A DNA stretch of 34,981 nt from Chloroflexota bacterium (lineage in GTDB: Bacteria; Chloroflexota; Dehalococcoidia; Lucifugimonadales; UBA826). A program made the translations under genes and the position numbers. Every line of letters starts with the position of its first letter. The first letter of the stretch is position 1. The stretch is from the NCBI GenBank assembly GCA_002728195.1, contig PBWI01000039.1:1-34981 (forward strand). Reading direction: 5' to 3'. The notes beneath the pieces are model-generated. The model made no database searches. It was not told where the DNA came from and saw only the letters and a list, made by a program, of their open reading frames with translations. Below are positions 1 to 34,981 of this stretch, one piece after another.

Positions 1-92
1 TAACAGGTTCTGGTATCTTCATAGCTAAATTGCTTATTATTAGGTGTGCTAGGTGAGTATTCGGTGGGTTTTGAATTTGATTTAGAGGTTTT

Positions 93-1265
93 ATGGTTGA
101 TATAGAAGGCGCTTCACTGTCAAATAAAAATGTTTCTTTCCTGGACATTGCCAGGGGATTTGTGCCGAAAATTTTGAAAGCTTCTCGAGTAATAACGGAA
201 GGCAGGGAAATACCTCGGGGTCTCGCATCTGAAATGGCAGAAGAAGGGCTTTTCAGGCTCTATATCCCAGAATCTATTGGAGGGCACGAGATCGATTATA
301 TTGATTTTCTGGACCTTGTTGCGGTTATTGCAGAGGCAGATGGGAGCGTTGGGTGGTGTTTCAATCAGAATAACGTTCTATCCACCCTTTCTGCGTTTAT
401 GCCGGAGCAATTGGCTAGAGAAATATGGTCTGATCCGACGGTCATTTTATCTAATGGTCCTCCTATTTCTCCAAAGGCTGTACCTGTGGAAGACGGATAT
501 ATATTAAATGGAAGGTGGAATTTCAGTTCCGGTTCTCGCCATGCAAAATGGGTTGTTGCTTTGGCACCTGTTGAGGGGAGAGTTATGGAAGGGGCTCAAT
601 CGCCAGAGATGCGTAACATGATGATTCCCAAAGAACAGGTGGAATTCATTGATACTTGGGAAGTTAACGGGTTAAGAGGAACTGGTAGTTTTAGTTTTAT
701 TGTTGAAGATTTATTTATCCCAGAAGCTCATTCTTTTGTTGAAGGAATGCCTCCGAGAGAAAAAGGGCCCATCTATGTGATTCCGAAGAGCCTTTTGTTT
801 TGCTCTGGGTTTGCCACCACCGCATTAGGTGTCGCTAGAGGGGCTTTGAATGCTGTCATTGAGTTATCATCTGCCAAAACTCCACAAGAGCAGGACTTGC
901 TAATGAAGCAACCTTTTACACAAAGAGAAATTGGACAAGCCGAGGCTATATGGAGATCTGCTAACTCGTATCTACGGGACAGTGCTGAATCTGTTTGGGA
1001 AAGTGCGGTGAAAGATAGAAAGATTCCTGTAGAGAGTAGAATAAATTTGAGACTTGCGAGTACTCACGCCATTAGAGAGTCGGTAAAAGTGGCAGATATG
1101 GCATACTCCCTTAGCGGGGCAACTGCCATTTTCGAAACCAGTCCAATACAAAGGCGTATGCAGGACGTCAGGGTAATAGCGCAACAGATTCAGGGTAGAA
1201 TGGCCCACTATGACACGGCGGGGCAATATTTTCTGGGGATGGACCCGCAAAGTAGATTGTTTTAG
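93..1265 (+). CDS. Acyl-CoA dehydrogenase-fold flavin-dependent monooxygenase (HsaA/DszC-like)
   Basis: A 390-residue protein with the acyl-CoA dehydrogenase fold. The N-terminal helical domain carries EMAEEGLFRLYIPESIGG (about residues 48-65), and the beta domain carries GRWNFSSGSRHAKW (about 140-153). That second motif is typical of two-component group D flavin monooxygenases (HsaA, DszC, HpaB types), which use reduced flavin and oxygen to hydroxylate an aromatic or sulfur substrate, rather than of true acyl-CoA dehydrogenases. No flavin reductase lies next to it; a reductase elsewhere would have to supply FMNH2/FADH2. The ATG at 93 follows AGAGG with only four bases of spacing, so the start is fair rather than strong. 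The gene converges on the FIST gene with six bases between them. The exact substrate cannot be read from sequence. Confidence 0.8.
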   Translation: MVDIEGASLSNKNVSFLDIARGFVPKILKASRVITEGREIPRGLASEMAEEGLFRLYIPESIGGHEIDYIDFLDLVAVIAEADGSVGWCFNQNNVLSTLSAFMPEQLAREIWSDPTVILSNGPPISPKAVPVEDGYILNGRWNFSSGSRHAKWVVALAPVEGRVMEGAQSPEMRNMMIPKEQVEFIDTWEVNGLRGTGSFSFIVEDLFIPEAHSFVEGMPPREKGPIYVIPKSLLFCSGFATTALGVARGALNAVIELSSAKTPQEQDLLMKQPFTQREIGQAEAIWRSANSYLRDSAESVWESAVKDRKIPVESRINLRLASTHAIRESVKVADMAYSLSGATAIFETSPIQRRMQDVRVIAQQIQGRMAHYDTAGQYFLGMDPQSRLF

Positions 1266-1271
1266 TTCTTT

Positions 1272-2456
1272 CTATAGCAAGTTCTTTGGTTTTATTATTC
1301 CGAATGAGCTTGTGTATCCGTGGACGTAGGTAGATTCACCCACTGGACCAACTTCTCCATTGCAGAAAAAACCTGTTAACGGTATTTCACCAACAATCTC
1401 TTTAAACATATCTGTGTCGTGATTGGCTTCGCCGTAAAGGTATGAACCTCTTCCAAGGCATGAAAACAAAAGAGCTCCAAATTGATCATGTTTAGAATCG
1501 TCACTGCTATAACTTTCTAGCATTATTTTTAGATTTTCTGAGGAAGTATTTGAATCTCTTAGGTGGAATTGTACTAATTGGCCTTCTCTTAGAATCTCTC
1601 CTATTGCTAATTTTCCTTCATCGGGGTTGGCACCGACTATGTTACGGATCAAAAAATCTTTCGTGGTAGGAGTGTCAATAAAAGGATCGGTGACTGTGCC
1701 TAAGAACAATGAATTTTGGAATAGTTGTTGATCGGGTTCAGAAAGTTGATTATATATCCCCGACAAAACTGTAAAGGGGCTATTGTCATCTAGGCCGGTC
1801 AGTATATTTCGTTCGCATTTGGTGATTCTCATAAGACTTCCGATTGGCTTGCAACCTTGGGCAACTATGGTGTCTATTTCCACGTTGCCATTTAATGCTA
1901 TACCTGCCACGCCACGGTCTGTTGTACCGTTAAAATATATAGCGTTACTTCCCGGTTGTGATCCCCCACTAGCTATACCACCGATAATTGTGGAGTCTGG
2001 AAAAGCGTAGTCCATTCCTTTGATAAGACTCTGTATTTCAACTGTGAAAGGATCTGCAAGAATAATGAATTTGGGTTCTGAGTCTCTTTTCACCTTAACC
2101 AGAGATTCCCATTTTTCAGGTGGTTGATCACCATCTGGCAATTCGCTACCAGTAATGTGAAATGGGGTAATTGAAACATCAGGCATTATTGCAGCCGTCA
2201 GGGCTATCCCTGGCCTATTCTCAACCTCAATTCCTTCACCTATCACACCGTTACCAGAACAGCCTATCAGCGTAGTCTCGGGGAAATATTCTGAAACTAA
2301 TTCCGGTAAATCTTGGTAGAAGGCTTGAAAATCTGGAGACACAAATGCTATTAGCAGGTGCGGTTGACTCTCTAAATCGGCTTCAATTGCCGACAGACAT
2401 TCACGGACGCCAGTTTCAAAATCTGAGGACTCTGATATTTTTGAGGACCAATCCAT
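1272..2456 (-). CDS. FIST-domain sensory protein (FIST_N plus FIST_C)
   Basis: A 394-residue soluble protein made up entirely of the FIST N- and C-terminal modules. FIST_N is recognised by TTLIGCSGNGVIGEG near residues 65-79 and a following GIALTAA strand. FIST_C ends with GFFCNGEVGPVG and YVHGYTSSFGII, the usual family terminus. FIST domains are thought to bind small ligands, possibly amino acids, and are often joined to kinases or chemoreceptors. Here there is no output domain, transmembrane segment or neighbouring kinase, so any signalling partner would be encoded elsewhere. It is the last gene of the minus-strand run, eight bases after the aldolase stop. No clear ribosome-binding site precedes the ATG, which suggests translational coupling. 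Confidence 0.85.
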   Translation of the reverse strand: MDWSSKISESSDFETGVRECLSAIEADLESQPHLLIAFVSPDFQAFYQDLPELVSEYFPETTLIGCSGNGVIGEGIEVENRPGIALTAAIMPDVSITPFHITGSELPDGDQPPEKWESLVKVKRDSEPKFIILADPFTVEIQSLIKGMDYAFPDSTIIGGIASGGSQPGSNAIYFNGTTDRGVAGIALNGNVEIDTIVAQGCKPIGSLMRITKCERNILTGLDDNSPFTVLSGIYNQLSEPDQQLFQNSLFLGTVTDPFIDTPTTKDFLIRNIVGANPDEGKLAIGEILREGQLVQFHLRDSNTSSENLKIMLESYSSDDSKHDQFGALLFSCLGRGSYLYGEANHDTDMFKEIVGEIPLTGFFCNGEVGPVGESTYVHGYTSSFGIIKPKNLL

Positions 2457-2464
2457 GTTTGTGT

Positions 2465-3190
2465 TTAGTAACCTCTGATTCCACTTCCACCTTCTAGCAT
2501 TTCTCTAACGGAGTCTCTGACAGCTATTGTTGCATCCACTGAAACCATTATGTCTTCATTTCGATATTTGCCTGCTGCGTGTATTTTTTCAGTACCTTCG
2601 TCGGTAACTTTGATGCAGTCAGGGTGATCAGGTTCCCCTGGAAATCCCATTGACTGAGCAAGGTCATTGGGCCCTCCAGCAAACACATTTATTCCATCTA
2701 CCTTTAATATTTCGTCGAGATTGTTATAGGCTTTTATGTCTTCTATTTGAGGCATCAATAATAAGTCATCATTGGTGTCCTGCATCATTTTTTTTAAGTC
2801 ATCAAGAAGACCGAATCTTTGGACTCTTTTGCTTGTGTAGCTCCTATGACCCTGCGGTGCGAAGTAGCAACAATCTACCATCGCTTCTGCCTCTTCCCTT
2901 GTATTTACAAACGGAATAGTGATGGCTTTAATGCCCCTGTCAATATAATTCAAAATATTGCTGGGTATCTGGTCTGGTACTCGCATGGTGGGGGTGACTC
3001 CCCATCCATCGCACATTCTGCAGAATCTATCTATTGTTTCCGGGGTGACTGGAGCATGTTGGCCATCGTAATTTACAAAATCCAGACCCATAGCTCCTGC
3101 CAATTCAACCATCTCGTCGGCATAAAAACTCAATGATATGCCATATGATTTTTTGCCTTCTTTCATGTTTGAAATAATTTTGTTAGCCAT
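2465..3190 (-). CDS. HpcH/HpaI-family aldolase (first copy)
   Basis: A class II pyruvate aldolase-type TIM barrel of 241 residues. Members cleave 2-keto-3-deoxy or 4-hydroxy-2-keto acids to pyruvate and an aldehyde, using a divalent metal. Visible family motifs are YDGQHAPV (catalytic His region), MRVP (substrate Arg), MPQIED (metal Glu) and GGPNDLAQSMG (metal Asp). The frame is open further upstream to a TTG at 3235. The ATG at 3190 is chosen because AAGGAG sits nine bases before it, whereas an ATG six bases earlier would leave only three bases. The usual EHG of the His motif reads GQH here. It lies between the MazG-like and FIST genes in the minus-strand run; a second aldolase paralogue is at 11554-12318. 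Substrate unknown. Confidence 0.85.
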   Translation of the reverse strand: MANKIISNMKEGKKSYGISLSFYADEMVELAGAMGLDFVNYDGQHAPVTPETIDRFCRMCDGWGVTPTMRVPDQIPSNILNYIDRGIKAITIPFVNTREEAEAMVDCCYFAPQGHRSYTSKRVQRFGLLDDLKKMMQDTNDDLLLMPQIEDIKAYNNLDEILKVDGINVFAGGPNDLAQSMGFPGEPDHPDCIKVTDEGTEKIHAAGKYRNEDIMVSVDATIAVRDSVREMLEGGSGIRGY

Positions 3191-3235
3191 TTTCATCAAC
3201 TCCTTATTTTTAGGGTTTACCTGCAACGGTGCCAA

Positions 3236-3580
3236 TTACGCTTTTTTATTGCCATGACGGTATGGTCTAGTTTGATTGTAAGACAATTTGGTGGTTAATG
3301 ATTCTTCTAAATCCAATTCAAACTCACCGCATAAGTCAGCTATTCTAATAATGACATCTGCCAATTCCACCGTAAATCCTTCCGGTTTTCCCTTTTCATC
3401 GAACCAATTTTCACTTATGGAATCTTTGCCCTTGACTCGATAGACTTCCAGGGCCTCACTGACTTCACTGTGTATAAGAGCAAGAAGTTCACCTACATTT
3501 CGGTCAGGATCATCCCACCATCCTTTGGATTTGGCAGTTTGATGTGACTCTTGTATGAGACTTTCAATTGTCATAGACAT
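3236..3580 (-). CDS. MazG-like nucleotide pyrophosphohydrolase
   Basis: A 114-residue all-alpha NTP pyrophosphohydrolase of the MazG/dUTPase superfamily. The two metal-binding signatures are present: ExxE in SEVSEALE (E39, E42) and ExxD in ELADVIIRIAD (E72, D75). Such proteins hydrolyse nucleoside triphosphates, often damaged or non-canonical ones, to the monophosphate and pyrophosphate in the cytoplasm. The ATG at 3580 follows a GGAG-like site about eight bases upstream. It sits between an oxidoreductase gene (20 bases) and the aldolase (45 bases). Its place among oxygenases could reflect house-cleaning of oxidised nucleotides, but that is inference; the gene may simply be carried along in the operon. 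Confidence 0.8.
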   Translation of the reverse strand: MSMTIESLIQESHQTAKSKGWWDDPDRNVGELLALIHSEVSEALEVYRVKGKDSISENWFDEKGKPEGFTVELADVIIRIADLCGEFELDLEESLTTKLSYNQTRPYRHGNKKA

Positions 3581-3600
3581 TATTAATGACTCCAGTAGAA

Positions 3601-4602
3601 CTAGTTTATGAAGGGAGCCAGTGATTGAATGGTTGCTTCATATGCCTCTTTTGTGTCTTCATTTAGGACCAATCTTATTTCATCCACACCTGCATCAAAA
3701 AAGTTTTGCATTTGGGCCGCACATTCTCCTGGAGTGCCAATTATAGTAGTGGCATCAACCATTTCATCAGTAACAAGGCTGGCCGCTTTTCCTCTTTCCT
3801 TATCTAGGTATGCTTTTCTGACCATATCAGCCTCTTCCCCAAAACCGATACGATGCATGTATTGATGATAAAACACTCCCATACCACCAATATAAAAAGA
3901 TATGTGAGGACGCTCCCTGTCTCTTGCAAGACCAGGGTTATCCGTAACGTATATGGAAACTTGAGGTGAAATGGTGATGTCATCAAGGCTTCTACCCACA
4001 GATTCTGCACCTTCTTTGAGCTGAGATACGGCAGCATCCATTCTGGAAGGAGCGAGGAATATAGGCAGCCATCCGTCGGCTATTTCCCCTGTCATTTTGA
4101 GACTAGGAGGACTTAAGGATGCTATGTATATCGGTAAATCCGGCCTATGAGGAGTAAAGCGCAATCTAAACCTGTTTATTTCAAAAAATTCTCCTGAATG
4201 ATCCAATCTTTCACCATTCATAGCTTTTCTCAGTATGTCAACATATTCTCTTATCCTGGTGATGGGTTTTGAAAATTTCTCACCGTGTAAATCTTCAATG
4301 ACTAATTTACCACTCGCGCCTAGTCCCAAAAAAAATCTCCCCTTCGACATAACATCCATGTTTAGCGCTGTCATAGCTAGATTTGCAGGAGATCTCGCAA
4401 ACACTGGAACTATGCTTGTACCAATTTTGATTCGTTTGGTGACAGCTGCTATTTGGGCCAATGAAGTAAAAGCATCTTCCCCCCAAGATTCTCCCATGGT
4501 GACACAGCTATATCCCAAGTCGTCAGCCATAATCGCCAATTCCTTGGTTTCGTCCCAAGATCCACCTGGAGCTCTCAGACCCATTATTCCTACATCACCC
4601 AT
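3601..4602 (-). CDS. Luciferase-like (LLM) F420-dependent oxidoreductase, Mer-like
   Basis: A 333-residue bacterial-luciferase-fold TIM barrel. The pattern GESWGEDAF near residue 38, GTSIVPVFARSPANLAM near 62-78 and FFLGLGAS near 90 is that of the F420-dependent branch related to methylenetetrahydromethanopterin reductase, including the stretch where a non-prolyl cis peptide normally sits. These enzymes move a hydride between F420H2 and a substrate, although some relatives use FMN and oxygen. It is the third flavin or deazaflavin TIM-barrel enzyme in a row on this strand (after 6189-7289 and 4642-5688). F420 use is supported by the Ddn-like gene at 5708-6145. No cofactor-synthesis gene is in view. 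The substrate is unknown. Confidence 0.85.
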   Translation of the reverse strand: MGDVGIMGLRAPGGSWDETKELAIMADDLGYSCVTMGESWGEDAFTSLAQIAAVTKRIKIGTSIVPVFARSPANLAMTALNMDVMSKGRFFLGLGASGKLVIEDLHGEKFSKPITRIREYVDILRKAMNGERLDHSGEFFEINRFRLRFTPHRPDLPIYIASLSPPSLKMTGEIADGWLPIFLAPSRMDAAVSQLKEGAESVGRSLDDITISPQVSIYVTDNPGLARDRERPHISFYIGGMGVFYHQYMHRIGFGEEADMVRKAYLDKERGKAASLVTDEMVDATTIIGTPGECAAQMQNFFDAGVDEIRLVLNEDTKEAYEATIQSLAPFIN

Positions 4603-4641
4603 GTCTTACTCCTTTTTGCCCTTTTGAATTTATTTTATATG

Positions 4642-5688
4642 CTAATTTGACCCAATGAATTCGTTTCCAACAATTTCCATAGTATTGATAGCTTCTTCGT
4701 GATTCAAATCTCCCCATTGGAAAGAAAGTAGTAAGAAATTGCAGCCGCTGCGATTTTTGTATTCTCTTAAATATTTAATAACCGATTCTGTAGATCCTGC
4801 GACAACCTGTTCTTTTTCGATTGCTGTTTCGAAATCAATTGTCCATGGAAGTATCCTTTTCCCAATTTCATTTTCAACCATTATTTTAGGCCTGCGACTT
4901 TCTCCACCAGGGAGAGGTTTACGAAAATTGGACCTATAGATTTCATAAGATTTTCTGGCTCTGATTAACGCAGATTGATCAGTCCTTCCAATGAATAGAC
5001 GTTTGGAAACTCCTAAGAGAGGGTTTTGGGAGAAGTGGAACCATGATTTTTCATTCTCATATTTAACACGTGTCTCTGAGTAAAGTTTATTTATCTTTGG
5101 CAGATCAGCAATTGTACCTTCGGTTATCAAATTGCCGCCGATTTGACCAGCTTTCATCGGATTCCCGGCAACCCATATGGGTGGATGTGGCTTTTGAAAT
5201 GGACTTAGTTCCATCCATAGATCTTTGAACTGGTAATGGTCACCTGAGAAGTTTATAAATTCCTTGGTAAGGCCCTGCATTATGATCTCTACAGACTCAT
5301 TATATATATCATCAGAATCTATAGGATTTTGTCCCCACATTGCGAGTTCATCACCCACGGGTGCTCCTCTGCCAAATCCAACATCCAACCTTCCTGAGGT
5401 CAAGTTATCAAGAGTACAGATTTCTTCAATAATGCGGATGGGGTGATGAAGAGGTAGAACATACACCAAAGGACACAATCTGATAGTTGACGTTACTGTT
5501 GCTAGTGCCCCCAAATAGGCCCCTTGAACTGGAGCTGCAGTCAGGGGAGAATGATGGTGCTCAGCCACATGGTAAGAATAAAACCCTAGGGTTTCAGCCT
5601 TTTTCACCATGGATACCCTCTGACTATATTGTTGGTGAAGTGGAAGGGATTTAAGCCGTTCCACGTGATCAAATATTCCTACTTTCAA
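4642..5688 (-). CDS. Luciferase-like (LLM) flavin-dependent monooxygenase, LuxA-type
   Basis: A 348-residue luciferase-fold protein. AEHHHSPLTAAPV (about residues 43-55) is the hallmark of FMN-dependent, LuxA-like alkanal/alkane monooxygenases, followed by PLVYVLPLHHPIRIIEE and GRLDVGFGRGAP. It probably inserts oxygen into an organic substrate using FMNH2 supplied by a separate reductase. The start is TTG at 5686-5688, 19 bases after the Ddn-like stop. No strong ribosome-binding site is visible, so it may depend on translational coupling. It differs clearly from its two neighbouring LLM paralogues in subfamily motifs, so it is not a recent tandem duplicate. Confidence 0.85.
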   Translation of the reverse strand: MKVGIFDHVERLKSLPLHQQYSQRVSMVKKAETLGFYSYHVAEHHHSPLTAAPVQGAYLGALATVTSTIRLCPLVYVLPLHHPIRIIEEICTLDNLTSGRLDVGFGRGAPVGDELAMWGQNPIDSDDIYNESVEIIMQGLTKEFINFSGDHYQFKDLWMELSPFQKPHPPIWVAGNPMKAGQIGGNLITEGTIADLPKINKLYSETRVKYENEKSWFHFSQNPLLGVSKRLFIGRTDQSALIRARKSYEIYRSNFRKPLPGGESRRPKIMVENEIGKRILPWTIDFETAIEKEQVVAGSTESVIKYLREYKNRSGCNFLLLSFQWGDLNHEEAINTMEIVGNEFIGSN

Positions 5689-5707
5689 GAACTTATTCTT
5701 GATTGGT

Positions 5708-6145
5708 TTATGAAGCCGGTTCAGCTAAAAATATTGGAATGACACGTGTAGTTTTCTGTTGGTATTCATGATAAGGAGGGTATGCGTCTACTGCAATTTC
5801 CCAGAGTCTTTTTCTTTCATCTGAGTCAGTGATTTCCTTTACATTCATGTCGTATATATCTGATCCGTCCTGAATTTTAACGGATGGGTTGGCTTTGAGA
5901 TTGAAATACCATACGGGATGTTTAGGCGCGCCGCCTGTTGAGGCGACTAATATGTAGTTTGAGCCATCGACCGCTTTCATAAGAGGCGTTTTCCTCAACG
6001 CACCGGTTTTATTTCCAGTATTTGTGACGATTATGACAGGAAGACCTGTCTCCCTCAGAGTGGTCCCTTCTTTTCCGCCGCTGGATTCATATAGTTCAAC
6101 TTGTTCTCTAACCCAGTCCCTAGGACTTGGAATGTATTCGGACAT
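5708..6145 (-). CDS. Deazaflavin (F420)-dependent nitroreductase-family protein, Ddn-like
   Basis: A 145-residue split-beta-barrel protein of the Ddn family. The diagnostic core is VTNTGNKTGALRKTPLMK (about residues 40-57), matching the TGRKSG-RKTPL pattern that contacts F420, followed by ILVASTGGAPKHPVWYFNL. Family members use F420H2 to reduce quinones, enones or nitro compounds. The gene lies inside a run of luciferase-fold oxidoreductases, 43 bases after the SsuD-like gene, which makes the organism a likely F420 producer. The stop is 19 bases before the next gene. The physiological substrate is not evident. Confidence 0.87.
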   Translation of the reverse strand: MSEYIPSPRDWVREQVELYESSGGKEGTTLRETGLPVIIVTNTGNKTGALRKTPLMKAVDGSNYILVASTGGAPKHPVWYFNLKANPSVKIQDGSDIYDMNVKEITDSDERKRLWEIAVDAYPPYHEYQQKTTRVIPIFLAEPAS

Positions 6146-6188
6146 TGGAAGACCCTCTTTTTTCTACCTATTAGTTTCGTTGCTGCTT

Positions 6189-7289
6189 TTAAGCAATCGC
6201 AGACACTACATTTTCTTTATGATACTTTTTTACCTTTTCCCGAAGCAATGGTATTAGTTCCTTGCCCCAGTATATAGCGTCTTCAATGGGATTGAATCCT
6301 CTAATTAAGATAGTAGTGCCACCAATTTTGTAGTAATTTAGCAGGGATTCAGCCACTTGGTCAGCAGTTCCGACTAGAGCAGTACTGTTTCCTGTCCCGC
6401 CGGTAGCAGCAGCAATTGGCATATAAAGTCGCTCGTCCTGTATGTCTCCCTGTTTGGCAAAGTACACTAGCCTCTTTGATCCGATGGACATGGTTCTATC
6501 ATTGAATGGGGCATTTTTGTCTTGAACTGCATCCAAGGTGTCATACGCTCTTTCCCAAGCCTCTTTTTCAGTATCTGCAACTATAGGTCTGGTAGAAACG
6601 GAGAACCTCACCTCACTAACGTCTCTTCCCGCATCTCTTACTCGCCTCTTAAAATCATTGATTTTTTTACTAACATCATTGAGGGGTTCTCCAAAAGTGG
6701 CATAAACGTCACATTCTTTAGCTCCAATGTTTAGAGCTATCTCAGAAGATCCTCCAAAATACACTGGTATTCTAGGTTTTTGATAGCAATCCACATCACT
6801 AAACGCCTGATTAAATTTGTAAAACTCGCCAGAGAAATCAAAGGGGGAATCCTCACTCCAAATCCTCTTAACTATGTGCATGAATTCACCAGATCTTCTG
6901 TATCTGTCCTCTTTAGTCAAAAAATCCCCGTCTTTCTGTTGCTCAACTTCTGAACCTCCACTGATTATATGAAGTGCAATCCTGCCCTCTGTGAGCTGGT
7001 CGAAAGTCGCAGCTTTTCTTGCGAGTAAAGTGGGACTAACAAAACCTGGTCTATGAGCGATTAAGAACCCCAATTTTTTTGTGTGTGCCGCTGCATGCAT
7101 AGCTACAATAAATCCGTCAGCGGCGCTTGATCTGTAGCCTACTAAAACTTTGTCAAAACCACTATTTTCATGAGCTTTTGCAAACTCAATGATATGGTCC
7201 CCGCTAACACCGCTGCCAATGACGGAGACTTGATTTTTACTTGATGTCCCTTTTTCAGCGCCTATCATCCCGATTATTTCTACGCTCAT
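6189..7289 (-). CDS. SsuD-like FMNH2-dependent monooxygenase (alkanesulfonate monooxygenase family)
   Basis: A 366-residue luciferase-fold protein of the SsuD/SfnG branch. It shows GFLIAHRPGFVSPTLLARK (about residues 74-92), then ATFDQLTEGR and LHIISGG, and ends with an IRGFNPIEDAIYWG segment resembling the SsuD C-terminal active-site region. SsuD releases sulfite from alkanesulfonates using FMNH2 and oxygen; relatives act on methanesulfonate, dimethylsulfone or non-sulfur substrates. The ATG follows an AAGGA site at good distance. There is no SsuE reductase or sulfonate transporter nearby, so sulfonate use is only a family-level suggestion. It is the first of four consecutive flavin/F420 enzymes on this strand. 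Confidence 0.83.
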   Translation of the reverse strand: MSVEIIGMIGAEKGTSSKNQVSVIGSGVSGDHIIEFAKAHENSGFDKVLVGYRSSAADGFIVAMHAAAHTKKLGFLIAHRPGFVSPTLLARKAATFDQLTEGRIALHIISGGSEVEQQKDGDFLTKEDRYRRSGEFMHIVKRIWSEDSPFDFSGEFYKFNQAFSDVDCYQKPRIPVYFGGSSEIALNIGAKECDVYATFGEPLNDVSKKINDFKRRVRDAGRDVSEVRFSVSTRPIVADTEKEAWERAYDTLDAVQDKNAPFNDRTMSIGSKRLVYFAKQGDIQDERLYMPIAAATGGTGNSTALVGTADQVAESLLNYYKIGGTTILIRGFNPIEDAIYWGKELIPLLREKVKKYHKENVVSAIA

Positions 7290-7304
7290 ATTTGATCCTT
7301 ATTA

Positions 7305-8276
7305 TTAATCTTCCCAATAATTGCCTTGGGATATTTGGTTGACGATGTTTTCGGAAAATTCCCATAATTGTTTTGCCATTGCTTGATCTGCTCCGTGTCT
7401 CGATGGTGCCTCAATATTGCAGTTAGAAAAATATTTACCACTTATGTATTTGAGGTCTGGATGAGTACTCGCATATATTTGAGTGGCGGCACCTTGATGA
7501 ATATTTTTGAAGAGCAATTTATCCGCTACAACTGCCCCAAATTTTATGAGAGGGTTATAGTTCCGAAGTAGATTAGTTCTGATCACTCCAGGGTGGACAG
7601 CATTGGCTGTTTGATCGCTACCTTCTAATCGGTTGGCCAACTCATTAGAGAATAAAAGATTCGCCAATTTCGAGTGCCCGTAAGCTTTATGAGGGTTGTA
7701 TTGGTTAGAGCCAGAAAAGTTACCGAATTGGATTCCGTCATGATATGAAAAAACTTTGTGTGCGGAGCTAGATACCACAGTTACCCTGGCTTCATTAGTG
7801 AGTAATGGCATCAGTAGATTCACCAGCATAAAGTGGCCAATATGATTGGTTAAAAATTGAAGTTCGACACCATATTTTTGTTGCAACTGTGGGAGTGCCA
7901 TTATCCCTGCGTTGCAGATGATTGAGTCTATTCGAATCCCTAAATTAAATAGATGATTTGCGCATTTGGTGATGGAATGTGGTTCAGATAAATCACATTC
8001 AATGGGGAGGAATTCGGGGTTTGCACTTGGTTTTATGGCATTGGCTTTTTCAATGGTTCTCGCCATGCCTATTACTTTGGCCCCCCTTAAAGATAAAACT
8101 CTCACCGTCTCTAACCCAAGCCCTGAATTTGCTCCTGTAACTACGATCGTCTTGCCTGTAAGATCGATGGATTTGGTTACTTCTTCTGCTGTTGTGTGGA
8201 ATCCCAAACCGTTTGGTCCATTCTTGCCAAAACGATCCATGAACGGAATTCGTGAACTTGATAATGATTCTATCAA
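7305..8276 (-). CDS. Short-chain dehydrogenase/reductase, retinol-dehydrogenase-like
   Basis: A 323-residue classical-type SDR with an N-terminal extension of about 40 residues before the Rossmann fold. Motifs in order are TGANSGLG (nucleotide binding), NAG, SSSAH with the catalytic Ser, and YGHSK with the catalytic Tyr and Lys; VHPGVIRTNL follows. The pattern is closest to the retinol dehydrogenase/WW-oxidoreductase-like group, which often use NADP(H). The TTG start at 8274-8276 is supported by GAAGG nine bases upstream; the in-frame ATG at 8240 has no such site. It probably oxidises or reduces an alcohol or carbonyl made by the adjacent monooxygenases, by inference from context. Confidence 0.85.
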   Translation of the reverse strand: MIESLSSSRIPFMDRFGKNGPNGLGFHTTAEEVTKSIDLTGKTIVVTGANSGLGLETVRVLSLRGAKVIGMARTIEKANAIKPSANPEFLPIECDLSEPHSITKCANHLFNLGIRIDSIICNAGIMALPQLQQKYGVELQFLTNHIGHFMLVNLLMPLLTNEARVTVVSSSAHKVFSYHDGIQFGNFSGSNQYNPHKAYGHSKLANLLFSNELANRLEGSDQTANAVHPGVIRTNLLRNYNPLIKFGAVVADKLLFKNIHQGAATQIYASTHPDLKYISGKYFSNCNIEAPSRHGADQAMAKQLWEFSENIVNQISQGNYWED

Positions 8277-8309
8277 TAGGAGCTACCTTCAAAGTAGGTG
8301 CGATGAATT

Positions 8310-8801
8310 CTAGTATTCATACACTGCACACCGCTCGCAAATCGTCTCCGGTATAAGGCCCACTGCGATTAAAATCTTGAATACTTTGCAAGCAAAGCAG
8401 TATCCGAATACCGATTCTAGGAAGGCAAATATACTCAGGACTGCAAGTAGAAGTATGCAAATATAATGGAGATTAGCTAACCAAAAGATAAAAATAAATG
8501 TCGAAAATATTAGGCCAATACTTTGGGCAAAACGTTTGGGTGGGCCTGGCACTAATTTTTCATCAAAATTTAATTTGGGAACTAGAAATTTTGTGACTAA
8601 AAGTGCAAGGGGGCTGACTTTTGGACCAGATGAAACCCTAGCCAAAAAACCATAGGCCATTATCAACAAGACTACCCAAGCAAAGTTAACTTCCAGACTG
8701 ATTAAGCATATAGATAGGAGAGACATTAAAAGCACCCCAGATGCTACTAACCGTGCAGCTGGTTCATTTATCAGTTCGGGAAATGAAAAGAATTCTTTCA
8801 T
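8310..8801 (-). CDS. DUF4395 family integral membrane protein
   Basis: A 163-residue protein with about four transmembrane segments. It shows the DUF4395 signature: INEPAARLVA near the N terminus, GPKVSPLALL and PGPPKRFAQSIG in the middle, and a Cys-rich terminus with YCFACK and IPETICERC. Members of this family often lie beside thioredoxin or other thiol-redox genes. Here it directly follows the peroxiredoxin gene (17 bases), which fits a role in membrane thiol redox handling. The four terminal cysteines arranged as two CxxC pairs could be redox-active; biochemical function is unknown. Confidence 0.85.
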   Translation of the reverse strand: MKEFFSFPELINEPAARLVASGVLLMSLLSICLISLEVNFAWVVLLIMAYGFLARVSSGPKVSPLALLVTKFLVPKLNFDEKLVPGPPKRFAQSIGLIFSTFIFIFWLANLHYICILLLAVLSIFAFLESVFGYCFACKVFKILIAVGLIPETICERCAVYEY

Positions 8802-8818
8802 AAGTCAGCCGTCCATTT

Positions 8819-9472
8819 TTATAAATTGGGTTGAGGAGTGGTTCTAAGGTATTCTTTTATTATCGTGTGACCTTTTGGGAATTTGCCTGGGATTTCTTCT
8901 GTAGCTACTGCAGGTACTACGATACAATCCTGTCCATCTTCCCAGTCAGCTGGAGTAGCGACTTGGTAATTCGCAGTAAGTTGAAGGGAGTCCAAAACCC
9001 GTAGGATTTCGCTAAAATTTCTTCCTGTTGATGCTGGGTAAGAGATGATTAATTTCACCAATTTATCCGGTCCAATAATGAATACTGACCTAACTGTTAA
9101 GGTGTCACTTGCATTCGGGTGTATCATTCCGTACGAGTCAGCTATTTCCTTATTGGGATCTTCAACAAGCGGGAAATCTACATTGGCATTTTGAGTCTCA
9201 TTAACATCCTTTATCCACTCATTGTGTGATTCAAGGGGAGTGAGATCAGCCTTGGTACCAACACTGACTACAAGTACCTTTGCATTTCTTTTGGAGAATT
9301 CAGATTTTAAATTTGCAACCCTTCCTATCTCAGTAGTGCATACTGGGGTAAAATCGGCTGGGTGAGACATAAACACGCCCCATTGATCTCCAAGCCAGTC
9401 ATGGAAATTGATCTCTCCTTGAGTGGTATTTGCTGTGAAATTAGGGGCTTCGTCTCCAATTCGTAGGCTCAT
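8819..9472 (-). CDS. Peroxiredoxin, 1-Cys Prx6 type
   Basis: A 217-residue AhpC/TSA-family peroxidase of Prx6 type. The active-site loop PADFTPVCTTE places the peroxidatic cysteine at C45 and Thr at T42. The long C-terminal domain with YPASTGRNFSEILRVLDS and VATPADWEDGQD is typical of Prx6. A second Cys is present near the end (ECIV-type position DCIV) but not in the usual 2-Cys arrangement. It reduces hydrogen peroxide and organic peroxides. AGGAG precedes the ATG by six bases. An intrinsic terminator abuts this ribosome-binding site upstream (see 9485-9509), so expression probably depends on read-through. It heads the minus-strand run of oxygenases, which can leak peroxide. Confidence 0.92.
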   Translation of the reverse strand: MSLRIGDEAPNFTANTTQGEINFHDWLGDQWGVFMSHPADFTPVCTTEIGRVANLKSEFSKRNAKVLVVSVGTKADLTPLESHNEWIKDVNETQNANVDFPLVEDPNKEIADSYGMIHPNASDTLTVRSVFIIGPDKLVKLIISYPASTGRNFSEILRVLDSLQLTANYQVATPADWEDGQDCIVVPAVATEEIPGKFPKGHTIIKEYLRTTPQPNL

Positions 9473-9484
9473 TTTTTCTCCTAA

Positions 9485-9509
9485 TAAAAAAACCCCGCTT
9501 TTGCGGGGT
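9485..9509 (-). terminator. Intrinsic terminator in the peroxiredoxin leader (attenuator candidate)
   Basis: On the minus strand a 7-bp GC-rich stem (ACCCCGC with GCGGGGT, four-base AAAA loop) is followed at once by seven T residues, a textbook Rho-independent terminator. It ends only a few bases before the AGGAG ribosome-binding site of the peroxiredoxin gene at 8819-9472. No minus-strand coding gene precedes it within about 700 bases, since the gene at 9772-10317 is on the other strand. It therefore most likely ends a short leader RNA rather than an upstream operon. Confidence 0.85.
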
Positions 9510-9512
9510 CTT

Positions 9513-9616
9513 CTACTTGATCAGATGGTCTTTTTTTAGCGAACGATCAGTACCCCGAACCTCGTGGGCGGGTACAACAAGAACAGTTATTTGAGTTTAT
9601 CGATAGTTGCATCTTG
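9513..9616 (-). ncRNA. Structured 5' leader of the peroxiredoxin gene, possible antiterminator or small RNA
   Basis: Read on the minus strand, this leader can fold in two exclusive ways. Hairpin I pairs GUACCC with GGGUAC (9550-9575). Alternatively CGGGGU (9552-9557), the 3' part of that hairpin, pairs with ACCCCG, the 5' arm of the terminator (9504-9509). This is reinforced by an inner helix of UGAUCG (9544-9549) with UGAUCA (9518-9523). Such mutually exclusive pairings are the architecture of a riboswitch or attenuator. I do not recognise a known riboswitch class. It could instead be a free small RNA that ends at the terminator. The 5' end is estimated from the putative promoter. Confidence 0.45.
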
Positions 9617-9622
9617 CCAACC

Positions 9623-9652
9623 ATCCTAAAACACTTTATGCCAAGTTTTCAA
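9623..9652 (-). promoter_or_regulatory. Putative sigma-70 type promoter for the peroxiredoxin leader
   Basis: On the minus strand TTGAAA (9647-9652, five of six to the -35 consensus) is followed after 18 bases by TAGGAT (9623-9628, four of six to the -10 consensus). Transcription would begin near 9616 and give a leader of about 140 bases before the peroxiredoxin ATG. The 299-base interval 9473-9771 holds this promoter, the leader, the terminator and the upstream region of the plus-strand gene at 9772; I see no further gene in it. Confidence 0.4.
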
Positions 9653-9771
9653 GTAGTGAGGGTGGAAATTTCATAGCATAATTTATCTTTTCTTATCATT
9701 GGTAATTGATTTAACATGGTTGAAGTTAAAGGGAATGTTTCCGTCGGCGATTGTTTCAAGAGGTTTTACTA

Positions 9772-10317
9772 ATGACTGTTTCAGCCTTAATAGTACTGGC
9801 TTTGCGGGTAATTCTTCCATTATCAATATTTAGAAATAGGATAACTGGCGCCATTCTGTCTATGGCATTGGACCTACTTGATGTAGTGATAGTAGATGCT
9901 TTGCAAGTAGCTTTAGGTGAGGCTCCGGTTGGCTTTGGGGAAAATTACCAAATGTTCGACAAGTGGCTAGATATGTATTACTTGTCAATAGAAGCGGTAG
10001 TTTGCTTGGGTTGGCCAAACCGGTTAGCGAAGTTCGCCGCTATTGTTCTTTTTGTATTCCGCTTGGCAGGTATCTCCGCTTTTGAAATAACAGGAGAAGA
10101 GTATAGGAAGCTTATTTTCTTTTTCCCTAACCTTTTTGAGAATTTTTTCCTGTATTACATAATCTGTGATAGATTCGCGCCTCGACTTATCCCAACAAGA
10201 ATAAAATCACTCTTGTTCGTTTTATTGCTTCTATATGTGCCGAAATTTGCTCAAGAATATGTTTTGCATTTTGCAGAAATTAAGCCGTGGCAATGGGTTA
10301 GGGCCAAGGTCCTTTAG
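9772..10317 (+). CDS. Polytopic membrane protein of unknown function
   Basis: A 181-residue protein with five or six predicted membrane segments, among them SALIVLALRVILPLSIF, AAIVLFVFRLAGISAF and SLLFVLLLLYVPKF. I do not recognise a named family. Striking are acidic and aromatic residues inside or beside membrane segments: ALDLLDVVIVDAL, FDKWLDMYYLSIEA, FEITGEEYRK and FPNLFENFFLYY. Such buried polar motifs usually mark an active site or a transport path. The frame is open to a TTG at 9751, but the ATG at 9772 is chosen because AAGAGG lies eight bases before it. It is a lone plus-strand gene between two minus-strand operons and converges on the monooxygenase at 10334 with 16 bases between them. 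Confidence 0.75.
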   Translation: MTVSALIVLALRVILPLSIFRNRITGAILSMALDLLDVVIVDALQVALGEAPVGFGENYQMFDKWLDMYYLSIEAVVCLGWPNRLAKFAAIVLFVFRLAGISAFEITGEEYRKLIFFFPNLFENFFLYYIICDRFAPRLIPTRIKSLLFVLLLLYVPKFAQEYVLHFAEIKPWQWVRAKVL

Positions 10318-10333
10318 TTAGTGTTCGTCGAGG

Positions 10334-11530
10334 TTAAGAATTTGATTTCTCTCCCTCTAAACCCTCGGTTTCCATTACTTTGGCTGCACTTTCATGTTGA
10401 GCAACATTATTTAACCTAGCGTCTGTAGCTCTTGCCCAGGTTTCTCTATTATTCACTACAAATTCTATAGAATCTCGGTAATCTACCAGCATTGAGTTTA
10501 TTTCTGGTACTACATATCTTGCGACCAAATCCCAACTTTTCTTGGTATTTTCTCTGTTGGCCCAGTCGTGAGCAAATCCAATAACGGCACCAAAACCACC
10601 TGTAACATCAATCATTTCCTGTATTTTCTTTATCAAATCGTCAGGAGTACCGATAACAGCATTGCCTACACCCGAAAAAGCCGTGGCATCCACAGCTTCA
10701 TCAGCTGTTTTAAAAATTTGACCGTCGTCAGGTCGTAACGCTCTAGTGGTGTATTCGTTGTTATGTATTAACAGCCCATCCTTAGCTTCTTCTCGTGCTT
10801 GATCTCGAGTTTCGGCGATGTGCCAACTCATTAGTACACGCCAATTTTCTCTGCTTATTCGGGTTCTATGCTTGTAGGCCGATTCTTCTGCAAATTCCCA
10901 TTGCCTTGCAAGCGATTTAAGGCCCTGTGAAGCCATTCCTCCAATTGATATCACGCCAGTTTCATATTTTCCTGACAATGTCATACCAGAAGGAGTAAAA
11001 GTTGAAGCGACAACGAATTCCATGTCTTTTTGCAGTGGTCTGAGTTGTAATTTAGCATCCCTCAGCTTAAACCATTCGGATTCGTATGAAAATCTTTCGC
11101 CCGAAAAAAGTCTTTTAATTATTCCAATTGATTCGTCTTGCCTTGAACGCAAATGCATTGGATCTAATCCCAATGTGTGTGCATCAGATGGAAGTGCTCC
11201 TGGGCCAGAGCCAAATATAACTCTTCCTCTTGATTGATAATCCAGTTGCACCAGTCTTTGGGCAACCATGAAAGGGTGATGATAGGGAAGTGAAATGACC
11301 CCGGTTCCCAGTTTGATTCTTTGAGTACGTTCTGCTGCTGCAGCTAAAAATAATTCTGGTGAGGCTATGACTTCCCAACCAGTCGAGTGGTGCTCACCAC
11401 ACCAAAATTCGTCAAACCCTAGATTGTCGAGGTGTTGAACAAAACTCAGATCACTTTGGAGTTGGAGCATTGGGTTTTCCCCTATTGGGTGATGTGGGGC
11501 CAAGAAGGCACCAAAGCGCATGTTGGTCAA
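10334..11530 (-). CDS. Luciferase-like (LLM) flavin-dependent monooxygenase, limonene-1,2-monooxygenase-like
   Basis: A luciferase-fold protein of about 398 residues. MRFGAFLAPHHPIGENP, DEFWCGEHHSTGWE, GTGVISLPYHHP and GSGPGALPSDAHTLG are the pattern of the limonene 1,2-monooxygenase-like branch, which uses FMNH2 or FADH2 and oxygen. The start is uncertain. The frame extends to a TTG at 11557 that overlaps the aldolase stop as TTGA; GGGAG lies six bases before a TTG at 11530, chosen here; an ATG at 11521 begins the family-conserved sequence. It is the last gene of the five-gene operon 10334-16207 and probably oxidises the substrate or an intermediate of that pathway. Confidence 0.85.
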   Translation of the reverse strand: MTNMRFGAFLAPHHPIGENPMLQLQSDLSFVQHLDNLGFDEFWCGEHHSTGWEVIASPELFLAAAAERTQRIKLGTGVISLPYHHPFMVAQRLVQLDYQSRGRVIFGSGPGALPSDAHTLGLDPMHLRSRQDESIGIIKRLFSGERFSYESEWFKLRDAKLQLRPLQKDMEFVVASTFTPSGMTLSGKYETGVISIGGMASQGLKSLARQWEFAEESAYKHRTRISRENWRVLMSWHIAETRDQAREEAKDGLLIHNNEYTTRALRPDDGQIFKTADEAVDATAFSGVGNAVIGTPDDLIKKIQEMIDVTGGFGAVIGFAHDWANRENTKKSWDLVARYVVPEINSMLVDYRDSIEFVVNNRETWARATDARLNNVAQHESAAKVMETEGLEGEKSNS

Positions 11531-11553
11531 GTTATACTCCCGTTTTCCGACAA

Positions 11554-12318
11554 TCAAGATTCTGCTGCCGTTGCTTTCCTTTTTAGGTCTTTTAGCCCTG
11601 CCTGTATGTATCCTTGGAAGCTACATAAAAACATTCTGCCACCTGCCAAGACCCAGCGTTCTATATTGTTGTCTCCTGCGGTAGATCCTGTAGCGAATCC
11701 TGCTGAGGCAATTTTTTTCATCGAGTTTTCGATGGTTTTTTCGACGTCAGGATGACTTGGCTTACCAAGATACTCTGGTCCCATGCTTTGAGAAAGATCA
11801 CCTGGGACCACCATGAAACAGTCTACTCCATCTACCGTTAATATTTCATCGAGGTTTTCAACTGCCACAACATCTTCTATCAAAGCCAAAAGCATTACTT
11901 CCTCATTAGCTTTGGTTATATAATTGGGAACCCCCAATCCTTGCCGGGAAGAAAACATTCCCCTATTACCTTCAGGGGTATATTTCCCGCCTTGTACTAA
12001 CCTCTCAGCTTCTTCCTTCGTATTTACATGTGGCACTAAAACAGCTTGAGCTCCCCTGTCCAATGCTCTTCCTACCAACCAAGGATCGTTGTTGTTTACT
12101 CTTACCAGTGAGGTCATACCCCATAGATCACATGCCCTAGAAATATCGCTTATTTGAGACCAAGTTGCTTCCCCGTGCTCCATTTCTATCCAAATTACAT
12201 CCACTGATCCTGTTGATCCTAGAAAATCAATCATATCTGTATCGGTGCATGACACAGCAATGACGGTTTCTCCATTCTTTAATTTTTGCTTCGCTCTATT
12301 TTTTCTTAATTCGGGCAT
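11554..12318 (-). CDS. HpcH/HpaI-family aldolase (second copy)
   Basis: A 254-residue metal-dependent pyruvate aldolase-type TIM barrel. Visible motifs are WIEMEHGEATW with the catalytic His, LVRVNNND with the substrate Arg, ALIEDVVAVENLDEIL with the metal Glu, and VVPGDLSQSMG with the metal Asp. The Gln that precedes the metal Glu in HpaI, and in the paralogue at 2465-3190, is Leu here. The two copies are clearly distinct in sequence. AAGGAG lies twelve bases before the ATG. The gene follows the CoA transferase by 38 bases and its stop touches the next gene. It likely performs a retro-aldol step releasing pyruvate or a related keto acid in the operon's pathway (inference). Confidence 0.87.
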   Translation of the reverse strand: MPELRKNRAKQKLKNGETVIAVSCTDTDMIDFLGSTGSVDVIWIEMEHGEATWSQISDISRACDLWGMTSLVRVNNNDPWLVGRALDRGAQAVLVPHVNTKEEAERLVQGGKYTPEGNRGMFSSRQGLGVPNYITKANEEVMLLALIEDVVAVENLDEILTVDGVDCFMVVPGDLSQSMGPEYLGKPSHPDVEKTIENSMKKIASAGFATGSTAGDNNIERWVLAGGRMFLCSFQGYIQAGLKDLKRKATAAES

Positions 12319-12356
12319 GGTATTTATGATCTCCTTACCTTGTTGGTTACACGGTG

Positions 12357-13568
12357 CTAGATAGCTTCAATGTCACGTAGGTTTTTAATTTGGGACTCGC
12401 TGTATCCGAGAGATATCAGAACCTCATCGTTGTGCTCTCCTAATTCTGGTGCGAACCCTGGGTTGCTTGGGGTTTCAGAAAAATTCCATGGAGAGCCATG
12501 GATCTTGATTTTATCCCCTATTTTTGGATGGAAAATTTCCTTGACGTATCCGTTTGCAACAACATTTGGATCATTCGAAGCTTCCAACATAGTATTAACC
12601 GGGGCAGCGACCATGTCTGCTTCACGTAAAATGGATACCCAGTGCTCTCGAGTATCAGTTGAAAAAAGGTTTGCCAAAGTGGATAAGATCTCATTCTTCT
12701 TGTCCTCGGAGTCAAAGGCCAAACCTAAGTCAAGGAGCCCTTTGTCTTCCATGGATTTGTGGAATCCAAGTATTTCAAGAGCAGGTATCCAGTGGCGAGC
12801 ATCTAGCTGTATAGCCAGAGGTTTGCCGTTACTGTCATTGAAGCATGCGGCAATTCCTGCCCGATTTCGGCTACCGTTAATTCTTGCACCCGTTATAGGT
12901 GCTTGGTTTTTCCACATAGTTGTTGCCATAGTCCAGCCCATGAGTCGAAATGCACTACCAACCAAAGAGGTGTCCACTTTTTGGCCTTGCCCAGTTTCTT
13001 TGGCATGAATTAATGCTGCTAGAACACCACCAAAGGTAAGTATCGCTGTAGTTTCATCTGCAACTGAGGCCACACCAGTCCGCATAGGTTGTCCAGGTAT
13101 AGAAAAAGCTTCAGTAACCCCAGATAAGGCCTGTCCAACGGCGTCGGTCCCGGGCAAGTTTGCATCGGGCCCTTCCAAGCCGTAAGCTGACACAGATGCG
13201 TAAACTAGTCGTGGGTTAATTTTTCTTAATTGCTCGTATCCGAAACCATTTCTTTCAGCTGCACCAGGCCGAAAATTTTGTCCAAAAACATCTGCACTTT
13301 CAATTAACTCATACAGAATCTTTTTGCCCTCCTCTGATTTTAGATTCAAAGTTATGCTTTTTACACCTCTGTTATTGGTTTCAAAAAAAGAGCTAACTCC
13401 GTTTTTAATTTCACCTGAACGCCTTGACCCATCTCCAGTTCCAGGAACTTCTATTTTGATAACTTCAGCTCCTAGATCGGCCATTAGCATATAAGGAACT
13501 GTTCCGGCCTGAGCGGTTGAACAAGTTACTACTCGTATTCCTGATAATGCTCCTACTTTATTACTCAT
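12357..13568 (-). CDS. CaiB/BaiF family (class III) CoA transferase
   Basis: A 403-residue class III CoA transferase. The N terminus has the family pattern LSGIRVV, then ADLGAEVIKIEVPGTGD (about residues 30-46), NRGVKSITLNLKSEEGK, and the catalytic Asp in LPGTDAVGQALSG (D142). These enzymes move CoA between carboxylic acids such as oxalate, formate, carnitine or succinate derivatives. GGAGG precedes the ATG by eight or nine bases. It lies between the enolase-family gene (34 bases) and the aldolase (38 bases), and probably activates an acid intermediate as its CoA thioester. Donor and acceptor cannot be told from sequence. Confidence 0.9.
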   Translation of the reverse strand: MSNKVGALSGIRVVTCSTAQAGTVPYMLMADLGAEVIKIEVPGTGDGSRRSGEIKNGVSSFFETNNRGVKSITLNLKSEEGKKILYELIESADVFGQNFRPGAAERNGFGYEQLRKINPRLVYASVSAYGLEGPDANLPGTDAVGQALSGVTEAFSIPGQPMRTGVASVADETTAILTFGGVLAALIHAKETGQGQKVDTSLVGSAFRLMGWTMATTMWKNQAPITGARINGSRNRAGIAACFNDSNGKPLAIQLDARHWIPALEILGFHKSMEDKGLLDLGLAFDSEDKKNEILSTLANLFSTDTREHWVSILREADMVAAPVNTMLEASNDPNVVANGYVKEIFHPKIGDKIKIHGSPWNFSETPSNPGFAPELGEHNDEVLISLGYSESQIKNLRDIEAI

Positions 13569-13602
13569 TAGGGTTACCTCCAGCGTTCCACGTTGTTCTT
13601 AT

Positions 13603-14775
13603 CTAATTTGTTATTGTTTCAGTTTCAGTTTTGTGTGTATTAATCCATTCCCAGTTCAAATCCACTCCAATACCGTGCCCTTGAGGAGCATAAACGTTTC
13701 CCTCTTTATCTATAGCATCTAGGTCATCACTATAATTCAAATATACAGGTGCCTTAGTGGAAACCACATTTGGGTGTACTAAACCGAGTTCGTAAAAATT
13801 CGTATTTCTTATGGACGACATTACATGTCTATGTACTGGCCCAGGTCCGTGAAGTTCCATGTCCAGGCCGAAACCTTCTGAGGCATGGGCAATTTTCATG
13901 GCTCCGGTAACTCCTCCATCTTCATGAGCTCCACATCTAACATAATCTGTACCATCTGCGATTATGAAATCAACATGTTGTTCAAGAAGCCGAATATGCT
14001 CTGTTTGAAGCAAAGGCGTTTTTACTAACTGTCTGAGTTTCCTATGCGCAAACTGTGAGACACCGTTGTCTTGGAATGGATCCTCCCACCAAAAAAATCC
14101 AGCCTCATCGCAAGCTTTTCCGAGTTTTAGAGCGTCGCCAAAATTCTTTATTTCACAAGCTGGATCAATCAATAGGTCTAATTTGCTGCCTAGTTTATTT
14201 CCTAAATTTAGGACGTTTTCTATTTCCCGTTCGATGTTTGTGCGAGCTTCTCCCCATCCATGTACCTTGAAGGCCTTGTACCCCATATGTAAGCATTCTT
14301 GAGCAAAGTTTTCGAAGTCTTCTGGGGTAGTTAGCCCGCCATTTTCATCTCCGTGTAGAGTAGACGCATAGGCTTTTAGTGGTTTTAATTCCCCCCCCAA
14401 TAGACGGAACAATGGTTCTTCATAAAATTTTCCTGCGATGTCCCAAAGGCAAATATCAATTACTCCCATACCTAACATTGCTAAGTGGCGAGAGCCTCTT
14501 TTCAAGTCATTATAAATTGATTCCCTAGCTAGGGAATCTTTACCAATCAAGTATGGAGCTAAGATCTTTATTTCGGCTAGCGCTATGCTGTTAACGTCAG
14601 GATATTCGCCAATCAACCCAAGGTCAGTGTGAATTCTTAGCAAAGAACTAGATTGTTTGGCATTTCCGCCTGGTTCGTAAACCATATTGAAAGTGTTGTA
14701 GTCTCTACCCAAATCAGTTAATGAATGTGAGTAGTGAATGGCTTCTATTTTGGTTATTATTGGCGAATCTTTCAT
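13603..14775 (-). CDS. Enolase-superfamily (mandelate racemase-like) dehydratase
   Basis: A 390-residue enolase-superfamily protein with capping domain and barrel. Predicted metal ligands are D204 (LLIDP), E231 (WWEDPF) and E259 (LQTEHI), all intact. The second-strand dyad, KxK in mandelate racemase, reads K170-V-H172 (AFKVHGW), and MELHGPG supplies a possible catalytic His (H309). These enzymes abstract the proton alpha to a carboxylate, leading to dehydration, racemisation or cycloisomerisation, most often dehydration of sugar acids to 2-keto-3-deoxy acids. That product type would suit the aldolase two genes downstream. The Lys to His change in the dyad may alter stereochemistry or substrate. 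It lies 40 bases after the amidase. Confidence 0.85.
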   Translation of the reverse strand: MKDSPIITKIEAIHYSHSLTDLGRDYNTFNMVYEPGGNAKQSSSLLRIHTDLGLIGEYPDVNSIALAEIKILAPYLIGKDSLARESIYNDLKRGSRHLAMLGMGVIDICLWDIAGKFYEEPLFRLLGGELKPLKAYASTLHGDENGGLTTPEDFENFAQECLHMGYKAFKVHGWGEARTNIEREIENVLNLGNKLGSKLDLLIDPACEIKNFGDALKLGKACDEAGFFWWEDPFQDNGVSQFAHRKLRQLVKTPLLQTEHIRLLEQHVDFIIADGTDYVRCGAHEDGGVTGAMKIAHASEGFGLDMELHGPGPVHRHVMSSIRNTNFYELGLVHPNVVSTKAPVYLNYSDDLDAIDKEGNVYAPQGHGIGVDLNWEWINTHKTETETITN

Positions 14776-14815
14776 TACTTGACCATCCTATAATTAGTGG
14801 TTACGCGGTAGTGGT

Positions 14816-16207
14816 TTATATTTCAGGTTTTTTCCATCCACCCGACATTTGCTCTAGTACAAGAGCTATTGCTAGCGAGATATCCTCTCTCCAAGGTTTG
14901 GAGATTATTTGTACACCAATCGGTAAATTATCTTCCGTGTTCCCGTATCTGACTACTGTGCCTGGCCATCCCGTAAGGTTGTATGCGCTTGTGTACGCAA
15001 AAGCATCTTTATTTTTGCCGTTGAAAGTTTCCCCATGGTTGCACGCAGCAAAAGGAGCAGTAGGAGTGATTATTGCGTCATATTTTTTTATAAATGTCAG
15101 CATTTCACTACGGTATTGATCCAACCTTTCAAGGTTAGCTGTGTAGTCTGACGTTGGTACAGGCTCCGCACTATCTATTCGTTTTTTTAGGAAAGGAGAG
15201 ATTTCCTTAGTACCGGCATTTTCCATCAACCTTTTCACCCATGCCCTGCCGTCACCGCCGTTTAACCCATTAGTTATATCAGGGACCATTTGCAATGCAA
15301 GTGGTCGGTCTTCTTCAACTTGGCAACCGCTGGCTGCAAGATCTTTTGCCGCCTGTTCAACGGTATCCTGGATGGCTTGAGAGGGTTTGTGGATCCCGTT
15401 ATCGGTATAGAAAGCTATTTTTAAATTAGATACATTGACTGAACGCGGGTCTTCTAAAGGGATTTGAATGATCGCTGGATCAATCCAATCAGGCCCACAA
15501 AGAATCGGCAGGGTCAGTATCAGGTCTTCTACGTGACGAGCCATTGGCCCATTTTGAGTTAGAGAGTCAACAGATCCCATAGTGTGGTTTACTATATGCC
15601 CGGTTCTCGGGATTCTTCCGCTGTTAGGTTTGATACCTGTTATTCCACAAAAGTGTGCAGGCATCCTTATACTTCCCCCAGTGTCGCTGCCTATGTCCAG
15701 CGGTGAACCTCCTGAAGCGATAATGGCAGCAGCTCCGCCGCTTGAGCCTCCAGGAATTCTATCTCTGTTATAAGGGTTGTTGGTTCGACCATAGACCAGG
15801 TTGTCTGTTTCTCCAGCTAAAGTAAATTCCGGTGTGTTTGTTTTACCCAGCAGTATGGCTCCGGCAGCTCGTAATCTAGCCGTGACCGTCGAATCTTTGT
15901 CTGGTATGTGATGTGCTCGGCCTTTCGTTCCTCCTGTAGATATAACACCTTCTGTATCCAATGAATCTTTCAGAGTCATCGGTACTCCGTGTAACGGGCC
16001 AATGAATTCTTTTTTGGAAATTTTATCGTCTGCTATCTTTGCTTCAGTAAGTGCTCTGTTAGCACACATTTGTACAACGGCATTAAGCATTGGGTTTACT
16101 GAATCGATCCGTTCTAAATGCATCTTGGTGATTTCAAGACATGAAACATTTTTCTGTCTAATTTCTGATGCTATTTGGCTTGCTGACATATAGATTAAGT
16201 CGTTCAA
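14816..16207 (-). CDS. Amidase signature family hydrolase
   Basis: A 463-residue amidase signature enzyme. The Ser-cisSer-Lys triad is complete: K80 (MTLKDS), cis-S156 (GGSSGGAAA) and nucleophile S179 (DTGGSIRMPA). It hydrolyses amides to carboxylate and ammonia or amine, and some relatives cleave esters or carbamates. The frame stays open to a TTG at 16279. The TTG at 16207 is chosen because AAGGAG lies seven bases before it and the protein then begins near the family's usual SASQIASEIRQ helix. It is the first gene of the operon ending at 10334, suggesting an amide or amine-linked starting substrate, with the enolase-type, CoA-transferase and aldolase steps following (inference). Confidence 0.9.
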   Translation of the reverse strand: MNDLIYMSASQIASEIRQKNVSCLEITKMHLERIDSVNPMLNAVVQMCANRALTEAKIADDKISKKEFIGPLHGVPMTLKDSLDTEGVISTGGTKGRAHHIPDKDSTVTARLRAAGAILLGKTNTPEFTLAGETDNLVYGRTNNPYNRDRIPGGSSGGAAAIIASGGSPLDIGSDTGGSIRMPAHFCGITGIKPNSGRIPRTGHIVNHTMGSVDSLTQNGPMARHVEDLILTLPILCGPDWIDPAIIQIPLEDPRSVNVSNLKIAFYTDNGIHKPSQAIQDTVEQAAKDLAASGCQVEEDRPLALQMVPDITNGLNGGDGRAWVKRLMENAGTKEISPFLKKRIDSAEPVPTSDYTANLERLDQYRSEMLTFIKKYDAIITPTAPFAACNHGETFNGKNKDAFAYTSAYNLTGWPGTVVRYGNTEDNLPIGVQIISKPWREDISLAIALVLEQMSGGWKKPEI

Positions 16208-16339
16208 GGTACTTCTCCTTACTTCACTATTCCGAATAATATCACTAGCACCGTATGAATCTTTGAAAGAAGTTTGCAAACAAGTTATTCCAGCAGTGTT
16301 ATATTTGACCCATTTTCAAACTGGCTATTTGTGAAGTTA

Positions 16340-17581
16340 ATGAACCAAAATACATTAAAGGTGTGGTCTAGCAATAGACTTTGGGCTGTGTCTGTAGGCG
16401 AAACTCTTGCGTGGGCAGGGCTTTTCTATATATTCCCTGCATCATTGCTACGGTGGAAATTACATTTTGCATGGAGCATATCAGAGTTATCTGTGGCACT
16501 TATGATCGCTCTTATAGTTTCAGCTGTTTCCGGAATAGGCTCAGGGAAAGTGATTGATAAAGGATTTGGTAGAGAACTGATGATGATTGGAGTGGTGCTG
16601 GGAGGGGTTTGTTTGGCCATTGTACCTTTCATTCAGTCGTTAGGGTCGTTTTATATATTGTGGGCTGTAATAGGTGTTGCCATGGGGGCGTGCCTTTATG
16701 ATCCTTGTTTTGCGATCCTGACTAGGCAATATTCTTCTGAAGCTAAAGAACCCATTGTGATGGTCAGCCTTTTGGCAGGGTTTTCGATAACATTTTGTTT
16801 CATATTGTCTACCTACATTTCCAGTGTTTTCAGTTGGCAGTTCAGTTTCTATATATTTGGGTTTTTGCTGTGTTTTTTAGCAGCGCCACTTTTTTGGTTC
16901 GGGATTTCTGCTGACAGAGGAGAAAAATCCTTAAAGGAAGAGACACCCTGTAAACCAAACGGATTTTCTACATTCGTGGGTGATCTGATTTCAAAGCCGT
17001 TCTTTTGGGGATTAAGCATTATGTTCGCGGCCTTTGCATTAAATCACATAATGCTGATAAGCCAGATACTGCCATTATTTGAGAGCAAGGGGGCCACTCC
17101 GACTTCATCTGTTTTGATTGCTTCAGCTATGGGGCCAATGCAAGTCGGTGGCCGTGTGGGATTACTGTTAATTGAAAAACGGCTAAAAAGGCAGTTTGAT
17201 ATTGTCGGGGTTGCTATATTTAGCTGCTTGATTTTGGTTTGTGCCAGTGGAATGCTTTATGTTTCTGAAACCAGCCTTCTGGTTCTAGGTGTTTTTGTCG
17301 TGTTCCAGGGAGTTGCGTTTGGAATCATAAACCTTGTCAAACCAGTAATAGTTGCCACCCTTTTAGGGGAATCTGACTTCGGATTTATAGCTGCGATCGT
17401 AGGTGTTGGCTATATTCTAGGGTTTGCTGTTGCTCCAGGGGTATCTGGATTAGTATCAGATTTTTGGGGTCTTGATGTTCTTATTTCAACGACTTTTTTG
17501 ATTGCTTTATTGGGATTTGTTGTATTTTCCTATGTAGTACTAAAAAGTCGTAAAGTGATTAATCTGAAAGGCTGGCGATAA
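16340..17581 (+). CDS. Major facilitator superfamily transporter
   Basis: A 413-residue membrane protein with twelve predicted helices and a central hydrophilic loop near residues 190-215 (DRGEKSLKEETPCK). It has the general layout of MFS carriers of organic acids or drugs, including a GSGKVIDKGFGRELMM stretch between helices two and three in the usual loop position. Solute unknown. The frame is open to a TTG at 16274, which would overlap the amidase's longer frame; the ATG at 16340 gives a normal MFS N terminus but has no clear ribosome-binding site. It is divergent from the amidase operon with about 130 bases between, and so is a candidate importer for that pathway. Its end overlaps the dehalogenase gene by 23 bases tail to tail. 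Confidence 0.83.
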   Translation: MNQNTLKVWSSNRLWAVSVGETLAWAGLFYIFPASLLRWKLHFAWSISELSVALMIALIVSAVSGIGSGKVIDKGFGRELMMIGVVLGGVCLAIVPFIQSLGSFYILWAVIGVAMGACLYDPCFAILTRQYSSEAKEPIVMVSLLAGFSITFCFILSTYISSVFSWQFSFYIFGFLLCFLAAPLFWFGISADRGEKSLKEETPCKPNGFSTFVGDLISKPFFWGLSIMFAAFALNHIMLISQILPLFESKGATPTSSVLIASAMGPMQVGGRVGLLLIEKRLKRQFDIVGVAIFSCLILVCASGMLYVSETSLLVLGVFVVFQGVAFGIINLVKPVIVATLLGESDFGFIAAIVGVGYILGFAVAPGVSGLVSDFWGLDVLISTTFLIALLGFVVFSYVVLKSRKVINLKGWR

Positions 17582-18446
17582 ATTCTGCAAGATGACCGCC
17601 TATGTCGTTGGGAGATATTTCCTGAATAAAATGCCCTCCCTTAACGGTTACTTCTTTTTGATTGTGCCAGGTCCGTGTCTTTTCTCTCTGCTTGCCTACT
17701 AATATAGATCCAGGTTCAGCATTTATAAAGAGTTTTGGGATGTCACATACACTAAAAAAATCTGAATATGATTGTACTAACTGAACGATTTCCTTAGGTT
17801 CTCCAGCGATGGGTATTTCTCGGGGCCAAGTCAAAGTAGGTCTTCTATCTTCTCCTGCCGACTTAAAGGGCTCCATATAGACTTTCAGGTCTTCCTCTGA
17901 AAGTCTTCCATCTCCAGCTAGTATTCTTTCGACAAATATATTTTTGTCTAGGATCAACTCTTCTCCGGCATCGGATCTAAATGCTTGAAATATATTCCTT
18001 GCCACTTCGGGCCAGTCATCCCAACTTTCTATTGGGCTTGTTATCGCTTCCATATAGGAAACACTTTTAACTTTTTCAGGGTTTAGAAAAGTCCAGTAAA
18101 ACCCAAGCGCTGAACCCCAGTCATGAATAACAAAATGTACTTTTTTAAGGTCTAAATTATCAAAAAGCCCATATAGGTATTCGCTGTGTTCTTCAAATTT
18201 GTAACTATTGGGCCCGGGGTTGTCCAATTTGTCTGATTCACCCATACCAATGAGGTCTGGAGCTATGATTCTTCCAAGATGAGCAACGTGGGGAATTATA
18301 TTTCTCCAAAGGTATGAAGATGTTGGGTTTCCGTGTATGAAAACTATTGGGTCACCTTCTCCCTGGTCTATGTAGGCCAAGGATTTTCCGTTTATGCACA
18401 TACGCTTTTTAGGATATTGATTTGCAAATGAATTGTCGTTAGACAT
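17559..18446 (-). CDS. Haloalkane dehalogenase (HLD-II, DhaA/LinB-like)
   Basis: A 295-residue alpha/beta hydrolase with every catalytic residue of the HLD-II haloalkane dehalogenases. These are the halide-binding N40 (HGNPTSSYLW), nucleophile D109 and halide-binding W110 (IHDWGSALG), catalytic acid E133 (YMEAI) and base H272 (GGHFIQE). Family stretches DLIGMGESDK, WPEVARNIFQAFR and IPIAGEP also match. It replaces a carbon-bound halide with hydroxyl, giving alcohol and halide ion, in the cytoplasm. The start is a GTG-ATG pair (18449/18446); the ATG is used and no strong ribosome-binding site is seen. The divergent neighbours are a hotdog thioesterase and a zinc alcohol dehydrogenase, the latter able in principle to oxidise the released alcohol. 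Confidence 0.92.
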   Translation of the reverse strand: MSNDNSFANQYPKKRMCINGKSLAYIDQGEGDPIVFIHGNPTSSYLWRNIIPHVAHLGRIIAPDLIGMGESDKLDNPGPNSYKFEEHSEYLYGLFDNLDLKKVHFVIHDWGSALGFYWTFLNPEKVKSVSYMEAITSPIESWDDWPEVARNIFQAFRSDAGEELILDKNIFVERILAGDGRLSEEDLKVYMEPFKSAGEDRRPTLTWPREIPIAGEPKEIVQLVQSYSDFFSVCDIPKLFINAEPGSILVGKQREKTRTWHNQKEVTVKGGHFIQEISPNDIGGHLAEFIASLSD

Positions 18447-18547
18447 CACGTTTCCATGGATTTAATTTTTCATTCTCGTTAGTTGGATTCATTTTACCTG
18501 CTGGATCTTATCAAAATGCCCTGAAACATTCTTTTTTCCTACTTAGG

Positions 18548-18553
18548 TATAAT
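18548..18553 (+). promoter_or_regulatory. Putative -10 element for the thioesterase/alcohol dehydrogenase pair
   Basis: A perfect TATAAT lies 36 bases before the TTG start of the thioesterase gene, in the 137-base divergent region shared with the dehalogenase. The -35 side is poor: CTGAAA at 18521-18526 is 21 bases away, too far for a standard promoter. The element therefore may need an activator or be a weak promoter. Confidence 0.4.
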
Positions 18554-18583
18554 CGCGCTTACATTTATTTTTAGGAGAACACT

Positions 18584-18958
18584 TTGGATACTAGTAAACT
18601 GGAAGTTGGGCAATCGGGTCGGATAAATGTAGAAGTTACTACTGAAATGACGACTAATAGGACTGGTAATGCTGGGGATGATGTATTGTCTACTCCGGCT
18701 ATGCTGGGACTCATGGAAGGTGCCTGTATAAAGCAGTCTGATCATCTTTTGGATAAAAATGCCTCAACGGTAGGGTATGCGGTTGATGGGCTCAGACATG
18801 TTGCGAGGACTGATGTTGGGGAAACTGTGGAAATAAGCACATCTCTGACTGAAGTGGATCGAGCAAAAGGTCGCCTCACTTATGAAATAGAAGTGACCCA
18901 TAATGGTAGTACCGTGGGTAAGGCAGTACACAAAAGAGCGATAATTTCTAAAGGATGA
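18584..18958 (+). CDS. Hotdog-fold thioesterase of the fluoroacetyl-CoA thioesterase (FlK)-like family
   Basis: A 124-residue single hotdog domain. STPAMLGLMEGAC places a Thr (T37) and Glu (E45) eight residues apart, and GYAVDGLRH supplies a His (H72), matching the Thr-Glu-His triad known for FlK. The two phenylalanines of FlK that gate and recognise the fluorinated acyl group fall on Gly or other small residues here (around GNAGDDVL). It is therefore best read as a general acyl-CoA thioesterase of the FlK fold, not a proven fluoroacetyl-CoA enzyme. The TTG start has AGGAG six bases before it. It is followed after 64 bases by the alcohol dehydrogenase and is divergent from the dehalogenase. 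Confidence 0.75.
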   Translation: MDTSKLEVGQSGRINVEVTTEMTTNRTGNAGDDVLSTPAMLGLMEGACIKQSDHLLDKNASTVGYAVDGLRHVARTDVGETVEISTSLTEVDRAKGRLTYEIEVTHNGSTVGKAVHKRAIISKG

Positions 18959-19022
18959 AATTATCTGATACCAATGTGGGCGGCAATACATAGTTTTGAG
19001 CTTTAGGAAAGGAGAACCAGTT

Positions 19023-20051
19023 ATGCAGGGAATGTTTTTTACTGGAAATTCTGTTGTGGAGGCCATAAATATTGACAAAGTGGGCCCAGCCTCTGGTGAG
19101 GTATTACTAGAAATGAAAGCTTCCGGTGTGTGCGGTAGTGATTTAAAGAATTTTAGAGCCCCAAAATCGGATAAACCGAAACAGTCCGATCTGAAAGTTC
19201 CTGGTCATGAGCCCGTTGGCGTTGTAGCGGAAGTTGGTCCAAATGTAGGTGGTCTTTCCGTTGGAGATAGGGTGATGATGCATCACTACACTGGATGCCT
19301 ACAATGCTCTATGTGTCTTACGGGATACACTCAAATGTGTTTGGTTTCCCACGAGGTTTATGGATCAACAGAGCATGGTGGGCATCAGGAATACATGCTC
19401 GTTCCAGCTTATACATGTATCCCTATGCCAGAAGGTCTGGATTTCGTTTCTGCAGCTGCTTGTTCCTGTGGCACGGGAACGGCTTTTCATGCAGTAAAAA
19501 GATTGAACCCTACTGGGTTGGATACAGTGGCTATATTTGGTCAAGGACCTGTTGGCCTTTCGGCAACTATGTTTGCTGCACAGCTGGGTGCAAGGGTTAT
19601 AGCGGTTGATATATCCCCGTACAGACTGAATCTGGCTAAGGAGTTAGGCGCTAGTGAAGTGATAGATTCATCTTCACACGATGCAGAACAGATCATTAGG
19701 GAACTCACTTCAGGAGAAGGTGCGGAATGCACCTTGGACGCCACAGGTATACCAGAAGTAAGAATTCAAGCTGTTGATAGTGCTAAGTACTGGGGAAAAG
19801 TATGTTTTGTAGGAGAGGGCAATACCACGACTTTTGATGTTAGTGCTCAAATAATTCATAAACAATTAACAATATTAGGATCCTGGACGTTTAGTCAGGC
19901 TGGTCTGGGTGAAGTTGCAAACTTTGTCATCCAAAGACAATCGCCTATGGATAAATTAATCACACATACATTCCAACTTAAAGAAGCCCAAAAAGCGTAC
20001 GACACTTTTATTTCAGGTGAAACAGGGAAAGTTATTCTGACAATGAATTAA
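19023..20051 (+). CDS. Zinc-dependent alcohol dehydrogenase (MDR family)
   Basis: A 342-residue medium-chain dehydrogenase. Catalytic zinc ligands are C37 (GVCGSD), H62-E63 (GHEP) and a Cys near 147-149. The structural zinc site is complete, with C92, C95, C98 and C106 in GCLQCSMCLTGYTQMC. The Rossmann motif is FGQGPVGLSA, and AVDISPYR has the Asp that favours NAD. It oxidises an alcohol or polyol to aldehyde or ketone. The ATG at 19023 has AAGGAG eight bases upstream; the longer frame from a TTG at 18996 is less likely. It probably forms a two-gene unit with the thioesterase and may process the alcohol made by the nearby dehalogenase (inference). Confidence 0.9.
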   Translation: MQGMFFTGNSVVEAINIDKVGPASGEVLLEMKASGVCGSDLKNFRAPKSDKPKQSDLKVPGHEPVGVVAEVGPNVGGLSVGDRVMMHHYTGCLQCSMCLTGYTQMCLVSHEVYGSTEHGGHQEYMLVPAYTCIPMPEGLDFVSAAACSCGTGTAFHAVKRLNPTGLDTVAIFGQGPVGLSATMFAAQLGARVIAVDISPYRLNLAKELGASEVIDSSSHDAEQIIRELTSGEGAECTLDATGIPEVRIQAVDSAKYWGKVCFVGEGNTTTFDVSAQIIHKQLTILGSWTFSQAGLGEVANFVIQRQSPMDKLITHTFQLKEAQKAYDTFISGETGKVILTMN

Positions 20052-20084
20052 TCTGGTGAAAATCCGAATCTGAAAGTTTTTGAC

Positions 20085-21029
20085 TTAAAACAGAGCGATT
20101 GGATTTACGGGTGACCCTGTGCCTCCTTTCACCACTAGTGGTGCTATGGTCAAATGAAAGGTATATCTGCCTAACTCTTCACAGGTGTTTGATAATCGAT
20201 CAAAATCTGCATTGTCCAAAATTGGCATTCCCATGTGAGGGATGATTACCTCGTGGACGGCTATCCGTGCCGGATAGTCGTGATCTCTATACCCCGATTC
20301 TTGTAGATCCCAGCCTAATAATGAAGCATCTGTATTATAAAGAAATTCAATTATTGAAGGTGCATTTCCAGGAGTGTTGGGTGGGAATGTCATTTTTAAA
20401 TCTGGATGTGCTTTCCAAAATGATTTATAACCAGACCGTATGAAAACTGCATCACCTGTTTGGGGAGTTATTCCTTGGCTTTTTGCCCAATCTTCTAATT
20501 CCCAACCTTCCACTGGTTTGTCTAATTCAACAAAATCAGTACCTCTAAATTTTGGGATGTCATACAGAACCCCTCTTGTCACGATACCGTCTCTCCAGTT
20601 TTCTATTGAATGACTTCTAGCTCCTGATTCAGTTACAAGAGCCGGATCCTTATCGTTGTATAGACGTCCTCCTTCTTCCACACTTTTAGTAAAAAAATGG
20701 CATAGGGCGTCTATGTGTGTGTTTACAAACCCATGATATGAGACGCCAATGTAATCTCCAGAACCTCTTTCATGGACCGACATTTCGTGATCGGCTGGTT
20801 TGGGATTTCTGTGTGAATCGGGAATTACAGCCTGCGTTGCCAACGGATTCGCACATGAAACACTCTTTCCTGTTTTAATAAGGTTAGCGGTTTCCTTTAC
20901 TATGTCGGTATTTATGTGGTTAAGTGTTCCAAATTGATCATCATCTCCCCATCTTCCCCAATTACTGAATTTAGTTTTGTAATCGAGATATTCTTGTACC
21001 GTCGTTGGTGTTCGTTCTTTAAGACCCAT
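20085..21029 (-). CDS. Cyclase/kynurenine-formamidase-fold metal-dependent hydrolase
   Basis: A 314-residue protein of the cyclase family (PF04199 type). The metal-binding motif appears as SYHGFVNTHIDALCH (H99, H105, D107, H111), followed later by GDAVFIRSG and GWDLQESG. Characterised relatives hydrolyse N-formylkynurenine, isatin or cyclic amides and lactones using Mn or Zn. The long N-terminal region (WGRWGDDDQFGTLNHI) marks the larger branch, common next to catabolic genes and usually of unknown substrate. It is the last gene of the minus-strand block 20085-25106, 100 bases after the rhamnonate-dehydratase-like gene. A lactone-opening role there is plausible but not shown. Confidence 0.85.
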   Translation of the reverse strand: MGLKERTPTTVQEYLDYKTKFSNWGRWGDDDQFGTLNHINTDIVKETANLIKTGKSVSCANPLATQAVIPDSHRNPKPADHEMSVHERGSGDYIGVSYHGFVNTHIDALCHFFTKSVEEGGRLYNDKDPALVTESGARSHSIENWRDGIVTRGVLYDIPKFRGTDFVELDKPVEGWELEDWAKSQGITPQTGDAVFIRSGYKSFWKAHPDLKMTFPPNTPGNAPSIIEFLYNTDASLLGWDLQESGYRDHDYPARIAVHEVIIPHMGMPILDNADFDRLSNTCEELGRYTFHLTIAPLVVKGGTGSPVNPIALF

Positions 21030-21129
21030 GTCATCTCACTTTATTTAGATTTTTCTTAATTAAATTAAATTGTTAGTCTAATTGAGTTGGAATCATAATA
21101 TTTCTGTTATTTCCCCTGAATTAGAAATA

Positions 21130-22317
21130 TCAACCATTAGATATTGCTGAATGGTCCCAAGGGGTTATCCATTTGTCCTTTATTTCCATACCGAAACCAG
21201 GTGCGTCCGAAGGTTTGATATATCCGTCTTTTGGCATGGGCATACCTGGTATTGGACAAACCTCCTCAAGGGGTATACCCGGGTCTGATCCCATCCAAAA
21301 TTCTGCCATCGGTGATTCTGGCATGGATATAGCGAAATGCTGTCCCCATGGGGATGCCGCTGCAGCATGCGGAATAATAATTAGGCCCGCAGCTTCTCCA
21401 ATGGCATATATCTTTAAGGCTTCTGTTAAACCACCGCACCACTTTAAATCTGGTTGAAGCACATCGACTGCTCTATTTTCTACCAATTGCCTGAAGGTCC
21501 ATCTTCCATGATGATCTTCTCCTGTAGCAAGGGGAACCCAGTTGATAGCTTTTCGAAGTTCGATATGTCCTTCGAGATCTGTGGGAATTAACGGTTCTTC
21601 AAGCCATCGCAACCCGTATGGTCTAAGGCGTTCGGCCATCCGTATGGCGAATTCAACATTGAAAGACATCACGGGGTTATACATCAATTCAGCATTGTTA
21701 CCTACTGTTTCTCGGGCAGCTGAGATTTTTTCTTCAACTAAATTAAGGCCTTCTATTCCCATGTCATAATGAGCTGGATTTGAGACTTTAAAATGTTTGA
21801 ATCCTAACTCTATTGACCAGTCTAGATCGTCCGATGTCACATAGCAGAGGGATTTCTCTCTACAAGGGCCTCCAAGTAGGCTGTAAACTGGCTGCTGCAT
21901 TAACTTGCCCTTTAGATCCCATAAGGCAAGGTCTATACCGGACTGGGCTACCGTAGCTATTCCACCAGATCCAAACCTTTGGGTAGATCGCCACATTAGG
22001 TCGTTTAGGAACTCTAAAGCGAAACAATCTCTTCCTTCCAGTAAAGGTGCAAAATGATAATCTACGATTGATGCCGTTATCTCCCCAAAGCTTGTTTGAC
22101 CTAGGCCCCAAGTGCCATCTTCTGCAATAACCTGTACCCATATGCTTTCGTTGGTGTTTGCACCGGGCATTCGTCCGTGAGCTGTTGTGAATTCCGGGTA
22201 TTTATTTATCGGAAGAGCTCTGGCAGAGGTATTGTTCCAGTTTGGTCTTCTTGGTTTGGAAGTAGGAGGTGATTTTGGTATATCGACCTGCACGGCTCTA
22301 ATTTTCTTTATTTTCAT
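21130..22317 (-). CDS. Enolase-superfamily protein, L-rhamnonate-dehydratase-like, altered metal site
   Basis: A 395-residue enolase-superfamily protein closest in pattern to L-rhamnonate dehydratase (KPRRPNWN, ALPINKYPEF, MWRSTQRFG, SGIDLALWDLKGK, RWLEEPLIPTDLEG). Two metal ligands are present, E240 in LEEP and E267 in ATGEDHHGRW. So are the Asp in LQPD (D290) and the catalytic His in IIPHA (H317). At the first metal-ligand strand the sequence reads ELMYNPVMSFN, with Asn (N214, codon AAC) where the family has Asp. It may bind metal weakly, use a different geometry, or catalyse another reaction. It is flanked by an MFS gene and a cyclase-fold hydrolase, suggesting sugar-acid use. Confidence 0.85.
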   Translation of the reverse strand: MKIKKIRAVQVDIPKSPPTSKPRRPNWNNTSARALPINKYPEFTTAHGRMPGANTNESIWVQVIAEDGTWGLGQTSFGEITASIVDYHFAPLLEGRDCFALEFLNDLMWRSTQRFGSGGIATVAQSGIDLALWDLKGKLMQQPVYSLLGGPCREKSLCYVTSDDLDWSIELGFKHFKVSNPAHYDMGIEGLNLVEEKISAARETVGNNAELMYNPVMSFNVEFAIRMAERLRPYGLRWLEEPLIPTDLEGHIELRKAINWVPLATGEDHHGRWTFRQLVENRAVDVLQPDLKWCGGLTEALKIYAIGEAAGLIIIPHAAAASPWGQHFAISMPESPMAEFWMGSDPGIPLEEVCPIPGMPMPKDGYIKPSDAPGFGMEIKDKWITPWDHSAISNG

Positions 22318-22405
22318 TCACTCCTCCGCTGTATCTGTATGAATTAGAAATTTCTAAGACCGACCTGATTGTTTTCGCTGCATAATACAGGTCTTTCCGA
22401 TCTGG

Positions 22406-23614
22406 TTATACTTCTCTGAGTTTTCGAAATGTTAGCATCGTTACTATTGCTAATAGAATTAAAGCGCTTCCATGTAGGGACAGCGCTGCAGTAACCCCCA
22501 ATACTGATGCCAAGGCACCGATTTCTAAACTTCCTAATGGGGCAGTACCCACCGCTGTTGTCCACGCTCCCATTACTCTACCTCTTAAATCATTAGGAAC
22601 GAGTCTTTGAAGCAATGTTTGGGAAAATAAGTCAGATAGGGCCATCATTCCACTCATCACAAATATAGCTATGATGGCTACATAAACGGTTGGTGCCAGT
22701 CCCAGAAGAAGAAGAGCAATACCAAATACATGTAGAACGATAATAAATTTGATGCCTTGACGACCTTGTTGCCCAAATATTGAAATTATAGCTATAGCTG
22801 CGATACCTCCAGCAGAGCTAAATGCGTTAAGGAGACCTAGTCCTTCAGGGCCCATATCCCAGATGTCTCTAGCTATACTCGGCATTAAAGCTTGAGAGGT
22901 AAATCCTAGAAGTTCAACAGACATTACAATAAAAACCAATGCAGACAGAGTTCGATTCCGTTTTAGTTCTTGCCAGAATTCATAGAAACCATTTGAAAGA
23001 TTACCTTTCTTTGAAGGCGCGGATTGCCCAGGTGATTTGATTAAGGTTAATATCAAAAAAGCGCATCCACATCCAATAGATATGGCAAAATATCCGGCTC
23101 CGGCTCCCCATTTACCGAGTACAAAACCGACCACTAATGCACCGACCAGTCCACCACTACGCATCGCCAGAGCAAGGTAGGACATGCCTAATAACCCATT
23201 TTCGGTCCCCACTAAATCAAAAACAAAACTACGATTGATAGTATTAATCATCATGTGACAAGTACCTCCGATCGCTGGAATTATCAGTAAGTGCCATAAT
23301 TCTGACTTTCCATATGCCAGAAGTAACCCCATCAGGAATGCGATCAAAGTAGCTGTAGCCATTAATGATCGAATGAGGGTTCTCCTGTCAACAAGATCTG
23401 AAATAGTACCGGCTGTAAGACCTAGAAAAAATGCTGGGGCATGACGTATGCCCATTGCCAGACCTACCATGAACGGTGAGTCAGTTAATTCTAGGATCAC
23501 CCAGCCTAAAACGACATTTTCACCACGAGTAACACTCTCAAAGAAAGTTGCAGAAGCCAGTAACTTGAAGTCCCGTAACCTTAGGACGGGCGAGTTTTTA
23601 ATTTTATTTAACAA
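22406..23614 (-). CDS. Major facilitator superfamily transporter, DHA3/EntS-like
   Basis: A 402-residue carrier with about twelve membrane helices. The N-terminal RLRDFKLLASATFFESV, the GTISDLVDRRTLIR loop between helices two and three, and PNDLRGRVMGAW in the second half are typical of the DHA3/EntS branch, usually exporters driven by proton exchange. The start is TTG at 23612-23614 without a clear ribosome-binding site, 23 bases after the SDR stop, so translation may be coupled. Within this operon of sugar-acid-like enzymes it could move a substrate or product. Direction and solute are unknown. Confidence 0.85.
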   Translation of the reverse strand: MLNKIKNSPVLRLRDFKLLASATFFESVTRGENVVLGWVILELTDSPFMVGLAMGIRHAPAFFLGLTAGTISDLVDRRTLIRSLMATATLIAFLMGLLLAYGKSELWHLLIIPAIGGTCHMMINTINRSFVFDLVGTENGLLGMSYLALAMRSGGLVGALVVGFVLGKWGAGAGYFAISIGCGCAFLILTLIKSPGQSAPSKKGNLSNGFYEFWQELKRNRTLSALVFIVMSVELLGFTSQALMPSIARDIWDMGPEGLGLLNAFSSAGGIAAIAIISIFGQQGRQGIKFIIVLHVFGIALLLLGLAPTVYVAIIAIFVMSGMMALSDLFSQTLLQRLVPNDLRGRVMGAWTTAVGTAPLGSLEIGALASVLGVTAALSLHGSALILLAIVTMLTFRKLREV

Positions 23615-23637
23615 GTTAGTTATTAAATGGGAACAAA

Positions 23638-24441
23638 TTATCTTCCAAAGGAGTTTTGACCTGCAGATGTGCCCCCATCAACCATGTAGACGCCACCATT
23701 ACAGAAGCTGCTTTCATCGCTGGCTAGAAACATCATTAGTTTACCAACTTCCTCCGGTTCTCCATATCGTCTTAAGGGGTTCCCTGCGGCCACGGCTTTC
23801 TGTGCTTCCTCAACTGTATTGAAGCCTTGCTTCCCCTCTGCCACCCTTTGTTCTTCAATTGATCGCATCATCCGGGTTTGTATAGGAGCTGGATTAACTG
23901 TGTTTACACGAATACCCATGGATGATCCTTCCATGGCAGCAGTACGCATTAGTCCGATGACTGCGTGTTTTGATGTGGCATATGGGGCCATGCCTGCCGA
24001 TCCCCTAACACCAGCTGTAGAGGAAGTGATCACAATACTCCCTCCACCTCTTTCTTTCATCACCGGCATCACATACTTTAAACCTAGCCACACCCCTTTG
24101 ACGTTCACCTCAATAACCTTGTCAAACATATCTATCGGCGTATCTATTATTGAATTAACTTCACCTTCAATTCCGGCATTAGCGATAAATACATCAATTC
24201 CACCATGCCGTTCCACAGTAGCATTTACAAATCTCTGTACTTGACTAGGGTCTGTAGTGTCAGCTGCGACGTAGCTCACATTTTCATCTCCAATGGCCTG
24301 GACAGCATCTTTCAGGACTGATTCATTCAGGTCAACTAGGACTACATGGGCTCCTTCCTCGGCGAAAAGTTTCCCTGCTGCTTGTCCAATACCTCCCGCA
24401 CCACCTGTTATTACCGCAACCTTATTTGAGAGTCTTGCCAT
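23638..24441 (-). CDS. Classical short-chain dehydrogenase/reductase
   Basis: A 267-residue classical SDR. Motifs in order are TGGAGGIG at residues 12-19, DTTD, ANAG near 87-90, catalytic Ser in ITSSTAG, YATSK with the catalytic Tyr and Lys, and the C-terminal YMVDGGTSAG. An Asp at the end of the second strand (VLVDLNES) points to NAD(H). It oxidises a secondary alcohol or reduces a ketone. GAGG lies a short distance before the ATG. It follows the tandem-barrel protein by 47 bases and precedes the MFS gene. A role as the sugar-acid or hydroxy-acid dehydrogenase of this block is likely from context only. Confidence 0.92.
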   Translation of the reverse strand: MARLSNKVAVITGGAGGIGQAAGKLFAEEGAHVVLVDLNESVLKDAVQAIGDENVSYVAADTTDPSQVQRFVNATVERHGGIDVFIANAGIEGEVNSIIDTPIDMFDKVIEVNVKGVWLGLKYVMPVMKERGGGSIVITSSTAGVRGSAGMAPYATSKHAVIGLMRTAAMEGSSMGIRVNTVNPAPIQTRMMRSIEEQRVAEGKQGFNTVEEAQKAVAAGNPLRRYGEPEEVGKLMMFLASDESSFCNGGVYMVDGGTSAGQNSFGR

Positions 24442-24488
24442 AAAGCACCTCTTTTTGTTTTACGTATTAAATTTTCGCTATCGAATAA

Positions 24489-25106
24489 TTAAACTCTGTA
24501 AATGATTCGGCTGTTAGTTTGAAATCCGCTTGCCGTAAGTTCGCTTACAGCATCTCTGTTTTTCTTATGATCAGGATCAGTGTTTATGGTTGATATATTA
24601 CCTGCAAGTTCTTCCAATGTTTCGATTGGAGAAGTAATTCGTACAATGTCCAAATCACTTGCCAGTGGTCGTGTTACCATCGGTTTCTTGTTGAATTTCT
24701 CTCTCCATTCCAGAAGGGCTTCTATCAAAAGTTGCGACTGACCTCTTTTCGCTTTCAAATACCTTCGGTTGATGTATTGAGCTTTTCCCATATCTGTATT
24801 TTCAGGAGGTGCCAGAATTATCAAGGTCTGGTAGGTTACTTTTACTGAAAGCTCCTCAAGAGCCATCAGCCTTGATTGAGCTTCTGGTGAATTTAATATA
24901 GACGATTCTAACTCCGTTACCTCACTTAGAGTTAACCCGGTAATAGCAGTGGTTACGTCTCTAGTTTGAAGATGAGAAGATGCACTTGTAGAAGTCACGA
25001 TGCCCGATTTTCCAGTGGCATCTAAGGATTTTTTCACACCTTCAGACAAAATGAATTCTTTTCCAGGTAATGGTACTCTTCGAATTTCAATTAAGGCGTC
25101 AGTCAT
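24489..25106 (-). CDS. Unrecognised protein, probable tandem dimeric-alpha-beta-barrel domains
   Basis: A 205-residue soluble protein I cannot assign to a named family. It appears to be built of two similar halves, each with a strand-helix-strand-helix-strand order. The first runs from IEIRRVPLPGKE to TYQTLIIL (about 6-100), the second from INRRYLKAKRGQ to SRIIYRV (about 112-205). That layout suggests a fused pair of ferredoxin-like units as in NIPSNAP, ABM or EthD-type proteins, which hold small organic molecules between two barrels. GGAG lies six bases before the ATG. It is the first gene of the block 20085-25106 and a possible substrate-handling partner of the SDR. This is inference from predicted secondary structure. 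Confidence 0.7.
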   Translation of the reverse strand: MTDALIEIRRVPLPGKEFILSEGVKKSLDATGKSGIVTSTSASSHLQTRDVTTAITGLTLSEVTELESSILNSPEAQSRLMALEELSVKVTYQTLIILAPPENTDMGKAQYINRRYLKAKRGQSQLLIEALLEWREKFNKKPMVTRPLASDLDIVRITSPIETLEELAGNISTINTDPDHKKNRDAVSELTASGFQTNSRIIYRV

Positions 25107-25277
25107 ATATGTCTCCTCAGGTTAGTAAATGTAATAGGTATGAGAGTGATTGTAATGAATTTGCCTACTTCCTACAAAATAAGAGATAAATACTAGATTT
25201 GAATCTTGCTTGAGTTGGCGTATTTGATTCATTAACCTAGAAATTACAGCGAGATTATCAGTTTGAGGTGTGAAGAT

Positions 25278-26285
25278 ATGAAGATGGAGTTCGGGGTCCA
25301 GGTTAATTGTTACGAAACAGACTGGTCAGAAATTTCCAAAACAATTCTGGCTATGGAAAAAGGCAACTGGAATAGTCTGTGGTTTGCTGATCATTTCTTG
25401 CCACCCCATGCTTTAAGTTCGAAAGATGACCCAGTAGATGCAGAAAAAGGAAATGCTTTTGAAGGATTTACTATTTTGGCTGCAGCGGCAGGTATGACAA
25501 AAAGTCTTAGACTGGGTCATTTAGTTCTAGGGAACACATATAGGAATCCTGGTTTAGTTGCCAAAATGGCTACTACATTGGATCAGGTCTCTGAAGGCAG
25601 ATTTACCTTATCTCTAGGGGCCGCTTGGTATGAACGGGAACATTTGGCTTACGGATGGGCTTTCCCTTCTATGAAGGAACGGTCGGATAGATTTGAAGAG
25701 GCCTGTGAGTTGATCAAGCTATTGTTTAAGTCAAAAACTCCTGTTGATTTCAGAGGAGAGTATTATCAGTTGGAACAAGCTCCAATGTCTCCTGGATGTT
25801 ACCAGCAACCGCATATTCCGCTACTGGTGGGTGGTACTGGGGAAAAAAGGACGTTATTGACTTTGGCTAAATATGGGGATGTATTTAACTTAGACGGTTG
25901 GTCGGGTAGAGGAATGTCTATGGATTTGTACAGGCATAAGATCTCCGTTTTGGAAAGCCATTGTGAAAAAGTAGGCCGAGATCCAGATGAAATAAAGAAA
26001 ACTTTGCTTATGCCTATCAAAATCACAAATGATCCCAAAGAAGCGAGGGATTTTATTCGAAATTTAGGCTACCGATCCACTGACCCTGCACATGGCAATT
26101 ATGGGGGTACATTGATGGAAGCGGAAGAAAGTGGCTCTGTCGCAGGAAGCTTGGATTATGTAATTGAGAGAATCGAAGAATTCGCTGAAGAAGGAGTGGA
26201 AGAAATCATGTTCGGGGGTATAGAAACAGGAGATGTCGATACCTTACGAATGTTGGACGATGAGGTTGTGGGCCATTTTTTATAG
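25278..26285 (+). CDS. Luciferase-like (LLM) F420-dependent oxidoreductase
   Basis: A 335-residue luciferase-fold protein. LWFADHFLPP, LGHLVLGNTYRNPGLVAKM, EGRFTLSLGAAWYEREH and YGWAFPSMKERSDRFEEA match the large F420-dependent LLM group seen in Actinobacteria and Chloroflexota. These enzymes use F420 for hydride transfer on alcohols, enones or similar substrates. The frame opens at a TTG at 25263. The ATG at 25278 is preferred because GAGGTG lies seven bases upstream. It is followed after 31 bases by an amidohydrolase on the same strand, so the two are probably co-transcribed, and it is divergent from the tandem-barrel gene. Confidence 0.87.
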   Translation: MKMEFGVQVNCYETDWSEISKTILAMEKGNWNSLWFADHFLPPHALSSKDDPVDAEKGNAFEGFTILAAAAGMTKSLRLGHLVLGNTYRNPGLVAKMATTLDQVSEGRFTLSLGAAWYEREHLAYGWAFPSMKERSDRFEEACELIKLLFKSKTPVDFRGEYYQLEQAPMSPGCYQQPHIPLLVGGTGEKRTLLTLAKYGDVFNLDGWSGRGMSMDLYRHKISVLESHCEKVGRDPDEIKKTLLMPIKITNDPKEARDFIRNLGYRSTDPAHGNYGGTLMEAEESGSVAGSLDYVIERIEEFAEEGVEEIMFGGIETGDVDTLRMLDDEVVGHFL

Positions 26286-26316
26286 AGAAAAGGCAATATT
26301 GAGGTAATCAAAGACA

Positions 26317-27693
26317 TTGGACAAGCAGATTAATAGAATTCTCATAAAAGATGCCGCCTACGTTATCACCATGGACGAGAAGAGACGGATAATTAGAGAC
26401 GGGAGCATACTCATAGAAAATGACCTTATCAGTGCTGTAGGTAAGGCCATTGATGTCACTCAAAGTGATGTTGATACAGTAATTGAAGCCAAGGATACGG
26501 TAATTACCCCTGGATTCATCAACGGTCATTGCCATATAAGTTACGCCCATGCAACTAGAGGGATATTTCCGGATGATCTTGGAGATGATTATCTCGTTAA
26601 TGTTTTTCGTCTCCAAGATTCCATGACGGCAGAGGAGGAATTGTGGACCTCACTTTTAGCTATAACAGAATTATTGAGTTATGGCACCACCACTATTATG
26701 GACCCTGGGAGCACTAAAAATGTAGATGTATGTCTGGATGCTTATGAAAGTTCTGGTATAAGAATGATTACTGGGGTTCAGTTAGCCGACGCAGAAAATC
26801 CATATCGGATGAAAGTATATTCTCATGAACAAGCCTTACGAGTCACTGAATCATTTTTATCTCAATACAATGGTTCACTTGAGGGAAGGCTTTATGCTTG
26901 GGTGATGCCCTTTTCCCCAGAATATGTGTCTGGGGAGCTGCTACGCGAACTAAAGGTCTTGTCGGACCAATTCAACGTTGGTTGCACCCTGCACATAAAT
27001 AAGGCCGGTAGGCTCGCGTCTGATGATATTAATGAATCTCCCGTTATTGCCTTGGAAAGATTTGGGTTTGTGGGAAGTAATGTGACTCTCGCTCATTGTC
27101 TGGGATTGTCTGACGAGGAAATTGATATTCTTGCATCTACTAATACTGCTGTAATTACATGTCCAACCAATGTGGTAAAAAATGGTGGTGGTTATGGTCA
27201 AAATTTCCCATTGGCTGAATTAATAGAATCTAAAGTGCGAGTTGGTATAGGGACTGATGCTGGTAACAATTCCAATTTACTGGAAACTAACCGGGCAATG
27301 TATTTAGCCGCTGTACTTACAAAAGATGCTACTGGTGATCCTGCTCAAATTCCAGCCGAAAAAGCTTTAGAGCTAGCAACTATTGATGGGGCGAAGGCCT
27401 TGGGGTTGGAATCTCATATTGGGTCGCTCGAGGTTGGCAAGAAGGCAGATATAGTGATGTACGATACGCTGAGACCGGAGTGGCAAACACTGTTTAACCC
27501 CGTAAATACTCTTGTCTATAACGCTGATGGTAGAAGTGTAAAAACTGTGTTAGTGGATGGCCGAGTACTAATAGAGGACTACATTCCGAAGTTCGTAGAC
27601 ACGGAACGATTAATAAGGAAGGTGCAAGGCATTGGGTCAACTATGATGAAACGAAACAATGTATCGTTTCCCTCAAAGTGGCCCTTCGTTTAG
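26317..27693 (+). CDS. Amidohydrolase (ATZ/TRZ or SAH-deaminase-like) lacking the usual catalytic Glu
   Basis: A 458-residue amidohydrolase. Metal ligands are recognisable as H71 and H73 (NGHCH), H226 (TLHIN), H260 (LAHC) and D314 (GTDAGN), flanked by the small beta domain at both ends (VITPGFINGH; LGSLEVGKKADIVMYD). In deaminases and chlorohydrolases of this branch the third His is followed three residues later by a catalytic Glu (HxxE). Here it reads H226-I-N-K229. Reaction type is therefore open: dechlorination, deamination or another hydrolysis. The start is TTG at 26317 with GAGG twelve bases upstream. It is probably co-transcribed with the F420 oxidoreductase. Confidence 0.85.
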   Translation: MDKQINRILIKDAAYVITMDEKRRIIRDGSILIENDLISAVGKAIDVTQSDVDTVIEAKDTVITPGFINGHCHISYAHATRGIFPDDLGDDYLVNVFRLQDSMTAEEELWTSLLAITELLSYGTTTIMDPGSTKNVDVCLDAYESSGIRMITGVQLADAENPYRMKVYSHEQALRVTESFLSQYNGSLEGRLYAWVMPFSPEYVSGELLRELKVLSDQFNVGCTLHINKAGRLASDDINESPVIALERFGFVGSNVTLAHCLGLSDEEIDILASTNTAVITCPTNVVKNGGGYGQNFPLAELIESKVRVGIGTDAGNNSNLLETNRAMYLAAVLTKDATGDPAQIPAEKALELATIDGAKALGLESHIGSLEVGKKADIVMYDTLRPEWQTLFNPVNTLVYNADGRSVKTVLVDGRVLIEDYIPKFVDTERLIRKVQGIGSTMMKRNNVSFPSKWPFV

Positions 27694-27698
27694 AAGTT

Positions 27699-28655
27699 TC
27701 AGTAGCTCCCATATTTATAAGGTATATCTGCTGGTGTTTGAGCTTTAATCCATTCTGGTCTTAGGTCTCCAATAATGGAATCTATCTCTGCGAGGTTCGT
27801 AGAGGTAAGTTTCCACGTTGCAGCTTTAGCTGCATTTTCTACTTGGTCTTCTGATTTCATACCTACTATGGCAGATACTATGGCTGAATTAGCCAAACTC
27901 CATGCAATCGCTAGTTGTATTAAGTCTCTGCCATGACTTTTGGACCATTCTTCTAAATTTTGTGTTACTTCATAAATGGTTTTGAAGAGATCGCCATTGA
28001 AAAAATTAAACAATCTTCTCTCATCATCCTTAGCGAAAACGTGACCAGGTTTATAACTACCACCTAATAAACCTTTTGCTAAAACAGAATGAGGAATAAC
28101 CCCTATTTTGTTTTGCTCACAAAAAGCAAGGGTAGGGTCTTCCTGGCGAAATAGCAGATTGTATCGAGGCTGAGAGCTCACTATTGATCCAAATGCCATA
28201 GCTTCGCATGTTTGTTCTGATGTGAAATTAGACAAACCTATATGCCGAATTTTCCCTTCCTCCTTCAAATCATTTAGTACCTTCATGGTGTTTGCAATAG
28301 GCCATTTGGGTTGTGGGGTATGAAGTTGATAAAGATCAATATATTCGGTTTTTAATGTAATAAGACTGTTTTCTAGTGCCTTACGAATATGAGATTCAGA
28401 ATGGTCTGGTCCAGAGATCTTGGTCGCCAGTATCACCGACTCTCGCCGACTTTTTAAAGCTTCCCCGAGAACGGACTCGCTAGTCTGATATCCCTCAGCC
28501 GTATCTATAAATGTTATTCCTGCATCTATTGCTGCGTGGATAGTTTTAACAGCTTTTTGGGGATCTACTTTTCCCATTCCACCACCAATTGGCCAGGCCC
28601 CGAAACACACTGTGGATACCGCTAAGTCAGATTTTCCTAGGAGTCTTGTTTCCAT
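27699..28655 (-). CDS. Aldo/keto reductase
   Basis: A 318-residue AKR-fold barrel. The catalytic tetrad is complete: D51 and Y56 (FIDTAEGYQTSE), K79 (ILATKIS) and H112 (LYQLHTP). IGLSNFTSEQ and IVGMKSEDQVENAA in the second half mark the NADPH-binding and substrate regions of the general aldo/keto reductase group. It reduces aldehydes or ketones, or oxidises the reverse way. It begins five bases after the stop of the serine hydrolase at 28661 and is probably translated by coupling, since there is no separate ribosome-binding site. It converges with the amidohydrolase with five bases between the stops. Confidence 0.9.
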   Translation of the reverse strand: METRLLGKSDLAVSTVCFGAWPIGGGMGKVDPQKAVKTIHAAIDAGITFIDTAEGYQTSESVLGEALKSRRESVILATKISGPDHSESHIRKALENSLITLKTEYIDLYQLHTPQPKWPIANTMKVLNDLKEEGKIRHIGLSNFTSEQTCEAMAFGSIVSSQPRYNLLFRQEDPTLAFCEQNKIGVIPHSVLAKGLLGGSYKPGHVFAKDDERRLFNFFNGDLFKTIYEVTQNLEEWSKSHGRDLIQLAIAWSLANSAIVSAIVGMKSEDQVENAAKAATWKLTSTNLAEIDSIIGDLRPEWIKAQTPADIPYKYGSY

Positions 28656-28660
28656 TTAAT

Positions 28661-29506
28661 CTATAAAGGTAATGTTTTTGGGAGACCAAGTCCGTATTCA
28701 TTTGTATCTTCAATTGTTGACATGTATGCGTGTACGGTTTGAGCTAAATCAATGATAAAACCTTCTTGGCTGAGGGAGTTGACCATAGAAAATTTGCTCA
28801 TAATGGACACCGCGTATGGGGTGTTAGGTAGATATATTATTCCTGTGTCTCCGCGTACCTTGTCCATGCCACCTGGTTTATTGGCCACAGTTAACTCAGG
28901 TCCAATGGCTTTGTTGAGATAAGCCGATTTCGGCTTACTCATTATACGTAGAACCTGCGATGCCACTCTAGGAGAGGGCTTTTCATTATGTAAATGGTCC
29001 ATCATAAGAACCAATTCATTCGGGGTGGAAATATTTTCATCCCCTCTGTTTATTGCATCAGGGTCCATCATTTTCCGCCTGAGTTTTGTTTCAGACAACC
29101 CCATATCCCGAATTAAGTCATTGATGTCTTCGATACCTGCAATATCTATACAAGTATTCGTAGCTGTGTTGTCTGAGGCCAGCATCATCAGGATGGCTAC
29201 ATCCAAGATAGTAAATTCTGGGTCATTTTCCAAAAAATGAATTATTCCACTTCCCGATCCATACTTATCCCGGGTAAAACGAATTCTTTTTGATAGGTCT
29301 ATTTCGCCTTGTTCTTCTAGATGGAAAAGTTTGGCTAATATATGTATTTTTATCGTTGAAGCTGTAGGAAAGATTTCGTCTCCGTTTATGGAGATGCTAT
29401 TTCCGCTGTTGAAACTTTTTACAGATACTCCCGCGACGCCGTTAAATGCGTCTATTTTGGTTCTTAATGTATCTTCCAATTGCTGCCACAGGGAGTCTCT
29501 ACTCAT
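28661..29506 (-). CDS. Beta-lactamase-fold serine hydrolase (class A-like, variant motifs)
   Basis: A 281-residue protein with the penicillin-recognising fold. Motif one is S50-T-I-K53 (TASTIKI), motif two S111-D112-N113 (ASDNTATN), and motif three K210-P211-G212 (ANKPGGMD) instead of KTG. The omega-loop general base of class A enzymes (ExxLN) is not evident; the region reads DPDAINRGDEN. There is no signal peptide, so it should be cytoplasmic, which argues against drug resistance. It may instead be an esterase, amidase or lactonase acting on small molecules. It is linked by five bases to the downstream aldo/keto reductase. Assignment to the family is secure; function is not. Confidence 0.82.
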   Translation of the reverse strand: MSRDSLWQQLEDTLRTKIDAFNGVAGVSVKSFNSGNSISINGDEIFPTASTIKIHILAKLFHLEEQGEIDLSKRIRFTRDKYGSGSGIIHFLENDPEFTILDVAILMMLASDNTATNTCIDIAGIEDINDLIRDMGLSETKLRRKMMDPDAINRGDENISTPNELVLMMDHLHNEKPSPRVASQVLRIMSKPKSAYLNKAIGPELTVANKPGGMDKVRGDTGIIYLPNTPYAVSIMSKFSMVNSLSQEGFIIDLAQTVHAYMSTIEDTNEYGLGLPKTLPL

Positions 29507-29628
29507 ATCAATTCCGTTTTACCTTGGATGTAATGCAGTTTGTCTATTTTTAACATAATTTCAGGCCATAGTGTAGAAGATTACGATTTTGGATAAAATT
29601 ACAGGGACAAACAATGATTTGTTTCTCC

Positions 29629-30789
29629 TTAAGAGAGGCAGCTCAAGAAGTTGGTAAGTAGATTGATTACACTTTCAGGCTGTTCTTGTTGTACCCAATG
29701 GCCGGCATTGTCAACCAATTTTATCCCTGCCATGTTAGTACATATATCGTGCTGCATTTTATTTATGGCACCCGGTCTTTGGTATATTCCCCAGTCTTGT
29801 TTTCCTGCAATAAACATTGATGGTATTTTGATTTGCATACCAGAGAACAGTTTCAAATGTTCTCTGTTTCCTTTGCTACCTCCTGATCTGTACCAATTAA
29901 GTCCACCTTGGAACTCTGTTCTACGATATTCAGATGTGTAGACTTCCAGTTCCTCATTTGTGAGCCATTGACAGGAATTGATTTCGAGGTCGGTTGGCAT
30001 ATGCTTACCTACAGCTTCAGGCATCGTATCGTTTAAATCCATGATGTAATAGGTTGGCATTTGTGCAAGCTGATCTGCTGTCCATGAGGATAACGGGAAC
30101 GGGTTGTTTTCTTTCCAATCCGCACTTTTGTGATGGTAATAAGCTCTAATGAAATTAGATAGACCAGAATCAGATTTCATAATGTGGGAATTTGCCTCCG
30201 GGGTGCGGTAATAGTGCTGATAGTGTTTTCTTGGTCTATCAAGATTGGCTAATTCCTCTGAAATAGTGTCTGCGTATGGATCACGGGCCTCTTTTTTTTG
30301 TGAGGTGTCAAAAGGGATGGTTGGAGGTCCAGTGAATGGAGCACTCATCATGACAACTGATTCAAAAATGTCAGGTCGTATAATGGAAGCCCAACCTGCT
30401 ACCCCAGCGCCGGAATCGTGTCCTATAACACTTTTTGCCTTTTTGTATCCCAAAGCTGAAATGAAACACAGTATGTCTTTTACTAGGTTAACCTGGTAGT
30501 AAGCAGATAGGTCAGACACATAACTGTTGTCCCATCCGGTTGTCCTACCAAATCCTCGCTGATCAGGGGCCACAACATGGTAGCCCAATTCTGAGAGTGG
30601 GAGTAATATTTTTCTCCAGCTAAATGATAGTTCTGGAAACCCGTGTAGCAGCACGATGAGAGGTTTGTTATCGCCTTTGTTACCGGCTTCCAGATAATGA
30701 ATGTTAAGTCCATTGATGCCTTGGCAGGTTTTGGATTTTATTCCTGCAGGAATAGTGTTGTTGCCATAATCAGTAGTACTTATATTCAT
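29629..30789 (-). CDS. Epoxide hydrolase-like alpha/beta hydrolase
   Basis: A 386-residue alpha/beta hydrolase. HGFPE (49-53) is the epoxide-hydrolase form of the oxyanion motif. The nucleophile is D125 in GHDSGAG, the acid D332 in GKQDWG and the base H364 in NAGHWVQQE. A Tyr able to open the epoxide lies in the cap near GGLNWYR (Y300). An Asp nucleophile excludes ordinary esterases; haloacid dehalogenases are a less likely alternative. It converts epoxides to diols, a natural step after monooxygenases that make epoxides. It follows the asparaginase-like gene by 29 bases. No signal peptide is seen. Confidence 0.87.
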   Translation of the reverse strand: MNISTTDYGNNTIPAGIKSKTCQGINGLNIHYLEAGNKGDNKPLIVLLHGFPELSFSWRKILLPLSELGYHVVAPDQRGFGRTTGWDNSYVSDLSAYYQVNLVKDILCFISALGYKKAKSVIGHDSGAGVAGWASIIRPDIFESVVMMSAPFTGPPTIPFDTSQKKEARDPYADTISEELANLDRPRKHYQHYYRTPEANSHIMKSDSGLSNFIRAYYHHKSADWKENNPFPLSSWTADQLAQMPTYYIMDLNDTMPEAVGKHMPTDLEINSCQWLTNEELEVYTSEYRRTEFQGGLNWYRSGGSKGNREHLKLFSGMQIKIPSMFIAGKQDWGIYQRPGAINKMQHDICTNMAGIKLVDNAGHWVQQEQPESVINLLTNFLSCLS

Positions 30790-30818
30790 GTTTATGCCTA
30801 TTTGAATGAACAGTACTT

Positions 30819-31826
30819 TTAGTACTCCGCAAACATTTGCTGTAGAAGCTTTCTGTCCTTTGTGATTGTTAGTGCAACCATTAGTAATATTCTTGCTTTC
30901 TGTGGGTGCAAATTGTCAGCTACAAGAAGCTCTAATTTTGAGATTCTGGGTGTGATAACTGTTCGTCCAGCTGTAGACCTAGATGCCAAAACCACGGGAA
31001 TCCCATCTTTTGTTGCCCGGGCCGCAGCATCCATCATGGTTGGTGGTAATGTCCCAGATCCAAAGCCGGATACTATTAAACCGTCAGAATTGTTTTTACG
31101 AACCGCTTCAATAAGCATATCGTCAGACCCAGCATAGGCATACACTATGTCCACACGAGGAAGTTCGTCTAATTTTCGAACATCAAAATCTGAGAACACT
31201 GTATGTTTTCTTGTAGGAGCCCGATAGAAAAGAACTTCTCCATCAGAGTCCGCGTAACCCAAGAAGCCGAGTTCATTAGCTCGGAAAGTTTCTACCCTAA
31301 GTGTGTTGGCTTTATAAACATCCCGAGCACTGTGTATTTCGTTGTTAAGTATTGTAAGAACACCTTTACCAACCGCATTAGGGCTAGCTGCAACCCTAAT
31401 GGCGTCTAGCAGGTTAAGATCTGCGTCAGTCCCATATGAGGTAGGCGGACGCATTGCTCCGGTAACTATCACGGGCTTTTTATTTTGGATTGTTAAATGA
31501 AGAAAGTAAGCCGTTTCTTCCAATGTTGCTGTCCCATGAGTCACAACAATTCCGTCGACAGAATTAGAGTCCAGGAGTGTATTGATACGCTTATTCATGT
31601 CTAGCCATTCTGCGGGACCAATTGCAGGGCTACCCACGCTAATCATATTTTCACTGCTGAGATCAGCGATGGTATGTGCCTCTGGTATTCGGCTAATAGA
31701 CTCTTCAATAGTGAATTTTTTGCCTACCTCGGCGTACTGTGTGTAATCCAGTTGATTAAGTCCTATTCCGGCAATGGTTCCCCCTGTACCTATTACATGT
31801 ATGCGGGGGTTACTAGAATCTGACAT
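30819..31826 (-). CDS. Asparaginase-family amidohydrolase with altered substrate site
   Basis: A 335-residue protein of the bacterial asparaginase/glutaminase family, no signal peptide. The first catalytic Thr is T17 (GTGGTIAG). The second motif reads VVTHGTATLEETAYF, with T99 kept but Ala (A100, codon GCA) in place of the Asp that holds the substrate amino group. The Ser-Gln pair that binds the amino acid reads S66-P67 (SVGSPAIG). K172 (RDVYKAN) and GAMRPPTSYGTDAD are conserved. Catalytic groups are intact but amino-acid recognition appears lost, so a non-amino-acid amide or ester is likelier. GAGG precedes the ATG. The neighbours are an epoxide hydrolase and a cupin. Confidence 0.88.
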   Translation of the reverse strand: MSDSSNPRIHVIGTGGTIAGIGLNQLDYTQYAEVGKKFTIEESISRIPEAHTIADLSSENMISVGSPAIGPAEWLDMNKRINTLLDSNSVDGIVVTHGTATLEETAYFLHLTIQNKKPVIVTGAMRPPTSYGTDADLNLLDAIRVAASPNAVGKGVLTILNNEIHSARDVYKANTLRVETFRANELGFLGYADSDGEVLFYRAPTRKHTVFSDFDVRKLDELPRVDIVYAYAGSDDMLIEAVRKNNSDGLIVSGFGSGTLPPTMMDAAARATKDGIPVVLASRSTAGRTVITPRISKLELLVADNLHPQKARILLMVALTITKDRKLLQQMFAEY

Positions 31827-31872
31827 TTTGCCTCAATTTGATATGGGATTTCCGATCCCTTGAAAAAAATTG

Positions 31873-32151
31873 CTACTTTATTTCTATTTCCATAAACGCG
31901 ACTTCAATTTCAGAGCGGTTTACTACGTTGTGTTCAGCGCCAGCATATCTGAAATACGGAATACCAATGGCTATATTGTTTAATAACTCTGTTCCGGATT
32001 TTTCCACTATTGTCAGAACTCCAGTAGTCAGCGGCACCACGGTGTAATCTAATTCATGTTTGTGCCAGCCAGTTTCTTCTCCAGGTGCAAAGCGCCACTC
32101 TGTAACTTTTACTCTATCGTTGTCCTCAAAAACTGTAGATTTTGCATCCAT
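31873..32151 (-). CDS. Small single-domain cupin (BauB-like)
   Basis: A 92-residue cupin. TEWRFAPGEETGWHKHELDYTVVPL and the later YAGAEHNVVNRS carry the conserved cupin motifs with metal-binding His residues, as in small proteins annotated as beta-alanine degradation BauB. Such cupins bind a metal and often act as isomerases, dioxygenases or accessory factors; the reaction here is not known. It lies 46 bases before the asparaginase-like gene on the same strand and probably shares its transcript. The upstream region 32152-32346 is a divergent spacer. Confidence 0.8.
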   Translation of the reverse strand: MDAKSTVFEDNDRVKVTEWRFAPGEETGWHKHELDYTVVPLTTGVLTIVEKSGTELLNNIAIGIPYFRYAGAEHNVVNRSEIEVAFMEIEIK

Positions 32152-32287
32152 AGACTGAGTTAGACCCTTATATGAATTGGTTGCTTTTGAAGGGGAAGTA
32201 TATCTCTAAATCCTATTCTTTGTATTTGACTGATATGGTGGCAGATAAATTGGTGGGTTTGGACTTTGAGATAAGTAACGCAGTCAA

Positions 32288-32317
32288 TTAGCAAATGTAT
32301 ATTTCAATTAATATAAT
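32288..32317 (+). promoter_or_regulatory. Putative sigma-70 type promoter for the NIPSNAP-like gene
   Basis: TTAGCA (32288-32293, four of six) is followed after 18 bases by a perfect TATAAT (32312-32317). The start of transcription would fall near 32324, giving a leader of about 23 bases that contains the AAAGGAG ribosome-binding site of the gene at 32347. Confidence 0.55.
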
Positions 32318-32346
32318 GCGATTATTAATTAAAGGAGTTTAATTGA

Positions 32347-32652
32347 ATGAAATACGCATTGAGAAATACTTGGGTATGCCAGCGTGGGAAAAGTCCTGAG
32401 GCCATGACGGGTTTCAAGGCAGTGGCTGAAAATTACAGGAATATGGGGGTCGTTACAAGGTTGTACGTGGACATTTCCGGGGACATGGATGTAATCGTAA
32501 TGGAACTTGAAATTGATAGCCTTGATGGATATTTTAAAGACCATAGAGCCTTCTACGCTGGAATGGATGATGCTACTAAAGGGTTAATTGACGGACTAAA
32601 TGAGAATACATCTTCAGGCAAGCGTGTCCTTTACGAAATAATCGAATTATAG
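32347..32652 (+). CDS. Small NIPSNAP/ABM-like dimeric alpha-beta-barrel protein
   Basis: A 101-residue protein with strand-helix-strand-helix-strand order: MKYALRNTWVCQRGK, a helix FKAVAENYRNMG, strands VTRLYVDISG and MDVIVMELEI, then helix LDGYFKDHRAFYAGM and a final strand VLYEIIEL. This is the ferredoxin-like layout of NIPSNAP, ABM and EthD-type proteins, which dimerise around small hydrophobic molecules and sometimes act as cofactor-free monooxygenases. The AAAGGAG site is nine bases before the ATG, and a good promoter lies just upstream. No catalytic residue can be named. It may share a fold with each half of the protein at 24489-25106. Confidence 0.7.
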   Translation: MKYALRNTWVCQRGKSPEAMTGFKAVAENYRNMGVVTRLYVDISGDMDVIVMELEIDSLDGYFKDHRAFYAGMDDATKGLIDGLNENTSSGKRVLYEIIEL

Positions 32653-32724
32653 CTTTTATATTTCAATTTAGCGGTATTATAAGATTAAAGCCAAATTGGA
32701 TATGACTGGAGGCAGTAAGGCCGC

Positions 32725-33168
32725 ATGATTGATTACGTAGCGCTTGTAGCTCAAATCGCAACAGGGGCCGCAACTCTAGCTGTAGCAATTTTTTTGGCCT
32801 CACAGCTTAAGCTGCAGCATAGAGATCTAGCGGAATCGACAAGAACCCAATTGACTAGTGGAATTGTCCAATGGATTGGACTAATGATCACGGACCCTGG
32901 ATTTACTAATATTTACTTAAGGGGTATTGAAGGTGACGGTTCCTTGGATAAGGAAGAGCAGCATAGATTTAATGTATTTATGGTTTCCTACTTCCTGAGA
33001 ATTCAACAGTTATGGGACTATGACAACAAAAGCCCTGATGCATTGACATACGCAAACATAATGTTAGGCACGGGTCCAGGGGTACTGGATTGGTACCGTG
33101 ATATGGGGCGTTTCGTTTTCAAACCTGGGTTCGTTGAGTACATCGATGAATTGATTGAAAAAGAATGA
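32725..33168 (+). CDS. Small membrane-anchored protein of unknown function
   Basis: A 147-residue protein with a single N-terminal membrane helix (VAQIATGAATLAVAIFLASQL, about residues 8-28, within it) and a helical cytoplasmic domain. Recurrent features are QLKLQHRDLAESTRTQ after the membrane helix, FMVSYFLRIQQLWDY in the middle and WYRDMGRFVFKPGFVEYIDEL at the end. I recognise the pattern from uncharacterised environmental bacterial proteins but know no function. GGAGG and AAGG sites lie upstream of the ATG at 32725. It follows the NIPSNAP-like gene after 72 bases on the same strand. Confidence 0.7.
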   Translation: MIDYVALVAQIATGAATLAVAIFLASQLKLQHRDLAESTRTQLTSGIVQWIGLMITDPGFTNIYLRGIEGDGSLDKEEQHRFNVFMVSYFLRIQQLWDYDNKSPDALTYANIMLGTGPGVLDWYRDMGRFVFKPGFVEYIDELIEKE

Positions 33169-33203
33169 CAGTAAGAAAATTCCAGACAATTTATAGATGT
33201 AAA

Positions 33204-34238
33204 TTAACGTATTTCCATTGATTCGATTATTTCCATAAATGTAGTACTTTGTTCATCTTTGCTAGATGATTCGTTTATGAAAACAATGGACAAAACCCAA
33301 GGGTCTATTACTGCTGTCAATATTTGAGCTGGTTCACGGCTTCTAGAATAGATGCCCGTTGTGAGATCAGCAGGTATCTTTTCTATATGTTTGGTTGTTT
33401 CCGCTACGAAATTTCTGTCGTTTGTTATTCTGTCAGAGGTGAAATTTCGAAGAGTTACACCTTCCATTTTCTGGCCTTCTATCCTGATGAACCCGCCATG
33501 GGGATTCCGGAGCTCAATATCAGGGATAACCCACTCTGGAACGTCCCTCTCGTTTTGTTCAACCAAATCCCACTGTTCCGGATAGCTTATGGAGAATCCG
33601 ATTTCATAATCATGATATGTTTGTGAAAGCGGACGGGTAGGGTTGGAGGCTATTGAATAGCGTTGGTGCTTTTCTTTTGTTTCAGCATCTTTAACGACCT
33701 CGACTGGAACTTCTTTGATAACCTCAACTTCCCGGATAGCTTCTACCTCAACTGGAACTTCTTTAGTAACCTCAACTTCCCGGATGACTTCTACCTCGAC
33801 TGGAACTTCTTTAGTAACCTCAACTTCCCGGATGACTTCCACTTCGACTGGAACTTCTTTAGTAACGTCAACTTCCCGGATGACTTCCACTTCGACTGCA
33901 ACTTCTTTAATTACCTCGGCTTTATCACTTTCAGTTGGCATAAGAGTTAATGTGAAAACGACTACCACGATAGCTACGATGATTCCCCCGATGATTAATA
34001 GGGACCTTTGGGATCTATTTGTATCCGGGTTTATATTCTCTGGTTCACCAATCGTGATTTGGGGTTGAACTTCAAAGGATGGTTTATATAGAGACCCACA
34101 TTCTGCGCAATAAATGGAATCCTGAGGGTTAGATTCTCCACATTCCGGGCATATCAGCTCGCTTTCTAAAGAGTTACCACAATTACCGCAGAATATAGAA
34201 TCTTCGGGGTTAATTTCATTGCAACTGGGGCAATTCAT
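33204..34238 (-). CDS. Membrane-anchored double zinc-ribbon protein with Val-Glu repeat linker
   Basis: A 344-residue protein in four parts. Two zinc ribbons come first (C3, C6, C17, C20 and C30, C33, C44, C47). A membrane helix follows at about 80-100 (LLIIGGIIVAIVVVVFTLTL). Next is a linker of 16-residue repeats of the VIREVEVTKEVPVEVE kind at about 108-183. A C-terminal domain (about 207-344, beginning YEIGFSISYPEQW) resembles lipoprotein or PsbP-like folds exported in many Gram-positives and Chloroflexota. Ribbons would face the cytoplasm and the C-terminal domain the outside. Its ATG overlaps the SDR stop as ATGA. It may sense or scaffold something at the envelope; function is unknown. 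Confidence 0.82.
   Translation of the reverse strand: MNCPSCNEINPEDSIFCGNCGNSLESELICPECGESNPQDSIYCAECGSLYKPSFEVQPQITIGEPENINPDTNRSQRSLLIIGGIIVAIVVVVFTLTLMPTESDKAEVIKEVAVEVEVIREVDVTKEVPVEVEVIREVEVTKEVPVEVEVIREVEVTKEVPVEVEAIREVEVIKEVPVEVVKDAETKEKHQRYSIASNPTRPLSQTYHDYEIGFSISYPEQWDLVEQNERDVPEWVIPDIELRNPHGGFIRIEGQKMEGVTLRNFTSDRITNDRNFVAETTKHIEKIPADLTTGIYSRSREPAQILTAVIDPWVLSIVFINESSSKDEQSTTFMEIIESMEIR
33700..33916. repeat. 48-bp in-frame tandem repeat
   Basis: A direct repeat of period 48 bases, about four and a half copies, with repeat anchors (CAACTTCCCGG) at 33725, 33773, 33821 and 33869. It lies within the gene at 33204-34238 and encodes 16-residue Val/Glu/Lys-rich units. Inner copies are nearly identical and outer ones more diverged, as expected for unequal crossing-over or slippage. 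The period is a multiple of three, so copy-number change would keep the frame and alter only linker length. Confidence 0.93.
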
Positions 34239-34981
34239 AATTTGGATGTAATACCTCCATCCACGTTCATTATTTCTCCAGTTATGAACCTAGAATCATG
34301 GCAGGACAAGAAAAGCACGGCATTGGCAACGTCTTCAGGGTATCCGGTACCTTCCAAAATTTGAACCACATCAAACAATTTTTTCAGTCCGTGCTCTCCT
34401 TTACCTTCTCTATCAGCCATGGGCGTTAGAATTTGGCCTGGTCGTACACCGTTGACTCTTATGTTTGATTGACCTCCGAGGCCAGCTGTATATCTTGTGA
34501 ATGCATCTACCCCTGCCTTAGCAACGAAATAGGATGCTGGAGGCACTCTTCCTGTAGTGTTTATAAGAGTTTCTGTAAACCCAGTAACTGCGGCAGCGGA
34601 TGACATGTTCACTATATTCCCTCCTCCTGACTCAATTAGGTGAGGCCATACTTCATTAGTCATGTTGAATACACCGTTTAGGTTTACATCGAGAATGTAG
34701 CTCCATTCTTCAAAACTTTCTGAGGGAAAACTATTGGGTCCGGCTACTCCAGCATTGTTGAATAAAATATCAATAGTGCCGAAAATTTGTATTGTTTTAT
34801 TCACAGCCTCTTTAATTGCATCCGGTTTAGATACATCACACTCAATAAATTCAGCTGTGCCTCCTTGATTTCGTACAAAGTCTTTTACCTTGGTGCCTTC
34901 CTCAGACCTCCTTGCCATTATTGCTACACTCGCACCTTCTCTGGCATAGGCGTGAACCGTTGCTTCTCCTATACCGCTATT
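34235..34981 (-). CDS. Classical short-chain dehydrogenase/reductase (5' end beyond window)
   Basis: A classical SDR that is cut by the window edge. The in-frame ATG at 34918 is internal. Upstream of it 21 more codons stay open to the last base and read NSGIGEATVHAYAREGASV followed by AI, the nucleotide-binding glycine motif and second strand of an SDR. About 10-20 residues are missing. Then follow CDVSKPD, NNAG, MSSAAA with the catalytic Ser, SYFVAK with the catalytic Tyr and Lys, RVNGVRPGQILTPM and MNVDGGITSKL. It probably oxidises or reduces a hydroxy/keto compound. Its stop overlaps the zinc-ribbon ATG by four bases. Confidence 0.9.
   Translation of the reverse strand, partial: NSGIGEATVHAYAREGASVAIMARRSEEGTKVKDFVRNQGGTAEFIECDVSKPDAIKEAVNKTIQIFGTIDILFNNAGVAGPNSFPSESFEEWSYILDVNLNGVFNMTNEVWPHLIESGGGNIVNMSSAAAVTGFTETLINTTGRVPPASYFVAKAGVDAFTRYTAGLGGQSNIRVNGVRPGQILTPMADREGKGEHGLKKLFDVVQILEGTGYPEDVANAVLFLSCHDSRFITGEIMNVDGGITSKL

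Follow-up and report, generated by a model that had tools for sequence, protein, structure and literature searches.

A candidate cysteine-codon transcription attenuator in front of a Prx6 operon in the SAR202 order of Chloroflexota

In the trp, his and phe attenuators of enterobacteria, RNA arms pair as 1:2, 2:3 and 3:4 and the stall codons lie within arm 1 or beside it, and the genes downstream of amino-acid attenuators usually, though not obligatorily, serve the supply of that amino acid. For cysteine, attenuation by leaderless polycysteine sORFs has been described in mycobacteria (Canestrari 2020, as related in PMC9031893 and PMC13236596). It was also proposed for Actinobacteria, without conserved terminator hairpins upstream of the cys operons (PMC1262725). 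In Rhodobacterales, ribosome-mediated attenuation was proposed for the uORFC-8-2 motif, which lies before cysS (PMC8632094). The same work describes the PBC-28-3 motif before ahpC, which resembles the element reported here as a structured RNA in front of a peroxiredoxin gene, but consists of one long covarying stem for which protein binding was proposed, with no uORF or terminator described (PMC8632094).

The element lies in a window (the whole stretch of DNA analysed) of 34,981 nt whose closest records are SAR202/Dehalococcoidia metagenome-assembled genomes. A promoter-like pair, TTGAAA-N18-TAGGAT, heads the leader and is followed in order by a uORF, a hairpin, a terminator, a ribosome-binding site and the Prx6 gene (9652 to 8819, minus strand). 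The parts of the leader are:

9647-9652, minus strand: predicted -35 hexamer TTGAAA, kept as TTGAAA or TTGATA in all five genus members
9623-9628, minus strand: predicted -10 hexamer TAGGAT, exactly 10 nt 5' of the uORF ATG in five of five genus members
9547-9612, minus strand: uORF encoding the leader peptide MQLSINSNNCSCCTRPRGSGY and ending in a stop; 21 codons, no indel across five species
9574-9585, minus strand: Cys codon cluster TGT TCT TGT TGT (Cys-Ser-Cys-Cys), invariant in the genus; other leaders also have Cys clusters
9550-9575, minus strand: hairpin 1:2, GUACCC..GGGGUAC, overlapping the end of the last Cys codon
9545-9557, minus strand: antiterminator 5' strand CGGGGUACUGAUC, made up of the uORF end, the stop codon and the next bases
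9504-9522, minus strand: antiterminator 3' strand GAUCAAGUAGAAGACCCCG, which takes in the 5' arm of the terminator
9486-9512, minus strand: intrinsic terminator, stem AAGACCCCGC-AAAA-GCGGGGTTTT plus T-run
9478-9482, minus strand: Shine-Dalgarno sequence AGGAG of Prx6

A first-pass annotation of the window had reported a minus-strand terminator abutting the Prx6 ribosome-binding site. This terminator is present, with a stem of 10 pairs, AAGACCCCGCAAAAGCGGGGTTTT-TTTATTAG (9512-9489), that leads into the T-run, and the Prx6 start codon (9472) lies 13 nt 3' of the T-run with AGGAG in the gap. A gap of 13 nt is too short to contain a promoter. The terminator also has no minus-strand gene upstream, as had been noted; the nearest ORF on that side, 9751-10317, has plus-strand orientation. 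We likewise recovered the complementarity between CGGGGU (9557-9552, within the hairpin 9575-9550) and the terminator arm ACCCCG (9509-9504), and the inner helix of CUGAUC (9549-9544) with GAUCAA (9522-9517).

The key element absent from that annotation is the uORF. The ORF list holds a small minus-strand frame at 9624-9547, MVGKMQLSINSNNCSCCTRPRGSGY, which extends over the entire 5' half of the element. As its start we rejected the ATG at 9624, which is inside the predicted promoter and not conserved, in favour of that at 9612. The constant distance of the -10 hexamer from this ATG in the genus predicts a near-leaderless uORF with only about 4 nt of 5' UTR. Its three Cys codons lie directly 5' of the hairpin, and the cluster ends at the hairpin foot. 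The 191-nt leader is more stable than 200 of 200 dinucleotide shuffles (z -2.9).

The arrangement of these parts and the comparison of leaders given below make it very probable that the element is a trp-like, ribosome-mediated transcription attenuator that reads cysteine codons. The sequences establish which parts are present and in what order, that these are conserved although their letters change, and that the pairing is preserved; we infer that the uORF is translated, that the ribosome stalls on it and that cysteinyl-tRNA is the signal. Charged tRNA-Cys is the likely signal because a conserved Cys-codon ORF is placed as in the trp and his leaders. Transcription is predicted to start about 4 nt 5' of the uORF. 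When cysteinyl-tRNA is plentiful, the ribosome would reach the uORF stop codon and cover CGGGGUACUGAUC, and the terminator would form and end transcription before Prx6. When it is scarce, the ribosome would stall on UGU-UCU-UGU-UGU and hold hairpin 1:2 open; CGGGGUACUGAUC could then pair with GAUCAAGUAGAAGACCCCG, block the terminator and let RNA polymerase enter the ten-gene operon.

With the trp, his and phe attenuators the leader shares the arm arrangement, a stop codon near arm 2, a run of codons for one amino acid (3 Cys of 4 codons) and an intrinsic terminator before the first gene. A ribosome-position-dependent antiterminator that excludes the terminator is present by prediction, some leaders being ambiguous. 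It differs from them in its Cys codons, its near-leaderless uORF and the lack of evident amino-acid biosynthesis genes downstream. The mycobacterial sORFs, as far as they are portrayed in the two accounts cited above, are similar in that a Cys-rich short ORF lies at or near the transcript 5' end, several occur per genome and cysteine is the probable signal; judged by predicted promoters, the SAR202 element is a leaderless Cys-rich sORF in the same sense. In those accounts, however, translation is controlled by hiding or freeing the downstream ribosome-binding site, whereas an intrinsic terminator and an explicit antiterminator are found here, in another phylum and in front of Prx6, DUF4395 and 460-aa protein genes, which suggests a similar function in a different subtype. 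The uORFC-8-2 motif has tandem Cys codons within the first stem and then an intrinsic terminator, as here. It is located before cysS in Alphaproteobacteria, whereas the element described here precedes Prx6, and its sequence and peptide are unrelated to the SAR202 leader.

Covariance models of Rfam at gathering score gave no match anywhere in the window, T-box and other riboswitches included, in agreement with the earlier remark that the leader belongs to no known class. The best sub-threshold match by bit score on the same strand and span was the phenylalanine leader-peptide attenuator (Phe_leader; 27.2 bits against a cut-off of 55, E 0.012, covering 9483-9596), and lax E-values assigned no class to the leader. 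An NCBIfam search with ten leader peptides gave no match.

To follow the element across relatives, we gathered Prx6 leaders from the order (n=63) and from other phyla (n=73) and searched them for an ORF of at most 45 codons with a Cys pair and, 10-60 nt further on, a terminator with 7 or more pairs. A Cys-rich uORF with terminator precedes Prx6 in 18 of the 63 leaders of the order (L119 being a weak case), compared to none of the 73 leaders from other phyla, none of the 63 order leaders read on the reverse strand, and 2 matches over 20 shuffled sets of 63 (about 0.1 per set). In farther relatives the leader stands in front of Prx6 alone or of Prx6 and DUF4395, and some Prx6 orthologues (L009, L012, L016, distant clades) have no Cys leader. 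A predicted -10 element lies 6-10 nt 5' of the uORF ATG in most leaders, and near-leaderless promoters were found in 16 of 27 leaders, with 0.7 expected. The leader peptides diverge widely (MKFYLTQTCCCCCCQNDNGVTSRV, MIRAVTQVSCCCPVEISAGGIL, MEKIINNLYSKFCCCQNNEVF and others) and have the Cys run as their common part, which comprises 2 to 9 codons with variable spacing (CC, CxC, CCC, CCCCCC) in otherwise unrelated peptides. A conserved short ORF of another genus, (M/V)T(V/A)YLR(G/S)CCVIEIIA, lies upstream of Prx6 without a clear terminator (L117, L118, L119); it is perhaps a translational version of the device.

Preservation of the pairing was assessed from the duplex energy between the post-Cys sequence and the 5' side of the terminator, using all swaps between leaders with row and column means removed. 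True pairs were favoured with z -6.0 in 22 leaders and z -7.4 in 29 leaders, in both cases with 0 of 200,000 permutations as good, and with z -3.5 (p 6e-4) in Prx6 leaders alone. The test is conservative because homologous leaders in the set also pair well when swapped. We left column-by-column covariation within the genus aside because there are five sequences and the arms are almost invariant. Between leaders, the arms change and still match (CGGGGU:ACCCCG, GUGGGGG:CCCCCAC, GAGGUUUCUUU:AAAGAGACCUC and GAGGUUUGUC:GACAAACCCCUC). The compensatory base changes that had been set beforehand as a test of the leader are thus present, and the comparison of leaders strongly supports the mutually exclusive terminator and antiterminator folds proposed in the first-pass annotation.

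In a crude masking model, the RNA was folded up to the terminator 5' arm with a ribosome footprint of 30 nt. For the Prx6 leader of this window, the terminator arm was held upstream with a probability of 0.70 when the ribosome was on the Cys codons compared to 0.08 at the stop codon; the corresponding values were 0.86 and 0.03 for G004, 0.74 and 0.18 for G135, and 0.62 and 0.01 for PW3.168. Leaders of G016, G040 and G055 showed little difference between the stall and stop states, and in the Prx6 leader here the antiterminator already has a probability of 0.69 when no ribosome is present. With the 3' arm present, almost all masked folds favour the terminator at equilibrium; therefore, the switch must be kinetic and decided during transcription, as in trp.

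The device is not confined to Prx6. It also precedes DUF4395 genes that stand apart from Prx6 (G055, G050, G030, G046, G026, G016), and in G009 the Cys leader reaches DUF4395 through a 219-aa gene (L165:1630-2289, plus strand), in a genome without Prx6. Genes for a 460-aa protein have a Cys-rich or KDDLFHL leader at 13 of 15 places, the leaders being read partly by eye. This protein (L168:66-1448, minus strand; L248-L262), presumed to be exported, has no relative in Pfam, NCBIfam or PDB, and its gene precedes DUF4395 in two genomes. A looser DNA pattern of Cys codons plus terminator was too noisy over 16 genomes. Tighter patterns, applied to the genome of the window itself, returned only the Prx6 leader and one more (C99:70-167), with the peptide MDYGNTCCICCCCKDEERSMDL, which may have a longer N-terminus and lies at a contig end. 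Because of the leader and an N-terminal similarity, the gene that follows (C99, L245:1-320) presumably encodes the 460-aa protein. The same device before DUF4395 and 460-aa genes, and its second copy in the genome, point to a small cysteine regulon.

A second leader type, R(F/Y/L)(K/E/D)DDLFHL followed by Cys or, in G042, by a stop, occurs seven times among leaders of these three gene families (Prx6, DUF4395, 460-aa); leader ORFs of the DDLFHL type are found in L013, L014, L023, L184, L253, L255 and L260, in other families. The residues DDLFHL never change, although five of their six codons differ between leaders, by synonymous substitutions only, which points to selection on the peptide; the G042 variant, KDDLFHL-stop, has no Cys codon. 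The DDLFHL leader is perhaps an arrest peptide, to judge from this codon pattern; a literature search for DDLFHL found nothing. We tentatively raise the possibility that Prx6, DUF4395 and the 460-aa protein form a cysteine regulon with both leader types, a Cys-codon counter and an arrest peptide that senses cysteine or a sulfur compound, and that these leaders mark new sulfur-acquisition genes, with the SAR202 monooxygenases acting partly on organosulfur compounds.

The anatomy of the main leader type could also serve a nascent Cys-rich peptide that is itself the sensor, of a metal, an oxidant or reactive sulfur, in which case the input would be redox or metal state instead of tRNA charging. 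In favour of such a sensor, the targets include the peroxiredoxin and the CxxC membrane protein, and the second class (RF/YKDDLFHL-C/stop) is indeed kept as a peptide with synonymous codon changes. The main-class peptide, in contrast, is unconserved outside the Cys run, and variable Cys number and spacing are expected from codon counting and not from a binding site. Taken together, we regard peptide sensing as unlikely.

The signal originally suggested was a metabolite (peroxide, flavin or another) bound by the RNA, which would make the element a riboswitch governing the terminator and the ORF incidental. This part of the attenuator interpretation was not supported, since the Cys-codon ORF sits as in the trp and his leaders; the exclusive folds were. 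Terminator and antiterminator both exist, as in a riboswitch, but the relatives have no conserved aptamer-like core and conserve the Cys-codon-rich ORF and the pairing logic instead, and no riboswitch of Rfam matched, so that we consider metabolite binding highly improbable. A strong terminator just 5' of a gene can also end antisense or small RNAs, and the hairpin might simply terminate a small RNA or a transcript from upstream, its complementarity being due to chance. The absence of an upstream minus-strand gene, the promoter and ORF directly in front, and the complementarity preserved despite changed sequence leave this explanation scarcely credible.

Under attenuation by cysteine codons, the genes exposed to control would be those of the following run:

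8819-9472, minus strand: Prx6-type 1-Cys peroxiredoxin, first structural gene
8310-8801, minus strand: DUF4395 membrane protein with two invariant CxxC pairs (four invariant cysteines)
7305-8276, minus strand: short-chain dehydrogenase (SDR)
6189-7289, minus strand: luciferase-like monooxygenase, nearest SsuD/SfnG (NCBIfam)
5708-6145, minus strand: F420H2-dependent quinone reductase/nitroreductase family protein
4642-5688, minus strand: luciferase-like monooxygenase
3601-4602, minus strand: luciferase-like, F420-dependent-type oxidoreductase
3236-3580, minus strand: 114-aa protein without family, kept in five species
2465-3235, minus strand: HpcH/HpaI aldolase
1272-2456, minus strand: FIST-domain protein, last gene of the run

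Five species of the genus share this gene order; three of them have a shortened 6189-7289 gene or lack it, and one lacks the 4642-5688 gene. The 6189-7289 enzyme scores 222 bits with SsuD and 156 bits with SfnG in NCBIfam, both well under the curated cut-offs, and its proximity to the SsuD alkanesulfonate monooxygenases suggests organosulfur scavenging. A PDB fold search with the predicted helical model of the DUF4395 protein (pLDDT 72) gave no match. The PAPS-reductase family gave only partial matches of 20-23 bits in 16 family genomes, which are incomplete, and those with a listed position all fall within a frame of about 559 codons; these genomes therefore give no sign that this family carries out assimilatory sulfate reduction. 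The operon probably serves organosulfur salvage when cysteine is short, and Prx6 and DUF4395 would protect thiols or act against peroxide. It would also suit a response to oxidative stress, in which cysteine is depleted by oxidation.

Whether SAR202 sulfonate monooxygenases have a role in carbon, energy or sulfur supply was left open (PMC5395668). If a shortage of cysteine induces flavin/F420 monooxygenase-type genes, the enzymes probably act on organosulfur compounds. The leader makes genes of unknown role accessible through their regulation, in a lineage that is abundant in the ocean and uncultured; its sequences are a possible bait for more regulon members, and it indicates the DUF4395 and 460-aa proteins, families without known function, as members of the cysteine regulon. 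Cysteine attenuators themselves are known; what is new is their occurrence in this phylum, with an intrinsic terminator and in front of these targets, together with the second conserved leader peptide (KDDLFHL-C/stop). The literature searched, largely papers available without subscription, yielded no report of cysteine attenuation in Chloroflexota or before a peroxiredoxin gene, and the present leaders, read from sequence, would extend cysteine attenuation with intrinsic terminators to Chloroflexota.

We rejected cysS, an expected target, as a regulon member, as none of 30 cysS leaders of the SAR202 order has the device; therefore, the device is general neither to cysteine-related genes nor to the detection method. 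A conserved frame MEA(C/G)VCGCYN..., without terminator, does lie before cysS in L280, L283, L284, L288, L289, L292, L293 and L299, and may be another reading frame of the gene in front of it. A further pattern hit, G000:C11:44495-44595, has counterparts in six genus genomes and is followed by a terminator; from the consensus alone, we take it to be TPP-riboswitch-like.
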